A stretch of 64,000 bases of DNA from Micrococcus sp. EYE_212 (GTDB lineage Bacteria > Actinomycetota > Actinomycetes > Actinomycetales > Micrococcaceae). Below are positions 1 through 64,000 of this stretch, one piece after another. A model generated the notes under the pieces. The model was not told where the DNA came from. It did no database searches and worked only from the letters and a program-made list of their open reading frames with translations. The position numbers and the translations under genes were made by a program. Location: positions 248,001-312,000 of the forward strand of contig NZ_JAHXOZ010000001.1 in NCBI RefSeq assembly GCF_023147585.1, given 5' to 3'. Within the stretch, counting starts at the first letter, position 1. Each line of letters begins with the position of its first letter.

Positions 1-15
1 GTCAGGGTGATCCAT
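1..15 (-). CDS. 5' end of an unidentified gene leaving the window
   Basis: An ATG read leftwards from position 15 opens a frame beginning Met-Asp-His-Pro-Asp that runs off the left edge. The only support is the strong -10 box just upstream (25-30). Too little protein is visible to name a product. Confidence 0.3.
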
Positions 16-24
16 AGTGCGACC

Positions 25-30
25 AGTATA
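25..30 (-). promoter_or_regulatory. -10 box TATACT for the gene leaving the left edge
   Basis: On the minus strand TATACT is followed nine bases later by ATG. A start about seven bases after the box would give a two- or three-base leader. It lies just downstream of guaB1 in the same direction, so the next gene probably has its own promoter. Confidence 0.4.
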
Positions 31-78
31 GGGGCGGGGCCGCGGGCGGAGAGACCCCTTCGGGCGTGCCGCGCCGCC

Positions 79-1728
<1,650 letters not shown>

Positions 1729-1757
1729 TCACAAGGCTCAGGAAGAGGCGTTGCACA

Positions 1758-4700
1758 GTGCCAGAACTCACGTCTGATCGGCTCGCGCAGGAGTTCCCCG
1801 GGAACGAGAAGCTCGTGGCCGAGATCTACCGGAAGTACCGCGCCGACGAGGGCTCCGTGGATCGTCAGTGGGCACAGATCTTCGCTCGCCTCGAGGCGAG
1901 CGCCCCGCAGCAGGCGGCCTCCGCCACGCCATCGAAGCCCGCCCCCGCGAAGGCGTCCCCCGCGAAGGCCGCCTCGGCCGAGGGCGTCGGCCCGCAGTCC
2001 GCCACCGCGCCGTCGGCGAACGCCACCCCGGTCCGCACCGGCGGGGACACCCGCGCCGCGTCCGCGACCGCGACGGCCGCCCCCGCCACCGCCCAGCCGA
2101 AGACCGCGCCCGCCAAGACCGGCGCCAAGAAGGCCGCCGCCCAGGCCGTGCCCTCCGAGCCCGCCAAGGACAAGCCCACCGCGGGCGCCTCCACGAAGGA
2201 GGAGAAGGCCACCGTGCTCAAGGGCATGGCCAAGGCCGTGGCCTCCAACATGGACGCCTCCCTCTCCATGCCCACCGCCACCACGGTGCGCGACGTGCCC
2301 GCCAAGCTGCTCATGGACAACCGCGCCATGATCAACAGCCACCTGGCCCGCACCCGCGGCGGCAAGGTCTCCTTCACGCACCTCATCGGCTACGCGATCG
2401 TGCGCGCGCTGAACGAGATGCCCGCCATGAACGTGCTCTACGAGGAGCGCGACGGCAAGCCCACCATGGTGGAGCCCGCTCACGTGAACTTCGGCCTGGC
2501 CATCGACCTGCCCAAGCCGGACGGCACGCGCGCGCTCGTGGTCCCCAACGTGAAGGCCGCCGAGACCCTGGACTTCCGCGGCTTCTGGCAGGCCTACGAC
2601 GACCTGGTCCAGCGCGCCCGCAAGAACAAGCTGACCATGGACGACTACGTCGGCACCACGGTCTCGCTGACCAACCCCGGCGGCATCGGCACGGTGCACT
2701 CCGTGCCCCGCCTCTCCAAGGGCCAGGCCGCCATCATCGGCGTCGGTGCCCTCACCTACCCGGCCGCCTTCCAGGGCGCCGCGGAGAGCACCCTCAACGA
2801 CCTGGCGATCTCCCGCACCATCACGCTGACCTCCACGTACGACCACCGCGTGATCCAGGGCGCCGGCTCGGGCGAGTTCCTCAAGATCATCCACGGCTAC
2901 CTGCTCGGCGAGGACGGCTTCTACGACGAGGTCTTCCAGTCCCTGCGGATCCCCTACGAGCCCGTCCGCTGGGCCCAGGACGTCCAGGTCAACCCGGACG
3001 AGCAGGTCGGCAAGGTCGCCCGCGTGCAGCAGCTCATCCACGCGTACCGGGACCGCGGCCACCTCCTGGCCAACGTGGACCCGCTCGAGTACACGATGCG
3101 CACCCACCCGGACCTGGACGTCCGCGAGCACGGCCTCACCCTGTGGGACCTGGACCGCCCGTGGCCCACGGGCGGCTTCGGAGGGCAGTCCACGCTGCCC
3201 CTCCGCGCCATCCTCGGCGTGCTGCGGGACGCGTACTGCCGCACCATCGGCGTCGAGTACATGCACATCCAGAACCCGGCCGAGCGCGCCTGGTTCCAGG
3301 ACCAGCTCGAGCGCCCGTACAACAAGCCGACCCGCGAGGAGCAGCTGCGCATCCTCGGCCGCCTGAACGCGGCCGAGGCCTTCGAGACGTTCCTGCAGAC
3401 CAAGTACATCGGCCAGAAGCGCTTCTCCCTCGAGGGCGGCGAGTCCCTCATCCCCCTCCTGGACCACATCCTGGGCGACGCCGCGGACGCGGGCATGGAC
3501 GAGGTGGCGATCGGCATGGCCCATCGCGGCCGTCTGAACGTGCTCACCAACATCGCCGGCAAGACCTACGGCCAGGTGTTCCGAGAGTTCGAGGGCGCCA
3601 CGCCGAACGGCGCCTCCGGCTCCGGCGACGTGAAGTACCACATGGGCACGGAGGGCACCTTCGTGTCCGACGCCGGCAACAGCACCCGCGTGTACCTCGC
3701 CGCCAACCCCTCGCACCTGGAGGCCGTGGACCCGGTCCTGGAGGGCATCGTCCGCGCGAAGCAGGACCGCCTCGACCTCGGCTCGGAGCACCCGGACTCC
3801 TTCAGCGTGCTGCCGATCCTGGTGCACGGCGACGCGGCCTTCGCCGGCCAGGGCGTGGTGACCGAGGTGCTCAACCTCTCCCAGCTGCCCGGCTACCGCA
3901 CCGGCGGCACCGTGCACGTCATCGTCAACAACCAGGTGGGCTTCACGACGCCGCCCTCCCAGGCCCGCTCCTCCGTGTACGCCACGGACGTGGCCAAGAG
4001 CATCCAGGCGCCGATCCTCCACGTGAACGGCGACGAGCCGGAGTCCGTGATGCGCGTGGCCCAGCTGGCGTTCGAGTACCGCCAGCGCTTCAACAAGGAC
4101 GTCGTCATCGACCTCGTGTGCTACCGCCGCCGCGGCCACAACGAGGGCGACGACCCGTCGATGACGCAGCCGCGCATGTACAACCTGATCGAGCAGAAGC
4201 GCTCCACCCGCAAGCTGTACGTCGAGTCCCTCGTGGGCCGCGGCGACATCACGCAGGAGGAGGCGGACACCGCGCTGCGGGACTACCAGCAGCAGCTCGA
4301 GCGCGTGTTCGCGGAGACCCACGAGTCCAACGCCGACACCTCGGGCACCGGCGGCATCGAGCCCGCGAGCGACCGCGACCGCGCTCCCCAGGCCCCGGCC
4401 AAGACGGCCATCTCCCCGGAGACCCTGCGGGCCATCGGCGAGGCGCACCTGGCGACCCCGGAGGACTTCACCGTCCACCCGAAGCTCTCGACCCTGCTGG
4501 AGCGCCGCGCCAAGATGGCCGTGGACGGCGGGATCGACTGGGGCTTCGCGGAGCTCGCGGCGTTCGGCTCCCTCCTGATGGAGGGCGTGCCGGTGCGCCT
4601 CGCGGGCCAGGACTCGCAGCGCGGCACCTTCACGCAGCGCCACTCGGTGTTCCACGACCGCGTCACGGACGAGGAGTGGACGCCGCTGAAGAACCTCTCG

Positions 4701-5549
4701 CCGGACCAGGCGAAGTTCTGGGTCTACAACTCGCTGCTCTCCGAGTACGCCGCCCTCGGCTTCGAGTACGGCTACTCGGTGGAGCGCTCCGACGCCCTGG
4801 TGCTGTGGGAGGCGCAGTTCGGCGACTTCCTCAACGGCGCGCAGACCGTGATCGACGAGTTCATCTCCTCGGCCGAGCAGAAGTGGTCGCAGAGCTCCTC
4901 CGTGGTGCTCCTGCTCCCCCACGGCTACGAAGGCCAGGGGCCGGACCACTCCTCCGCCCGCATCGAGCGCTTCCTGCAGATGTGCGCCGAGGACAACATG
5001 CGCGTGGTGAACCCCTCGAACGGCGCGAGCCACTTCCACCTGCTGCGCGAGCAGGCCTACGCCCGCCCGCGCAAGCCGCTGATCGTGTTCACGCCCAAGC
5101 AGCTGCTGCGTCTCAAGGCGGCGGCCAACTCGGTGGAGGACTTCACGCAGGGCCGCTTCCAGCCGGTCATCCCGGACGCCGGGGTGGACGCGAAGAAGGT
5201 CACGCGCGTGCTCCTGGTCTCCGGCCGGCTGTACTACGACCTCCTGGCCCGCCGCGAGAAGTCCGGCGACGAGACGACCGCGATCGTCCGCGTGGAGCAG
5301 CTCTACCCGCTGCCCCTCGAGGAGATCCGCGAGCAGCTCGCCGCCTACGGCGACGCCGAGGTCATCTGGGTGCAGGACGAGCCGGCCAACCAGGGCCCGT
5401 GGCCCTTCATGGCCCTCAACCTGGTGCCTCAGCTGGGCCGCGAGGTGCGCCTCGTCTCCCGCCCGGCCTCCGCCTCCACCTCGGCGGGCACGAAGGGCCG
5501 GCACGACACCGAGCTGCAGACCCTCCTGGACACCTCGTTCGGCCGCTGA
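1758..5549 (+). CDS. kgd: Multifunctional 2-oxoglutarate decarboxylase/dehydrogenase E1-E2 fusion
   Basis: 1263-residue TCA-cycle enzyme using thiamine diphosphate. Residues 1-45 form the short E1-type N-terminal helix. An Ala/Pro/Lys-rich linker runs to about 150. The acyltransferase (E2-like) core follows with its DHRVIQGAGS histidine near 362. The E1 part has MAHRGR near 586, the diphosphate-binding segment GDAAFAGQG near 691, and a transketolase-like C-terminal half. The fusion of E2 core and E1 without a lipoyl domain is the actinobacterial Kgd/OdhA form, which works with a separate lipoyl-E2 and can also decarboxylate 2-oxoglutarate or condense it with glyoxylate. The start is GTG at 1758, preceded by AGGAAGAGG. 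Confidence 0.95.
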   Translation: MPELTSDRLAQEFPGNEKLVAEIYRKYRADEGSVDRQWAQIFARLEASAPQQAASATPSKPAPAKASPAKAASAEGVGPQSATAPSANATPVRTGGDTRAASATATAAPATAQPKTAPAKTGAKKAAAQAVPSEPAKDKPTAGASTKEEKATVLKGMAKAVASNMDASLSMPTATTVRDVPAKLLMDNRAMINSHLARTRGGKVSFTHLIGYAIVRALNEMPAMNVLYEERDGKPTMVEPAHVNFGLAIDLPKPDGTRALVVPNVKAAETLDFRGFWQAYDDLVQRARKNKLTMDDYVGTTVSLTNPGGIGTVHSVPRLSKGQAAIIGVGALTYPAAFQGAAESTLNDLAISRTITLTSTYDHRVIQGAGSGEFLKIIHGYLLGEDGFYDEVFQSLRIPYEPVRWAQDVQVNPDEQVGKVARVQQLIHAYRDRGHLLANVDPLEYTMRTHPDLDVREHGLTLWDLDRPWPTGGFGGQSTLPLRAILGVLRDAYCRTIGVEYMHIQNPAERAWFQDQLERPYNKPTREEQLRILGRLNAAEAFETFLQTKYIGQKRFSLEGGESLIPLLDHILGDAADAGMDEVAIGMAHRGRLNVLTNIAGKTYGQVFREFEGATPNGASGSGDVKYHMGTEGTFVSDAGNSTRVYLAANPSHLEAVDPVLEGIVRAKQDRLDLGSEHPDSFSVLPILVHGDAAFAGQGVVTEVLNLSQLPGYRTGGTVHVIVNNQVGFTTPPSQARSSVYATDVAKSIQAPILHVNGDEPESVMRVAQLAFEYRQRFNKDVVIDLVCYRRRGHNEGDDPSMTQPRMYNLIEQKRSTRKLYVESLVGRGDITQEEADTALRDYQQQLERVFAETHESNADTSGTGGIEPASDRDRAPQAPAKTAISPETLRAIGEAHLATPEDFTVHPKLSTLLERRAKMAVDGGIDWGFAELAAFGSLLMEGVPVRLAGQDSQRGTFTQRHSVFHDRVTDEEWTPLKNLSPDQAKFWVYNSLLSEYAALGFEYGYSVERSDALVLWEAQFGDFLNGAQTVIDEFISSAEQKWSQSSSVVLLLPHGYEGQGPDHSSARIERFLQMCAEDNMRVVNPSNGASHFHLLREQAYARPRKPLIVFTPKQLLRLKAAANSVEDFTQGRFQPVIPDAGVDAKKVTRVLLVSGRLYYDLLARREKSGDETTAIVRVEQLYPLPLEEIREQLAAYGDAEVIWVQDEPANQGPWPFMALNLVPQLGREVRLVSRPASASTSAGTKGRHDTELQTLLDTSFGR

Positions 5550-5571
5550 GCCGGCGCGAAAGGACACACCC

Positions 5572-6177
5572 GTGCAGTCTCGCCAGATCCGGATCGCCGC
5601 CGTCGGCGACCACATCCTCGCCGGCGCGGGGGATGCCCGCGCCATCGGGTGGTGGGGTCGCGTGCTGGCCCGCACGTCCGCCCAGGACGTGACCCTCGAG
5701 AACTACGTCCTCGCGGTGCCGCATGAGACCACGGAGCAGCTCAACGAGCGCTGGTGGGGCGAGGCCTCGCGGCGGTTCTCCGCCACCACGGAGAACCGCC
5801 TCGTGGTGGCCCTCTCGGACGCCGACCTGGACATCGAGGCCTCGTCCTCGGCCCGTTCGCGCCTCAACCTCGCGAACGTGCTGGACACCGCCTCCCAGCG
5901 GGACATCCCCGTGCTCGTGGTCGGCCCCACCCCCTCGCTCGACGAGGAGCGCAACGCGCGGCTCGCCGAGCTGAACGCGGCGTACCTGGACGTGGCCGAC
6001 CGCCGTCGCCACGTGTACGTGGACGCGTTCACGCCGCTCGTGGGCCACGAGCAGTGGCGCTCGGACCTGGCGTCCGGCCAGGGCCTGCCGGGCCAGGCCG
6101 GGCACGGGCTGATCGCGTGGCTCGTGCTGCACCGCGGGTGGTACCAGTGGCTGGGCGTCCCGGAGCCCACCGCCTGA
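5572..6177 (+). CDS. SGNH/GDSL-like hydrolase family protein
   Basis: 201 residues; GTG start 22 bases after kgd, with AAAGGA just upstream, so probably cotranscribed. The N-terminal block IRIAAVGDHILAGAGD resembles SGNH block I (G-D-S/x), but the usual nucleophilic serine position is histidine here (GDH). Later segments VVALSDADLD and VLVVGPTP fit the parallel strands of the fold, and a C-terminal GHGLIAWLVL could supply the catalytic histidine. No signal peptide is seen. With the altered nucleophile, activity is uncertain. Confidence 0.6.
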   Translation: MQSRQIRIAAVGDHILAGAGDARAIGWWGRVLARTSAQDVTLENYVLAVPHETTEQLNERWWGEASRRFSATTENRLVVALSDADLDIEASSSARSRLNLANVLDTASQRDIPVLVVGPTPSLDEERNARLAELNAAYLDVADRRRHVYVDAFTPLVGHEQWRSDLASGQGLPGQAGHGLIAWLVLHRGWYQWLGVPEPTA

Positions 6178-6248
6178 CGCGCACCGCTCCCGCGGTGTGA
6201 CAGAATGGACCACTGACCGAAGCCCGCTTCATCGGAGAGGAGACCCCC

Positions 6249-6323
6249 ATGAGCAAGCGTGGACGCAAGCGTCGCGATCGCAAGAAGGGCGGCGCCAACC
6301 ACGGCAAGCGCCCCAACGCCTGA
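6249..6323 (+). CDS. Small 50S ribosomal protein bL37
   Basis: A 24-codon gene: a Lys/Arg-rich peptide starting MSKRGRKRRDRKKGG and ending NHGKRPNA. This matches almost residue for residue, from memory, the mycobacterial bL37 found in the large subunit, a protein confined to actinobacteria and often missed because of its size. A strong ribosome-binding site GGAGAGGAG ends about five bases before ATG, and a 20-bp perfect hairpin follows the stop. The gene lies 71 bases after the SGNH-like gene. Confidence 0.88.
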   Translation: MSKRGRKRRDRKKGGANHGKRPNA

Positions 6324-6341
6324 GCATCGCTCAGCCGCATC

Positions 6342-6384
6342 GCACGAGAAGGGCCGACCCCCACGGGGTCGGCCCTTCTCGTGC
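6342..6384. terminator. 20-bp perfect hairpin between bL37 and rsrA
   Basis: Perfect 20-bp arms (6342-6361 and 6365-6384) around a three-base loop. The hairpin sits 18 bases after the bL37 stop and 20 bases before the convergent rsrA stop, so it can act for both genes. There is no U-tract, as is usual in very GC-rich actinobacteria. Confidence 0.8.
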
Positions 6385-6404
6385 ATCGGGGGCGGGCTGC
6401 GCCG

Positions 6405-6680
6405 TCAGCCCCGGTGGTGCGTGGTGGTCACCTGGGTGATGCGAGTCATGATGGTGGCGCGCAGCTGCGCGGGCGCCTTCTCCTGGCAGGACCGACGCAC
6501 GGCCGTGCGGATCAGCAGCTCCAGCTCCTGCTGACGGTGGCAGTCGGGGCACTCGTCCACGTGGGCGCGCACCTGCTCGAAGTCCTCCGGCGTCAGGGCG
6601 CCGTCGAGGTAGCGGTACAGCTGCTCCATGCGGCGCTCGACCGCCTCGCGGCACTCGCGGCCGCCGTCGTCCTGGGTCAT
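6405..6680 (-). CDS. rsrA: RsrA-type zinc-binding anti-sigma factor
   Basis: 91 residues. The ZAS motif is intact: Cys10, then His40, Cys44 and Cys47 in the sequence HVDECPDC. In Streptomyces RsrA the equivalent residues bind zinc and form a disulfide under thiol oxidation, releasing SigR (family knowledge). Its ATG overlaps the sigR stop by four bases (ATGA), so the two are translationally coupled as expected for a sigma/anti-sigma pair. It holds SigR inactive in the cytoplasm under reducing conditions. Confidence 0.9.
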
Positions 6681-7459
6681 CGCGTGGCCTCCTTCGTGCT
6701 CGTCGCCTCGGTGTCCGCCCCGCGGCCCTTGGGACCCATCCCGCGCTCGGCGGCGTAGTCCGTGAGGCGCTCCCGCAGCTGCTTGCGCCCGCGGTGGAGA
6801 CGGGACATCACCGTGCCGATGGGCACGTCGAGGATCTCGGCGATCTCCTTGTAGGCGAAGCCCTCCACATCGGCGAAGTACACGGCGAGGCGGAACTCCT
6901 CGGGGATGGCCTGCAGCGCCGCCTTGACCTCCGAGTCCGGCAGGTGGTCGAGCGCCTCGGTCTCCGCGGAGCGCAGCCCCGTGGAGGTGTGCTCGGCCGC
7001 GCGGGCCATCTGCCAGTCCTCCACCGTGTCCGTGTCCGCCTCGAGGGGCTGGCGCTGCCGCTTCCGGTACAGGTTGATGTACGTGTTGGTGAGGATGCGG
7101 TAGAGCCAGGCCTTGAGGTTCGTGCCGGGCCGGTACTGGTGGAACGAGGAGTACGCCTTCGTGTAGGCCTCCTGCACCAGGTCCTCGGCGTCCTGCGGAT
7201 TGCGCGTCATGCGCATCGCGGCCGAGTACAGCTGGTCCACGAACTCGAGGGCGTCTCGCTCGAAGCGGGCGCGGCGCTCGGGGTCGGACTCGGCGGCGAC
7301 GTCGATGTTCGCGAGGTCGTGCTCCGGGGCGTCGGCGGGCCGGGCGATCTGGCGCGCGCTGTCTTCAGTGCTCATCGCCGCCCAGTCTACGGGGGACGGC
7401 CGCGGCGCCGACGGCGTCGGTGTGGCCGAGGCGGGCGCGGCCAGCAGTGCGGTGCTCAC
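6677..7459 (-). CDS. sigR: ECF sigma factor SigR/SigH (thiol-oxidative stress)
   Basis: 260 residues from GTG 7459. Region 2 includes [14 protein letters not shown] and [19 protein letters not shown]. Region 4 includes [20 protein letters not shown]. Both are very close to Mycobacterium SigH and Streptomyces SigR. Two starts are plausible. GTG 7459 has a strong GGGGAGGAGG site nine bases upstream. ATG 7375 gives a 232-residue protein nearer the usual family length but has only a weak site. Streptomyces is known to make both a short and an N-terminally extended SigR, so the ambiguity may be real. A SigR-like promoter lies at 7533-7558, suggesting autoregulation. Confidence 0.92.
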
Positions 7460-7532
7460 GGGTGCGGCCTCCTCCCCGGCTCGGGCGGTGCCGGCGGGGT
7501 CTCTCCCGCACCGGCCTCTGCTGCCCGGGTAC

Positions 7533-7558
7533 AGCGCGCCCGAGGCGACGCCTATTCC
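7533..7558 (-). promoter_or_regulatory. SigR-type promoter for sigR-rsrA (GGAAT-N18-GCT)
   Basis: On the minus strand GGAAT (7558-7554) is followed after exactly 18 bases by GCT (7535-7533), one base off the GGAAT-N18-GTT consensus. Transcription would start near 7526, about 67 bases before the GTG start. It fits the positive autoregulation known for SigR/SigH. Confidence 0.5.
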
Positions 7559-7584
7559 CCCGCCTCGTTCCCCGCGCGCCTCGG

Positions 7585-7590
7585 TAGGCT
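7585..7590 (+). promoter_or_regulatory. -10 box TAGGCT giving a leaderless aroA mRNA
   Basis: TAGGCT ends six bases before the GTG of aroA at 7597, the distance expected if the G of GTG is +1. No Shine-Dalgarno sequence is present. Confidence 0.6.
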
Positions 7591-7596
7591 GGGCCG

Positions 7597-9006
7597 GTGA
7601 CCGAACCCACGCCGCCCCGCCCCTCCGCGCCGTCGGGCGCGCCCTCCTCCACCCCGTCCGTGCCGGACCCGTGGCCGGCGCCGACCACCGCCGGGCCCGT
7701 GGTCGGGACGGTGCGCCTGCCGGGGTCCAAGTCCCTCACGAACCGCCTGCTCGTGCTCGCGGCGATCGCGGACGGGCCCTCGGAGCTGCGCGGCGCGCTG
7801 GACTCCCGGGACACCCGCCTCATGCGCGCGGCGCTGACGGCGCTCGGCGCGCGCTTCGAGGACGGCGACGACGGCGTCCTGCTCGTGCACCCCCTGCCCG
7901 TGGGCGAGCCCCTCGCGGGCGAGGTGCACGTGGACTGCGGCCTGGCCGGAACGGTCATGCGCTTCCTCCCGGCGGTGGCCGCGCTGCGCCCCGGACGCGT
8001 CGTCCTCGACGGGGACCCGGGCGCCCGCGAGCGGCCCATGGGCCCGCTCGTGGACGGCCTGCGCCAGCTCGGCGTGGGCGTGACCGAGGCCGGGGAGCCG
8101 GGCCGGCTCCCGCTGGTGCTGGACACGACGGCCGCGGCCGCCGCCCCGGAGGAGGTCGCCGTGGACGCCGCCGGGTCCTCGCAGTTCCTCTCCGGCCTCC
8201 TGCTCTCCGCCGTGCGCCGCCCGAGCGGTCTGACCGTCCGGCACACGGGCTCCCGCGTGCCCAGCCCGGAGCACGTCTCCATGACCGTGGCCGTGCTGCG
8301 CGAGCGCGGCGTCCGCGTGGACATCCCCGCCGCGGGGGTGTGGCGCGTACACCCCGGTCCGCTGGCGGGCTTCACCGCCGTCGTCGAGCCGGACCTGTCG
8401 AACGCGGGCCCGTTCCTGGCCGCCGCCGTCGTGACCGGGGGGACCGTGACGGTGCCCGACTGGCCCACGGGCACCACGCAGCTCGGCGACCGCTGGCGCT
8501 GCATCCTCCCCGCGTTCGGGGCCGACGTGGCCTTCGAGGTCGGGAGCGAGGACCGCTCGCAGTGCGCGCTCACGGTCACCGGCGGCGTCGGAGAGGACGG
8601 GGCGCCGCGCGTGACCGGGGCCGGCGAGGTCCCGGACACCGCCGAGCTGGCGCCGACGGTCGCGGCGCTGGCGCTGCTGGCGGAGGGCCCGACGCGCCTG
8701 ACGGGAATCGCCCATCTGCGCGGGCACGAGACGGACCGGCTCGCGGCCCTCGCCGCGGAGGCCGCCCGCTTCGGCGTCGAGGTCGAGGAGGGCGCGGACG
8801 AGCTGGGCTTCCCCGGCCTGGACGCGTCGGGGCCCCTGAGGCCTGCGCTCGCCGAGACCTACCACGACCACCGGATGGCGACGTTCGCCGCCGTCATCGG
8901 GCTGCGGGTGCCGGGCACGCGCGTGCACGACGTGGCCACCACCGCGAAGACCATGCCGGGCTTCCCCGCCCTGTGGGCGGCGCTCGTGGGCGGGGAGGAG
9001 GCCTGA
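7597..9006 (+). CDS. aroA: 3-phosphoshikimate 1-carboxyvinyltransferase (EPSP synthase)
   Basis: 469 residues; transfers enolpyruvate from PEP to shikimate 3-phosphate in aromatic amino acid synthesis. Visible family motifs are [16 protein letters not shown] near residue 44, the [12 protein letters not shown] segment (NAGTAMRF in most members, here with L for N), [12 protein letters not shown], and the C-terminal DHRMA segment. The GTG start is fixed by the adjacent -10 box. An extra 30-residue Pro/Ser/Ala-rich leader precedes the fold. The stop overlaps the rsgA ATG by one base (TGATG). Confidence 0.94.
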
Positions 9007-10103
9007 TGGGACGGCGGCTGGACCCCACGGCGTGGGACGAGGCGGACATCCGCGAGCGTCCCTCCAAGCGCGGCACTCGACCGCGCACGAAGGAGCGGCC
9101 CGCGCACGAGGACGCGCAGACCGGCATGGTGACGACGGTCGACCGCGGCCGGTACACCGTGGTGCTCCCGGACCGCCTCGACGAGCGGATCACCGCGATG
9201 CGCGCCCGCGAGCTGCGGCGCACCCCGATCGCCACCGGCGACCGGGTCGCCGTCGTGGGGGACCTCTCCGGCGACGACGGCACGCTGGCCCGCGTGGTGC
9301 GCGTGGAGGACCGGGGTACGGTGCTGCGCCGCTCAGCCGACGACTCGGACGAGGTGGAGCGCGTGGTGGTGGCCAACGCCGACACCCTGATGATCATGGT
9401 GGCCGCGGCCAATCCGGAGCCGCGCACCGGCTTCATCGACCGCGCCCTCGTGGCCTGCTACGACGCCGGCATCCACCCCGTCCTGCTCATCACCAAGACG
9501 GACCTGCGGGACCCGGCCGAGCTCGTGGCGCACTACGAGTCCCTCGACCTCGAGGTCATGACCTCCGGCGCCTCGACCTTCGAGGCGGAGACCGGGGACA
9601 CCGAGCTGGACGGGAGCCTCGTGGACCGCGTGGCCCAGCGGCTCGAGGGCCACGTCGCCGCGTTCGTGGGCCCGTCCGGCGTGGGCAAGTCCACGCTGCT
9701 CAACGCCCTCACCGGCGCCACGCGCGCCACGGGGCACGTCAACGCGGTCACGGGCCGGGGCCGGCACACCTCCTCCTCCGCGCTGGCCCTCCCCCTCACC
9801 GACGCCGACGGCGCCCCCCTGCCCGACACGTGGGTGGTGGACACCCCCGGCATCCGCTCGTTCGGCCTCGGCTGGGTGGACCCGGACCGCGTGGTGGAGG
9901 CGTTCGGCGACCTCGCCGGCGGCCTCGAGGACTGTTCCCGCGGGTGCACGCACGGCGCGGACTCCCCCGGCTGCGGCCTCGACCCGTGGGTCGCCGCCGG
10001 ACACGCGGGCGCGGCGGGTCCGGCGCGGCTGGCCTCGCTGCGGCGCCTGCTCGGCAACCGGTCCACGGCCGAGGGCGAGACCTCCGCCTCCTCCGAGGAC
10101 TGA
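9006..10103 (+). CDS. rsgA: Small-subunit ribosome biogenesis GTPase RsgA
   Basis: 365 residues. An N-terminal OB-fold is followed by a circularly permuted GTPase: G4 (TKTD) comes before G1 (GPSGVGKST) and G3 (DTPG). A C-terminal zinc site follows ([15 protein letters not shown], with Cys/Cys/His/Cys ligands). It checks late 30S maturation. The ATG overlaps the aroA stop by one base, the coupled aroA-rsgA order common in actinobacteria. Confidence 0.94.
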
Positions 10104-10110
10104 GGCGGTA

Positions 10111-10116
10111 TAGCGT
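10111..10116 (+). promoter_or_regulatory. -10 box TAGCGT giving a leaderless hisN mRNA
   Basis: TAGCGT ends seven bases before the ATG at 10124, eight bases after the rsgA stop. No ribosome-binding site is visible, so the ATG is probably +1. Confidence 0.55.
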
Positions 10117-10123
10117 GGCACCC

Positions 10124-10951
10124 ATGGAGAGCACCGGACAGACGAACGGGCGGGACCTCACGGAGGACCTGCGCCTGGCCCACATGCTGGCCGACAACGT
10201 GGACTCGATCACCATGGCCCGCTTCAAGGCCCAGGACCTCCAGGTCAGCACCAAGCCGGACCTCACCCCCGTCTCGGACGCGGACCGCGCCGCCGAGGAG
10301 TCCATCCGCGCCACCCTGGCGAAGGCCCGTGCGCGGGACACCGTGCTCGGCGAGGAGTTCGGCGGCCGCTTCAGCCGGGTCGGGCGCCAGTGGGTCGTGG
10401 ACCCGATCGACGGCACGAAGAACTTCGTGCGCGGCGTGCCCGTGTGGGCCACCCTGATCTCCCTGCTGGTGGACGGCGAGCCGGTGGTCGGCGTCGTGTC
10501 CGCCCCCGCGCTGCACCGCCGCTGGTGGGCCGCCTCCGGGCAGGGCGCCTTCACGGGCACCTCGCTCATGCGCTCCGAGCGCATCCACGCCTCCTCCGTG
10601 GACCGGCTCTCCGACGCCTCGCTCTCCTTCTCCTCCCTCGAGGGCTGGCGCGAGCGCGGGTCCATCCGCGAGTTCCTCCAGCTGACCTCGGACGTGTGGC
10701 GCGTGCGCGGCTTCGGCGACTTCTGGTCCTACATGCTCGTGGCCGAGGGTGCGGTGGACATCGCGGCCGAGCCCGAGCTCGCGCTGCACGACATGGCCGC
10801 GCTCGTGCCGATCGTGCGCGAGGCCGGCGGCCGCTTCACCTCCCTCGAGGGCGAGGACGGTCCCTTCGGCGGCAACGCGCTCGTGACCAACGGGCTGCTG
10901 CATGACGAGGTCCTGGCGCGGCTGCGCCTGGCCGACGACGACGGCGCCTGA
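10124..10951 (+). CDS. hisN: Histidinol-phosphatase, inositol monophosphatase family (HisN)
   Basis: 275 residues. Metal-dependent phosphatase motifs: GEEFGG around residue 79, the first metal motif [15 protein letters not shown], and the C-terminal [13 protein letters not shown] metal/substrate motif. Actinobacteria use this family for the histidinol-phosphatase step. The local context (aroA, rsgA) is the standard HisN position. The start is set by the leaderless promoter. The stop overlaps crcB by one base (TGATG). Confidence 0.85.
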
Positions 10952-11514
10952 TGGCCGCGCGGGGGGAGACGACGGCCGACCGGGGGGGCGGGCGCGGGGC
11001 AGATCGCCGGCCCGGCACTGCGGGTGCGGTGGCCCTCGGCGGTGCCGCGGGCGTGCTGTGCGGCGCGGGGGTGATGAACGCGGTGACCGCGCTGGCCGGG
11101 GCGCCGAACTTCCGCGGCACGTTCGGTGCCGCGTTCGGGGCGGTCGACGTGCTCGTCCAGGCCCTGCCGCTGTTCGTGGTGAACGTGCTCGGTTCGTTCC
11201 TGCTCGGCCTGCTGTGGGCGGCCTCGCGACGCCGCGGGCCGGACTGGCGTCCACGCCTGGTGGCGGGGCTGGGAACCGGCTTCCTCGGTGCGTTCACCAC
11301 CATCTCCAGCGCCGTCGCCCTGATGCTGTGGCCGGTGCGGCTGGGCGCCGCGGCGTCCGGGGCGGGTGGTGTCCTCGCCGCGGCGACGTCGGTGCTGCTG
11401 GTGCTCGCGCTGATGGCTGCACTCTCGACGGCGGCGGCCGTGCTCGGCCTGCGCACCGGGGGCGCCCCGGCGTCGCGCGTGGTCGGGACGGATCGTTCGG
11501 AGGAGGACGCATGA
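10951..11514 (+). CDS. crcB: Fluoride channel CrcB/Fluc, first subunit
   Basis: 187-residue membrane protein with four predicted helices after a basic, disordered 30-residue N terminus. Fluc hallmarks are present: the pore asparagine segment NVLGSFLLGLLW and the GTGFLGAFTTISS break helix. It exports fluoride as an antiparallel dimer. It overlaps hisN by one base and the second crcB by four bases, so the two channel halves are co-translated, as in organisms with heterodimeric Fluc. Confidence 0.85.
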   Translation: MAARGETTADRGGGRGADRRPGTAGAVALGGAAGVLCGAGVMNAVTALAGAPNFRGTFGAAFGAVDVLVQALPLFVVNVLGSFLLGLLWAASRRRGPDWRPRLVAGLGTGFLGAFTTISSAVALMLWPVRLGAAASGAGGVLAAATSVLLVLALMAALSTAAAVLGLRTGGAPASRVVGTDRSEEDA

Positions 11515-11957
11515 GCGGCGCGGGATACGAGGTCTTCCTTCTCTTCCAGGTGGCCCTCCTGGCCTGCCTCGCGGCGGGCGGGGCGCTCGGCGCCCTGGCG
11601 CGCCGGCGCCTGACGGACCGGCTCGGCCCCCGGGGTCTGCTCACCGCCAACACGACGGCGGCCCTGCTCCTCGGCGTCACCGTCGGCCTGGCCGTGCCGG
11701 AGCTGGTGTACGCGTCCGGGGGCTGGGGCGACGGCCAGGGGTTCATACTCGTCGCGGCGGTGTCCGCCGTGGTGTCCGGGTTCTGCCTCGCCCTGGGGAC
11801 GTGGTCCACAGTGGCCGCTGAGGCCGCCGACGCCGTGCTCGCCCGTCGATGGGGCGCGGCCGCTCGCCTGTGGGCCGCGCAGCTGGGGCTGGGGCTGGTG
11901 GCCGTCGTCGTCGGCTGGGGCGCCGGCCTGGGCCTGCGCGCGGTCCTGGCCGGCTGA
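11511..11957 (+). CDS. crcB: Fluoride channel CrcB/Fluc, second subunit
   Basis: 148 residues with four predicted helices. It starts at an ATG overlapping the first crcB stop (ATGA). It keeps the family plan: NTTAALLLG at the pore asparagine site and GFCLALGTWSTV at the TTFST site. It is more diverged than its partner, with tryptophan in place of the second pore phenylalanine. The differing signatures suggest an obligate heterodimer. No fluoride riboswitch is seen upstream. Confidence 0.8.
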   Translation: MSGAGYEVFLLFQVALLACLAAGGALGALARRRLTDRLGPRGLLTANTTAALLLGVTVGLAVPELVYASGGWGDGQGFILVAAVSAVVSGFCLALGTWSTVAAEAADAVLARRWGAAARLWAAQLGLGLVAVVVGWGAGLGLRAVLAG

Positions 11958-11977
11958 GGGGCGGGCGGGCGCGCCCG

Positions 11978-12709
11978 CTAGGCCCGTCTCGCTCGCCCCG
12001 CGAGGGCGTCGTGGAGGAGCATGATGCGGCGCAGTCGCCACCGCTGCAGGCCGGCGACCACGGAGAGGATCAGGGCGCCCGCAGCGAAGGCGAGGAACGT
12101 GATCAGGCCGTCGCCCACATCCCCCTGCAGGGCGATGACCCCGCCGATGGCCAGGCCGATGACCACCGAGGTGGGGCCCAGGACTCTGGCGGGCAGGGCC
12201 GTCACGGCCGCCCCGCGGAGCTCGGGGGCCGGCAGCGCTGACGTCCCCCTCGCGATCTGGCCCTCACGGCCGCAGGCCCAGGCGAAGTAGCGGCGCCGCA
12301 GCGCGTACCGACGCACCGTCTGGGCGGCATCGTGGAGCGCGGCGCACACGAACGGGTAGACGACCACCATCGAAGGCAGCTGCTGGGGAAGCCCCGGGAC
12401 GGACCTCATCGCCGCGTCCATCAGGTCCGTCCCCGTGATCGCGTCCAGGCCGACGACGACGAGGATCCCGCCCAGGGCACCGAACAGACAGACGTACATC
12501 ATCACCAGTGCCAGCCGGCCGACCACCTGGGCCGCCCCCGCAACGGTACCCGTGCCGATGCCCGCGGCGCGGGCTTCCTCGAACTCGCGCCGCCGCTGCT
12601 CCCGGGACAGGCCGGTGCGCCGCCGCTCGTGCGCCAGTGCCTGGGCGGCCTCGTCGACGTCGCCCGTCCCGAAGGCCCGCTCGCGCTCGCTCCGACGCAT
12701 CGCGCGCAC
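11978..12709 (-). CDS. Integral membrane protein of unknown function
   Basis: 243 residues from GTG 12709 (ATG 12700 is also possible; neither has a good ribosome-binding site). A charged N-terminal 55 residues precede hydrophobic segments at about 62-90 and 108-125 and two more between about 178 and 220. No family motif is recognised. Coding-like sequence continues upstream of the GTG in the same frame to a TGA at 12794-12796, which is itself five codons after an ATG at 12811 with a strong GAGAGGGG site. The annotated start may therefore be a fallback in a gene whose 5' end is interrupted. It converges on crcB. Confidence 0.65.
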   Translation of the reverse strand: MRAMRRSERERAFGTGDVDEAAQALAHERRRTGLSREQRRREFEEARAAGIGTGTVAGAAQVVGRLALVMMYVCLFGALGGILVVVGLDAITGTDLMDAAMRSVPGLPQQLPSMVVVYPFVCAALHDAAQTVRRYALRRRYFAWACGREGQIARGTSALPAPELRGAAVTALPARVLGPTSVVIGLAIGGVIALQGDVGDGLITFLAFAAGALILSVVAGLQRWRLRRIMLLHDALAGRARRA

Positions 12710-12883
12710 GATCAGGCGCGCAGACTGCTCCGGCGACGTCTGGTGAGGACCGCCGGACGGGTTCCGAGCGGCCTCGACACCCGTCGTCGCCGCTCATACA
12801 TCGAGGTGCATCCCCGTCCCCTCTCGTCTGACGGCCATTCTGCGGTCCGGGCACGGGTCGCCGCACACCGGGCGCGGACACGA

Positions 12884-12920
12884 GGAAGGCCCCGGAATCG
12901 TGACGATTCCGGGGCCTTCC
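12884..12920 (-). terminator. Terminator of ssrA
   Basis: 18-bp perfect inverted repeat (12884-12901 and 12903-12920) with a one-base centre, ending 13 bases past the mature 3' end of tmRNA on the minus strand. Confidence 0.85.
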
Positions 12921-12932
12921 CGTGGTGGTGAG

Positions 12933-13300
12933 TGGAGCCGGCGGGAATTGAACCCGCGTCCGATGTGGTGTTGCCAGGTCTTCTCCGGGCGCAGTCTGCT
13001 ATGGGTGTTGCTCGGCCCTGTCCGTCCCGCAGACGGGCGGACAACCCGGGCCCAGCCGGATTGATGTCGGCATCACGACCCCCGGCGAGGGTGACGCCCA
13101 GTGGCTATCTAGCTGACGCCATGATCCGGGACGACAGCGATCCCGGGATGACGGACTCGGTCACTGATCAGGCAGCGAGAGCGAAGTCAGTGCGCTTAGA
13201 AGTGGCACTTATTGGTTTGCAGAGAGCGTTGACGAGATGACTCTGCATCCTCGGCCCGCTTCCCCCGACTCGACACACACCGTCGAAACCGATCGGCCCC
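12933..13300 (-). ncRNA. ssrA: Transfer-messenger RNA (tmRNA)
   Basis: About 368 bases before CCA addition. The 5' end GGGGCCGATCGGTTTCGAC pairs through GGGGCCG with CGGCTCC at the 3' end (one G-U). The T-arm is GCGGGTTCAATTCCCGC, and CCA is not encoded. Minus-strand 13206-13168 encodes the proteolysis tag ATSKRTDFALAA followed by TGA, with the C-terminal ALAA seen in almost all tags. With SmpB it rescues stalled ribosomes and marks the product for proteases. It lies downstream of smpB in the same direction and has its own SigR-type promoter at 13374-13399. Confidence 0.95.
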
Positions 13301-13373
13301 TGGGGGCGACTCCTCTATGAGGTTGTCAATCACCACTCGCGCGAACCCGCCTGAACGGGCCTGCGAGATGGAC

Positions 13374-13399
13374 AACGTACCACGGGCGGGGATCATTCC
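13374..13399 (-). promoter_or_regulatory. SigR-type promoter for ssrA (GGAAT-N18-GTT)
   Basis: Minus-strand GGAAT (13399-13395), exactly 18 bases, then GTT (13376-13374): a perfect match to the SigR/SigH consensus. Transcription would start near 13367, leaving about 66 bases to be removed by RNase P before the mature 5' end at 13300. The site lies between the smpB stop (13458) and ssrA. Confidence 0.7.
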
Positions 13400-13457
13400 C
13401 GCAAGGGGGCCCCGCGCGCGCCCGAGTGCCGGCCGTCCGGGTGCCGGCCGCCTCCGC

Positions 13458-13967
13458 TCAGGCCGCGCGGCGGTTGCGGGCCCGCATGGCGCGCTGCGCC
13501 TCGCGGGCGTCCTGCTTCTCGCGCAGCACGTGGCGCTTGTCGTACTCCCGGTTGCCGCGCGCGATCCCGATCTCCACCTTGACCCGGCCGTCCAGGAAGT
13601 ACAGCTGCAGCGGCACGATGGTCAGGCCCGACTCCTGGATCTCACGGCTGATCTTGATCAGCTCCGCACGGTGCAGGAGGAGCTTGCGGCGCCGGCGGGC
13701 GGCGTGGTTGGTCCACGAGCCGTTGAGGTACTCGGGGATGTACACCTGCTCCAGGAACAGCTCGTCCCGGTAGAACACGGCGAACCCGTCCACCAGGGAC
13801 GCCTTGCCCTCGCGCAGCGACTTCACCTCTGTGCCGGTCAGGACCAAGCCGGCCTCGTAGGTGTCGAGGATGGTGTAGTCGTGCCGGGCCTTGCGGTTGG
13901 AGGCGATCACCATGCGCTCGCCGGGCGCCGGCTGCTTGGCGGCCTTGCCCTTCGCGTTCTTTCCCAT
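13458..13967 (-). CDS. smpB: tmRNA-binding protein SmpB
   Basis: 169 residues, close to the usual 160. Motifs: [44 protein letters not shown]-like [10 protein letters not shown], and a basic C-terminal tail that enters the mRNA channel. It binds the tRNA-like domain of tmRNA. ATG 13967 has AAGGAGCC eight bases upstream and matches the family N terminus. It is followed by ssrA in the same direction. Confidence 0.96.
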
Positions 13968-14014
13968 GGCCGGGCTCCTTCCGCTTGCGATGCGCGCGTG
14001 ACACAGGGTCACCC

Positions 14015-14020
14015 AGTCTA
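14015..14020 (-). promoter_or_regulatory. -10 box TAGACT for smpB
   Basis: TAGACT on the minus strand predicts a start near 14008, about 40 bases before the smpB ATG. No clear -35 box. Confidence 0.45.
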
Positions 14021-14026
14021 CGGGAC

Positions 14027-14052
14027 GGCCCGCCCGCGGCGGCGGGCGGGCC
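14027..14052 (-). terminator. Terminator of the thiolase-scoA-scoB operon
   Basis: Perfect 11-bp arms (14027-14037, 14042-14052) with a four-base loop, about 33 bases past the scoB stop. Confidence 0.65.
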
Positions 14053-14084
14053 GGTTGCTCCGCTGGGGGCGTAGCAGCCCTGCG

Positions 14085-14762
14085 TCAGGACAGCGGCGCC
14101 CCCGTGAGGGCGCGCACCTGCTCCTCGGTCACGCCGGGAGCGGTCTCCACGAGCGTGAGCTCGGGCTGCTCCGGGGTGCCGACGACGTCGATCACCGCGA
14201 GGTCGGTGATGATGCGGTCCACGACCGCCCGGCCGGTCAGCGGCAGCGAGCACTGCGCGACGATCTTGGGCGTGCCGTCCTTGGCGACGTGGTCCATCAT
14301 GACGATCACGCGGCCGGCGCCGTGGACGAGGTCCATCGCGCCGCCCATGCCCTTGACCATCTTGCCGGGCACCATCCAGTTGGCCAGGTCGCCGGCCGCG
14401 GAGACCTCCATGCCGCCCAGCACGGCGACGTCGATCTTGCCGCCGCGGATCATGCCGAAGCTCATCGCGGAGTCGAAGAAGGACGCGCCCGGGCTCACCG
14501 TGACGGTCTCCTTGCCGGCGTTGATGAGGTCCGGGTCCACGTGGGCCTCGTCCGGGTACGGGCCGACGCCGAGGATCCCGTTCTCCGACTGCAGCACCAC
14601 GGTGCGACCCTCGGGGAGGTGGTTCGGGATGAGCGTGGGCATGCCGATGCCGAGGTTCACGTAGGCGCCGTCCGGGAGCTCCTGGGCGGCGCGGGCGGCC
14701 ATCTGGTCCCGGGTGAGGCCCTGGGGGGCGGGCTGCTGGGCCGGGGCGGTCTGCTCGGTCAT
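14085..14762 (-). CDS. scoB: 3-oxoacid CoA-transferase subunit B
   Basis: 225 residues. The SENGILG motif near residue 60 holds the catalytic glutamate that forms the CoA thioester. GIGMPT and GGMEV motifs are also typical of the beta subunit. With ScoA it moves CoA from succinyl-CoA to acetoacetate (or another 3-oxoacid). The ATG overlaps the scoA stop by four bases (ATGA). With the upstream thiolase it forms a pathway from acetoacetate to two acetyl-CoA. A 3-oxoadipate specificity cannot be excluded from sequence alone. Confidence 0.9.
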
Positions 14763-15580
14763 CGGGTCTCCTCCTGGGCCTCGCCCGGGGCCTGACGCAC
14801 GGTGCGCTTCTCGATCGGCTTCTCGATGTCCGTGCCGACCTCCACGATCCGGTGCACGAACACTCCCGGCAGGTGGACCTCGTCCGGGTCGATCTCCCCG
14901 GGCTCGACGAGCTCCTCCACCTGTGCGATGCACACGCGCCCGGCCATCGCGGCGGGCACGGAGAACTGGCGGGCGGCCTTGTTGAAGACGAGGTTGCCGT
15001 GCCGGTCCCCCTTCTTCGCGTGCACGAGCGCGATGTCCGTGACGATGGACTCCTCGAGCACGTAGACCTGGCGCTCGGCCGGGTCGACGCTGACGTACTG
15101 CTCCCCCAGCACGAACGTGCCCGTCGGCTTGGCCTCCGAGGCCTTCACCACGTTCCCCTCGGCGTCGTAGCGCATGGGCAGGCCGCCCTCGGCGACCTGC
15201 GTGCCCACGCCCGAGCGGGTGTAGAACGCCGGGATGCCGGAGCCGCCGGCGCGCAGCTTCTCCGCGAGGGTGCCCTGCGGCACGAGCTCCACCTCAAGCT
15301 CGCCCTCGAGGTACTGGCGGGCGAACTCCTTGTTCTCCCCCACGTACGAGCTGGTCATCTTGCGGATGCGCTGCGCCGAGAGCAGGACCCCCAGCCCCCA
15401 GCCGTCGACGCCGCAGTTGTTCGAGACGACGGAGAGGTCGTCGGCGCCCTGCTCGAGCAGGGCCTCGACGAGCTGGATGGGGTTGCCGGAGAGGCCGAAC
15501 CCGCCGACGGCGAGCGAGGCGCCGGACGGGATGTCCGCCACCGCCTCGGCCGGGGTGGCGACGGTCTTGTCGAGGGCCAT
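14759..15580 (-). CDS. scoA: 3-oxoacid CoA-transferase subunit A
   Basis: 273 residues. The alpha-subunit glycine loop [10 protein letters not shown] near residue 28, [11 protein letters not shown] and YVGENKEF are characteristic. ATG 15580 has AAGGAGT just upstream. It lies 41 bases after the thiolase stop. A C-terminal charged tail overlaps the start of scoB. Confidence 0.9.
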
Positions 15581-15621
15581 GGGACTCCTTCGTGGGCGGG
15601 ACGGGTCGTGGCGGTGCCGCG

Positions 15622-16830
15622 TCAGCGGAACAGGATGAGGGCCTCGCCCTGACCGCCGCCGCCGCACAGGGCCACGGCGGTGCGGCCGGAGCCGCGGCGG
15701 TCCAGCTCGAGGGCGGCGTGCAGGGCCAGGCGGGCGCCGGAGGCGCCGATGGGGTGACCCAGGGCGATCGCGCCGCCGTGGATGTTGCACTGCTCGGCGG
15801 AGTAGTCCAGGTCCTTGAGCGACTGCAGGGACACCGCGGCGAACGCCTCGTTGATCTCGATGAAGTCGAGGTCGGAGGCCTCCCAGCCCTGCTTGGCCAG
15901 GGCCGCGGAGATCGCGTCCGAGGGCTGGGAGTGCAGCTGGGAGTCCTTCGGGCCCGCGGTCTGGCCGGGGGCCCCGATGGTGGCGAGGATCGTCAGGCCG
16001 TGCTCCTCGGCGTAGGCGCGGGAGGTCACGACGACGGCGGCGGCGCCGTCCGAGAGCGGCGACGCGTTGCCGGCGGTGATGGTGCCCTCCTTCGCGAAGG
16101 CGGGGCGGAGCTTCGCCAGAGTCTCGGCGGTGGTGTCGGCGCGGACGCCCTCGTCCGCGGAGACCACCACCGGCTCGCCCTTGCGCTGCGGGATCTCGAT
16201 CGGGGCGATCTCGCCCTCGAAGACGCCGTCGGCCTGCGCGGCGGCGGCACGCTGGTGGGACCCGGCCGCGATCTCGTCCTGGGCCGCCCGGTCGAGGCCT
16301 CGCTCGCCGTTGCCGGACTCGGTCAGCTCGCCCATGGCCTCCTTGGTCAGGGCGTCCGTGAGGCCGTCGTAGGCCACGGAGTCGAGCACGGTGACCTCGC
16401 CGTACTTGTAGCCGGCGCGCGCCTTGGGCAGCAGGTGCGGGGCGTTGGTCATGGACTCCTGGCCGCCGGCCACCACGACGTCGGCGTCGCCGAGGCGGAT
16501 GAGGCGTGCGGCGTCGATGATCGCGGTGAGGCCGGAGAGGCAGACCTTGTTGACGGTCATGGCGGGGACCGTCCACGGCAGGCCCGCGGCGAGCGAGGAC
16601 TGGCGCGCGGGGTTCTGCCCCTGCCCCGCCTGGACGACCTGGCCCATGATGACGGTGTCCACCTCGTCCGCGCCGACGCCGGCCCGCTCGAGCGCGTGCC
16701 TGATCGCGTGGGCGCCGAGGTCCATGGCGGTCAAGGAGGCCTGGCCGCCGAGCAGGCGGGTGAACGGGGTGCGGGCGCCGCCCACGATCACGGCGTCGGC
16801 GGGCTGCGGGGCGGGGTGCTCGGTGGTCAT
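15622..16830 (-). CDS. Acetyl-CoA acetyltransferase (thiolase)
   Basis: 402 residues. The acylated cysteine lies in MTVNKVCLSGL near residue 92. The catalytic His is in GGAIALGHPIGASGAR and the second Cys in ALCGGGGQGEA. NEAFAAV completes the active site. It cleaves acetoacetyl-CoA made by ScoAB, or condenses acetyl-CoA. ATG 16830 has TGGAGGATC seven bases upstream. First gene of the thiolase-scoA-scoB operon, behind a promoter with a palindromic operator. Confidence 0.92.
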   Translation of the reverse strand: MTTEHPAPQPADAVIVGGARTPFTRLLGGQASLTAMDLGAHAIRHALERAGVGADEVDTVIMGQVVQAGQGQNPARQSSLAAGLPWTVPAMTVNKVCLSGLTAIIDAARLIRLGDADVVVAGGQESMTNAPHLLPKARAGYKYGEVTVLDSVAYDGLTDALTKEAMGELTESGNGERGLDRAAQDEIAAGSHQRAAAAQADGVFEGEIAPIEIPQRKGEPVVVSADEGVRADTTAETLAKLRPAFAKEGTITAGNASPLSDGAAAVVVTSRAYAEEHGLTILATIGAPGQTAGPKDSQLHSQPSDAISAALAKQGWEASDLDFIEINEAFAAVSLQSLKDLDYSAEQCNIHGGAIALGHPIGASGARLALHAALELDRRGSGRTAVALCGGGGQGEALILFR

Positions 16831-16867
16831 CAGGATCCTCCAGCGGGGGCGGGCCCGGCGTCGCGGG

Positions 16868-16891
16868 CTCAGTGAATGGCAATGAACTGAG
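16868..16891 (-). promoter_or_regulatory. Palindromic operator of the acetoacetate operon
   Basis: A 24-base element with arms CTCAGT and ACTGAG, partly extended inward, lies just downstream of a minus-strand -10 box TACACT (16908-16903; start near 16896) and 38 bases before the thiolase ATG. The position suits a repressor such as an IclR or TetR member, but no regulator gene is adjacent. Confidence 0.45.
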
Positions 16892-16958
16892 ATCACCGCC
16901 AGTGTATGGCGCAGGTCACGTTCGGGCCAGCCGCGTCCGGCATCGGCTCCCCCACGAC

Positions 16959-17002
16959 GACGCCGGCCCGCACCTTCGCTGCGGAAGGTGCGGGCCGGCG
17001 TC
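16959..17002 (-). terminator. Terminator of prfB
   Basis: 19-bp perfect hairpin (16959-16977 and 16984-17002) with a six-base loop, 32 bases after the prfB stop. Confidence 0.8.
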
Positions 17003-17033
17003 GGGACCCGGGGGCGGGGCGCCCCGGGAGGGA

Positions 17034-18167
17034 TCAGGCCTGCTCGGCCTCGTCGCGGGCGATCTGGGCCTGCTCGGCGCGCCAGCGGATGCCGGCGTCG
17101 ATGAAGTCGGTGATCTGACCGTCGAACACGGAGGCGGGGTTGCCCTCCTCGTGGCCCGTGCGCAGATCCTTGACCATCTGGTACGGGTTCAGCACGTAGG
17201 AGCGCATCTGGTCGCCCCAGGACGCCTTCACGTCGCCGGCCATCTCCTTCTTCTTCGCGTTCTCCTCGGCCTTGCGCTGCAGGAGCAGGCGGGACTGGAG
17301 GACGCGCAGGGCGGCGGCGCGGTTCTGGATCTGCGACTTCTCGTTCTGCATGGAGACGACGATGCCCGTGGGGATGTGCGTCATGCGCACAGCGGAGTCC
17401 GTGGTGTTCACGGACTGGCCACCGGGGCCCGAGGAGCGGAACACGTCCACCTTGATCTCGGACTCGGGGATCTCGATGGAGTCGTCCGACTCGATGAGCG
17501 GCACGACCTCGACGGCGGCGAAGGAGGTCTGGCGGCGGCCCTGGTTGTCGAAGGGGCTGATGCGCACCAGGCGGTGCGTGCCGGCCTCCACGGAGAGGGT
17601 GCCGAACGCGAAGGGCGCGTTGACCTCGAAGGTCACGGACTTCAGGCCCGCCTCCTCCGCATAAGCGGTGTCCATGACCTTGGTGGACCAGCCCTTCTGC
17701 TCGGCCCAGCGCAGGTACATGCGCATGAGGGTCTCGGCGAAGTCGGCGGCGTCCACGCCGCCGGCGCCGGCGCGGATGGTGATCACGGCGTCGCGCTGGT
17801 CGTACTCGCCGCTGAGCAACGTGACGACCTCGAGCTCATCGAGGGTCTTGCGGATGCCGACGAGCTCCTCGTCCGCCTCCACCAGCAGGTCCGGCTCGCC
17901 CTCCTCGGTGGCCAGCTCCACGAGGCTCTCCAGGTCCCCGATGCGGTCCGCGAGCGAGGTGATGCGCTTCAGATCCGCCTGCCGGTGGGAGAGCTTCGAG
18001 GTGACCTTCTGGGCCGCCTCGGGGTCGTCCCAGAGGTCGGGCGCGGAGGCCTGCGCCTCGAGGGTATCGATGTCCGCCTTGATGCGCTCGACATCCGAGA
18101 CCTGCTCGATGGAGGCGAGGGTGTGGCGCAGAGCGTCGATCTCTGCGGAGAAGTCAGTGTCAGCCAT
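17034..18167 (-). CDS. prfB: Peptide chain release factor 2
   Basis: 377 residues; recognises UAA and UGA. The [15 protein letters not shown] segment carries the GGQ loop for peptidyl-tRNA hydrolysis, and [13 protein letters not shown] holds the SPF anticodon motif. The frame is continuous from ATG 18167, so the programmed +1 frameshift that autoregulates RF2 in many bacteria is absent. A -10 box TAGACT (18182-18177) ends nine bases before the ATG, giving an almost leaderless mRNA. Confidence 0.96.
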
Positions 18168-18256
18168 GGTGGGGCGAGTCTACCGCGCGGGGTGGGGCGG
18201 GGGTGGGGCGACGTCGGCGGCCCGGTCACGGACGATCCCGCCCAGGTCAGCGGGCA

Positions 18257-18262
18257 TAGACT
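18257..18262 (+). promoter_or_regulatory. -10 box TAGACT for the sdhCAB operon
   Basis: Predicted start near 18269, 27 bases before sdhC, whose ribosome-binding site GGGAG follows at 18286-18290. No clear -35 box. Confidence 0.45.
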
Positions 18263-18295
18263 CACAGGGCAGTCACCGAACCGCCGGGAGTCGCC

Positions 18296-19051
18296 ATGGC
18301 ACAGTCCACCGTCCGCCGTCCCGCCGCTGCGCCGAAGGGCCCCGGGGTCCGCGCGACCCCGGTCCGCCACGGCCCCTCGAACGCCCTGCTGAAGGTGGTC
18401 ATGGCCCTCACGGGTGCCGTCTTCACCGCGTTCGTGTTCGTGCACATGATCGGCAACCTGAAGGTCTACCAGGGCGCCGAGCACTTCAACGCCTACGCCC
18501 ATTGGCTGCGCGCCGCGTTCGAGCCCGTCCTCCCCCACGAGGGCCTGCTCTGGATCCTGCGGGCGTTCCTCCTCCTGTGCCTCATCGGCCACGTGTGGGC
18601 CGCCGCGCTGATCGTGATCCGGGCCCGGCGCGCTCGGGGCCCGCACCCGCGGCGAAGGATCCGGCCCGGCTCGTGGCTGACGCGCGCGATGCCCACCACG
18701 GGCGTCGTGCTGCTCCTCTTCCTGGTCTTCCACGTGCTCGACCTGACGCTGGGGGCCCGGCCCGCGGCGCCCGACGCGTTCCAGGCCGCGACGCCCGAAG
18801 CGAGCAGCGCCTATGCCAACGTGATCGCCAGCTTCAGCCGCTGGCCCGCCTCGCTCGTCTACATCCTGGCCATGCTGGCCCTCGCGGCGCACCTCATCCA
18901 TGGGATCGTGGCCATGGTGGCGGACCTCGGCATCGCCGGCGGCCCCCGCTTCTGGGGCGTCCTGAAGCTGATCGCCCTGGTGCTCGGCCTCGTGATCGCG
19001 ATCGGCAACATCACCATCCCCCTCGCCGTCCTGACGGGAGCCCTCGCATGA
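18296..19051 (+). CDS. sdhC: Succinate dehydrogenase cytochrome b subunit
   Basis: 251 residues with five hydrophobic helices starting at about 36, 85, 130, 180 and 220. Conserved histidines are suitable as haem ligands (VHMIGN, HVWAAA, FHVLDL, AHLIHGI). The single five-helix subunit, with no sdhD, is the di-haem type B arrangement of Corynebacterium and Bacillus that links succinate oxidation to menaquinone. The stop overlaps sdhA by four bases. Confidence 0.88.
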   Translation: MAQSTVRRPAAAPKGPGVRATPVRHGPSNALLKVVMALTGAVFTAFVFVHMIGNLKVYQGAEHFNAYAHWLRAAFEPVLPHEGLLWILRAFLLLCLIGHVWAAALIVIRARRARGPHPRRRIRPGSWLTRAMPTTGVVLLLFLVFHVLDLTLGARPAAPDAFQAATPEASSAYANVIASFSRWPASLVYILAMLALAAHLIHGIVAMVADLGIAGGPRFWGVLKLIALVLGLVIAIGNITIPLAVLTGALA

Positions 19052-21072
19052 GCAGCCGCGCCGCCGACCACACCGTCGACCTCTCCTCGCGGGAGGCCAC
19101 CCGACCCGAGGCCCCGCCCACCGTTGCCCCCGCCGCCCCCCTCGTCCTCGACGGCCGCGCCCCCGAGGGCGACCCGGCCACCGCCTGGACCCGGCGCAAG
19201 CTCGAGTACAAGCTGGTCAGCCCGCTGAACCGCCGCAGGTTCACCGTGGTCGTGGTGGGCACCGGCCTGGCCGGGGCCGGCTGCGCCGCGGCGCTCGGCG
19301 AGCTGGGCTACCACGTGGTGAACTACACGATCCACGACTCCCCGCGTCGAGCCCACTCCGTGGCCGCACAGGGCGGCATCAACGCCGCGCGCGGCCGCAA
19401 GGTGGACAACGACTCGCTCGGGCGCTTCGTGAAGGACACCGTCAAGGGCGGTGACTTCCGCGCCCGCGAGGCCGACTGCTTCCGCCTGGCCGAGGAGTCC
19501 GTCCGGGTGATCGACCATGCCGACGCCCTCGGTGCGCCCTTCGCCCGCGAGTACGGCGGTCAGCTGCGCACGCGCTCCTTCGGCGGCGTGCAGGTCTCCC
19601 GCACGTACTACACCCGTGGGCAGACCGGCCAGCAGATGGAGGTCTCCGCCACCAAGGCCCTCCTGCGCCAGGTGGCCGCCGGGACGGTGGAGCTGCGCAC
19701 GCGCCGCGAGATGCTCGACCTGATCGTGGAGGACGGCCGGGCGCGGGGCGTCGTCGTCCGCAACCTGCTCACGGGCGAGGTCGAGGCGCAGACCGCCCAC
19801 GCCGTGGTGCTGGCCACGGGCGGCTACGGGAGCGTGTTCCGCCAGTCCACGCTCGCCAAGAACTCGAACGTGACGGCCGCCTGGCGCGCACACCGGCGCG
19901 GAGCACTGTTCGCCTCGCCGTCCTTCATCCAGTTCCACCCCACCGCGCTGCCGGTGAGCTCGCGCTGGCAGTCCAAGACCACGCTCATGAGCGAGTCCCT
20001 GCGCAACGACGGCCGCATCTGGGTGCCCGCCCGCGCCGGGGACGACCGCCCGGCGAACGAGATCCCCGAGGGCGAGCGCGACTACTACCTCGAGCGCAAG
20101 TACCCGGCCTACGGCAACCTCGCCCCGCGCGACATCTCCTCCCGCGCCGCGCGCGAGCAGATCATCGCCGGCCACGGCGTGGGCCCCCTGAGGAACAGCG
20201 TGTACCTCGACTTCCGGGATGCGCTCGAGCGTCTGGGCGTGGAGACCATCCAGGAGCGCTACGGCAACCTGTTCGAGATGTACCGCGACGCCACCGGCGA
20301 GGACCCGTACACCGTGCCCATGCGCATCGCTCCCGGCGCCCACTTCGCGATGGGCGGGCTCTGGAGCGACTACGACCTGATGACGTCCGTCCCCGGCCTG
20401 TTCGTGGGCGGCGAGGCCGGCTGGGCCTATCACGGGGCCAACCGCCTCGGCGCGAACTCCCTGCTCTCGGCGTGCGTGGACGGCTGGTTCACCCTCCCCT
20501 ACGCCGTGCCGAACTTCCTCGCGGACCACCTCCACGAGCCGCTCCTGGACGCGGACGCGCCCGCGGTGCGCGACGCCGTCGCGGGGGTGCAGGACCGGAC
20601 CCGGCGCCTGCTGGAGATCCGCGGCACGCACTCCGCGGACCACTTCCACGCCGAGCTCGGCGAGATCCTCTACGAAGGCTGCGGCGTGAGCCGCACGGCT
20701 GCGGGCCTGGCCGAGGCACTGCGGCGGATCCGCGCGCTGCGCGAGCAGTTCTGGACCGACCTGCGCGTGCCCGGCACGGGCGAGCAGCTCAACCAGGAGC
20801 TCGAGCGCGCCGGGCGCGTGGCCGACTTCCTGGACATGGGCGAGCTCATGTGCCGGGACGCCCTGGACCGCGAGGAGTCCTGCGGCGCCCACTTCCGCGA
20901 GGAGCACCAGACCCCCGAGGGCGAGGCACTGCGCGACGACGACGCCTGGCGCTTCGTCTCCGCCTGGGAGCACGTGCCCGGCGACGACGACGTGCACCCC
21001 GGCGAGCCGGTGCGTCACATCGAACCCCTCGACTTCACCACGGTGAAGCTGCAGACCCGCGACTACCGGTGA
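19048..21072 (+). CDS. sdhA: Succinate dehydrogenase flavoprotein subunit
   Basis: 674 residues. An unusual 65-residue N-terminal extension precedes the FAD dinucleotide motif VVVVGTGLAGAGCAAAL. The flavinylation-site region SVAAQGGINAA, the substrate-site HPTALP, and GGLWSDYDL plus HGANRLGANSLL are intact. It oxidises succinate at the inner face of the membrane. The ATG overlaps sdhC (ATGA); sdhB follows after 13 bases. Confidence 0.95.
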   Translation: MSSRAADHTVDLSSREATRPEAPPTVAPAAPLVLDGRAPEGDPATAWTRRKLEYKLVSPLNRRRFTVVVVGTGLAGAGCAAALGELGYHVVNYTIHDSPRRAHSVAAQGGINAARGRKVDNDSLGRFVKDTVKGGDFRAREADCFRLAEESVRVIDHADALGAPFAREYGGQLRTRSFGGVQVSRTYYTRGQTGQQMEVSATKALLRQVAAGTVELRTRREMLDLIVEDGRARGVVVRNLLTGEVEAQTAHAVVLATGGYGSVFRQSTLAKNSNVTAAWRAHRRGALFASPSFIQFHPTALPVSSRWQSKTTLMSESLRNDGRIWVPARAGDDRPANEIPEGERDYYLERKYPAYGNLAPRDISSRAAREQIIAGHGVGPLRNSVYLDFRDALERLGVETIQERYGNLFEMYRDATGEDPYTVPMRIAPGAHFAMGGLWSDYDLMTSVPGLFVGGEAGWAYHGANRLGANSLLSACVDGWFTLPYAVPNFLADHLHEPLLDADAPAVRDAVAGVQDRTRRLLEIRGTHSADHFHAELGEILYEGCGVSRTAAGLAEALRRIRALREQFWTDLRVPGTGEQLNQELERAGRVADFLDMGELMCRDALDREESCGAHFREEHQTPEGEALRDDDAWRFVSAWEHVPGDDDVHPGEPVRHIEPLDFTTVKLQTRDYR

Positions 21073-21085
21073 GGACGGACGCACC

Positions 21086-21838
21086 ATGAGACTGACCCTG
21101 GAGATCTGGCGGCAGGACTCCCCCGCCGCCGAGGGACGCTTCGAGACGTACGTGGTGGAGGACGCCACCGAGGAGATGTCCCTGCTCGAACTGCTGGACC
21201 GCCTCAACGAGCAGCTCGTGGAGGAGGGCCTCGAACCGGTGGCGTTCGACTCGGACTGCCGCGAGGGCATCTGCGGCGCGTGCGGCATCACCGTGGACGA
21301 GCGCCCGCACGGGCCCGTGGCCAACACGCCGTCCTGCCGCCAGCACCTGCGCTCCTACCGGGACGGCGACCGCATCCGCCTCGAGCCGTTCCGGTCCGAC
21401 GCCTTCCCGGTGCAGCGCGACCTGGTGGTGGACCGCGGGGCCCTGGACCGCGTGGTGGCCTCGGGCGGCTTCGTGGGAGTCGACGTCGGCACCGCGCCGG
21501 ACGCGGACGCGCGCCAGATCCCCTTCCGCACCGCCGAGAAGGCGCTCGACTTCGCGGCGTGCATCCAGTGCGGCGCGTGCGTGGCGGCCTGTCCCAACGG
21601 GTCCTCGCACCTCTTCACCGGATCGCTGCTGGAGCACCTCGCCACGCTCCCCCAGGGCCAGCCGGAGCGCGGCCGCCGCGCGCTGAGCATCACCGCGACG
21701 GCGGACGCCGAGTTCGGCCCCTGCTCCGTGTACGGCGAGTGCGCCCAGGTGTGCCCGGCCGGCATCCCGCTCTCCGCCATCAGCGCGGTGAACCGGGAGG
21801 CCGTGCGCGCGCGGCTGCGCGGCGGCCGCGACGACTGA
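21086..21838 (+). CDS. sdhB: Succinate dehydrogenase iron-sulfur subunit
   Basis: 250 residues. The plant-type [2Fe-2S] ligands are in DCREGICGACG plus a distal Cys. The [4Fe-4S] ligands are in CIQCGACVAACP, and CSVYGECAQVCP supplies the remaining cluster ligands. It passes electrons from SdhA to the haems of SdhC. Last gene of the operon, followed by a 16-bp hairpin. Confidence 0.95.
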   Translation: MRLTLEIWRQDSPAAEGRFETYVVEDATEEMSLLELLDRLNEQLVEEGLEPVAFDSDCREGICGACGITVDERPHGPVANTPSCRQHLRSYRDGDRIRLEPFRSDAFPVQRDLVVDRGALDRVVASGGFVGVDVGTAPDADARQIPFRTAEKALDFAACIQCGACVAACPNGSSHLFTGSLLEHLATLPQGQPERGRRALSITATADAEFGPCSVYGECAQVCPAGIPLSAISAVNREAVRARLRGGRDD

Positions 21839-21862
21839 CCGGCCGAGCGCCCGCACCCGGCA

Positions 21863-21900
21863 CCCGGCACCCGGTGAGCCTGGTCTCACCGGGTGCCGGG
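21863..21900 (+). terminator. Terminator of sdhCAB
   Basis: Perfect 16-bp arms (21863-21878, 21885-21900) with a six-base loop, 24 bases after sdhB. The left side overlaps a triple CACCCGG direct repeat starting at 21854. Confidence 0.75.
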
Positions 21901-21926
21901 AGCGCCTCGGAGATCCCCGCCGAGAG

Positions 21927-21932
21927 TAGATT
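21927..21932 (+). promoter_or_regulatory. -10 box TAGATT for the DASS transporter gene
   Basis: Predicted start at 21938-21940. An in-frame GTG sits at 21938, so a leaderless start there is possible; otherwise the leader carries GAGGGG at 21971-21976. Confidence 0.45.
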
Positions 21933-21985
21933 CGTCCGTGTCAGAACCCGCACATCCGCGTCAACTCCGTGAGGGGATGAGCCGC

Positions 21986-23497
21986 ATGGCTTCTTCCGTT
22001 TCCCCGTCCGCCGCCGCCCCGAACGGCTCTGTCACCGAGAAGGGCGCGAGCGCCGGAACAGCGCCTCCCGCGGCGGCGCCGCCGTCGTCCACGGGGATGA
22101 TCCTGAAGGTCCTGGCGATCCTGCTGGTGACCGTGGCCGTGTGGCTGATTCCGCCGCCCGAGGGCGTGGACCCGCGCGGCATGCACATGGCCGGCATCTT
22201 CCTCGGCACCATCCTGGCGCTCATCCTCCAGCCGCTCCCGACGGCGTCCGTCGCCCTGGTGGGGCTGGCGGCGGCCATGATCACGGGCACCATGGACTCC
22301 GGCAAGGAGGCGCTCACGGGCTTCGGCAACAGCGCCGTGTGGCTGATCGTGGCGGCGTTCTTCATCGCCGACGGCTTCCTGCTCACGGGCCTGGGCCGGC
22401 GCATCGCGCTGTGGTTCGTCACCAAGCTGGGCAAGTCCAGCCTGGGCCTGAGCTACGGCATGGCCGTCACGGACCTGATCCTCGCCCCGGCGACGCCGTC
22501 CAACACGGCGCGCGCTGGCGGCGTCGTCTTCCCGATCATCTCCTCCCTGGCCCGCGTGCAGGGCTCCACCCCGGACACGCCGGAGTCCCGGCGCCGGCTC
22601 GGCGCCTACCTCTCGATGACCGCGGTGCAGGTGAACACGATCACCTCGGCCATGTTCCTCACCGCCATGGCCGGCAACCCGCTGGCCGCCAAGTTCGCGG
22701 CGGACAACGGCGTACAGATCACGTGGGGCTCGTGGGCGCTGGCCGCGAGCGTGCCGGGCCTCGTGGCGCTCGCCGTGATGCCGTGGGCGATGACCAAGAT
22801 CTACCCGCCGGAGCTGACGAAGACCCCGGATGCCCCTGGACGCGCCCGCGAGCAGCTGCACCAGGCCGGCCCCATGAGCCGCGGCGAAGTGATCATGGCG
22901 GGCACGTTCGTCGCGCTGCTGCTGATGTGGGTCCTCGGCTCTCTGCTGGACCTCAACGCCACCGCAGTGGCGTTCGTGGGCGTCGCCGCCCTGCTCGTCA
23001 CCAAGGTGCTCACCTGGAAGGACATGGCCGCCAACGGCGGCGCGTGGTCCACGCTCGTCTTTTTCGGCGTGCTCGTGGGCATGGCGACACACCTGAACGA
23101 GCTGGGCGTGATCGACTGGATCGGCCGCTCCGTCTCCGGCGCGGTCGGCGGCCTGCCGTGGTACGTGGCCTTCGCGTTGCTGGCCCTCGTGTACTTCTAC
23201 GTGCACTACCTGTTCGCGTCCAACACGGCGCAGATCGTGGCGATGTACGCCGTGTTCCTGACCGCCGCGGTGGCCGCCGGCACCCCGCCGGTCTTCGCTG
23301 CCCTCGCCTTCGGCTTCATCGGCAACCTCTTCGGCGGCCTGGCCCACTACTCCTCCGGCCCCGCGGGCGTGGTGTACGGCTCCGGCTACGTGCCCACCAA
23401 CGAGTGGTTCCGAGTGGGCTTCCTGGCGAGCCTCGTGAACATCGTCATCTGGACCGTGGTGGGCGGCGCCTGGATGAAGGTCCTCGGCATGTGGTGA
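21986..23497 (+). CDS. DASS-family (SLC13) carboxylate transporter
   Basis: About 503 residues with 11 or more membrane segments from about residue 45. The family pattern is clear: a first SNT-like signature near FGNSAVWLIVAAFF and TPSNTARAGGVVFP, and the repeat FASNTAQIVAMYAVF. It resembles the 2-oxoglutarate/malate translocator branch. A role in importing a TCA dicarboxylate fits the neighbouring sdh genes but is inference. ATG 21986 is chosen for GAGGGG nine bases upstream; ATG 21977 and a leaderless GTG 21938 are in frame and also possible. The N-terminal 40 residues are Ala/Pro/Ser-rich. Confidence 0.85.
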   Translation: MASSVSPSAAAPNGSVTEKGASAGTAPPAAAPPSSTGMILKVLAILLVTVAVWLIPPPEGVDPRGMHMAGIFLGTILALILQPLPTASVALVGLAAAMITGTMDSGKEALTGFGNSAVWLIVAAFFIADGFLLTGLGRRIALWFVTKLGKSSLGLSYGMAVTDLILAPATPSNTARAGGVVFPIISSLARVQGSTPDTPESRRRLGAYLSMTAVQVNTITSAMFLTAMAGNPLAAKFAADNGVQITWGSWALAASVPGLVALAVMPWAMTKIYPPELTKTPDAPGRAREQLHQAGPMSRGEVIMAGTFVALLLMWVLGSLLDLNATAVAFVGVAALLVTKVLTWKDMAANGGAWSTLVFFGVLVGMATHLNELGVIDWIGRSVSGAVGGLPWYVAFALLALVYFYVHYLFASNTAQIVAMYAVFLTAAVAAGTPPVFAALAFGFIGNLFGGLAHYSSGPAGVVYGSGYVPTNEWFRVGFLASLVNIVIWTVVGGAWMKVLGMW

Positions 23498-23520
23498 GGT
23501 CCGCTCGGGAATGAGCAGCG

Positions 23521-23557
23521 CGCCCCCGCCTCGGGAGTCCTCCTCGACGCGGGGGCG
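23521..23557 (+). terminator. Terminator of the DASS transporter gene
   Basis: Nine-base GC arms (23521-23529, 23549-23557) with a 19-base loop that itself contains complementary segments, 23 bases after the stop. Confidence 0.5.
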
Positions 23558-23560
23558 TTG

Positions 23561-23620
23561 CCGTGTCCGGTTCCTCCCGCACCGTGTCCGGTTCCTCCCG
23601 CGGCGTACGATTCCTCCCGC
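23561..23620. repeat. Short tandem repeat, 21-base unit
   Basis: Two identical 20-base copies, CCGTGTCCGGTTCCTCCCGC (23561-23580 and 23582-23601), plus a diverged third (23603-23620) sharing the 3' part. It lies between the transporter terminator and the toxin relic. Confidence 0.8.
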
Positions 23621-23665
23621 GCCCACCAGCGAAGCATCATGACCGCGCCGATGATGCGCCCGATC

Positions 23666-23838
23666 TCAGCGCCACCGCTCGAGGGCCTGGGCGATCTCCG
23701 CGAACGCCCGCTGCCCGGCCGCCACGCCGACCACGAGGTCGTCGGCGCCGTCGTCCGGTGCCTCGATCCATGCGCCGTCGAGGTCGAGGAAGACCACCGT
23801 GGCACCACCGTGGTACCCCTCGGAAGGACCCGGCCGGA
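23666..23838 (-). pseudogene. C-terminal relic of a Doc/Fic-type toxin
   Basis: In one minus-strand frame, not the ones open over longer stretches, the DNA reads VVFLDLDGAWIEAPDDGADD, then LVVGVAAG and a terminal ALERWR before TGA (23668-23666). This matches the C-terminal third of phage P1 Doc (FLRRNGV...ADLTVGAATG...) by eye. The Fic core HxFx(D/A)GNKR is missing. The frame is closed upstream by the TGA that also ends the neighbouring pseudopilin gene, so this is a decayed fragment, not a working toxin. No antitoxin gene is nearby. Confidence 0.5.
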
Positions 23839-23839
23839 A

Positions 23840-24292
23840 TCACCGGGTGAGGGCCGTCCGGGAGCTGCCCTCCGCCTGCACGGGGACCGTTGCGGGGACG
23901 ACCCCGGTGAACCACCCTCCAGCGGGCAGCAGGCTCACCTGCGCCTCGAGGCGGACGATCACGGTCGCGCCGTCCCCGGCCACCCCGGCCTCCATGCCTG
24001 CGAGGCCGGGCACGCTCTCCTGCCCGCCCACGGCCGAGAGGTATGCGCCGGCGGACGCGGCGACGTCGTCGTCGGACAGGACCACCGTGGGGTTCTCGTC
24101 CAGGCGGAAGCCCAGCTCCTCGGCACCGGCGAGCGCGGCCCCGTCCGCGAGGGACTGCAGCCGCCTCGCCTGGATGGCCACCGTGGTGACGGCCAGCATG
24201 ACGAGCATGAGGGCGATCAGCACGGCGCACAGTCCGACGGTGAGGACGGTGGTCTGGCCGCGGTCGTCAACGAGTCGAGTCCGGGCACGCAT
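23840..24292 (-). CDS. TadG-like pilus assembly protein
   Basis: 150 residues. A short basic N terminus with DDRGQTTVL precedes one long hydrophobic helix (about 18-40), then a soluble domain. This is the layout of Tad-locus TadG/TadE-like pseudopilins and of the actinobacterial helicase/secretion neighbourhood proteins. Its ATG overlaps the previous gene's stop by one base (TGATG). Last gene of the Tad operon. Confidence 0.6.
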   Translation of the reverse strand: MRARTRLVDDRGQTTVLTVGLCAVLIALMLVMLAVTTVAIQARRLQSLADGAALAGAEELGFRLDENPTVVLSDDDVAASAGAYLSAVGGQESVPGLAGMEAGVAGDGATVIVRLEAQVSLLPAGGWFTGVVPATVPVQAEGSSRTALTR

Positions 24293-24735
24293 CAGAACCT
24301 CGGCACCATCTGCCGAGCCTCGGAGCCGACGCTCACGGGGCTGAGCGAAGCGGACCAGGACGCCGGTGCGAACGGCACGGGGACCTCGACGGCCACGCTG
24401 ACCTCGACCACCTCGGCGGGCTCACGGGTTCCGCAGCCGCCGACGCTGCACCGCACGGACACGTCGGCGAGGTCGGAGGAGACGCCGTAGTCGGCGAGGG
24501 TGAGCTGGATGGTGGAGGCGGCCTGCCCGACGGAGACCTCCTCCGCGCTGGCGACGAGGACCCTCGCGGCCTGGTCCGCCGCGGCGACCGACGCGAAGGC
24601 GGCGGCCTGGATCTGGGACACGTAGATCATCAGATACACCACGGGGATGAGCAGGACCACGGAGAGCATGAGGAATTCGACCGTCGCAGAACCGCGCTCC
24701 CCGACGTCGTTCTGCGTCTCAGTGCCGGTACGCAT
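24292..24735 (-). CDS. TadE-like pseudopilin
   Basis: 147 residues. GERGSATVEFLMLSVVLLIPVVYLM gives the TadE signature (G-S-A-T-V-E-F) followed by a single hydrophobic helix. The remaining domain is extracytoplasmic with a Cys pair (SVRCSVGGCG) that may form a disulfide. It overlaps the upstream TadE-like gene by 17 bases. Confidence 0.75.
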   Translation of the reverse strand: MRTGTETQNDVGERGSATVEFLMLSVVLLIPVVYLMIYVSQIQAAAFASVAAADQAARVLVASAEEVSVGQAASTIQLTLADYGVSSDLADVSVRCSVGGCGTREPAEVVEVSVAVEVPVPFAPASWSASLSPVSVGSEARQMVPRF

Positions 24736-25147
24736 GGCCGCTCACCGTGAGTGGAACGGGTCCCGGGAGGAATCCGACTCCGGGCAGCGAGCTCGAGACG
24801 GTGACGCGGACGATGGGAACGCCTCCCTGGCTCGTCGTCTCCGCCGTGATGGCCGCACCCGACTGACCGGGAGCACTCGCCGCCAGGACTTCCCGCGCCC
24901 GTTCCACACCGTCCCCGGGGTGGCGGTCCGCGAGCGCCCCATAGCGGGCCCCCGCCGACGCGGCGTCGATCATCACGTTCCGGGTGTGGATGACGATGCC
25001 GGCCTGCAGGAGTGCGGCGAAGAGCAGGACGACCAACGCCAACACCATCGACGACTCAGCGACGGCGGCACCCGTCTCGTCCTGCCGGCGGCTCCCCGGC
25101 CGGAGCCCGGGAGCCGCCACAGGGGGCATCCAGTGGGACTGCGACAT
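24719..25147 (-). CDS. TadE-like pseudopilin
   Basis: 142 residues. TGAAVAESSMVLALVVLLFA supplies the TadE-type glutamate (AE) and hydrophobic helix at about 27-50. A soluble domain follows. It starts three bases after the pilin gene stop. Likely a minor pilin in the Tad fibre or its assembly platform. Confidence 0.72.
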   Translation of the reverse strand: MSQSHWMPPVAAPGLRPGSRRQDETGAAVAESSMVLALVVLLFAALLQAGIVIHTRNVMIDAASAGARYGALADRHPGDGVERAREVLAASAPGQSGAAITAETTSQGGVPIVRVTVSSSLPGVGFLPGPVPLTVSGHAYRH

Positions 25148-25150
25148 GGG

Positions 25151-25360
25151 TCAGGCGCCCGTGGACACCTTGTCGATGGCCTGGTTGAACAGGTCCTGCA
25201 GAGCAGGGCCGGCGATCAGCAGGAGGCCCGCCACCAGGACGGCGGACATCAGGGTGATCATGACCCAGCCCGGCACGTCGCCGCGGTCGTCACGGACGTC
25301 GGTGGGGATGAAGCTCTGCAGTGCGGTGACCAGGGCGGCGAAGGCGTGGTGGTGGTTCAT
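25151..25360 (-). CDS. Flp-type pilin-like small membrane protein
   Basis: 69 residues. DDRGDVPGWVMITLMSAVLV followed by further hydrophobic residues fits a Flp-like prepilin: a short charged leader, Gly near the processing site, one helix. The classical Flp E-Y motif is missing, so the match is by size and position. Strong ribosome-binding site GAGGAGGGAACC before ATG. It lies between tadC and the TadE-like genes, where the major pilin usually is. Confidence 0.65.
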   Translation of the reverse strand: MNHHHAFAALVTALQSFIPTDVRDDRGDVPGWVMITLMSAVLVAGLLLIAGPALQDLFNQAIDKVSTGA

Positions 25361-25456
25361 GGTTCCCTCCTCGGGATGGCGGGCATGGCCCGGTGCGGTG
25401 CGATGGGGTCGTCTGGGCGGATGGCTGGCGGGTGGGGGCTATTCAGTTGTGGGTCT

Positions 25457-26398
25457 TCAGAAGCCCAGACGCATCAGCGAGATGCCCGGGAAGACGGCGA
25501 AGATGACGGTGAGCGGCAGGATGCCGAAGACGAGCGGCACCATCATCTGGATCTCTTTGCGGCCTGCGGCCTCCATGAGCTCACGGCGGCCCATCTCGCG
25601 GACGTCCTGGGCCTGGGCACGCAGGACGTCGGCCAGCGGAGTGCCGCGGTCGAGGGCGATGAGGACACCCCCGATGAAGCGCTCGATGGGCGGCAGCTGG
25701 ACTCGGCGAGCGGTGGCCTTCAGGGCCGCGGCGAGGGAGGCGCCCGCACGCATGTCCGCGAGCGCCCGTTCGAACTCGCCGGCCAACTCGCCTCGTGCAC
25801 TGGTCGCGATCCGCTCCAGAGCCCCCGCCGCGCTCTCTCCCGCACCGACGGAGAGTGCGAACAGCTCCGCCACGGAGGGGAACTCCGTGAGGATGGCGGT
25901 GCGGCGACGGGTGATCTGCACGGAGAGGAGTTGGTCCCGCAGCAGGTGACCAGCCAGCGCACCCACGACCACGAAGGCGAGCCCCGAGAGCGCCGGAATC
26001 CGGCCGGACGCCGCCAGCAGGACGGCGACGACGGTCGCCAGGGCCGCGCCTGCGCAGGTGCACAGGACCTGCTGCGCCCGGTAGTCGGCCGGTGTCAGCT
26101 CGGATCCTGCCGCCTCGAGCTTGTGGGCAAGCGCTTCCCCCGCCGGAATGAAGCGCTGCAGCCGGCCCATCACCGTACCCATGACGGGATCGAGGATCCG
26201 ACCCCAGGCACCCCACGGCGAGGTGGCCGCACCCTCCTCCTGCAGCAGGCGCGAGGCAGGGGTGTGGTGGCGCAGCTGCGGGGCCACGCGCTCCACCAGA
26301 CTCGGACGCCACCCCAGCGGCTGGGTGGCGACGATGAGCCAGAGCCCGGTCCCGAGTGTCAGCCCCAGGACGCCGCCCCAGACGAGAAGAACGCTCAC
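25457..26398 (-). CDS. tadC: TadC-like type II secretion F-domain protein
   Basis: 313 residues. Membrane helices near residues 5-25, 112-128, 133-150 and the C terminus frame a GspF-type cytoplasmic domain (ALADMRAGASLAAALKATARR). It forms the inner-membrane platform with TadB. The GTG start overlaps tadB by four bases (GTGA). Confidence 0.82.
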   Translation of the reverse strand: MSVLLVWGGVLGLTLGTGLWLIVATQPLGWRPSLVERVAPQLRHHTPASRLLQEEGAATSPWGAWGRILDPVMGTVMGRLQRFIPAGEALAHKLEAAGSELTPADYRAQQVLCTCAGAALATVVAVLLAASGRIPALSGLAFVVVGALAGHLLRDQLLSVQITRRRTAILTEFPSVAELFALSVGAGESAAGALERIATSARGELAGEFERALADMRAGASLAAALKATARRVQLPPIERFIGGVLIALDRGTPLADVLRAQAQDVREMGRRELMEAAGRKEIQMMVPLVFGILPLTVIFAVFPGISLMRLGF

Positions 26399-27252
26399 GC
26401 CAGCACCCTTCTCTCACGTGGCAGCGCCCCGATGCGCAGCATGACCTGGTAGCAGACCACGGAGACGACGAGGCCGATGAGGAGCACGACTCCGCCGGTC
26501 ACCGACTGGTAGGCGGCAACGGCCATGGGCTGGGTCCCGAGCAGGACGAGCACGATCCACGGCGCGCAGACGGCCAGGCGGGCCGCGTTCACCGTCCAGG
26601 ACTGCCGTGCCTCCAGCTCAGCCCGGATACGTGCGTCCTGCCGCAGGAACTCGGAGAGGGTCTGCAACAGCACGCCGATGTCTGCGCCACCGACCTCCCG
26701 GGTCAGGCGCAGCGAGACGACGAGCCGGTCTGCCACGGGGTCCGCCATGCGCACCTTCAGCCTCTCGAGGGCGTCGAGGAACCGAGCACCCGAACGGTAG
26801 TCCCGGGCGAACGCCAAGAAGGGTTCGCGCAGCCCCTCGGGGCCGGAGTCACCCAGCTGGATGAGGGCTTCCGGGAGGGTCAGGCCGGCCCGGATGGCGG
26901 ACCGGGCATGGTCGATCGCGTCCGGCCAGAGCTCCCGCAGGGCGATGCTCCTGCGCCGGGCCTGCCAGGTCAGGAGGAGCCAGGGCACGGCGCCGCCGAA
27001 CAGGCCGAAGCACGCCGCGATGGTCCATGCCCGGGTCACGGCGAAGACGAGCAGGGCGGCGATCAGCGCTCCCGCCGTCATCGCGGACACCACGCCGGCC
27101 GGGGACAGCCCGGAGACACCGGACTGGGCGATCAGCACGCGCAGCCGCGAATCGGAGCTCACGCGAGGCGTGCCGGAGGCGGGCTCCGCCCACACCGACC
27201 ACCACACGAGGAAGAGGCCCACACCCAGTGCCAGACCGCACACCACGGCCAT
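26395..27252 (-). CDS. tadB: TadB-like type II secretion F-domain protein
   Basis: 285 residues with two N-terminal helices (1-20, 60-95) and two C-terminal helices around a GspF domain (DAIDHARSAIRAGLTLPEAL, VGGADIGVLLQTLSEFLRQD). ATG 27252 overlaps the tadA stop by one base, so tadA, tadB and tadC are tightly coupled. Confidence 0.85.
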   Translation of the reverse strand: MAVVCGLALGVGLFLVWWSVWAEPASGTPRVSSDSRLRVLIAQSGVSGLSPAGVVSAMTAGALIAALLVFAVTRAWTIAACFGLFGGAVPWLLLTWQARRRSIALRELWPDAIDHARSAIRAGLTLPEALIQLGDSGPEGLREPFLAFARDYRSGARFLDALERLKVRMADPVADRLVVSLRLTREVGGADIGVLLQTLSEFLRQDARIRAELEARQSWTVNAARLAVCAPWIVLVLLGTQPMAVAAYQSVTGGVVLLIGLVVSVVCYQVMLRIGALPRERRVLA

Positions 27253-28478
27253 CAGCGCAGCTCCAGGAGCTCGTGCACGTCGACCCCGTGCCGGTCTAAC
27301 GCCTCGAACTCGAGACTGGCCGCCGGATTCACCTCGAGGTCGCCCTCGCGGTCCCGGCGGAACAGGATCGACGTCTCGATGACCCCTTCCTCCACGCGGG
27401 ACCCGACGCTGAGGATCTCCCGGACCCGCCGGCGGCCCTCGCGATCCCGCTCGCAGTGGACCACCAGGTCGATGCAGGTGGCCACGGTCGGGACCACGAA
27501 GCTGCGGGAGATGTTCTCCCCGGCGAGCAGGGGCAGGGTGCACAGCTTGGTGAGGGCGTCGGAGGCCGAGTTGGCATGGATCGTGCACATGCCCGCCAGA
27601 CCCGAGTTCAAGGCGACGAGCATGTCGAGCGCCTCAGCCTCGCGGACCTCGCCCACGATCAGGCGGTCCGGCCGCATGCGCAGGGCCTCCTTCACAAGGC
27701 GACGAAGCGGGATCTCGCCATGGCCCTCCAGGTTGGGCTGGCGGCACTGCAGCCCCACGACGTCGCGCACCGGGATCTGCAGCTCGAAGATCTCCTCCAC
27801 GGTGATGACGCGCTCCCTCGGCCCGATGGAGGCCGCCAGGCAGTTCAGCAGCGTCGTCTTGCCCGCCTGGGTGGCCCCCGAGACGAGGACGTTCATGCCC
27901 GCGTCCACGGCGGCGTCGAGGAAGCGCGCCGCGGAGGCAGAGAGCGAGCCGGAGCGAACGAGGTCGTCCAGACGTCTCGTTCGGCTGATGAACTTGCGGA
28001 TGTTGACGGCCCAGTGCCGCCGAGTGATGTCCGGGATGGCCACATGCAGGCGCGAGCCGTCGGGCAACGAGGCGTCCACGAACGGCATCGAGAGGTCCAG
28101 TCGCCTCCCGGTCGTCTTCAGCATCACCTCGACGAGATCCCGGACCTCTTCCTCGGTGAGGACGAGGCCGGTCAGCTCCGAGCGTCCGGCGCGGGCGCAG
28201 TAGACCTGGTCGGGGGCGTTCAGCCAGATCTCCTCCACTCCGGGGTCGTCCATCAGCCGCTGGAGGGGTCCGAGACCGGCGATGCAGTCATAGAGGTCCT
28301 GTCTCGCCTGGCCGGCATCGTCCAGCGGCGGCAGGGAGCTCACCAGCGAGCGGGACTCGTAGTCCGAGACCGCCTCGTGGATCAGCAGCCGGACGCGTTC
28401 GCCCTCCCGTTGCGGATCGACACCCTGACGACGGACGACTTCTCTGACCTCGTCCTCGAGTATGCGCACGGCATCCAT
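27252..28478 (-). CDS. tadA: TadA/VirB11-family secretion ATPase
   Basis: 408 residues. Walker A is SGATQAGKTTLLN near residue 205. Asp and His boxes (VEEIFELQI; RMRPDRLIVGEVREAEALDM) are typical of the CpaF/TadA branch of type II/IV secretion ATPases. It powers pilin assembly from the cytoplasm. The start at 28478 has AGGAGG five bases upstream. First gene of the operon; the 249-base region upstream is shared with the divergent EccC-like gene. No tadZ, prepilin peptidase or secretin gene is in the window. Confidence 0.9.
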   Translation of the reverse strand: MDAVRILEDEVREVVRRQGVDPQREGERVRLLIHEAVSDYESRSLVSSLPPLDDAGQARQDLYDCIAGLGPLQRLMDDPGVEEIWLNAPDQVYCARAGRSELTGLVLTEEEVRDLVEVMLKTTGRRLDLSMPFVDASLPDGSRLHVAIPDITRRHWAVNIRKFISRTRRLDDLVRSGSLSASAARFLDAAVDAGMNVLVSGATQAGKTTLLNCLAASIGPRERVITVEEIFELQIPVRDVVGLQCRQPNLEGHGEIPLRRLVKEALRMRPDRLIVGEVREAEALDMLVALNSGLAGMCTIHANSASDALTKLCTLPLLAGENISRSFVVPTVATCIDLVVHCERDREGRRRVREILSVGSRVEEGVIETSILFRRDREGDLEVNPAASLEFEALDRHGVDVHELLELR

Positions 28479-28582
28479 GCATCCTCCTGTGCCCGTTTGA
28501 AGCGCCATCCCCCGGCGCCGCACCGCATGTCGTGATCGAACCTATCTCCCCGACTCGGATGGGTTCCATGGGGTTCCCCAAG

Positions 28583-28631
28583 CTGTGGACAACTGTTCAT
28601 CGGACGTCTTCCCGGGGCAGGTTCTCCACAG
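28583..28631. promoter_or_regulatory. Inverted pair of DnaA-box-like sites
   Basis: TTGTCCACA on the minus strand (28592-28584) faces TTCTCCACA on the plus strand (28622-28630). Extended to 10 bases the arms differ at one position. TTGTCCACA is the preferred DnaA box of GC-rich actinobacteria. The pair lies in the divergent tadA/EccC-like region. It could instead be the operator of an unknown regulator. Confidence 0.45.
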
Positions 28632-28727
28632 TGAGGGACACCCCGTCGCGTCCGCATCGCCTCAGCTGTCATCCTGGCCGCGGCGTCAGCCCGGCGCCCC
28701 TGGACACCGGCCCCGAGAGGATCCGTC

Positions 28728-31700
28728 ATGACCTGGACCGTGCGCCTCCTGGGCGAGTCCGGGGACGACGACGTCTGGGTCGTCTCCGACCTTCCCGCCG
28801 ACCCCGCACGGCAGGACGACGAGGTCCGCCGCCGCTTCCCCGCAGGCTCGCTCCGCCGCGGCCGTTCCGCATCCGGCGCCCTCACCTACGTCGTCCGTCC
28901 GGCCGGCGCGGGCCCGGCCCGACGCGCCCCCGGGCCTGAACTGAGCATCCTGTCGGAGGACGGACCGGACGCGGGGCGGATCGCTCCCGTCTCGCCGGCC
29001 GGAGTCTCGGCGGGGCGCGGCACGGGCGACCTCCTCCTGGACGACCCGACCGCGCCCGCCCGCCCCACTCGGTTCGCCCTCGCGGCCGCCGGGCTCACGG
29101 TGCGACGGCCTGGCCGCTCGACGCCTGAGCAGTGGAACGGGCTGGAGCCCCTGCTCGTGGGCCGATGCTCCCTCGGAACGATGCGCGGGCCACAGCGTCC
29201 CCTGGACCCGCCCCGCGAGGTGGCGGCGGCCGTCGTCGACCTCGGCAGTCCCCCGGGCGAGCAGGCGATGCTGCTGCCGCTCCTCATGGCTGCCGGGCCG
29301 ATCGTCATCGGCCTCGTGCTCGCCCTGACCAGCGGAAGCGGGCTCTTCCTGCTGTTCGGCCTGATGTCGGTCCTGACGGTCGGGACCATGATCGGCCTGC
29401 AACGACGTGCCCGGCGCGAGCACGCCCGTGCCCTGCGCGGCCGAGCCTCGGAGCTGGCCGCCCGTCGCTCGGGCCAGGTGCCGTGCCCGGGGCAGGTCAC
29501 CCGTGCCGCGCGGTCGCGCTCCGCGGATCGCTTCGGGGTCTCAGGGCAGGGGCAGGACGCAGCCTGCGTCCTCCGCTGGGGGACGGGCATGGGGCCGTTT
29601 CCGCTGTCCCGGCCGGAGGCCGCGCGGCAATGGCAGGAGGCCGTCGTCGTGTCACAGCCCGCCCTCTCGACCCTGGCCGACGAGGGGAGCATCACGGTGA
29701 CCGGTGCACGGCGTCCCCTCGACGCCGCGGCCCGGTGGGCGCTCTTCCAGCTCCTGCGCCACGCCGTGGCCGCTGGACTGACGCTCACGGTCACCACGCC
29801 CCACGGCAGGGAGTGCTGGTGGCGGGGCGGGGCGGCCGCACGCGAGCTGCACCTCGGTCTGCCGGCTTCGGACTGGGTCGCGCCGACGCGGGCACGATGG
29901 CTTGAGGCGCTGGGCCGGGCCGACGTCGCTCCGCCACCCTCCGCGGATCCGCAGCGCCCGGTGGCCGAGGTGCGGTTCAGCGCTGAGGCCGAGGATCCGT
30001 CCGTCCCCTCCGTGCCTGGGGATCGTCTCGACCTCACTGCCCGTTCCCTCCACCACGCCGGGGACGGGACCACGCTGGCCGACGTCGAGATGACGGGCAT
30101 CTCCCCCGCGACCCTCACGTGGTGGCTCCTGGAGCTGGCCGACGACGTCGTCGGCCTCGGACTCCTCTCGGGGACGACGGCGGCACCGCCGTTGCGCCCG
30201 CCGCCGCAGGTGGGGACGCTCTCGGCGGTCGACGGGGTCCGCGCGCCCGTGACGACGGGCGATCCCGCGCGTCCGGCCGCGGGAGGGCCGTCGGCCACGG
30301 GCGGGCTGTGGCTGGATCTCGCGGCCGACGGGCCCCACATCCTGGTCGCCGGGACGACGGGCTCGGGGAAGTCCGACCTGTTGCTGTCCCTGCTCGTGGG
30401 TCTGAGCGCGCACCACCCTCCGGCCGAGCTCGCCTTCATCCTGCTGGACTTCAAGGGCGGGGCATCCTTCGGGCATCTGGCCGCCCTTCCGCACACCATG
30501 AGCGTGGAGACGAACCACGTGGGCGCCGCCTCGCTGCGCGCCCTCTCGGCGATCAGCGCTGAGCTGAGGCGACGCGAGGCGCTCTTCGCGGGGCTCGGGG
30601 TGAGCGACTACCCCGCCTTCCGCCGTCGCCGTCCGGACGTGGCGCTGCCTCGCCTGGTGGTGGCGGTCGACGAGCTGCAGGTCCTCATGGACGACCACCC
30701 CGACGCCGGTGCGGTGCTCCAGCGCCTCGCCGCGACCGGGCGGTCCCTCGGATTCCACCTGCTGCTCGCGACGCAGCGGGCGACGGGTGCAGTCAGCGGG
30801 GACATCCGCTCCAACCTGGGCGCCACGATCGCCCTGCGCACGGCCACGGAGCAGGAGTCCTGGGACCTCGTCGGCTCGCGGGACGCCTTCCGCCTGGACG
30901 CCTCCCGCCCCGGATCGGCCATCCTCGCCCGGGCGGGCCGCGCGCCCGTCGCGTTCCGTGCCTCGCAGTGGGCGGTGGCTGCCGCCGAACCCGTGTGGCG
31001 GCGGGCGGGCGAGGAGGCCGTGCCGGCCGCCACCGCCGCTTCGTGGGAGGCCGTCGTGGAGCACGTGAGGGACGCGTACGCGCAGGGATGCTGGCCGACA
31101 CCGGCGCCGGTGGTCTCTCCCGCCCTCCCGGGAGTGTGGGCCCCCGACCGCTCGAGCAGGCGGGGCCGCGACGCTCTCGCCCTCATCGACGACGCGTCCC
31201 GCGCACGGCACGTGGCGTGGCGCTGGCCGCACGGCTCCGCGGGGAACACGGCATGGATCGCGGAGGCGGCCGGCGGCCGCGAGCTGATCCTGGAGTCCGT
31301 CCTCGACGTGGCCGCGCGTGGGCCGGGCGGCGTGCTCGTGCTCGACGGCTCCGGAGAGACGGGTCACCCGGGCCTGCCCCATGGCCACACCGTCCTCACC
31401 CCCGACGGGGGCGACGAGGCCGCCCAGGCTGCCGTCACGGCGCTCGACGCGCTCGCCGATCACGGCGGCACCGCGGTGGTCACCGGGTGGGCCGGCTGGG
31501 CAGGTCTCCGGGTGGGCGAGACGTACCGGTCCTTCGATGAGGAGCTGCACCACTGGCTGGGCACCCAGCGGGGGAGACGGGTGCGGTTCGCGGCCCTGGG
31601 CGGCCGCGACCTCGCGACCTCACGCCTCCTGCTGCACCTCCCCCACCGGTTCTACGTGCCGGCGGGCACGAGCGGGGAGCACCGGCTCGTGTGGCCGAAG

Positions 31701-31847
31701 GTCATCGCGGTGGAGCCGCTTCCCGGCCGGGCCGTCTTCGTCTCCCCCGATCACCCGGAGCCCGGCATCCCCGCTCAGCTGTCCTTCCCCAGCAGAGAGC
31801 CCGCCCGCGGACCCGCTGCGGTGTCCGGCCCCGCGTCTACGCTGTGA
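28728..31847 (+). CDS. EccC/EssC-like FtsK-SpoIIIE ATPase
   Basis: 1039 residues. Residues 1-150 look like an FHA-type N-terminal region (TGDLLLDDPTAPARPTRFAL). Two membrane helices follow at about 183-225. The FtsK/SpoIIIE motor domain has Walker A AGTTGSGKSDLLLSLL near residue 541, LLDFKGGASF and Walker B LVVAVDEL. A weaker C-terminal ATPase-like segment follows. IDFKGG-type and HTMSVETN segments are typical of type VII secretion motors rather than DNA translocases. No WXG100 substrate, EccB, EccD, EccE or mycosin gene is in the window. The gene is divergent from the Tad operon. ATG 28728 has GAGAGG seven bases upstream. Confidence 0.8.
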   Translation: MTWTVRLLGESGDDDVWVVSDLPADPARQDDEVRRRFPAGSLRRGRSASGALTYVVRPAGAGPARRAPGPELSILSEDGPDAGRIAPVSPAGVSAGRGTGDLLLDDPTAPARPTRFALAAAGLTVRRPGRSTPEQWNGLEPLLVGRCSLGTMRGPQRPLDPPREVAAAVVDLGSPPGEQAMLLPLLMAAGPIVIGLVLALTSGSGLFLLFGLMSVLTVGTMIGLQRRARREHARALRGRASELAARRSGQVPCPGQVTRAARSRSADRFGVSGQGQDAACVLRWGTGMGPFPLSRPEAARQWQEAVVVSQPALSTLADEGSITVTGARRPLDAAARWALFQLLRHAVAAGLTLTVTTPHGRECWWRGGAAARELHLGLPASDWVAPTRARWLEALGRADVAPPPSADPQRPVAEVRFSAEAEDPSVPSVPGDRLDLTARSLHHAGDGTTLADVEMTGISPATLTWWLLELADDVVGLGLLSGTTAAPPLRPPPQVGTLSAVDGVRAPVTTGDPARPAAGGPSATGGLWLDLAADGPHILVAGTTGSGKSDLLLSLLVGLSAHHPPAELAFILLDFKGGASFGHLAALPHTMSVETNHVGAASLRALSAISAELRRREALFAGLGVSDYPAFRRRRPDVALPRLVVAVDELQVLMDDHPDAGAVLQRLAATGRSLGFHLLLATQRATGAVSGDIRSNLGATIALRTATEQESWDLVGSRDAFRLDASRPGSAILARAGRAPVAFRASQWAVAAAEPVWRRAGEEAVPAATAASWEAVVEHVRDAYAQGCWPTPAPVVSPALPGVWAPDRSSRRGRDALALIDDASRARHVAWRWPHGSAGNTAWIAEAAGGRELILESVLDVAARGPGGVLVLDGSGETGHPGLPHGHTVLTPDGGDEAAQAAVTALDALADHGGTAVVTGWAGWAGLRVGETYRSFDEELHHWLGTQRGRRVRFAALGGRDLATSRLLLHLPHRFYVPAGTSGEHRLVWPKVIAVEPLPGRAVFVSPDHPEPGIPAQLSFPSREPARGPAAVSGPASTL
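31838..31843 (+). promoter_or_regulatory. -10 box TACGCT giving a leaderless hydrolase mRNA
   Basis: TACGCT overlaps the end of the EccC-like gene and ends seven bases before the ATG at 31851. Confidence 0.5.
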
Positions 31848-31850
31848 CCC

Positions 31851-32432
31851 ATGGCTCAGATCATCCTCTTCCACCACGCCCTCGGCCTCACGGACGGTGT
31901 CCGCGACCTCGCCGAGAAGATCGCCTCCGGCGGCCACCAGGTGCACACCCCGGACCTCTTCGACGGCGCCGTGTTCGGCACCCCGCAGGAGGGCATCGCG
32001 CACGTGGAGAGGCTCGGCGGCTTCGACCGGATCGCGCTCGAGGGCATGCGCGTGGCCGCGGAGTTCCCGTCCGCGTCCGTCGTCGCCGGTGTCTCGATGG
32101 GCGTGGTCCCCGCCCACAAGGCGGCTCAGACCGTGCCCGCCTTCCGCGCGTGCATCGACATCTCCGGGTTCGTCCCGCTCACCGCGTTCGCCCCTCTGTG
32201 GCAGCCCCACACGGCCCTGCAGGTGCACCTCGCCTCCGAGGACGCCTGGGTCAGGGACGAGGACCTGCCGCTGGCCCGCTCGATCGCCGCGACGGATGAG
32301 AATCCGGACGCCCCCGCGGTGCTCTTCGAGTACGAGAGCGCGGAGCACCTCTTCATGGACTCCTCCACCTCCGGCTACGACGCCGACCTCACGGACGTGG
32401 TGGTCCGCCGCATCCACGAGCTGTTGGCGTGA
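31851..32432 (+). CDS. Dienelactone hydrolase-family alpha/beta hydrolase
   Basis: 193 residues. The fold starts IILFHHALGLTDGV with the oxyanion region. The nucleophile elbow is VAGVSMGV (Gly-x-Ser-x-Gly, Ser near 83), whereas classical dienelactone hydrolases have Cys here. A late Asp precedes the probable catalytic His in SAEHLFMD. Substrate unknown. It overlaps the next gene by four bases (GTGA). Confidence 0.75.
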   Translation: MAQIILFHHALGLTDGVRDLAEKIASGGHQVHTPDLFDGAVFGTPQEGIAHVERLGGFDRIALEGMRVAAEFPSASVVAGVSMGVVPAHKAAQTVPAFRACIDISGFVPLTAFAPLWQPHTALQVHLASEDAWVRDEDLPLARSIAATDENPDAPAVLFEYESAEHLFMDSSTSGYDADLTDVVVRRIHELLA

Positions 32433-32878
32433 ACCTCTCCGCGCGCTCCGGAGCCCGGGCCCGCACGGGCGCCGGACGGACGGCGCTCGCCGCCCTGCTG
32501 CTGGCCGTGCCCGCCGCGGTGGGCTGGCTGTGGCTCGCCGTGCCGATCGACGGTGTCCTCCGGGTCTTCCTCCCCGTCCTCGGCTCGCTGGCCTCCCTCG
32601 CCGGGGCTGGGCTGCTGCTCACGGACGCACGGCGCCGAACGTGGGCCGCTGCCGTGCGCGTGGCGGACCTCGTCCTCGGCGGGCTCGGCGTGATCCTCAC
32701 CCTCGCGTTCGGCGGGTCCTCCCTGTCCATGATCTCCACCCTCAGCGACGAAGGGTGGGACGCCGTCGGCTACGCCGCGGCCGCGTTCTCCGCCGCCGCC
32801 GCTCTCGTCGCGCTCGCCGCGGTCACGCTGCTGTTCACCATCGTGCGGCGCTGGTGGCCGGGCGACCTCACCCGCTGA
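32429..32878 (+). CDS. Small four-helix membrane protein
   Basis: 149 residues with hydrophobic segments at about 18-38, 45-65, 75-92 and 112-138, and a short basic N terminus. GTG start overlaps the hydrolase stop, so the two are coupled. No family is recognised. It converges on the MFS gene with only 18 bases between stops. Confidence 0.65.
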   Translation: MNLSARSGARARTGAGRTALAALLLAVPAAVGWLWLAVPIDGVLRVFLPVLGSLASLAGAGLLLTDARRRTWAAAVRVADLVLGGLGVILTLAFGGSSLSMISTLSDEGWDAVGYAAAAFSAAAALVALAAVTLLFTIVRRWWPGDLTR

Positions 32879-32896
32879 CCGCCGCCACCGCCGTGG

Positions 32897-34312
32897 TCAG
32901 CGCGCGGCACCCCGCCGTCGTCGGGTCAGCGTGGCCAGCGCGGCCACCGCCACGAGCACGAAGCCCACGAGGGCGGCGAACACGTAGCCGGCCGCCGGCG
33001 AGATCGCGTCGATGAAGACGCCCGCCACCGGCGCGCCGAGAGCGGCGCCCGCAGTCATGGCCGAGCCGTAGAAGCCCATCGCCTCGCCGCGGCGCTCCTC
33101 CACCACCAGGTTCGAGAGCCGCGAGGACGCAGCGGCCAGCGTGGGCGCCGTGAGCAGGCCCGAGGGGATCGAGGCGAGCGCCAGCGGCCACAGACCGTCC
33201 ACGACCGCCATGGGCAGCGTGAACAGGGCGAACAGGGCCATGAGCAGGTACGGGTGGACCTGGCGCCCCCAAGCCCCGTAGAACAGGCCGCCGATCGCCG
33301 AGGCACCGCACCACAGCGCATACACCACGCCCACCGCGGCCGCCTGGCCGGCGCGCTCCAGCTCGGCCACCATGGACACCTCGGTGCCCACCATCACGAT
33401 GCCCGCCGCCATGGACACCACGAGCACGCCCAGGGCCTCCGGGGTGACCCACGCGAAGTTCTTCTCCCGCCACAGCGCGAGCCGCTCCCGCCGCGTCAGG
33501 CCCGGGCGGGCCAGGGGCACCGGCTCGGAGCCGTCCTCCGCGATGCGGGGCATGGCGCCCGTGATGATCGGGATCGCTCCGGTCACCAGCGGCACGGTGC
33601 CCGTGGCGAGGTCCGGGGCGGTCATCTCCACGTGCATCGGCGCGCCGTGCACGGACTGGGCGACAGCCTGATCACGGTCCTCGGCCTCCGTGTACGGGTC
33701 GCCCGTGGCCGGCCCGACGACGGCCAGCTGGCTCGAGCGCGTCGGCGGGTTGAACCACATCAGCAGCAGGCCGCCAAGGGCGCTGGAGAGGCCCACGATG
33801 GTCAGCCCGAGCGCGCTGGACCACGTGGCGGCCACCACGGCGCCGAGGGCCGGGCCCATCATGAAGATGGTCTCAGTCACGATCGAGTCGAGGGCGAACG
33901 CCGTCTGGCGATCCTTGCCGTGGGTGAGCACGCCGAGGCCCTGGCGCACCACGGAGAAGATGGGCAGCGCGAACACGCCGCCGAGGAACACGGCCAGCAG
34001 CATCCAGGGGAAGGGCAGCCACGGCACGATCGGCCAGATGAGGGCCTCCGCCACCACGGACGGCAGCAGCGCCCGGCGCAGACCCTTGGCGTCGACCACG
34101 CGGCCGCGCCACGGAGCGCCGACGGCGATGCCCAGCGTCATGGCCGCCGCCGCGAGGCCGGCCTGGCCGTAGCCGAGGCCGAGCGTCAGCGCCACGTGCA
34201 GCGTGAGGATCACGCCGGCCGCCGTGTGGGGGAAGCGGGCGATGAAGCCCACCATCAGCAGATGGCGGATCCGAGGGTCCTGCAGCAACCGTCCGTACGC
34301 TCCGAAGTCCAC
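32897..34312 (-). CDS. MFS transporter
   Basis: 471 residues, 12 predicted helices. An intracellular loop of about 90 residues between helices 6 and 7 (residues ~190-280) contains the repeated segments VTGAIPIITGAMP. Motif A-like sequence GAPWRGRVVDAKGLRRAL follows helix 2. The family includes sugar and drug exporters; the substrate cannot be told. GTG start at 34312 is fixed by the leaderless promoter. Confidence 0.82.
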   Translation of the reverse strand: MDFGAYGRLLQDPRIRHLLMVGFIARFPHTAAGVILTLHVALTLGLGYGQAGLAAAAMTLGIAVGAPWRGRVVDAKGLRRALLPSVVAEALIWPIVPWLPFPWMLLAVFLGGVFALPIFSVVRQGLGVLTHGKDRQTAFALDSIVTETIFMMGPALGAVVAATWSSALGLTIVGLSSALGGLLLMWFNPPTRSSQLAVVGPATGDPYTEAEDRDQAVAQSVHGAPMHVEMTAPDLATGTVPLVTGAIPIITGAMPRIAEDGSEPVPLARPGLTRRERLALWREKNFAWVTPEALGVLVVSMAAGIVMVGTEVSMVAELERAGQAAAVGVVYALWCGASAIGGLFYGAWGRQVHPYLLMALFALFTLPMAVVDGLWPLALASIPSGLLTAPTLAAASSRLSNLVVEERRGEAMGFYGSAMTAGAALGAPVAGVFIDAISPAAGYVFAALVGFVLVAVAALATLTRRRRGAAR

Positions 34313-34318
34313 CCCAGA

Positions 34319-34324
34319 AGCTTA
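34319..34324 (-). promoter_or_regulatory. -10 box TAAGCT giving a leaderless MFS mRNA
   Basis: Minus-strand TAAGCT is followed by six bases (TCTGGG) and then the GTG start at 34312. Confidence 0.55.
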
Positions 34325-34382
34325 GGGCTTCCGGTGTGTGGTGCAGTCCGGCTCACACCGGGCCTGCCGAGACCGCGCCCGC

Positions 34383-34961
34383 TCAGTTCTTCCGCTGGTC
34401 CTTCGCGCGCAGCAGGTCCAGGGCGATCGCCGTGCCCAGCACCGCGCAGCGCACCACGGGCGGCATCGCGGGGTCCACGGTGAGCTGGTACCGCGAGCGC
34501 CCCGCGAGAGCGTTCAGGAAGCCGGCGAACTCCGCCGTCACGCGGGCGATCTGCCGCTCCCCGGCCGCGAACGTGTAGTCGTAGTCGAACAGGTCGCCCG
34601 TCACGGAGAACCGCGTCCCGTCGACCACCTCCACGCTCACGGCGGTGCGGAAGAACGCGAACTCCCGGGCCACGTTGGCCAGCGGATACCCCTGCGCGTC
34701 GAACACCTGGAAGCGGTCCCGCCCGAAGGTCGCCGGGTCCTGCAGGTGGAAGAGGACGCGGCCGTCCTCCCCGTCCACCACGTCGAACTCGCGCGAGCCC
34801 ATCAGCATGCGGCTCAAGCCCCCGCCTCGGGTCACCACCGTCGCCACGGTCTCCCCGTCGGGGCCGAGGATCGCCATGTCGTTGGAGTTCCACGTGGTCA
34901 TCTGCTGCACCGTCACGGCGTTCACGTGCGCGAGGCGGCCTACGTCGAAGGTCCCGGTCAT
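34383..34961 (-). CDS. LURP-one-related/scramblase-like protein
   Basis: 192 residues with no membrane segment and an all-beta look. Segments such as DPATFGRDRFQVFDAQGYPL and FDYDYTFAAGERQIARV fit the tubby-like barrel of the LURP-one-related family (phospholipid scramblase-like). The function of bacterial members is unknown. It is alone between the MFS gene and the SigR-controlled operon. Confidence 0.65.
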   Translation of the reverse strand: MTGTFDVGRLAHVNAVTVQQMTTWNSNDMAILGPDGETVATVVTRGGGLSRMLMGSREFDVVDGEDGRVLFHLQDPATFGRDRFQVFDAQGYPLANVAREFAFFRTAVSVEVVDGTRFSVTGDLFDYDYTFAAGERQIARVTAEFAGFLNALAGRSRYQLTVDPAMPPVVRCAVLGTAIALDLLRAKDQRKN

Positions 34962-34992
34962 GCGACCAGTGTCCCGCCGTCGTCGTCCTCCC

Positions 34993-35018
34993 GGAATACC
35001 CCCGGCTCGGCACGCGTT
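34993..35018 (+). promoter_or_regulatory. SigR-type promoter for the LLM oxidoreductase operon (GGAAT-N18-GTT)
   Basis: GGAAT at 34993-34997, exactly 18 bases, then GTT at 35016-35018: a perfect consensus match. Predicted start near 35026, giving a leader of about 100 bases. A candidate repressor palindrome, TTCAGTTTTGAA (35030-35041), lies at the start of the transcript and may be the site of the MarR protein encoded in the operon. Confidence 0.65.
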
Positions 35019-35054
35019 GACGGATATGGTTCAGTTTTGAAAGACGACGAGGGG

Positions 35055-35098
35055 CCCGCCCCCTCGCCCGTCCGGCCCCGCCCCCTCGCCCGTCCGGC
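35055..35098. repeat. Perfect 22-base tandem duplication in a 5' leader
   Basis: Two identical C-rich 22-base units (35055-35076, 35077-35098), each starting CCCGCCCCCTCGCCC, followed by a partial CCCCGCCCCG. It lies between the SigR-type promoter and the ribosome-binding site of the LLM oxidoreductase gene. Confidence 0.85.
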
Positions 35099-35124
35099 CC
35101 CGCCCCGCCCCGAAGGAGCAGCCC

Positions 35125-36270
35125 ATGCAGTTCGGCGTCTTCACGATCGGTGACATCACCACCGATCCGACCACCGGCACCACCCCCACCGAGCACCAGC
35201 GCATCAAGGACACCGTGCGTATCGCGCGGCACGCCGAGCAGGCGGGCTTCGACGTGTTCGCCACGGGCCAGCACCACAACCCGCCGTTCGTGGCCCCGGG
35301 CAACCCGCCCACGCTGCTCGCGTACCTGGCGGCCGTGACGGAGAAGATCCAGCTCTCCACGGCGACCACGCTCATCACCACGATGGACCCGGTGCGCCTG
35401 GCCGAGGACTACGCGTACCTGCAGCACCTCGCCGACGGCCGCGTGGACCTCACCCTGGGCCGCGGCAACACCGGACCCGTGTACCCGTGGTTCGGCAAGG
35501 ACATCCGCCAGGGCATCCAGCTCGCCGTAGAGAACTACCACCTCCTCTACCGCCTATGGCACGAGGAGACCGTTGACTGGAGCGGCAAGCACCGCACCCC
35601 GCTGCAGGACTTCACCCTCACGCCCCAGCCGCTCGACGGCGTGGCGCCCTTCGTGTGGCACGGCTCCATCCGCTCGCCCGAGATCGCCGAGCAGGCCGCC
35701 TACTACGGCGACGGCTTCTTCCACAACAACATCTTCTGGAACAAGGAGCACGTCATCCAGATGGTGCGCCTGTACCGCCAGCGCTTCGAGCACTACGGCC
35801 ACGGCAAGGCACACCAGGCCTACGTGGGCCTCGGCGGCCAGGTCTACATGGCCAAGAACTCGCAGGACGCCGTCAAGGAGTTCCGCCCGTACTTCGACAA
35901 CGCGCCGGTGTACGGCCACGGCCCCTCCCTCGAGGACTTCACCCGCCAGACCCCGCTGACCGTGGGCTCCCCGCAGGAGGTCATCGAGCGGACCCTCGGC
36001 TTCCGCGACTGGGTGGGCGACTATCAGCGTCAGATGTTCCTGATCGACCATGCGGGCCTGCCCACGGACACCGTCCTGAAGCAGATCGACATCCTGGGCG
36101 ACGAGGTGCTCCCCGTGCTCCGCAGGGAGTTCGACGCCCTCACGCCGGCCGACGTGCCCGAGGCGCCCACCCACGCGTTCCTCGTCGAGCGCGCCCGTCG
36201 CGGCGAGGCGCCCGTCCCCGGCGGCGCCGAGGGCTCGGCCGCCCACGCGGAGCGGGAGTCCGGCCGATGA
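35125..36270 (+). CDS. LLM-class flavin-dependent oxidoreductase
   Basis: 381 residues of the luciferase-like (beta/alpha)8 fold; probably uses FMNH2 supplied in trans. Segments DVFATGQHHNPPF, STATTLITTMDPVRLAED and DLTLGRGNTG are typical of actinobacterial members that come with an FMN reductase. Ribosome-binding site GAAGGAG lies seven bases before ATG. Cotranscribed with the following FMN reductase (ATGA overlap) and marR. The SigR-type promoter implies induction by thiol or quinone stress. Substrate unknown. Confidence 0.85.
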   Translation: MQFGVFTIGDITTDPTTGTTPTEHQRIKDTVRIARHAEQAGFDVFATGQHHNPPFVAPGNPPTLLAYLAAVTEKIQLSTATTLITTMDPVRLAEDYAYLQHLADGRVDLTLGRGNTGPVYPWFGKDIRQGIQLAVENYHLLYRLWHEETVDWSGKHRTPLQDFTLTPQPLDGVAPFVWHGSIRSPEIAEQAAYYGDGFFHNNIFWNKEHVIQMVRLYRQRFEHYGHGKAHQAYVGLGGQVYMAKNSQDAVKEFRPYFDNAPVYGHGPSLEDFTRQTPLTVGSPQEVIERTLGFRDWVGDYQRQMFLIDHAGLPTDTVLKQIDILGDEVLPVLRREFDALTPADVPEAPTHAFLVERARRGEAPVPGGAEGSAAHAERESGR

Positions 36271-36938
36271 GCGCCGTCACCGGCCCGTTCACGCCCGAGA
36301 CGCGGCACATCGCCGTCGTCTCCGGCGGCCTCGGGGAGTCGTCCCAGACCCGCATGCTCGCCGAGCGCCTCGCCGAGGCGGCCTCGAGCGCCCTCGCGGG
36401 CCGGGGCTCGGCCCCCGAGATCCACCTCATCACCCTGCGGGAGCTGGCGGTCGACGTCGCCCAGGCGCAGGTGACCGCCACCACCTCCCCGGCACTGCGC
36501 GCCGCGCTCGACGAGGTCGAGCAGGCCGACGCCGTCATCGCCGTCTCCCCCACCTTCAAGGCGTCCTATGCGGGCCTTTTCAAGGCCTTCTGGGACCTCG
36601 TGGACGACGACGCCGTGCGCGGCACCGCCGTGCTGCTCGGCGCGACCGGTGGCACCGCGCGGCACTCGCTCATGATCGACACCGCGATGCGGCCGCTCTT
36701 CTCCTACCTGCGCACGCGCATCATCCCCACGGCGGTGTTCGCCGCCTCGGACGACTGGGGCGAGGTGACCGGGGCCGCGGCGTCCATGCGGGACCACCCG
36801 CTGAGCGCGCGCATCGCGGCCGCAGGGAGGGACCTCGCCGAGGTCATGCTCCTGCGCCCCGCGCGGCCGCGCCGCGCGAAGGGCGAGGCAGAGCTGGAGG
36901 TGACTCCGTTTGACCAGCTCCTCAACCCCGGCGCCTGA
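36267..36938 (+). CDS. NAD(P)H-dependent FMN reductase
   Basis: 223 residues of the flavodoxin-like FMN-reductase family. HIAVVSGGLGESSQTRML is the phosphate-binding loop, VIAVSPTFKASYAGLFKAFWD the flavin-contact segment and LGATGGTARHS the next loop. It would supply reduced FMN to the LLM enzyme. The start overlaps the upstream gene by four bases; the C terminus overlaps marR by 29 bases. Confidence 0.85.
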   Translation: MSAVTGPFTPETRHIAVVSGGLGESSQTRMLAERLAEAASSALAGRGSAPEIHLITLRELAVDVAQAQVTATTSPALRAALDEVEQADAVIAVSPTFKASYAGLFKAFWDLVDDDAVRGTAVLLGATGGTARHSLMIDTAMRPLFSYLRTRIIPTAVFAASDDWGEVTGAAASMRDHPLSARIAAAGRDLAEVMLLRPARPRRAKGEAELEVTPFDQLLNPGA

Positions 36939-37443
36939 GCCGGTTCCCGGCTCCGCCGACGCCACGACGTGGTACGGCTCCGCCCCCGAGGACCGCAGGC
37001 CTGAGGGTGCGGCCCAGCAGGCGTGGCGCGCGTACTTCGAGTCCACCCAGATGCTCTCCGAGCTGCTCGAGCGCGGACTGAAGCGGGACGCCGGGCTCTC
37101 GCTGGCCGACTACAACCTGCTGCTGCTCCTCTACGAGTCCCCCGATGGCCGCCTGCGCCTCGGAGAGCTCGCCGGGCGCATGGTCTTCTCCCCCTCGCGC
37201 ATGACGTACCAGGTCAAGAGCCTCGTGGCCCGCGGCCTGATCGAGCGCCACCCCGCGGAACGGGACCGGCGCGGATTCGAGGCTGTGATCACGGACGAGG
37301 GCCGCCGCGCCTTCCGCCGCGCAGCCGTCCATCACGCGCGCGAGATCGACGACCTCTTCCTCAGCGCCCTGGAGCCCGGGGAGGCGGAGACCCTCGGCCG
37401 GGTGTTCTCCCGGCTCGGCCACCGCCTCGAGGGGCGGTGCTGA
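36910..37443 (+). CDS. MarR-family transcriptional regulator
   Basis: 177 residues. The winged helix has LADYNLLLLLYESPDGRLRL, then recognition helix SPSRMTYQVKSLVARGLIER and wing ERDRRGFEAVITDEGR. A 40-residue N-terminal arm precedes it. The TTG start at 36910 is supported by a near-perfect GGAGGTGA (36896-36903) inside the FMN reductase gene and by the 29-base overlap. Probably represses its own operon. Confidence 0.85.
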   Translation: MTSSSTPAPEPVPGSADATTWYGSAPEDRRPEGAAQQAWRAYFESTQMLSELLERGLKRDAGLSLADYNLLLLLYESPDGRLRLGELAGRMVFSPSRMTYQVKSLVARGLIERHPAERDRRGFEAVITDEGRRAFRRAAVHHAREIDDLFLSALEPGEAETLGRVFSRLGHRLEGRC

Positions 37444-37450
37444 CGCACCA

Positions 37451-37481
37451 GGCCCGGTGATCCTCGCGGAATCACCGGGCC
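37451..37481. terminator. Hairpin between marR and the protease gene
   Basis: 11-bp perfect arms (37451-37461, 37471-37481) with a nine-base loop, placed seven bases after marR and 33 bases before the convergent protease stop. Confidence 0.6.
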
Positions 37482-37514
37482 CGGTGTGCTGCTGTGGCCG
37501 TGAAGCCGGACGGA

Positions 37515-38825
37515 TCAGCCGATGCGCTGGCCGCCCAGGGTCACCACCGTGTCCGCGGGGGCGTCGGCGGAGCTGACCGCGATCACCTTCACGGAGCCGC
37601 CGGCGGGGACGTCCGCGGGGACGTTGATCCAGGCCATCGGCTGCACGGTGTGCAGCTGCATCTCGCCCAGCACGGCGCCGTCCGCGTCCAGGGCGTAGAC
37701 CTTCATGTACTCGAAACGGCCCTCGTCCGTGGTGATCTGGGTGCGGGTGCCGCGGGCCACGCCCTCGGCGGCGGTGTAGGTCACCTCGGTGGTGAGGTGC
37801 GGGGCCGGCGTGGCCTTGGCGGGAGCGGAGGCCTTGGCCTTGGCCTTGGCCTTGGCGGGAGCGGAGGCCTTGGCCGGAGCCTCAGCCTTGGCCGCGGCGG
37901 GAGCCTTGGCGGCCTTCTTCTCCGCCGCAGCCTTCTTCTCGGCGACGGCCTTCTTCTCCGCGGCCGCCTTCGCCTCCTGCTTCGCGATCAGCTCGTCGGC
38001 GATCTCCTTCTGCTCCTCCGCCGGGATCGTCGTGACCTCGGACTCGGCCACAGGGGCCGCTCCGGCAGTGGGCATGTCGGCGGCGTGCTTCGGGGCGGGG
38101 CGCGCGGCGTGCTTGGGGGCGGGGCGGGGGGTCTTGCCGGACGTCGCCGAGGAGGCCTTGGCGGCGTCGAGGGCACGGGTCGACTCGATCGGGACCATGA
38201 TCGAGGACATGGCCTTCGCGTCGCAGCTGACCGCCTCGCCGTCCTCGTCGAAGGTCACCGGCGCGACGCCCGAGATGACGCCCACCACGCGCTGCTGCGC
38301 GTCGTAGACCGCTCCGCCCGAGTCGCCGGGGTGGGTGGTGGCGGCGTCGAGGGCGACCTGGTCGGCATAGCCGTCGGCGCACACGGCGTCGCTGTCGAAC
38401 GCGTGGGCATGGCTCAGGGAGTTGGGGTGGCCCATCGGGACGGAGGAGCCGTGCGTGTACACGGTCTCGCCCGCCTCCACGGAGGCGGCGGGCCGGGTGG
38501 CCCAGTCGCCGACCACGCGGACGTCCTCGGCCAGGCCGATGCGCACCAGGTCCACGCCGGACTCGCCGGGCAGGGCGGTGACGGTGCCGATGCGCGCGCC
38601 CTCGGCGGAGCGCACCGGGGAGCCGACCTCCCACACGGCCCCGCCGCAGTGGGCCGCGGTGTAGGCGGTGGACTCGTCCACGATGGTCAGGCTGCACGCC
38701 CCGGCCGGCGCCGAGAGCGCCGATCCCTGGGTGAGCGGGGTGGACGCGAGGGCGGGGCCGGCGGCGGCCACCGCCACGGCGCCCAGCGCGGCGGTGGCCG
38801 CGCCGGTCAGGGTTCTGCTTCTCAT
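37515..38825 (-). CDS. Secreted trypsin-like serine protease with Ala/Lys/Pro-rich stalk
   Basis: 436 residues. A signal peptide (cleavage after ALA near 27) precedes an S1 fold with His59 (TAAHC), Asp92 (GVDLVRI) and Ser169 (HPGDSGGAV), all in place. Residues ~235-355 form a low-complexity stalk of AEKK and PAK repeats that could cross the cell wall. A C-terminal beta-rich domain of about 80 residues follows. No LPXTG sorting motif. ATG 38825 has GGAGGAGAT upstream. The stalk DNA includes a tandem GCCTTG array (hexamer, about four copies) and a 26-base direct repeat. Confidence 0.85.
   Translation of the reverse strand: MRSRTLTGAATAALGAVAVAAAGPALASTPLTQGSALSAPAGACSLTIVDESTAYTAAHCGGAVWEVGSPVRSAEGARIGTVTALPGESGVDLVRIGLAEDVRVVGDWATRPAASVEAGETVYTHGSSVPMGHPNSLSHAHAFDSDAVCADGYADQVALDAATTHPGDSGGAVYDAQQRVVGVISGVAPVTFDEDGEAVSCDAKAMSSIMVPIESTRALDAAKASSATSGKTPRPAPKHAARPAPKHAADMPTAGAAPVAESEVTTIPAEEQKEIADELIAKQEAKAAAEKKAVAEKKAAAEKKAAKAPAAAKAEAPAKASAPAKAKAKAKASAPAKATPAPHLTTEVTYTAAEGVARGTRTQITTDEGRFEYMKVYALDADGAVLGEMQLHTVQPMAWINVPADVPAGGSVKVIAVSSADAPADTVVTLGGQRIG
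37815..37875. repeat. Repeats encoding the protease stalk
   Basis: The hexamer GGCCTT is repeated in tandem at about 37831-37856, and a 26-base segment containing GGCGGGAGCGGAGGCC occurs twice around it. On the minus strand these encode Ala-Lys and Pro-Ala-Lys units. Unit number could vary between strains by slippage. Confidence 0.75.
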
Positions 38826-38959
38826 GACATCTCCTCCAGATGGATGCCTAGGACCGGCCGGAAGTGCACGGTCGTCCAGGGCGGGGCGGCCGAAACGGCG
38901 GCGCCCCTCCCCCACCACGGTAGCCGATGGGGGTCGGCACGCCCATGGGAGCGCGGGGC

Positions 38960-39925
38960 TCAGGGCCGGCGGACGGTGATCTCCACGGAGTCGGCCCGCT
39001 CAGCCAGCAGGAGCAGGTCCGACAGCACCATGCGCAGCGTGGCCGACATGAGCCGCACGTCGGCGTCGTCCACGCCGCGGGTCGGCATGGCCACGACCTT
39101 GAGCTCCGGGCCCGAGCCGCCGCCGTTCATCACCGCGCCGGACGCCGTGCGCGTCGCGACGCCGGATCCCGGCGCGAGGCCGAGGTTCAGCAGGTGCGGC
39201 ACGAGGTCCGCGACCTCCGCGATCTCATCGGCCACCTCCTGGTCCACGTACGACGGCGTCCACTCCTCCTGCTGTGCGAGCGCCCACACGGCGGGGCGGC
39301 GCACCACGTAGGTGTGCTCGGCGCCGGCGTCGACCACCACGAGCTCACATCCCTCGTCCACCGCCGAGAGGCACGCCCGCGGCATCCACACGGCCACCGG
39401 CCGCGCCTCGGGGTTCCACGCCGTGAGGGCGGGCACGTTCGTGAACACGGGCAGGGCGGCGCGGCCGTCGGCGGCGCGCAGGGTCACCAGGGCGACGTCG
39501 GCCGCCTTGTCCCCGTGCGCGCCGACCTCGTGCCCGTGGCCGGCGTGGTCCGCGTGGTCGTGCACGTCCGCCTCGTCGACCGCGAGCGTCGGGACCACGG
39601 CGGCGAAGACCCGGATGTGCCCGAGCACCGCGGAGACGTCCTGCTCGGTGGCCTCCGAGCGGGCGAGCCGCTCCATGACGTCGGTCCACCGGGCGTCGGC
39701 GGTGCCGTCGTCGGCGTCGAACGCGTGCAGCGGATTGGCGGAGCCGTCCACGCCGCCGCCGGCGAGGTCGCGGCCCTCCCACGGGACGCCGGCCGTGTCC
39801 GCGACGTTCTCCCCGGCCGTCTTCTCCCGCATCCGGTCCAGCGCGGCGCGGATGTGCCCCGGCAGCTCCCGCGATGCCGGCCGCTCGAGCGCGACGGTCT
39901 CCTCGTGCGCGGAGTCCGCGCTCAT
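38960..39925 (-). CDS. SseB-family protein
   Basis: 321 residues. The SseB N-terminal-type domain occupies about 95-235 ([21 protein letters not shown]), followed by a C-terminal domain ([28 protein letters not shown]). The 90 residues before it are charged, with an unusual His/Asp-rich run ([14 protein letters not shown]) that could bind metal. Function unknown. Its position directly after priA, overlapping by four bases, is conserved in actinobacterial his operons. Confidence 0.75.
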
Positions 39926-40707
39926 TCGGCCACCGCGAAGGGGTGCGCGGCCCGCGCCTCGTCCACCGTGGAGCCGCCGGCCACCGCGAGCGCCTGCTCG
40001 AGGCTGAACCGGCCCGCGTAGAGGGCCTTGCCCATGATGGCTCCCTCGACGCCGTCCCCCACCATCCCCGCGAGCGCGGCGACGTCCTCGAGCGAGGAGA
40101 TGCCGCCGGAGGCGACCACGGGCTTGGCCGTCTTCGCGCACAGCTGCGCGAGGAGCTCGGTGTTCGGCCCCTTCAGGGTGCCGTCCTTCGTGACGTCGGT
40201 GACCACGTAGCGGGCGCAGCCGGCGTCCTCGAGGCGGGCCAGGACCTCCCAGAGGTCGCCGCCCTCCTTCGTCCAGCCGCGGGCCGCGAGGGTGGTGCCG
40301 CGCACGTCCAGGCCCACGGCCACCTGCTCGCCGTGGCGCTCGATCACGCGCGCCGTCCACGCCGGGTCCTCCAGGGCCGCGGTGCCGAGGTTCACTCGGG
40401 TCGCGCCCATCTCGAGGGCCCCCTCGAGGGACGCGTCGTCGCGGATGCCGCCGGAGAGCTCGATCTTCACGCCGAGCTCCTCCACCACGCGGCGCATGAC
40501 GTCGCGGTTGTCCCCGCGGCCGAACGCGGCGTCGAGGTCCACGAGGTGGATCCACTCGGCGCCGGCGCGCTGCCAGTCGAGGGCCGCGGTGAGCGGGTCG
40601 CCGTAGGAGGTGGCGGAGCCGGCCTCCCCCTGGACGAGACGGACGGCGCGGCCGTCCTGCACGTCCACGGCGGGCAGCAGCTCGAGGGCGGGGGTGTTCG
40701 GGGTCAT
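39922..40707 (-). CDS. priA: Dual-substrate phosphoribosyl isomerase PriA (HisA/TrpF)
   Basis: 261-residue (beta/alpha)8 barrel. The catalytic Asp pair is in [13 protein letters not shown] and [14 protein letters not shown], and both phosphate-binding GG motifs ([17 protein letters not shown]) are seen. In actinobacteria this enzyme usually replaces both HisA and TrpF, acting in histidine and tryptophan synthesis. GAGAGG lies six bases before ATG. Confidence 0.9.
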
Positions 40708-40717
40708 GGGGTACCTC

Positions 40718-40876
40718 TCAGCGGGAGACGGTCAGGAAGGCGGCGGCGATCGCCATGGCGGCGAGCACGAGGGCGATGACGACGGCCCACCCGGGGGCCT
40801 TCTGCGTGCGCATCGACCAGGCGGCACCGAGCAGGATGCCGCCGAGGGCGAGGTAGAGGACGGACCAGTAGGGCAT
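40718..40876 (-). CDS. Small two-helix membrane protein within the his operon
   Basis: 52 residues: an N-terminal helix (about 4-20), a short charged turn (MRTQKAPG) and a second helix (about 29-48). ATG 40876 overlaps the hisH stop by one base (TGATG) and priA starts 10 bases downstream, so it is translated as part of the his operon. No known role in histidine synthesis. Confidence 0.7.
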
Positions 40877-41535
40877 CAGAGGGTCTCCAGCCAGTTGCGG
40901 AGCAGCGCCTGCCCGGCCTCGCCGGACTTCTCGGGGTGGAACTGCGTGGCGGACAGCGGCCCGTTCTCCACGGCGGCGACGAAGTCCGCGCCGTGGTGCG
41001 CCCACGTCACCTGCGGGGGGCGCATGGTGGGGATGGTCTGCTCGAACTCCCAGCGCAGCACGCCGTAGGAGTGGACGAAGTAGAACCGCTCGTCCTCGAT
41101 CCCCCGGAACAGCGCGGAGTCCTCCGGCGGGCGGACGGTGTTCCAGCCCATGTGGGGCAGGACCTCGGCCGGGAGCTCCTCGACCACGCCGGGCCACTCC
41201 CCCATGCCCTGGGTCCGCTCGCCGTGCTCCACCCCGGCGTCGAAGAGGACCTGATGGCCCACGCAGATGCCCAGCACGGGGCGACCACCGGCCACGCGGC
41301 GGCCGATCCAGCGGGTGCCGCCGACCTCGGTGAGGGCGCGCATCACCGAGGCGTAGGCGCCCACGCCGGGCACGAGCAGCCCGTCCGCGTCCAGCACGGC
41401 GTCCGGATCCCGGGTGAGCTCGACGACGGCCCCGGCGCGCTCGAGGGCGCGCACAGCCGAGTGCACGTTGCCGGAGCCGTAGTCCAGGACGGCGACGCGC
41501 GGGCGCACCCCGGGCACGGACGTGGGCGCCGCCAT
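40876..41535 (-). CDS. hisH: Imidazole glycerol phosphate synthase, glutaminase subunit
   Basis: 219 residues. Class I glutamine amidotransferase triad: Cys in [16 protein letters not shown], His and Glu in [10 protein letters not shown]. It gives ammonia to HisF, whose gene is not in the window. The nucleophile loop CVGHQ differs from the more usual CLGMQ. ATG overlaps the hisB stop by one base. Confidence 0.92.
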
Positions 41536-42152
41536 CAGAGCGCGCCCTTCGTGGAGGGCACGTCGTCCACTCGCGGATCGTCCTCGACGGCCGCGCGCAG
41601 GGCGCGGGCGAACGCCTTGAACTGGGCCTCCACGATGTGGTGGGGGTCGCGGCCGCGGACGACGTCCATGTGCAGGCAGATGGCCGCGTGCTGCGTGATC
41701 GACTCGAAGACGTGCCGGGTCAGGGAGCCGGTGAAGTGGCCTCCGATGAGGTGGTACTGCTGCCCGTCCGGCTCGCCCTCGTGCACCAGGTACGGACGCC
41801 CGGAGACGTCCACGACGGCGCGCGCGAGCGCCTCGTCCAACGGCACGGAGGCCTCGCCGAAGCGGCGGATGCCCCGCTTGTCCCCGAGGGCGACGCGGAG
41901 CACCTCGCCGAGCGTGATCGCGACGTCCTCCACCGTGTGGTGCACGTCGATGTGGGTGTCCCCCGTGGCGCGGACCCTGAGGTCGATCCGCGAATGGCGC
42001 GAGAGCGCCGTGAGCATGTGGTCGTAGAACGGGACACCCGTGGAGATGTCCGCGGCGCCGGAGCCGTCCAGGTCCATCTCCACGTGCACGTCCGACTCGC
42101 TCGTGGTGCGCTCCATGCGCGCCCGGCGTCCGGAGATCAGCTCGGCTTCCAC
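41535..42152 (-). CDS. hisB: Imidazoleglycerol-phosphate dehydratase
   Basis: 205 residues. Metal-binding motifs [25 protein letters not shown] and the second-half [15 protein letters not shown] are complete; this is the monofunctional form without the phosphatase domain (supplied by HisN elsewhere). GTG 42152 has AGGAGGA four bases upstream. It is 104 bases after hisC. Confidence 0.93.
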
Positions 42153-42256
42153 GGGTCCTCCTGGGGATACGGGGTGACGGTCGCATCCATCCTAGGTTCG
42201 GCGGCGCATGCCCGGCCGCGCGCGTCGTTGCGTCTCGCGCGGCGGCCGGCGCGGGG

Positions 42257-43372
42257 TCACCGTGCACCCGCGGCGAGGGCCTCCTCAAGGGCGGTGAGGA
42301 ACGCGGTGGTCTCCTCCTCCGTGCCCGCGGTGACGCGCAGGTGGTGCGGGATGCCGACGTCGCGCACCAGCACCCCCCGCTCGAGGAGCGCCTCCCACAC
42401 GGCGTGCGCGTCCTCCAGGTGGCCGAAGAAGACGAAGTTCGAGTCCGAGACGGCCGGGTCCAGGCCCAGCTCGCGCAGCCGGGCCACGATCCGGTCGCGC
42501 TGGGCCTTGATGTCCGCCACGGTCTCCAGGAGCGTCTCCACGTGCTCGAGGGCGGCGATCGCGGTGGCCTGCGTGACCGAGGAGAGGTGATAGGGCAGGC
42601 GCACGAGGCGCAGGGCATCCGCCACGGCCGGGTCCGCGGCGAGGTAGCCGAGGCGGGCGCCGGCCAGGGCGAACGCCTTGGACATGGTGCGGGTGACGAT
42701 GAGCCGCTCGCGCCCCTCCAGGAGGGTGAGGGCCGAGGGCGTGCCGTCGAGCGCGAACTCGGCGTAGGCCTCGTCCACGACCACCATGGCGCCCGGGCCG
42801 CCCTCGGCCTCGTTCCGGGCCTGGGCGGTGTAGACGGCCTCGATCACGTCCAGCCCGAGGGCGGTGCCCGTGGGGTTGTTGGGCGAGGCGAGGAAGACGA
42901 GGTTCGGACGGTGCTCGCGCACCATGGCCGCGGCATGCTCGGCCGAGAGGGTGTGGTCCGCGGCGCGCCCGCCGTCGACGAATGCCGTGTCCGTGCCCGC
43001 GGCCAGCAGCGGATACATGGAGTAGGAGGGGAGGAAGCTGAGGACGCTGCGGCGCGGCCCGCCGAAGGCCTGGAGGATCTGCTGGAGCACCTCGTTGGAG
43101 CCGTTGGCCGCCCACACGTGTGCCGCGGTCAGCCCGTGGCCGAGGTACCCGGCCAGGCTCTCCCGCAGCCGGGTGAACTCGCGGTCCGGGTAGCGGTTCA
43201 GCCCCCCGGCGACCTGCGCCACCCGTGCCACGACGGCCTCCGCGACCTCCGGGGGGACGGGGTGCGTGTTCTCGTTCGTGTTGAGCATGAACGGCACGTC
43301 CAGCTGGGGGGCGCCGTAGGGGCTCTGCCCGCGCAGGCCCTCGCGCAGCGGGAGGGAGCTCAGATCGGTCAT
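42257..43372 (-). CDS. hisC: Histidinol-phosphate aminotransferase
   Basis: 371 residues, fold-type I PLP enzyme. The Schiff-base lysine is in [17 protein letters not shown], with [13 protein letters not shown] and VVDEAYAEF in the cofactor site. ATG 43372 is chosen because a -10 box ends seven bases before it; ATG 43381 is nine bases further upstream and would overlap that box. First gene of the local his cluster. Confidence 0.92.
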
Positions 43373-43379
43373 ACGGGCC

Positions 43380-43385
43380 ATTCTA
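43380..43385 (-). promoter_or_regulatory. -10 box TAGAAT giving a leaderless hisC mRNA
   Basis: Minus-strand TAGAAT, seven bases (GGCCCGT), then ATG 43372. Confidence 0.6.
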
Positions 43386-43429
43386 GGAACGGGAGCACGC
43401 CGAGCGCGCCGTGAGTCGCCGGCCAGCCC

Positions 43430-43801
43430 TCAGTCCCCCGCGGGCACGAACAGGGACTCGCCCAGCTCGAGCTCCCGGCCCTCCAGGCTGTTCAGCTCGG
43501 CGATCCGCGTCATGGTGGTGAAGGGGTCCTCCTCCGGCGCAGCCTCGGCGGCGATGGACCACAGGCTGTCCCCCGGCATGACCGTGACGGTCTCCAGGCG
43601 CGCGCCCGGACCCTCGGAGGAGACCGCCGCAGGGGAGGTGAGGACGCCCGCGAGGAACGCCGCGACGACGGTGAGCACGGCCGCCGCCAGCATGAGCGGA
43701 AGCCCGCGGAGCACGAGACGGCCGCGCCTGTTGAGGCGGAACCCGCTCGGAGCGGGGCGAGCGGGGACGGGACGGGAGAGAGCTGCGGTCAGGGTGGTCA
43801 T
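43430..43801 (-). CDS. LysM-domain membrane protein, probable SOS cell-division inhibitor
   Basis: 123 residues from ATG 43801: a basic cytoplasmic N terminus, one helix (about 32-52), then a LysM domain (VTVMPGDSLWSIAAEA...LELGESLFVPAG). The layout and the position divergent from lexA match the YneA/DivS/Rv2719c group, which delay division after DNA damage (family knowledge). LexA-box-like sites lie directly upstream. The ribosome-binding site is GGAGGAAGG. Confidence 0.78.
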   Translation of the reverse strand: MTTLTAALSRPVPARPAPSGFRLNRRGRLVLRGLPLMLAAAVLTVVAAFLAGVLTSPAAVSSEGPGARLETVTVMPGDSLWSIAAEAAPEEDPFTTMTRIAELNSLEGRELELGESLFVPAGD

Positions 43802-43836
43802 GGTGATGGTCGCCTTCCTCCCGCTGCGGGCGGGAA

Positions 43837-43863
43837 TTCGAACGTGTGCTCGAACATGTTCGA
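43837..43863. promoter_or_regulatory. LexA boxes between the LysM gene and lexA
   Basis: CGAACGTGTGCTCG (43839-43852) is one base off the SOS box CGAAC-N4-GTTCG. It overlaps a perfect 14-base palindrome TCGAACATGTTCGA (43850-43863) whose half-sites are two bases apart. A third, weaker site CGAACATATCTTTG lies at 43907-43920, covering the -35 of the lexA promoter. A minus-strand -10 TAGACA (43874-43869) suits the LysM gene. Confidence 0.65.
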
Positions 43864-43917
43864 ATCCATGTCTAGCACACACCTTCGAGACACGCCCAGC
43901 GTGGATCGAACATATCT

Positions 43918-43946
43918 TTGGATCCGGTGACGGACTCCACTAGGGT
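43918..43946 (+). promoter_or_regulatory. Promoter of lexA (TTGGAT-N17-TAGGGT)
   Basis: TTGGAT (43918-43923) and TAGGGT (43941-43946) are separated by 17 bases; start near 43953. The -35 box overlaps the weak LexA site at 43907-43920, consistent with autoregulation. Confidence 0.5.
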
Positions 43947-44048
43947 CGAGGGCACCGGACGTGCTCCGACCCGCGGTGGATCGCCTTCAGGGCAAGACCA
44001 TCAGCTGGGGTGGACACGCTAAGCGACCTCGGGAGAACGGACCGCCGC

Positions 44049-44771
44049 ATGGCCACCCCTGACCACCAGACCCCAGCCGGGTCCGCCCCCTCGCTCACGT
44101 CCCGCCAGCGGCGGATCGTGGAGACCATCCGCCACGCGATCGCGGAGTGCGGCTACCCCCCCTCCATGCGGGAGATCGGGGACGCGGCGGGCCTCGCCTC
44201 GCTCTCCTCCGTCACGCATCAGCTCGGCCAGCTCGAGCGCTTCGGCTACATCCGCCGCGATCCGGGCCGCCCCCGCGCGCTCGAGGTGCTGCTGGCCGAG
44301 GACGGGACGACGCTGACTGCCGAGACGGCCTCCCCCGTCGCCCCGGTCTCCGAGCTCCCCCAGATCCCCTCGTGGCACACGGACGCCGCCGAGGGCGACG
44401 CCGTCTCCATCCCGTGGGTGGGTCGGATCGCGGCCGGCGGCCCCATCCTCGCCGAGCAGCAGGTGGAGGAGGTCATGACGATCCCGCGCCGCCTCACGGG
44501 TGAGGGCGAGCTGTTCATGCTCCGCGTCTCCGGCGACTCGATGGTGGACGCCGCCATCTGCGACGGCGACTGGGTGGTGGTGCGCCGGCAGGAGACCGCG
44601 GACAACGGGGACATCGTGGCCGCGCTGCTCGACGACGAGTCCACCGTGAAGACCTTCCGCCAGCGCGACGGCCACACGTGGCTGCTCCCCCAGAACACCG
44701 CCTACGAGCCCATCATGGGTGACCACGCGACCATCATGGGCCGCGTGGTCACCGTGCTGCGGGCGCTCTGA
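44049..44771 (+). CDS. lexA: LexA repressor
   Basis: 240 residues. The N-terminal winged helix ([39 protein letters not shown]) binds CGAAC-type boxes. The autocleavage site Ala129-Gly130 lies in RIAAGGP. The catalytic Ser164 ([14 protein letters not shown]) and Lys201 (STVKTF) form the dyad. RecA-stimulated self-cleavage opens the SOS regulon. ATG 44049 fits the family length; an in-frame GTG at 44010 would add 13 residues. Confidence 0.94.
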
Positions 44772-44793
44772 ACGGCGCCCGCGGCGCAGACGG

Positions 44794-46404
44794 TCAGACC
44801 AGGCCGAGCCACCGCCAGTACGTCGCGGAGAAGAGCAGGACCATGAGGTAGCCGATCCCCGTGATGGGCAGTCCCGCCTTGAGGAACTGCATCGGGGTGA
44901 ACGCGCCCGTGCCGTACGCGAGCATGTTCTGCGGCGCGGAGACCGGCAGCAGGAAGCCGAAGCAGATCAGGAACTGCATGATCACGACGAACCCGAGGCC
45001 GCCCTCCGCAGCGTTCGGGATGGACGCGGCGAAGGCGATGAACACCGGGATCAGGGCGCTCGAGAGCGCGGTGGCCGAGGCGAAGCCCAGGTGGATGAGG
45101 ATCGTGAAGGCGCCCATGACGGCGATCAGCGCGACGATCGGCAGCTCGGCGAGGCCGAGCGCGGTGAAGGTGCGCTCGGAGAGCCACGCCGCGGCGCCCG
45201 TCTTGAGCAGCAGCGAGCCGAGCGAGATGCCCACGGCGAACACCACGAGCGTGCCCCAGTTGACGAGCTTCTCCACGGTCTTCCACGAGAACACGCCGAC
45301 GCGCGGGAGCAGGAGGAAGGCGACGGCGGCCAGGGTCACGGTGGTCGCATCGACGGGATGCAGGACGCCCTGGGTGGCCCACGCGGTCACCAGGAGGACG
45401 GCCACCACCGTCAGGCGCATCTCCTTGCCCGTCATCGGGCCGAGGGCGGCGAGGTCGCGCTGGACGACCTCGCGACCGCCGACCATGCGGTCCGTCTCCG
45501 GCTTGATGGCCCAGCGCATCACGAAGTAGAGCACCACGGACATGACGGCGGCCCACGGCGCGCCCCACACGAACCACTCGAGCCACGTGATCTGGCGGCC
45601 CATCTGGTCCTGGATGAAGCCGACAGCGACGAGGTTCTGGGCCGCGGAGGTCATGATGCCGATGTTCCAGATGGAGATGGCCTGCGCGGCGGTGATGACG
45701 AGCAGGGCGCTGAGCTTCGAGTCGGTCGGCATGCCGAAGGCCGCTACGAGGCCCATGAGGATCGGCACCACCGCGCCGGCGCGTGCCGTGGCCGACGGGA
45801 CGAAGAAGGACAGGATGATCGTGATGACGATCGTGCCGATGAGGATGTTGCTCGTCTTCTCGCCGGCGAACTTCAGCACGAGCAGCGCCACGCGCTTGTG
45901 CAGCCCCGTGGCCTGCATGGCGGCGGCGAGCACGAGGGCGCCGGCCACGAGGGCCACCGCGGAGTTGGAGAAGCCGCCCAGCGCGAGCCCTAGGGCGCCT
46001 GACGTGCCGAGGGCGGTCTCCGGGTCCGCCATGTCCGGGGCGAATCCGACGAGGAACGCGATCAGCCCGATGATGAGCACGGCGCTGACCGGGTAGGTGA
46101 CGGCCTCGCTCACCCACACGATGACGGCGAACGCGAGGACCGCGAGCGCCCGCTGTCCCGCGACGGAGAGTCCGAGGTCCTGCACGCCGGGCATGAGGGC
46201 CACCGCGGCCATCGCGAGGACGGCCAGGGCCAGCCACACCGGCTTGAGGTTCAGGTGCGCCAGGAAGGAGTCGTGGTGGCGATTCGCCGCGCGCTCGTGC
46301 GCCCGAACCACCTCCCGCTCCTCGCGGGCCTGGCCGCCCAGGGAGGCGCGGCGTTCGGCCGTCCTCCGCAGTCGATGGGATCCTGAGGTCCTGCCGGTGG
46401 CCAT
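44794..46404 (-). CDS. DASS-family (SLC13) anion/dicarboxylate transporter
   Basis: 536 residues. A basic 60-residue N terminus precedes 12 or more membrane segments. Two internally related halves carry the SNT-type motifs (GFSNSAVALVAGALVL; SAPQNMLAYGTGAF) and TARAGAVVPILMGL. It belongs to the same superfamily as the carrier at 21986 but is clearly a different member. The substrate is probably a divalent carboxylate with sodium coupling, by family. ATG 46404 has GAAGG about 10 bases upstream; a -10 box TAGAAT lies at 46482-46477. Confidence 0.83.
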   Translation of the reverse strand: MATGRTSGSHRLRRTAERRASLGGQAREEREVVRAHERAANRHHDSFLAHLNLKPVWLALAVLAMAAVALMPGVQDLGLSVAGQRALAVLAFAVIVWVSEAVTYPVSAVLIIGLIAFLVGFAPDMADPETALGTSGALGLALGGFSNSAVALVAGALVLAAAMQATGLHKRVALLVLKFAGEKTSNILIGTIVITIILSFFVPSATARAGAVVPILMGLVAAFGMPTDSKLSALLVITAAQAISIWNIGIMTSAAQNLVAVGFIQDQMGRQITWLEWFVWGAPWAAVMSVVLYFVMRWAIKPETDRMVGGREVVQRDLAALGPMTGKEMRLTVVAVLLVTAWATQGVLHPVDATTVTLAAVAFLLLPRVGVFSWKTVEKLVNWGTLVVFAVGISLGSLLLKTGAAAWLSERTFTALGLAELPIVALIAVMGAFTILIHLGFASATALSSALIPVFIAFAASIPNAAEGGLGFVVIMQFLICFGFLLPVSAPQNMLAYGTGAFTPMQFLKAGLPITGIGYLMVLLFSATYWRWLGLV

Positions 46405-46533
46405 GGCCGCCCGCCTTCCCGCCGCGCGCGGCGGCGTGCTCGCTCCGGAGGGCCGCGGGGCCGGGGCCCTCACCACGATTCTAGGCCTGACGTGGGCTCC
46501 TGACGGCCGCTGGTCGGGTGTCCTCGGACGCCC

Positions 46534-48630
46534 TCAGTCCTCCTCGGCGAGGCGCGCCAGCACGCCCCGCACCACCTGCCGGTCCGTGGTCCGCCAGAAG
46601 TCCGGCAGAGCGCTCGTGATGTAGCCGCCGTAGCGCTCGGTGGCCAGACGTGAGTCCAGCACGGCGACGACGCCGCGGTCCCCGACGGCGCGCACGAGGC
46701 GGCCGGCGCCCTGGGCCATGCGGACGGCGGCGTGCGTGGCCGACACCTTCATGAACCCGTTGCCGCCGTGCCGGGCGATGTCCCGCGTGCGCGCCTGGGA
46801 GAGCGGGTCGTCCGGGCGCGGGAACGGGATCCGGTCGATCACCACGAGGCGCAGCGAGGAGCCCGGCACGTCCACGCCCTGCCACAGGCTCATGGTCCCG
46901 AAGAGGGAGGCGTCCCGCTCCTCGGCGAACTGCCGGACGAGTGCGGAGAGGGTGGCATCGCCCTGGCACAGGATCGTCTGCGTCGGGCCCAGGCGGCGGC
47001 GCATCTCCGCCGCGGCGTCCTCGGCGGCCCGCCGGGAGGAGAACAGGCCGAGCGTGCCGCCGTTCGAGGCCTTCATGAGCTCCCCGAGCTCGTCGAGGGA
47101 CTCGGGGGAGGCCGTCCTCCCGGGACGCGGCAGGTGCCGGGCCACGTACAGCACGCCCTGGCGGGGATAGTCGAAGGGGCTGCCGACGTCGAGGGCGGTG
47201 TACGCGGGGGCGTCAGGCCCGGCGAGGCCGACGTCACCGGCCACCGAGTCGAACCGCCGCTCCCCCGTGCCCACGGTCAGCGTGGCGGAGGTGAGCACCG
47301 TGGTGGCCTTGCCGAAGAGCCCCTCACGCAGCTTGCCTGCCACCGAGATGGGGGCCACGTAGAGCTGCGGCGGGTCCTCCTCGTTGCCGGGCTGCCAGCC
47401 GACGCCGGGCTCGAAGTGCCCGGGCCGCGTGGCCCACAGGACCTCCGGGAAGTCGGCCTCGGGGCGCGCGGCGAGCATGCGCTCGGTGACCTCGAGGACC
47501 TCGACGAGGCGGGAGCGGGCCATCTGGTGGCCGCCGTCGCCGTCGGCCTCCTTGTCCTTGCTCTGGCCGAGGTCTGAGAAGCACTGCCGGGCGGCAGCGA
47601 GGACGGCGGTCAGCGCCTGCTCCTGCACCTCGTCCGGGCCGGTGGCGAGCAGCCCCGAGGGGGTGCCCGCGAAGGCGCGGTCCAGGGCGGCGCCGGCCTG
47701 CACGAGGTCCTCGACCGCCACCGAGGTGTGGCGCCGGACCGAGGTGGCGGCACCGTGCACGATCGAGCCGGAGAGCTGGCCCGTCACCGCGCCGGTGACG
47801 CGGTCCTGCAGCTCGTGCGCCTCGTCCACCACCACGGCGGAGTAGGCGGGGAGCACGGCGAGTCCCTCGAACGCGCTGATCGCGAGCATCGCGTGGTTGG
47901 TGACCACCACGTCGGCGTCCGCAGCGTCCGCGCGGGCGTGCTCCGAGAAGCACTCGTCCGCCATGGGGCAGCGGGACGCGCCGAGGCAGTCGACGGCCGA
48001 GACCGAGACCTGCCGCCAGGCGCGGTCCGTCACGGGGACCTCGAGGTCGTCGCGGTCGCCCGTCTCCGTCTCGTCCGCCCACGCACGCAGGTACATGACC
48101 TCCTTGCCCAGCAGCGACGACGGCCCTGAGGCCCCGTCCGAGGCGGAGCCGATCATGCCGCCGTCGTCGGCCACCGTGAAGAGGGCCTCCTCGCCCTCGT
48201 CCCCGGGATACCCGCCGTCCACCTTGTGCCGGCACAGGTAGTTGGAGCGCCCCTTGACGAGCGCGACGACGGGCTCGCGCGGCAGCTCCCCCTTCAGCGC
48301 CTCCACGAGGCGCGGGGCGTCCCGCTTCATGATCTGCGCCTGGAGGGCCAGGGTGGCCGTCGCGATCACGACGGGGTCCTCCTGGTCCATGGCGTGCTGC
48401 AGCGCCGGGATCAGGTAGGCCAGCGACTTGCCGGTGCCGGTCCCGGCCTGGACCAGCAGGTGCCGCCGCGACTCGAGGGCGCGCGCGACCTGCAGGACCA
48501 TCTCCTTCTGGCCCGCGCGCTCCTGGCCGCCCGTGGCCTCGACCACGGCGTCCAGGAGCCGCAGCGCCTCCCTCTCCCGATCCGTGCGGGGGGCCGAGAC
48601 GGCCCCCTCCGCGGCGTCCGCCCCGCTCAT
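46534..48630 (-). CDS. dinG: DinG/XPD-type ATP-dependent DNA helicase
   Basis: 698 residues, superfamily 2. Walker A is VQAGTGTGKSLAYLIPAL near residue 62 and the DEAH box VVVDEAHEL. Four cysteines between them (YLCRHK, CLGASRC, DEC) fit the iron-sulfur cluster site of DinG/XPD. Later motifs include LFGTMSLWQGVDVPG and AQGAGRLVRAVGDRG. It unwinds 5'-to-3', including R-loops and replication-blocking structures. Its ATG overlaps the hflX stop (ATGA), so it shares the hflX promoter. Confidence 0.9.
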   Translation of the reverse strand: MSGADAAEGAVSAPRTDREREALRLLDAVVEATGGQERAGQKEMVLQVARALESRRHLLVQAGTGTGKSLAYLIPALQHAMDQEDPVVIATATLALQAQIMKRDAPRLVEALKGELPREPVVALVKGRSNYLCRHKVDGGYPGDEGEEALFTVADDGGMIGSASDGASGPSSLLGKEVMYLRAWADETETGDRDDLEVPVTDRAWRQVSVSAVDCLGASRCPMADECFSEHARADAADADVVVTNHAMLAISAFEGLAVLPAYSAVVVDEAHELQDRVTGAVTGQLSGSIVHGAATSVRRHTSVAVEDLVQAGAALDRAFAGTPSGLLATGPDEVQEQALTAVLAAARQCFSDLGQSKDKEADGDGGHQMARSRLVEVLEVTERMLAARPEADFPEVLWATRPGHFEPGVGWQPGNEEDPPQLYVAPISVAGKLREGLFGKATTVLTSATLTVGTGERRFDSVAGDVGLAGPDAPAYTALDVGSPFDYPRQGVLYVARHLPRPGRTASPESLDELGELMKASNGGTLGLFSSRRAAEDAAAEMRRRLGPTQTILCQGDATLSALVRQFAEERDASLFGTMSLWQGVDVPGSSLRLVVIDRIPFPRPDDPLSQARTRDIARHGGNGFMKVSATHAAVRMAQGAGRLVRAVGDRGVVAVLDSRLATERYGGYITSALPDFWRTTDRQVVRGVLARLAEED

Positions 48631-50240
48631 GAGGCGTCGGAGTCCACGCGGTGCTCCGCGAGCTCGGCGGCGATGTCCTCGCGCACGAGGACGGTCAGGC
48701 GGGTGCCGCCCTCCTCATAGGCCTCGGCGAGGATCTCCGCGTCCGCGGAGTGCAGGCGCGAGACCACGTCGCCCCGCGTGAACGGGACGAGCAGCTCGAG
48801 GCGCACGCTGGGCCGTGGGATCGTGGCCGCGATGGCCTTCTCCAGCTCGTCGATGCCGGCGCCGGTGCGGGCCGAGACCACGACGGTGTGCGGCTCCTTC
48901 GAGCGGATGCGGGCGATGACCACGGGATCCGCCGCGTCCGCCTTGTTCAGCACGATGATCTCCGGGATGCGCTGCGCGTCCACCTCGGCCAGCACGCCGC
49001 GCACGGCGGCGATCTGCCCCTCGGGGTCCGGGTGCGCGCCGTCCACGACGTGGAGGATGACGTCCGCGTCCGCGACCTCCTCCAGGGTGGAGCGGAAGGC
49101 CTCCACGAGCTGCGTGGGAAGGTTGCGCACGAAGCCCACGGTGTCCGAGAGCGTGTAGCCGATGCCGTCCGGGGTCACGGCCTTGCGGACCGTGGGGTCC
49201 AGGGTGGCGAACAGCGCGTTCTCCACGAGCACCCCCGCGTGGGTGAGGCGGTTGAGCAGTGAGGACTTGCCCGCGTTGGTGTAGCCGGCGATGGCCACGG
49301 ACGGCACCCGATTGCGCCGGCGGTTGGCCCGCTTGGCCTCGCGCGCCGGCTTCATGGCGGAGATGTCCCGGCGCAGCTTGGCCATGCGCGTGCGGATGCG
49401 ACGGCGGTCCAGCTCGATCTTCGTCTCGCCAGGGCCGCGGGAGCCGATGCCCTCGCCGCCGGCCGCACGGCCGCCGGCCTGGCGCGACATGGACTCGCCC
49501 CAGCCGCGCAGGCGAGGCAGGAGGTACTCGAGCTGGGCCAGCTCGACCTGCGCGCGGCCCTCGCGGGACTTCGCGTGCTGCGCGAAGATGTCCAGGATCA
49601 GCGCGGTGCGGTCGATGACCTTGACCCGCACCACGTCCTCGAGCGCGCGGCGCTGGGACGGGGCGAGCTCGGAGTCCACCACCACGGTGTCCGCGCCGGA
49701 GAGGGCCACGATCTCCGCGAGCTCACGGGCCTTGCCCTTGCCGAGGAACGTGGCCGGGTCCGGGGTGGCGCGGCGCTGGATGACACCGTCCAGCACCTCC
49801 GAGCCCGCGGTCTCCGCGAGCGCGGCGAGCTCCTGGAGGGAGTTCTCGGCGTCCTCCGCGGTGCCCTCGGTCCACACGCCCGCCAGGACCACCCGCTCGA
49901 GGCGCAGCTGGCGGTACTCGACCTCGGACATGTCCTCGAGCTCCGTGGAGAGCCCGGCCACGCGGCGCAGGGAATGGCGCGCGGCCAGTTCGTCCTGGTC
50001 GCCGTCGAACTCGGTGTGCTCGTCCCCGCCCTCGGCGAGCGCGAGCGCGCGGCCCCCGACGACGGACGCCCGATCGCGCGTCTCGGAGGCCTGCTCGGAC
50101 GCGTCGTCCCCGCCGGACGCGCGGCGGGCGTCGTCGGCGGCGAGGATGCGGTCGATCACGGCCTGGATCTCGTCCTCGGATCCTGCCGCGGCGGCTCCCG
50201 GCCCGTTCTGGCCGGCGGTGTTCTGGTGCTCGTCAGTCAT
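48627..50240 (-). CDS. hflX: Ribosome-associated GTPase HflX
   Basis: 537 residues. The N-terminal HflX domain (EVLDGVIQRRATPDPATFLG, GKGKARELAEI) and a glycine-rich linker (GRAAGGEGIGSRGPGETKIE) precede the GTPase with G1 AGYTNAGKSSLLN, G3 DTVGF and G4 NKAD. A ~100-residue acidic N-terminal extension is present. It splits stalled ribosomes. AGAGGAGA lies four bases before ATG. The promoter at 50282-50308 is of the same type as the proximal recA promoter. Confidence 0.93.
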   Translation of the reverse strand: MTDEHQNTAGQNGPGAAAAGSEDEIQAVIDRILAADDARRASGGDDASEQASETRDRASVVGGRALALAEGGDEHTEFDGDQDELAARHSLRRVAGLSTELEDMSEVEYRQLRLERVVLAGVWTEGTAEDAENSLQELAALAETAGSEVLDGVIQRRATPDPATFLGKGKARELAEIVALSGADTVVVDSELAPSQRRALEDVVRVKVIDRTALILDIFAQHAKSREGRAQVELAQLEYLLPRLRGWGESMSRQAGGRAAGGEGIGSRGPGETKIELDRRRIRTRMAKLRRDISAMKPAREAKRANRRRNRVPSVAIAGYTNAGKSSLLNRLTHAGVLVENALFATLDPTVRKAVTPDGIGYTLSDTVGFVRNLPTQLVEAFRSTLEEVADADVILHVVDGAHPDPEGQIAAVRGVLAEVDAQRIPEIIVLNKADAADPVVIARIRSKEPHTVVVSARTGAGIDELEKAIAATIPRPSVRLELLVPFTRGDVVSRLHSADAEILAEAYEEGGTRLTVLVREDIAAELAEHRVDSDAS

Positions 50241-50281
50241 GGTCTCCTCTGGGCGCCCGTCGGTGGGGCCCGGTTCGAATC

Positions 50282-50304
50282 AGCGTAGTGGGTGGGGCGG
50301 ACGC
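50282..50304 (-). promoter_or_regulatory. Damage-type promoter of hflX-dinG (GCGTCCGCC-N8-TACGCT)
   Basis: Minus-strand GCGTCCGCC (50304-50296), eight bases, TACGCT (50287-50282). Predicted start near 50275, 35 bases before hflX. Same motif and spacing as the proximal recA promoter and the ftsK promoter. Confidence 0.6.
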
Positions 50305-50305
50305 G

Positions 50306-50569
50306 CTAGCGGCCCTGTGGAGCTCGGGCGACGTCCTCGCGGGTCCATGCGTCCAGCCGGCCGGTTCCCTCAGGCAGCCGCGCGATCAGCGCCTCCAACG
50401 GTGCGGTGGCGATCCCCCTGCCCTCGTGGTCGGGGTGGACGTCGAGGATCCCGAGGACCTCACCGCCCGAGCCGACGGCGACCCACCGGGTCGAGGGGAA
50501 GGACAGGGCGCGGCAGTGCAGCCAGCTCGGCGTGTCCGGCGGGCGCGCAGAGCGCAGCGTGATGCTCAT
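50306..50569 (-). pseudogene. Truncated GNAT acetyltransferase
   Basis: 87 residues, against about 140 for the family. The core beta-strands and acetyl-CoA loop are present (VAVGSGGEVLGILDV, HPDHEGRGIATAPL), then the frame ends after RLDAWTRED at a TAG, exactly where the C-terminal strand pair (usually ...FYxxxGF) should begin. No other frame continues the fold before the hflX promoter. Either a C-terminally deleted pseudogene or a minimal protein; the former is preferred. AGGA lies about eight bases before ATG 50569. Confidence 0.5.
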
Positions 50570-50674
50570 GGGGATGTCCTGTTCGCGTCAGCGGGGCCCG
50601 GGCGCGCGGAAGCGACGCCTCAGGGGCGGGATGCGGGGTGTGACGGCGGCCGGAGCGGGGCTCCACGGCGGGCG

Positions 50675-50695
50675 TCAGGCGAACAGCAGGAACAT
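50675..50695 (-). CDS. Possible six-codon leader peptide MFLLFA
   Basis: Minus-strand TAGGGT (50708-50703), seven bases, then ATG-TTC-CTG-CTG-TTC-GCC-TGA. The distance is the same as in the leaderless genes of this window, so an mRNA would begin with this mini-frame, 106 bases before the truncated acetyltransferase. Peptide function, if any, is unknown. Nothing else is seen in the 302-base gene-free stretch 50570-50871 except the methyltransferase promoter. Confidence 0.3.
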   Translation of the reverse strand: MFLLFA

Positions 50696-50858
50696 GAATG
50701 ACACCCTACCCGGCCCCCACCGCCGCGGGAAGCCTCTCCCCCGTGGGCGAACACCCTCTCCGACATGGCGCCGCAGGCCGCCCCGGCGCCGCCGACCACG
50801 CCACGGTTCCCGTGAGCGGCGCCGGCCAGGCGAGACGGTCTGCGGCCCACCGCCTGAC

Positions 50859-50864
50859 TACGAT
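50859..50864 (+). promoter_or_regulatory. -10 box TACGAT giving a leaderless methyltransferase mRNA
   Basis: TACGAT, seven bases (GGTCCGC), then GTG 50872. Confidence 0.55.
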
Positions 50865-50871
50865 GGTCCGC

Positions 50872-51498
50872 GTGAGTCAGCCAGCCCACTACTTCTCCCC
50901 CGACCCCGGGACGCCCGAGCGACGCCGGCGGATCGAGGTCGAGCTCGCGGGCCGGACCGTGGCCGTGCAGACGGCCAACGGGATCTTCTCGCCCGACGGG
51001 ATCGACAAGGGCACCGCCGCCCTGCTCTCCGCGGTCCCCGTGCCGCCGTCGCACGGCGCCTTCCTCGACGTCGGCGCGGGCTGGGGACCGCTCGCCCTCA
51101 CGCTCGCACTGCGCTCGCCCGAGGCCCATGTGACCGGCGTCGAGGTGAACGAGCGGTCGATCGGTCTGGCCCGGGACAACGCGGCCGCCGTGGGCGCCGA
51201 GAACGCGGTGTTCCTGCGGCCCGAGGACGTGCCGGCGGACGCGGGCTTCGACCTCATCTGGTCCAACCCGCCCATCCGCGTGGGCAAGGAGGTGCTCCAC
51301 GAGCTGCTGGAGCGCTGGCTGCCCGCGCTGAACCCGGGCGGCGAGGCGTGGCTCGTGGTGCAGAAGAACCTCGGGGCCGACTCGCTGCAGCCCTGGATCG
51401 CCGGGATGCTCGAGGACCGCACCCCGGGGGCGTTCACCGTGCGTCGCGCGGCCACCGTCAAGGGGTTCCGCATCCTGACGGTGACCCGGCAGGCCTGA
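50872..51498 (+). CDS. Class I SAM-dependent methyltransferase (RsmC/MTS-like)
   Basis: 208 residues. SAM motif I is FLDVGAGWGPLALTLA near residue 65, motif II VTGVEVNERS, and the catalytic NPPI motif is in LIWSNPPIRVGKE. NPPI and overall layout match the MTS family of RsmC/RsmD-type N2-guanine rRNA methyltransferases, in a minimal single-domain form. The GTG start at 50872 follows from the leaderless promoter. It converges on dapF. Confidence 0.82.
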   Translation: MSQPAHYFSPDPGTPERRRRIEVELAGRTVAVQTANGIFSPDGIDKGTAALLSAVPVPPSHGAFLDVGAGWGPLALTLALRSPEAHVTGVEVNERSIGLARDNAAAVGAENAVFLRPEDVPADAGFDLIWSNPPIRVGKEVLHELLERWLPALNPGGEAWLVVQKNLGADSLQPWIAGMLEDRTPGAFTVRRAATVKGFRILTVTRQA

Positions 51499-51531
51499 CC
51501 CGCGGCCGGAGCGTCGGCCGGCGACCGGGTC

Positions 51532-52473
51532 TCAGCCGCGCAGCTCGCCGTCGAACACGAGCTCGGCGGCCCCCGCGAGGACGACGTGCTCCTCGCCGTC
51601 GGAGGCCAGGACGAAGTCCACCGCGAGCACGCCGCCCGGGACCTCCACGAGCCACGAGTCCGCGCCCTCGGGCCCGGCCCACACGCGCATGGCCGCCGCG
51701 GCCGCGCACGCGCCCGTGCCGCACGACTGGGTCTCCCCCACGCCGCGCTCGTGCACGCGCATCCGCACCCGGCCCACGCCCCCCTTGACGAGCGGCTCGT
51801 GGGCGGCCACGAACTCCACGTTGGTGCCGTGCGGCGGCTCGGGGTCCACCTCGGGAGCCGTGTGCAGCTCCAGCGCCTCGAGCTCCGCGAACGCCCCGAG
51901 CGGGACCACCGTGTGGGGGTTGCCCATCGAGATGCTCAGGCCGGGACGGGCGTCCGTCAGCCCGGTGGCGCGCACCATCGAGTCGGCGGCCGCGTCCTCC
52001 GCGAGCTCCGGGTCGATCAGGCTCCAGGGGCCCATGTCGATCGCGTAGCCGTGCTCCATGCGGGTGACGGACTTCGCGCCCGCGCGGGTTCCGATGGTCA
52101 GCGCCGAGCCGACGGGCAGGTCCACGAGCTCCTTCTCCACGAGGAAGTGGACGAAGACGCGCACGCCGTTGCCGCACATCTCGGCGACCGAGCCGTCCCC
52201 GTTGCGGTAGTCCATGAACCACTCGGCCTCGGGAGCCGCGGCCAGCACCTCGCGGCCCTCGGGGAGGTGCGCCGAACGCACGGCGCGGATGACGCCGTCG
52301 GCGCCGATCCCCTGGTGGCGGTCCGCGAGCATCGCGACGCGGGAGGGCTCGAGGTGCGCGTTGCCGTCCGGGTCGGCGATCAGCACGAAGTCGTTGCCCG
52401 TGCCGTGGCCCTTCGTGAAGGGCAGCGTGGGCGTGGTGTCGACGACGGCGGAGGCGCCGGGCAGGAGGCTCAT
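51532..52473 (-). CDS. dapF: Diaminopimelate epimerase
   Basis: 313 residues. Interconverts LL- and meso-diaminopimelate using two cysteines: Cys100 in EMCGNGVR and Cys251 in SCGTGACA. KGHGTGNDFVL and MDYRNGDGS complete the site. Needed for lysine synthesis; peptidoglycan of Micrococcus-type organisms contains lysine. ATG 52473 is fixed by the leaderless promoter; it follows miaA. Confidence 0.94.
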   Translation of the reverse strand: MSLLPGASAVVDTTPTLPFTKGHGTGNDFVLIADPDGNAHLEPSRVAMLADRHQGIGADGVIRAVRSAHLPEGREVLAAAPEAEWFMDYRNGDGSVAEMCGNGVRVFVHFLVEKELVDLPVGSALTIGTRAGAKSVTRMEHGYAIDMGPWSLIDPELAEDAAADSMVRATGLTDARPGLSISMGNPHTVVPLGAFAELEALELHTAPEVDPEPPHGTNVEFVAAHEPLVKGGVGRVRMRVHERGVGETQSCGTGACAAAAAMRVWAGPEGADSWLVEVPGGVLAVDFVLASDGEEHVVLAGAAELVFDGELRG

Positions 52474-52480
52474 GCGGGCC

Positions 52481-52486
52481 AGTCTA
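52481..52486 (-). promoter_or_regulatory. -10 box TAGACT giving a leaderless dapF mRNA
   Basis: Minus-strand TAGACT, seven bases (GGCCCGC), then ATG 52473. The box overlaps the last codons of miaA. Confidence 0.6.
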
Positions 52487-53416
52487 GGAGGCGGGCTCGG
52501 CGGCGAGCACCGCGAGGGAGCGCTCGAGGACGCCGGGGGCGAGGGCGTCGACCCAGCGCACGCGGGGATCGGCGCGGAACCACGTCTCCTGGCGGCGGGC
52601 GAAGCGCCGGGTGGCCACCACGGTGCGCTCGACGGCGTCGCCCAGGCTCGCGGTGCCGTCGAGGACCTCGAGCACGGGCGCGTACCCGATGGCCTGGGAG
52701 GCGGTGCGCCCCTCCCGCAGGCCGGCGGCGTCGAGGCGCCGCACCTCCTCGACGAGCCCGGCGTCCACCATGGCCGCGACGCGCGCGGCGATGCGCGCGT
52801 GGAGCACGGCGCGGTCGATCCGCAGCCCGAGCTGCACGGCCGGCGCCACGGAGTCCGCGTAGCGCCGCCGCGGCATGAACGCCGAGAACGGCCGGCCCGT
52901 GATCCGGTGCACCTCGAGGGCGCGCACCAGGCGCCGCTCGTCCGCGACCTTCTCCGCGGAGACCGGGTCGACGGCGGCGAGCTCGGCCCGCAGCGCGGCC
53001 TCCCCGCGTGCGGCCAGCTGGGCCTCGACCTCCCCGCGGACCGTCGGATCGGTGGGAGGGAACTCCAGCTCGTCGAGGGCCGCACGGACGTACAGGCCCG
53101 ACCCGCCGACGAGGATCGGGGTGCGACCCCGCGCCCGGATCTGCGCGAACAGCTCGCGGGCGCGCCGCTGGAAGTCCGCGACGGAGGCCTCCTCGCGCAC
53201 GTCCAGGACGTCGAGGAGATGGTGCGGGACGCCCTCGCGCTCGGCCTCCGTGACCTTCGCGGTGCCCACGTCCATGCCACGGTAGAGCTGCAGCGCGTCA
53301 CCGTTGACGATCTCCCCGTCCAGCCGGTGCGCGAGGGCGACGGCGAGAGCGGACTTGCCGGTCGCCGTCGCCCCCACCACGGCGACGACGGGCGGGCGCG
53401 CGGCCGGCACGCTCAC
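52484..53416 (-). CDS. miaA: tRNA dimethylallyltransferase
   Basis: 310 residues. The P-loop [16 protein letters not shown] is at the N terminus. The DMAPP/tRNA motifs [26 protein letters not shown] and [10 protein letters not shown] follow, and the C-terminal [11 protein letters not shown] segment contacts tRNA. It puts the isopentenyl group on A37. GTG 53416 overlaps the miaB stop (GTGA), coupling the two enzymes of ms2i6A37 formation. Confidence 0.95.
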
Positions 53417-54942
53417 CCGCGCGGGCGGATCGTCGGCATGCCGAGGCGCGTCGCCCCGGAGGCGGAGGGGGCCGTCCCGTCCGGCGCGCCCGGGCCGGGG
53501 ACGCCGCAGGACTCGGCCTGGGCCCGGTCCCACGCGTCGCCGGCGCGCGAGCGGCGCAGGGCGTAGTCCTCGGGGCCCGGATCCGCGATCGCGAAGAACG
53601 GGCGCGCCTCGGTGACGGTCACGGTGACGAAGTCGCCCGGGCGGGGCGTCTCGGCGCCCTCGGGCACGGAGAAGTGCACGAGCCGATTGTCCTTCGCGCG
53701 TCCGGCGAGGCGGCCGCGCTCGGCCGCCTTCGAGCCGGAGTCGGCGGTGACGAGCAGCTCCTGCCGCGTGCCCGCGAGGGTGGCCATCTCCTCCGCGGAG
53801 ATGCGGTCCTGCAGCGCGACGAGCCGCTCGAAGCGCTCCTGCACGACGGCCTTGGGCACCTGGTCCTCCATCTCGCCCGCCGGCGTCCCGGGGCGGATGG
53901 AGTACTGGAAGGTGAACGCCGAGGCGAAGCGGGAGGCCTCGACCACGCGCATCGTCTCCGCGAAGTCCTCCTCGGTCTCCCCCGGGAAGCCCACGATGAT
54001 GTCGGTGGTGATGGCCGCGTGCGGGATGCGCTCGCGGACCCGCTCGAGGATGCCGAGGAACCGGGTGGAGCGGCACGAGCGGCGCATGGCCTTGAGGATC
54101 CGGTCCGAGCCGGACTGCAGGGGCATGTGCAGCTGGGGCATGACGTTCGGGGTCTCGGCCATCGCGTCGATGACGTCGTCGGTGAAGGCGGCCGGGTGGG
54201 GGCTCGTGAAGCGCACGCGCTCGAGGCCCTCGATCTGACCGCACGCGCGCAGCAGCTTCGCGAAGGCGCCGCGGTCGCCGAACTCGACGCCGTAGGAGTT
54301 CACGTTCTGGCCGAGGAGGGTGACCTCCACGGCGCCGGCGTCCACGAGCGCCTGCACCTCGGCGAGGATCTCCCCCGGGCGGCGGTCCTTCTCCTTGCCG
54401 CGCAGGCTGGGGACGATGCAGAACGTGCACGTGTTGTTGCAGCCCACGGAGATCGAGACCCAGCCGGAGTGCGTGGAGTCGCGCTTGGTGGGCAGCGTGG
54501 AGGGGAACACCTCGAGGGACTCGAGGATCTCCATCTCGGCCTCGGCGTTGTGGCGGGAGCGCTCGAGCAGCACGGGCAGGGAGCCGATGTTGTGGGTGCC
54601 GAAGACGACGTCCACCCAGGGCGCCTTCGCTTGGATGGTCGCCTGGTCCTTCTGGGCGAGACAGCCGCCGACGGCGATCTGCAGGCCCGGGTGCGCGGCC
54701 TTCACGGAGCGGAGGTTGCCGAGGTTGCCGTAGAGGCGGTTGTCCGCGTTCTCGCGGACGGCGCACGTGTTGAACACGACGAGGTCCGGCTGGTGGCCCT
54801 CTCCCGCGGGGGCGTAGCCGGTCGACTCCAGGAGGCCGGAGATGCGCTCGGAGTCGTGCACGTTCATCTGGCACCCGAAGGTGCGGACCTCGTAGGTGAG
54901 GCCGTCGTGCGGGAGGGCGGGGGCGGGGTCCGTCAGAGTCAC
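53413..54942 (-). CDS. miaB: tRNA-2-methylthio-N6-dimethylallyladenosine synthase
   Basis: 509 residues. The N-terminal MTTase domain has the auxiliary-cluster cysteines in [24 protein letters not shown] and VGGCLAQKD. The radical-SAM CxxxCxxC is in [21 protein letters not shown] domain and a ~60-residue Pro/Gly-rich tail close the protein. It methylthiolates i6A37 made by MiaA. The GTG start at 54942 follows from a leaderless promoter. Confidence 0.95.
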
Positions 54943-54948
54943 CGGACC

Positions 54949-54954
54949 ATTCTA
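54949..54954 (-). promoter_or_regulatory. -10 box TAGAAT giving a leaderless miaB mRNA
   Basis: Minus-strand TAGAAT, six bases (GGTCCG), then GTG 54942. The box overlaps the recX stop, so miaB-miaA can be expressed apart from recA-recX. Confidence 0.6.
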
Positions 54955-55869
54955 GGAGGCGTCCGCCTCGTGCTCCCCGAGGACCTCCGTGACCACCCCG
55001 AACGCGAGTCCGGGGGCGTAGCCCTTCCGACCGAGCATCCCGACGAGGCGGCGCACCGCCTTGTCCCGCTCGGCGCGGTTCTCCGGGGAGTCGGCCGGCG
55101 GCACCGTCTTCCCGTGCATCCGGCGGCGGGCGAGCTCGAGGGCGGCGGCGCGCTCGTCCTCCGGCTCGATGGCCTCGAGGGCCTCCTCGGCGACGTCCCG
55201 GTCCACGCCCTTCTCGTGCAGCTCCCGGCCGATGGCCCGGCGGGACAGGCCCCGGCCGCGGTGACGACTGCGCACCCACACCTCGGCGAAGGCGGCGTCG
55301 TCCACGAGCCGCACCTCCTCGAAGCGGTCGAGCACCTGCTCGATCAGCTCCGGCTCGGCCTCGCGCTCCGCGAGCTTGCGCTCGAGCTGGCCGCGCGAGC
55401 GCGGGCCCATCGCGAGCTGCCGCAGCACGACCTCGCGCGCGGCCTCCGCGCGCTCCCGGGGGTCCTCGGGCAGGGGCGCGGGCCCCGGCCGACGACGTCG
55501 GCGAGGACGCGCGGCCTCGTCCGACGCCTCGGCGCTGCGGCCCACGACGGACGGCTCAGGCTCCGGAGCGGGCGGGGACGAGGGCGCGGCGGCCTTCGGC
55601 GCGCGACGCTTCGTCGTGTCCGGCGCCGTCGTCGGGCCCGGAACCGTCCTCGCGCCGCTGGTCCACGGCAGCGGCATGACCCCGCCCGTGGTCGGCGCGG
55701 GGCTGGGCAGGTCGCTCGCCCGCGTGAGGAGCGCGCTCAGGTCCGCCGGCTCCGGAGGCGCCGGTTCCGCCGGCGAGGCCGCGGTAGGATCCAGCCCGGC
55801 CAGGTCGAGCCAGAGCCGGGCCACCTCGGAGTCCCGGGAGTCGTCGAACCCGGCGCCGTGCCCCGACAT
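54952..55869 (-). CDS. recX: RecX regulatory protein with long disordered N terminus
   Basis: 305 residues; the RecX three-helix repeats occupy about 135-300 ([59 protein letters not shown]). The first 130 residues are Ala/Pro-rich and basic at the end, roughly doubling the usual RecX size. It inhibits RecA filament growth. ATG overlaps the recA stop by one base. Confidence 0.88.
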
Positions 55870-56933
55870 CAGGCCTTGGTGTCACCCGCCACGGCCGCGA
55901 GGACCGGCGCCCCGTCCTCCTCGGCGGCCTCCGGGTCCACGCCGATGCCGAGCTTCGTGAGGATGCGCTGCTCGATCTCGAGGGCCAGGTCCGGGTTGTC
56001 CTTGAGGAACCGGCGGGCGTTCTCCTTGCCCTGGCCCAGCTGGTCCCCGTCGTACGTGAACCAGGCGCCGGACTTCTTGACGATGCCCTCCTCGACGCCC
56101 ATGTCGATCAGCCCACCCTCACGGGAGATGCCCACCCCGTAGAGGATGTCGAACTCGGCCTGCTTGAAGGGCGGGGCCATCTTGTTCTTCACGATCTTGA
56201 CGCGCGTGCGGTTGCCGACGGGGTTGCCGCCCTCCTTCAGCGTCTCGATGCGGCGCACGTCGATGCGCACGGAGGCGTAGAACTTGAGGGCCTTGCCGCC
56301 GGTGGTGGTCTCCGGGGAGCCGAAGAACACGCCGATCTTCTCGCGCAGCTGGTTGATGAAGATGGCGGTGGTCTTGGTCTGGTGCAGGCGGCCGGTGATC
56401 TTGCGCAGCGCCTGGGACATCAGGCGGGCCTGGAGACCCACGTGGGAGTCGCCCATCTCGCCCTCGATCTCCGCGCGCGGCGTCAGGGCCGCCACGGAGT
56501 CGATGACGACGATGTCCAGGGTGCCGGAGGAGACCAGCATGTCCATGATCTCAAGGGCCTGCTCGCCCGTGTCCGGCTGGCTGACCAGCAGCGCGTCCGT
56601 GTCCACGCCGAGCTTGCGGGCGTAGGCCGGGTCCAGCGCGTGCTCCGCGTCGATGAACGCCGCGATGCCGCCGTTGCGCTGGGCGTTGGCCACCGCGTGC
56701 AGGGCGAGCGTGGTCTTGCCCGAGGACTCCGGGCCATAGATCTCCACGACGCGCCCCCGCGGGAGGCCGCCGATGCCCAGGGCCACGTCCATGGCCACCG
56801 AGCCGGTCGGGATGACCTCCACCGGCGCCTGGGTCTGATCGCCCAGGCGCATGACGGAGCCCTTGCCGAACTGCTTGTCGATCTGGGCCAGTGCCGCCTC
56901 GAGGGCCTTCTCACGATCCGTCACGTTGCTCAT
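55869..56933 (-). CDS. recA: RecA recombinase
   Basis: 354 residues. Walker A is [13 protein letters not shown] near 67 and Walker [10 protein letters not shown]. The L1 and L2 DNA-binding loops ([32 protein letters not shown]) are intact, followed by an acidic C terminus. No intein. It drives homologous recombination and LexA cleavage. Two promoters are visible: a distal LexA-box promoter (57081-57113) and a proximal damage-type promoter (57001-57023). Confidence 0.98.
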
Positions 56934-57000
56934 CCTTCACCCCTTGATGTGGTCTGTGCTCGTGCGGGACTCTGCGACGCCCGCCTCGGCCATGTCAGTG

Positions 57001-57023
57001 ACACTACGAGGTGGGGCGGACAC
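57001..57023 (-). promoter_or_regulatory. Proximal, LexA-independent-type recA promoter (GTGTCCGCC-equivalent-N8-TAGTGT)
   Basis: Minus-strand GTGTCCGCC (57023-57015), eight bases, TAGTGT (57006-57001). Predicted start near 56994, 61 bases before recA. Spacing from the GTC element to TANNNT equals that of the mycobacterial RecA-NDp promoter (TTGTCRGTG-N8-TANNNT) recognised through PafBC, although the second half of the upstream element differs. Confidence 0.6.
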
Positions 57024-57080
57024 GTTAGGCGCGCACCCGGTCTGCTGTGCACGGGCCGGCGGCCCCTGCGGCTGTGCAGG

Positions 57081-57113
57081 ACTCTACCCCATGGATTCGA
57101 ACACGTGTTCGAA
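57081..57113 (-). promoter_or_regulatory. Distal SOS promoter of recA with perfect LexA box
   Basis: An 18-base perfect palindrome TTCGAACACGTGTTCGAA (57096-57113), a full match to CGAAC-N4-GTTCG, covers the -35 position of a -10 box TAGAGT (57086-57081). Start near 57074. Confidence 0.85.
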
Positions 57114-57137
57114 GCGGCGCCCCGACCCGCCGCAGGG

Positions 57138-57356
57138 TCAGCGTGTCGGTGGCACGTCCCGCCCGAGACGCCGTTCGGCGGGGATGTCGTTCAGCTCGCA
57201 GACGGCCCGCCACACGGCACGCGGATCCACGCCCGCGGACAGCGCCTCCCGCGCCGTGGCGTCCAGTCCCGGCAGGTGCAGGCTGTCCGCCTCGACCGCG
57301 GCGCGCGCGGCACCGAACTCGTCGTCCATCAGTCTCCAGAACTCGCTCACCCGCAC
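57138..57356 (-). CDS. DUF3046-family protein
   Basis: 72 residues. SEFWRLMDDEFG at the N terminus and AGVDPRAVWRAVCELNDIP are the family hallmarks. The function is unknown; it sits between clgR and recA in most actinobacteria. GTG 57356 has AGAGGAGG about six bases upstream; GTG 57350 is also possible. Confidence 0.8.
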   Translation of the reverse strand: MRVSEFWRLMDDEFGAARAAVEADSLHLPGLDATAREALSAGVDPRAVWRAVCELNDIPAERRLGRDVPPTR

Positions 57357-57439
57357 GGTGGCCCTCCTCTGCTCGTCACGGACTCCTCCTCGCGGGGCGC
57401 GGCCCCTCGCCCGGGGCCGGCCTCCCCCCGCATGCACAC

Positions 57440-57468
57440 GGGCGCCCCGCCGTGACGGCAGGGCGCCC
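57440..57468 (-). terminator. Terminator of clgR
   Basis: Arms GGGCGCCC (57440-57447, 57461-57468) plus an inner four-base pair set after one mismatch, with a three-base loop; 20 bases past the clgR stop. Confidence 0.6.
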
Positions 57469-57487
57469 AGAGGCGGAGCGGTGGGGA

Positions 57488-57802
57488 TCAGCGGCCGGCC
57501 AGGGAGCCCAGCTCCGCGGCGCCGGCCTCGCCCATGCCCTCGGGCACGGTGTCCGGGATGACCACGCCCTCCTGCTCGGCAAGGCGGTCCGAGACCTCGC
57601 GGAGCATGAAGGACAGGGGGACGTCGAGCGCCCCGCAGATGGAGGCCAGCAGCTCGGAGGAGGCCTCCTTCTGGCCGCGCTCCACCTCGGAGAGGTAGCC
57701 GAGGGAGACGCGGGCGTCGTGGGACACCTCGCGGAGCGTGCGGCCCTGCCGCTGGCGCACGTCACGCAGGACGTCGCCGATCTCGTGCCGGAGGACGGGC
57801 AT
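57488..57802 (-). CDS. clgR: ClgR-type Clp protease gene regulator (XRE/HTH)
   Basis: 104 residues. The helix-turn-helix block [20 protein letters not shown], followed by [20 protein letters not shown], is nearly invariant in ClgR. In actinobacteria ClgR activates clpP1P2, clpC and other proteolysis genes. ATG 57802 has AAGGAG six bases upstream; an in-frame ATG near 57898 would add about 32 residues. The SigR-type promoter at 57984-58009 places it under thiol-stress control. Confidence 0.9.
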
Positions 57803-57983
57803 GGTGCGCTCCTTGATGTCGGGGGTCTCCGCGCGGGGGCGAGGCTGCTCGCCGACCCAGCGGGTGATGCCGTTGGCATGGACGGGGTGTCGCATCATGT
57901 CTATCGCGTGCTCCTGGACTTTCGCTGAGGACGCCGGACGGGAGCCTGATCCCCCACGGCCGTCTTCTTGACTCGTTCCATTC

Positions 57984-58009
57984 AACCGGCTGGAGGCCGG
58001 GTTCATTCC
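57984..58009 (-). promoter_or_regulatory. SigR-type promoter for clgR (GGAAT-N18-GTT)
   Basis: Minus-strand GGAAT (58009-58005), exactly 18 bases, GTT (57986-57984). Perfect match to the consensus; start near 57976 and a leader of about 175 bases. It lies just after the cinA stop (58028). Confidence 0.68.
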
Positions 58010-58027
58010 CGCTCGGCCGCACCGCGC

Positions 58028-58522
58028 TCAGGAACCCCCGCGACGCTCCCCTGCGGTGGCGAGCCGCTCGAGGCACGCGACCACGGTCCGCCGGCGGATC
58101 GCGGCCCGGTCGCCCGGCAGGCGCAGCCCCCACGCCTCGGCCTGCTCCACGCCCGCCTCGTCCGTCCACGCCAGCGCGATGAACACGGTCCCCACCGGCT
58201 TGCCCTGATGGGGCTCCGGCCCGGCCACGCCGGTGGTCGCCACGCCGACGTCGGCGCCCAGCACCCGGCGCGCACCGCGCGCCATGGCCTCGGCCACCCC
58301 GGGATCCACGGCCCCGCGCTCGGCCAGCAGCGCCGCCTCGACGCCGAGCACCTCCGCCTTCACGCGGTTCTGGTACGCCACCACACCGCCCTGCAGGACG
58401 GCAGAGGCGCCCGGCACGTCCGCGAGGGTGGCGGCCACGAGGCCCGCGGTGAGCGACTCGGCGGTCGCGAGCGTCAGCTCGTCCCGGGCGAAGCGGGCGA
58501 CCACCTGCGCGGCCGTGCTCAT
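58028..58522 (-). CDS. cinA: CinA C-domain nicotinamide-nucleotide amidase (PncC)
   Basis: 164 residues, the stand-alone C-terminal CinA domain. LATAESLTAGLVAATLADVPGAS, GGVVAYQNRVKAEVLGV, and ATTGVAGPEPHQGKPVGTVFIAL match the family. It deamidates NMN to NaMN in pyridine nucleotide recycling; its gene is often near recA. ATG overlaps the pgsA stop (ATGA). Confidence 0.9.
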   Translation of the reverse strand: MSTAAQVVARFARDELTLATAESLTAGLVAATLADVPGASAVLQGGVVAYQNRVKAEVLGVEAALLAERGAVDPGVAEAMARGARRVLGADVGVATTGVAGPEPHQGKPVGTVFIALAWTDEAGVEQAEAWGLRLPGDRAAIRRRTVVACLERLATAGERRGGS

Positions 58523-59148
58523 GCGGCGGTCCGGCCCGCGAGCGCGTCCCGGCGGAGCGCGGCGGCGTCGCGGACGTACTCCACGCCGGTGACCACCGTC
58601 AGCGCGGTGGCCACGCCGATCACGGTCCAGCCCAGCCACGGCCACCAGCCGCCCACCAGGGCGCCCAGCGGCATGAGCAGCAGGCCGATGCCCGCCGCCT
58701 GCAGCACGGTCTTCAGCTTGCCGCCGCGGCCGGCCGGCATGACGCCGTACCGGATCACCACGAAGCGCATGAGGGTGATGCCCCATTCACGCACGAGGAT
58801 CACGATCGTCACCCACCACCACAGCTCGCCCAGGAGGGAGAAGACCACGAGCGCGGCCCCCGTGAGCAGCTTGTCCGCGATCGGGTCCGCGATCTTCCCG
58901 AAGTCCGTGATCAGCCCGCGCGCGCGGGCGATGTCGCCGTCGAGCTTGTCCGTGTACATGGCCGCCGCGAACAGCCCGAAGGCCACCCAGCGCGCCGTGA
59001 GCGAGTCCTGGCCCCACGGCCCGCCCGCCCACAGCGCCCACACGAAGAAGGGGACCATCAGGATCCGCACGCTCGTGAGGATGTTCGGCAGGTTCCAGGC
59101 CGACGGCCGCTCCCCCGCTCGGCCCTCGGCCGTCCGCTCCGTGCTCAT
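58519..59148 (-). CDS. pgsA: CDP-diacylglycerol-glycerol-3-phosphate 3-phosphatidyltransferase
   Basis: 209-residue membrane enzyme with about six helices. The CDP-alcohol phosphotransferase signature D-G-x2-A-R-x8-G-x3-D-x3-D is complete in [25 protein letters not shown]. Makes phosphatidylglycerol phosphate. ATG 59148 overlaps the ftsK stop (ATGA). Confidence 0.92.
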
Positions 59149-62100
59149 CTGCCCGTCAGCTCCCATGCGTCCTCGGATTCCCCCTCGTCCTCCCCATCGT
59201 CCCAGGCCTGGGCCTGCGGACGGGAGTCGAGGTCCTCGGCCACCAGGTCACGCGGTGCCGCGGACGACGACGGCGCAGGCGCCGGAGCAGCCGCCGCCGG
59301 AGCGGTGTCCCCCGAGATCGCGGCGAGCACCTCGGCCACCTCGTCGGGCTTGACCAGCACGTCGCGCGCCTTCGACCCCTCGGAGGGGCCGACGACGCCG
59401 CGGGACTCCATGAGGTCCATGAGGCGGCCGGCCTTCGCGAAGCCCACGCGGAGCTTGCGCTGCAGCATGGAGGTCGAGCCGAACTGGGTGGTCACCACGA
59501 GCTCGACCGCCTGCAGGAGCAGGTCCAGATCGTCGCCGATGTCCTCGTCGATGACCTTCTCGGTCTTCTCCGGCACCACGTCGTCCCGGTACTGCACCTG
59601 CATCTGGGCCTTCACGTGCTCCACGACCGCGTGGATCTCGGACTCGTTCACCCACGCGCCCTGCACGCGCATGGGCTTCGACTTGCCCATGGGCAGGAAG
59701 AGCGCGTCGCCCTGGCCCAGGAGCTTCTCGGCGCCGGGCTGGTCGAGCACCACGCGGGAGTCCGTGACGGAGGACGTCGCGAACGCCATGCGGGAGGGCA
59801 CGTTGGCCTTGATCAGGCCGGTGACGACGTCCACGGAGGGGCGCTGGGTGGCGAGCACCAGGTGGATGCCGGCGGCGCGCGCGAGCTGGGTGATGCGCAC
59901 GATCGAGTCCTCGACGTCCCGCGGGGCGACCATCATGAGGTCCGCGAGCTCGTCCACGATCACCAGCAGGTACGGGTACGGCCGGAGGACGCGCTTGGAG
60001 TCCGGCGGCAGCTTCACCTGCCCCGCGCGCACCGCCTTGTTGAAGTCGTCCACGTGCTTGAAGCCGAACGCCGCGAGGTCGTCGTAGCGGGTGTCCATCT
60101 CCTTCACCACCCACTGGAGGGCCTCGGCGGCCTTCTTGGGGTTCGTGATGATGGGCGTCACGAGGTGCGGGACGCCCTCGTAGGCCGTGAGCTCCACGCG
60201 CTTGGGGTCGACCATGACCATGCGGACCTCGTCCGGGGTGGCCCGCATGAGGATCGAGGTGATCATCGAGTTCACGAACGAGGACTTGCCCGCGCCGGTG
60301 GCGCCGGCGACGAGCATGTGCGGCATCTTCGCGAGGTTGGCCACCACGTAGCCGCCCTCCACGTCCTTGCCGACGCCCATGACCATCGGGTGGTCGGTGC
60401 GGTGCGCGGCCTGCGAGCGCAGGACGTCGCCGAGCACCACCACCTCCTTGTCCGGGTTGGGGATCTCGATGCCGATGGCGCGCTTGCCGGGGATGGGGCT
60501 GAGGATGCGCACGTCGGAGGAGGCCACCGCGTAGGCGATGTTCTTCTCGAGCGCCGTGACCTTCTCCACCTTGGTGCCGGGGGCGACCTCGACCTCGTAG
60601 CGCGTGACGGTGGGGCCGCGGGAGAAGCCGGTGACCTGCGCGTCCACCTTGAACTCGGTGAACGTGGTGGTCAGCGCGGCGACGACGCGGTCGTTGGCCT
60701 CGGAGCGCTCCTTCGGCTGCGGGCCAGCGGGCAGCAGGTCCGACTGGGGCAGCGTGTACGCGGCGTCCCCGCCGAGCTCGGCCTGCCGGCCCCGGGCCGG
60801 AGCGGCGGTCATGGGCGGCACGGGGGCCGGCGTGCTCACCGCCGGCACCGGGGCAGGCACGGCCGACGCCGACTCCTCCTCGGGCTCGGCCGCCCCTTCC
60901 ACAGGCTGCGTCGGCTCCTCCGCCTCGTCGTCCGGCGTGGCGGCGTGACGGGCGCGGGCGTGCTCGCGGACCCGCTCGAGGGCCCGGTCGGCGGCGGTGG
61001 GGCGCTTGACCCCCGGGGGAAGCACCGGGGCCGCGTCCTCGTCCACCCAGGGGTCGAACGACTCGGCGGTGGAGTCGCCGCGGGCCGCGGGAGCGGCCAG
61101 GTGCTCCTCCGCGTCGAACACGCCCTGCTGGCCCCGCGCGGGACGGCGGGGGGCGGGCGCGGCGGCGCGCGGCTCGAGCACGAGCGTGGCGTCCTCCTCC
61201 GTGGCCTCCGCGGCCTCCGCGGTCCCGGCGGCGTGGGAGCCGGCCCCGGCCGCGGAGTCCAGGATCACGGGAGAGTCGTAGGCGGCGCTCTCGTGGCTGC
61301 GTTCGGATGCGGCGTCCCGGCCGCGGTCACGCCGCCCGAAGAGGCGGGCGAACAGGCCCGGGCGGGGACGCGCGGAGTCCTCCGCGGCGTGGCTGCCCAC
61401 GGCGTCGAGGTAGGACTGGTCGTGGTCGGGGTGGGTGCGCGCGGGCTCCGCGGACTCCTCCCCGGCGGCGCGCCGCTCGCGGCGTGCGTCCCGGCGCTCG
61501 GCGCGGCGGGCCGAGGCGCCCTCGGGGTCCTGGCCGGTGAGCCAGTCGTACGCGCCCGTGATCCGTTGCGGGATCGAGCCCAGCGGGGTGGCGGTGAGGA
61601 CGAGCAGGGAGAAGAAGGCGAGGGCGGCCATGAGCACCCACACGGGGACGGCCGTCAGGAGCGAGGCGAGCGGGACGGTCGCGAGGTAGCCGACCATGCC
61701 GCCGGCGTGCAGCACGTCCTCGAAGGACTCTGCGGCCGAGGGCAGCCCGCCGGCCAGGTGGGCGAGGCCGCTGCCCGCCACCGTGGCCATGAGCAGGCCG
61801 ATGATGATGCGGCCGTTGGCGCGCAGCTCCTGGGGCGTGCGGAAGCACCGCACCGCCACCACGAGCAGGGCGAGCGGCAGCAGGAAGGCGAACCATCCCA
61901 CGGTGCCGCCCACCACGCGGTGGACCACCTCGCCGAAGCCCGGCGTCTCCCGCAGGCCCCACCACTCCACCGAGGCGATGACCGCGGCGACGATCAGCAG
62001 GAGCAGGCCCGTGCCGTCCCGGCGTTCGTCGCGCGGGATGCGCACGTCACGGCCGAGCTTGCGGAAGAGCGCGCCCACGGGGGCCGCCACTCCCATCCAC

Positions 62101-62249
62101 GCCGCGCGCAGGGCGCGGACAGGGGCGGGGGGCTGATCGGGGGCAGCGGCGGTCGCGCCCTTCCCGGCGGAGGCCCGGGCGGCGGCGGAGCCGGCGCGGG
62201 TCTTCGACGAGGAGGACGACGACCGCGGGGGGGAAGTGCGGGTCGCCAT
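59145..62249 (-). CDS. ftsK: DNA translocase FtsK
   Basis: 1034 residues. Four membrane helices lie within about 70-230. A long acidic/Ala-Pro linker runs to about 500, followed by the motor with Walker [18 protein letters not shown], Walker [14 protein letters not shown] and a complete C-terminal gamma winged helix ([19 protein letters not shown]) for KOPS reading and XerCD activation. It moves the terminus region through the division septum. ATG 62249 is chosen because a -10 box ends seven bases before it. Confidence 0.95.
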
Positions 62250-62256
62250 GCCCTCC

Positions 62257-62279
62257 ACGGTACCGCCCGGGGCGGACGC
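62257..62279 (-). promoter_or_regulatory. Damage-type, leaderless ftsK promoter (GCGTCCGCC-N8-TACCGT)
   Basis: Minus-strand GCGTCCGCC (62279-62271), eight bases, TACCGT (62262-62257), then seven bases to ATG 62249. Same layout as the proximal recA and hflX promoters. Confidence 0.6.
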
Positions 62280-62298
62280 GACAGCGCCCGCAGGCGTG

Positions 62299-63984
62299 TC
62301 AGGCCTCGAGGATCACCGGCACGATCATGGGGCGGCGGCGCAGGCGGCGGTTGACCCACGTGCCCATGGTGCGGCGCACGACCTGCTGCAGCTGCTGCGT
62401 GGTGTGCTCCTTCTGGCCCTGCACGGCCTCCTCGATGGCGCGGGCGATCTTCGGCTTGATCTCCTCGAAGACCTTCTCGTCCTCGGCCACGCCGCGGGCG
62501 TGCACGTCCGGGCCGGACACGATCGCGCCGCTCTGGCGGTTGACGACGGTGACGATGGAGATGAAGCCCTCCTCGCCCAGCACACGGCGGTCCTTGAGGT
62601 CGAGGTCGGAGATCTCGCCCACGGAGGATCCGTCCACGTAGACGTAGCCGCAGTCGACCTCGCCGACGATCTGCACGCGGCCGTCGCTCATGTCCACCAC
62701 GGTGCCGTTGGCGGCCAGGATGACGTTCTCCTTCGGCACGCCCGTCTTCTCGGCGATGCGGCCGTTGGCGATGAGGTGGCGCGTCTCGCCGTGCACGGGC
62801 ATGACGTACTCGGGCTCCACGATGTTGTAGCAGTAGAGCAGCTCGCCCTCGGAGGCGTGGCCGGAGACGTGGACCTTGGCCATGCCCTTGTGGACCACCT
62901 GCGCGCCGAGCTTCATGAGCCCGTTGATCACGCGGAACACGGAGTTCTCGTTGCCCGGGATGAGCGAGGAGGCGAGGACCACGAGGTCCCCCTCCTGCAG
63001 CTGCACCTGGTGGTCGCCGTTGGCCATGCGGGACAGGGCGGCCATGGGCTCGCCCTGGGAGCCGGTGACCATGAGGACGACCTCGTCGTCCCGGTACTTG
63101 TCGATCTTGCGGATGTCCACGAGGATCCCGTTGGGCACGTTGAGGTAGCCCAGCTTCTGCGCGATCGTCATGTTCCGGATCATCGAGCGACCGCCGAAGG
63201 CGACCTTGCGCTTGTGCTTCGCGGCGGCGTCGAGCACCTGCTGGACGCGGTGTACGTGCGAGGAGAACGAGGCGACGACGATGCGGCGCTCGGCCGTGGC
63301 GAAGTAGCGCTCCAGCGTGGGGCCGATCTCCTTCTCCGTGGTGGTGAACCCGGGGACCTCGGCGTTCGTGGAGTCGGTCATGAACAGATCCACGCCCTCC
63401 TCGCCGAGACGGGCGAAGGAGCGCAGGTCCGTGATGCGGCCGTCGAGCGGCAGCTGGTCCATCTTGAAGTCGCCGGTGTGCAGGATGCTGCCTGCGTCCG
63501 TGTGGATGGCGACGGCGAGGGCGTCCGGGATGGAGTGGTTCACGGCCACGAACTCGCACTCGAAGGGGCCGTACTCCTCGATGTCCCCCTCCGTCACCGG
63601 GACGAGGACCGGCTTGATGCGGTGCTCCTCGAGCTTGGCCTCGATGAGGGCCAGCGTCAGCCTGGAGCCGATCAGCGGGATGTCCTTGCGCAGGCGCAGG
63701 AGGTAGGGCACGGCGCCGATGTGGTCCTCATGACCGTGGGTCAGCACGATGCCGACGACGTCGTCGAGGCGGTTCCGGATGTAGTCGAAGTCGGGGAGGA
63801 TCAGGTCCACGCCCGGCTGGGTCTCCTCGGGGAAGAGCACGCCGCAGTCGACGATCAGGATCTTGCCGTCGATCTCGAAGGTGACCATGTTGCGGCCGAC
63901 CTCCTCGAGGCCGCCGAGCTGCACGATGCGGCAGGTGTCACGGGCGAGCTTGGGCGGGGTGGACAGGCGGTTGCCTGGAGTCAT
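62299..63984 (-). CDS. rnj: Ribonuclease J
   Basis: 561 residues. Metallo-beta-lactamase HxHxDH motif [16 protein letters not shown] near residue 87; beta-CASP domain with [16 protein letters not shown] and [11 protein letters not shown]-terminal domain after about 450. A 5'-3' exonuclease and endonuclease in RNA decay and maturation. Starts at ATG 63984, close to the right edge; AAGGA lies about 11 bases upstream. Confidence 0.95.
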
Positions 63985-64000
63985 GTGAGGGAGTCCTTGT

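Follow-up and report, generated by a model that had tools for sequence, protein, structure and literature searches.

Three separate minus-strand transcription units in a 64,000-nucleotide stretch of the genome of Micrococcus sp. EYE_212 (hereafter, the window) carry the same nine-base element at the same distance from a TANNNT box, which raises the question of what reads it. The preliminary description offered two answers, the Micrococcaceae version of the RecA-NDp/PafBC promoter or the site of another activator. PafBC is the main known damage-response activator of mycobacteria. The mycobacterial RecA-NDp/PafBC consensus has been given as tTGTCRgtg-8 nt-TannnT (PMC5656591) and as TGTC[G/A]G-N10-TA-N3-T (PMC8151990), and a review states that such promoters reach other Actinobacteria (PMC8223512); in the sections of these three sources drawn on here, the published element letters come from mycobacteria only. 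Our analysis favors the first answer on the combined basis of recA orthology, the presence of PafBC in the genome, motif enrichment and a co-change in PafB: the shared elements are very probably PafBC-dependent promoters, the genus's own form of the RecA-NDp/PafBC class.

On re-reading the window, the positions, strand, letters and N8 spacing first reported for the three elements all proved correct (Table 1). With eight bases between the nine-base element and TANNNT at each site, the distance from GTC to TANNNT equals that of RecA-NDp promoters, as had been proposed. One further member of the wider class, the fourth in the window and also present among the leaderless matches in the same genome, had been overlooked, as had a LexA-type box before recA. 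At the -26 position, the recA and fourth sites read TGTC and the hflX and ftsK sites CGTC, with C and then G following GTC at all four. The ftsK gene probably begins at its ATG rather than at the GTG at 62258, which falls within the TANNNT box. The strict LexA-type pattern matches once in the whole window, before recA, and finds no such box near the hflX, ftsK and fourth sites. At recA, the SOS (LexA) palindrome is separate from the element, lying 74 bases upstream of it. Since this box also precedes recA, here and in eight genus loci inspected, recA is probably under both damage systems, PafBC and LexA.

Table 1. Promoter elements and associated genes in the window.
Feature	Position	Strand	Remarks
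recA promoter element, GTGTCCGCC-N8-TAGTGT	57001..57023	-	-10-like TANNNT at 57001-57006
recA	55869..56933	-	followed by recX
recX	54952-55869		after recA; RecX domains by Pfam
LexA-type box, TCGAACACGTGTTCGA	57097..57112	.	palindrome; upstream of recA
hflX-dinG promoter element, GCGTCCGCC-N8-TACGCT	50282..50304	-	hflX ATG (50240) 41 bases downstream
hflX	48627-50240	-	GTP-binding GTPase domains (Pfam)
DinG-type helicase gene	46534-48630	-	overlaps hflX; Helicase_C_2/DEAD (Pfam); joint span with hflX 46534..50240
ftsK promoter element, GCGTCCGCC-N8-TACCGT	62257..62279	-	ATG 62249 at 7 bases downstream
ftsK	59145..62249	-	FtsK domains (Pfam); start moved to ATG 62249
Fourth class member, GTGTCCGGC-N8-TACGCT	31821..31843	+	7 bases before ATG 31851
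Dienelactone-hydrolase-like gene	31851-32432	+	label by eye

The spaced motif recurs well beyond these upstream regions. The window has three copies of GTCCGCC-N8-TANNNT, whereas its dinucleotide shuffles average 0.05 and not one of 100 reached three; the whole genome holds 10 matches against 1 for the reversed pattern, and the eleven genus genomes 79 against 9 in the control. These counts speak against a chance likeness among three G+C-rich upstream stretches, which we regard as extremely improbable even though one of the 10 matches in the genome (L006) lies within a long reading frame and looks chance-like. Also hard to reconcile with chance is the position of start codons, which fall 6-7 bases past TANNNT, a leaderless geometry, at 41 of 63 GTCCGCC sites where base composition predicts about 5% (63 of the 79 sites were read, the other 16 being 8 from the same-species genome G008 and 8 recA/hflX orthologues). 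A search across the 11 genus genomes for GTCNG-N10-TANNNT with ATG or GTG at 6 or 7 bases gave 152 matches against 8 and 137 against 2 in controls, the totals being those of summary rows where matches were listed in part; the free base of GTCNG is C at 111 of the 137. The motif is, then, enriched genome-wide at promoter-like positions.

In the genus as a whole, the element reads GTCCG[G/C][G/C], with C in place of the published purine, and is often preceded by CG (TTAACG/TAGCG-like). GTCCGCC is one spelling of it; GTCCGG spellings, overlooked at first, outnumber GTCCGCC. The CC said to follow the element is indeed present at the three window sites but not conserved in relatives, and was dropped as a feature because in their recA sites the next two bases are GC or CC, and in one hflX site GA. 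The element resembles RecA-NDp/PafBC promoters in its place before recA, its GTC with a G two bases on, its direction and its exact spacing, as well as in having a LexA-type box near recA and PafBC encoded in the same genome. It differs from the mycobacterial form at position 6 (C here, a purine there, TGTCRG), at position 2 (C as often as T), at positions 8-9 (GG, CC, GC or CG) and in the many start codons found 6-7 bases after TANNNT. Because C replaces the purine after TGTC, we file the element as a RecA-NDp variant; the code having drifted, searches with the mycobacterial consensus will therefore miss targets in this genus.

The recA site itself is widely shared. Outside the genus, GTC-N12-TANNNT stands before recA at the same spacing in 53 of the 57 loci scanned, a set that includes one labelled proteobacterial MAG and L066 (without upstream DNA) and leaves out recA loci L069-L087 and L089-L092. 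Within the window's family, 69 genomes were searched for recA or PafBC; G038 came without fetched recA upstream DNA and G032 and G059 without a recA start, and the 66 readable genomes divide into 60 with a GTC site before recA, 2 with TCTC and 4 with neither. Two of the genera among these four have normal-reading PafB helices. Across the 28 genera with a recA site, base 6 is a purine only in 20, C only in 5 and mixed in 3, so that the term 'Micrococcaceae form' suits this genus and a few others but not the whole family. In the congener G006, the recA site reads GTGTCGGCG. For each of hflX and ftsK, the upstream region was seen in 10 genus genomes; 8 have the hflX site at the position it occupies in the window and 7 have an ftsK site. 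Both are mostly missing in the loci scanned outside the genus.

The predicted targets of the sites are less uniform than had been supposed. Seven of the 31 sites in the genome precede uvrA, radA, ligA, dnaX, a Pol III epsilon-like gene, recA and ftsK (p = 3e-5, 7e-4 and 0.01 under assumed background repair shares of 3, 5 and 8%), and the other 24 are not upstream of repair, replication or segregation genes. With only 7 of 31 in these categories, the predicted set exceeds one damage response. It could therefore be argued that in this genus GTCCG generally adds strength to housekeeping-sigma promoters, contacted in the spacer with PafBC uninvolved, and that recA merely keeps a look-alike ancestral site; most downstream genes are not repair genes, and the sites are numerous, their count differing among species (GTCCGCC, 0 to 25 per genome). 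We consider this unlikely, as both the RecA-NDp spacing and recA orthology are kept, and as the element changes together with PafB in the sub-lineage described below. Of two further loci, L129 encodes a diacylglycerol-kinase-like protein, and no Pfam family matched L116.

The genome encodes a single WYL protein, a fused PafBC with WYL (2 stretches), HTH_PafC and WCX in one chain by Pfam. Its best PDB match is 6SJ9 (156.7 bits over 664 residues), the PafBC of Arthrobacter aurescens, with which it shares the natural PafB-PafC fusion, two WYL domains and Arg48 in the PafB recognition helix, whereas positions 44/47 are Lys/Gln here and Arg/Glu in 6SJ9. G001 and G010, sister genomes (related species), depart from 6SJ9 in carrying Trp48, and on the PafB tree this Arg48Trp exchange is a single event. 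Both have TCTC before recA, in place of the TGTC or CGTC of genomes with Arg48, and TCTC likewise replaces TGTC/CGTC before radA (G010) and before sbcD and a DUF6504-like gene (G001); in the congener G006, 10 of 15 TGTCNG sites were read, and L236 is called DUF6504-like by likeness to L138 only, Pfam having found nothing in it. PafB residue 48 and element base 3 thus co-changed in one sub-lineage. At the level of sequence, this natural swap is the strongest link of the element to PafBC, and it counts against the housekeeping-sigma element, since an element independent of PafB need not change at these four genes. It bears equally on another activator as the reader of the element: ClgR was reported by one study to recognize the mycobacterial recA P1 region (PMC5656591), but the PafB recognition-helix residue co-varies with the element and ChIP in mycobacteria ties PafBC to RecA-NDp promoters (PMC6789036), making such a reader very doubtful. 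Counting against the PafBC reading are the singleness of the Arg48Trp event and, in the two Trp48 genomes, TCTCNG counts near control genome-wide (9 vs 6 and 12 vs 9) and a leaderless CTCNG (N6 form) that is unenriched (1 and 3 matches). In both of these genomes the hflX site is absent at canonical spacing, as is the ftsK site in G001. The Arg48Trp/G-to-C pair offers a natural test of residue-to-base reading in sigma adaptation.

For the favored RecA-NDp/PafBC form, we infer binding, damage induction, start sites and ssDNA activation by analogy with the mycobacterial complex. PafBC activated by ssDNA would be placed between the promoter and region 4 of sigma; the helix-turn-helix of PafB would read the -26 element and sigma would read TANNNT. 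Transcription would begin about 7 bases downstream of TANNNT, and at many targets translation would start at or beside the transcription start; the start codons 6-7 bases after TANNNT provide directly testable predicted transcription starts. The -26 element would have drifted in the window's genus from TGTCRG to [T/C]GTCCG. We lean slightly toward a stepwise rewrite, in which base 6 may have passed from purine to C along with a large, largely leaderless set extending beyond repair, followed in one sub-lineage by Trp48 with the change of base 3 from G to C in those damage promoters that survived (recA, radA, sbcD, DUF6504-like gene). On that reading, a single residue of the recognition helix would set the code of damage promoters, and natural variants could serve to assign which bases a sigma-adapting activator reads.

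A further residue of the helix was compared with the element. A rule tying PafB residue 47 to base 6 is not claimed, because on the PafB tree this residue switches class about 3 times, giving only 2-3 independent pairs (bootstrap unsettled). The raw counts are nonetheless striking: set against base 6, acidic residues and Q/S/T/A at position 47 divide 35/4 and 3/16 over the 58 genomes in the table (no PafB helix was obtained from G012 or G022), and 18/1 and 1/4 when the same table is drawn up by genus.

The elements preceding recA, hflX-dinG and ftsK are found exactly where the preliminary description had placed them. In the window, whose G+C content is 73%, GTCCGCC-N8-TANNNT (element, spacer and -10-like box) occurs three times, where shuffled sequences average 0.05 and none of 100 reaches three. 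The own genome, 2.54 Mb in 40 contigs, holds 10 matches and one to the reversed pattern; across 11 genomes of the genus, 79 matches stand against 9 in the control. With three element bases left free and a start codon added (GTCNG-N10-TANNNT, then N6 or N7, then RTG), the 11 genomes gave 152 versus 8 control matches for the N6 form and 137 versus 2 for the N7 form. Replacing GTC with CTC in the N6 form reduced the count from 13 to 0 in the own genome and from 25 to 4 in genome G002. The free base following GTC is C in 111 of the 137 N7 rows, and positions 8-9 read GG (42), CC (29), GC (25) or CG (14); because of these base counts, GTCCG[GC][GC] is the general form, and GTCCGCC one of its spellings. 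Of 61 distinct leaderless GTCCG sites, 30 have CG immediately 5' of the second base of the element. A fourth in-window site of this class is followed, 7 bases on, by the ATG of a dienelactone-hydrolase-like gene. A TTAACG/TAGCG-like stretch is often seen 5' of the element, its distance to TANNNT being that of a -35 hexamer.

Coordinates of the promoter elements and associated features
Feature	Sequence	Position	Strand
Element before recA	window	57001-57023	-
Element before hflX-dinG	window	50282-50304	-
Element before ftsK	window	62257-62279	-
TTAACG/TAGCG-like stretch (example)	window	57024-57031	-
18-codon reading frame before recA	window	56937-56993	-
Fourth site with the dienelactone-hydrolase-like gene	window	31821-32432	+
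Region with the pair of TCTC-type sites	locus L239 (genome G001)	1200-1993	

The layout recalls the mycobacterial RecA-NDp promoter, for which the literature gives the consensus tTGTCRgtg-8 nt-TannnT (PMC5656591) and the M. tuberculosis variants TGTCGG, TGTCAG and TGTCAC (PMC8151990). A scan upstream of recA in 57 named loci recovered it in 53. Among the family and genus genomes, 66 were readable, and 60 of these carry the recA site, 57 with TGTC; the remaining upstream regions have TCTC (two genomes) or no site (four). The own recA site, GTGTCCGCC, is orthologous to the RecA-NDp site, with C replacing the purine, and that of the congener G006 is GTGTCGGCG. RecA relatives of the own genome include Arthrobacter (87%), and together with base composition and genome size they suggest Micrococcus. 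The hflX upstream region was seen in 10 genus genomes and holds the site in 8; for ftsK the figure is 7 of 10. Both sites are mostly absent outside the genus among the loci scanned. Two Microbacterium ftsK genes carry ATGTCGGGG (L027) and AAGTCGGGA (L026), 6 bases 5' of the start codon. Before recA of Bifidobacterium and Alloscardovia (L061, L062, L063), no RecA-NDp-like site was found; a LexA-type box is seen there.

The own genome encodes one WYL-domain protein, with two WYL domains per chain together with Pfam HTH_PafC and WCX, and among PDB entries it matches 6SJ9, the PafBC fusion of Arthrobacter, best. PafBC relatives occur in 11 of 11 genus genomes, and all 61 of 61 family genomes gave at least some match, the weakest (G012) over short WYL stretches only. 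According to PMC11804915, mycobacterial PafBC is activated by ssDNA, the PafB HTH engaging the -26 motif and the PafC HTH contacting sigma-A region 4, thereby redirecting the housekeeping polymerase (sigma adaptation). R44 and R48 of the PafB recognition helix are described in PMC6789036 as strictly conserved, outward-pointing and possibly base-binding; by 6SJ9 chain numbering they lie in FGRMFERD, which in the window's genome becomes F-A-K-L-F-Q-R-D. These findings fit a scheme in which the genus promoters would be served by the same PafBC machine with a drifted -26 code. Titles and abstract openings among the matches listed hold no description of the genus's promoter code or of natural Arg48 changes; an earlier description, for instance in a subscription paper, is possible.

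At 6 of the 10 own-genome GTCCGCC sites, an ATG or GTG opening a long reading frame lies 6-7 bases past TANNNT. The genes are ftsK, a CAAX-protease-like gene, a ubiE/menG-type methyltransferase gene and, labelled by eye, an ABC transporter, an NYN-like gene (no Pfam match) and a rapZ-like gene, Pfam having been run on some of the six only. The start lies 41 bases downstream for hflX, 46 for a response-regulator gene (MtrA-like by eye) and 67 for recA, while L006, a site inside a reading frame, is probably a chance match. This 6-7 base geometry recurs in 41 of 63 genus GTCCGCC sites read, versus about 5% expected from base composition, and judged from sequence it has the appearance of the -10 box of leaderless transcripts.

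The own-genome set comprises 31 sites (28 leaderless, hflX, the response regulator and L006), and 7 of these, a share that seems high when judged against an assumed background, precede uvrA, radA, ligA, dnaX, a DNA polymerase III epsilon-like gene, ftsK and recA, the last of these with a short frame in between. Downstream of the remaining 24 lies a mixture of genes, among them those for RNase PH, porphobilinogen synthase, cystathionine beta-synthase, TreY, an M18 aminopeptidase and ABC transporters; several of the 24 were labelled solely by eye. In other genomes of the genus, GTCCGCC sites precede uvrA, uvrB, methyladenine glycosylase, exonuclease III-like, DUF6504 and NAD kinase genes, the repair-type targets coming from ten proteins picked out of 63 sites for repair-like appearance.

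The short frame before recA has 18 codons and runs from an ATG 7 bases downstream of the recA TANNNT box to a stop 3 bases 5' of the recA ATG; because of this placement, a leaderless leader peptide may open the recA transcript. By eye, the frame's ATG and opening GAGGCGGGC are also seen in genomes G002, G005 and G008 and are absent in G003, G004 and G007.

A natural swap accompanies a change in PafB. Residue 48 is Trp in genomes G001 and G010, and every other PafB helix read has Arg there; the PafB tree places the two genomes as sisters (support 99/88), and Arg48Trp is therefore one event. The element before recA is TCTCGG in the first and TCTCCG in the second. With promoters aligned on the preceding CG, radA has CGTCCG in G000, G005 and G007 and TCTCCG in G010, and G002 and G003 share TGTCCG before the DUF6504-type gene, where G001 has TCTCGG. 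For sbcD, the promoter of the Arg48 sister G006 has TGTCCG and that of G001 has TCTCGG, each lying 7 bases before the ATG. RadA (G000) and SbcD (G001) were confirmed by family search, the other orthologues being paired by opening residues. TCTC sites also precede a UvrD helicase gene in G001 and an FtsH-like gene in G010. CG stands immediately 5' of TCTC at 10 of 21 sites in the Trp48 genomes versus 0 of 11 in the three Arg48 genomes scanned (Fisher 0.006). Leaderless GTCNG sites are few in G001 and G010 (7 and 1). Against the swap, TCTCNG totals are near control (9 to 6 in G001; 12 to 9 in G010, an assembly 91% complete with 6% contamination), and leaderless CTCNG in the N6 form is not enriched in the Trp48 genomes; their target set is small or their element looser. 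In G001, the genes flanking a pair of TCTC-type sites in locus L239 had no Pfam family match; the two sites are divergent and separated by about 50 bases, both with TTANCG in front.
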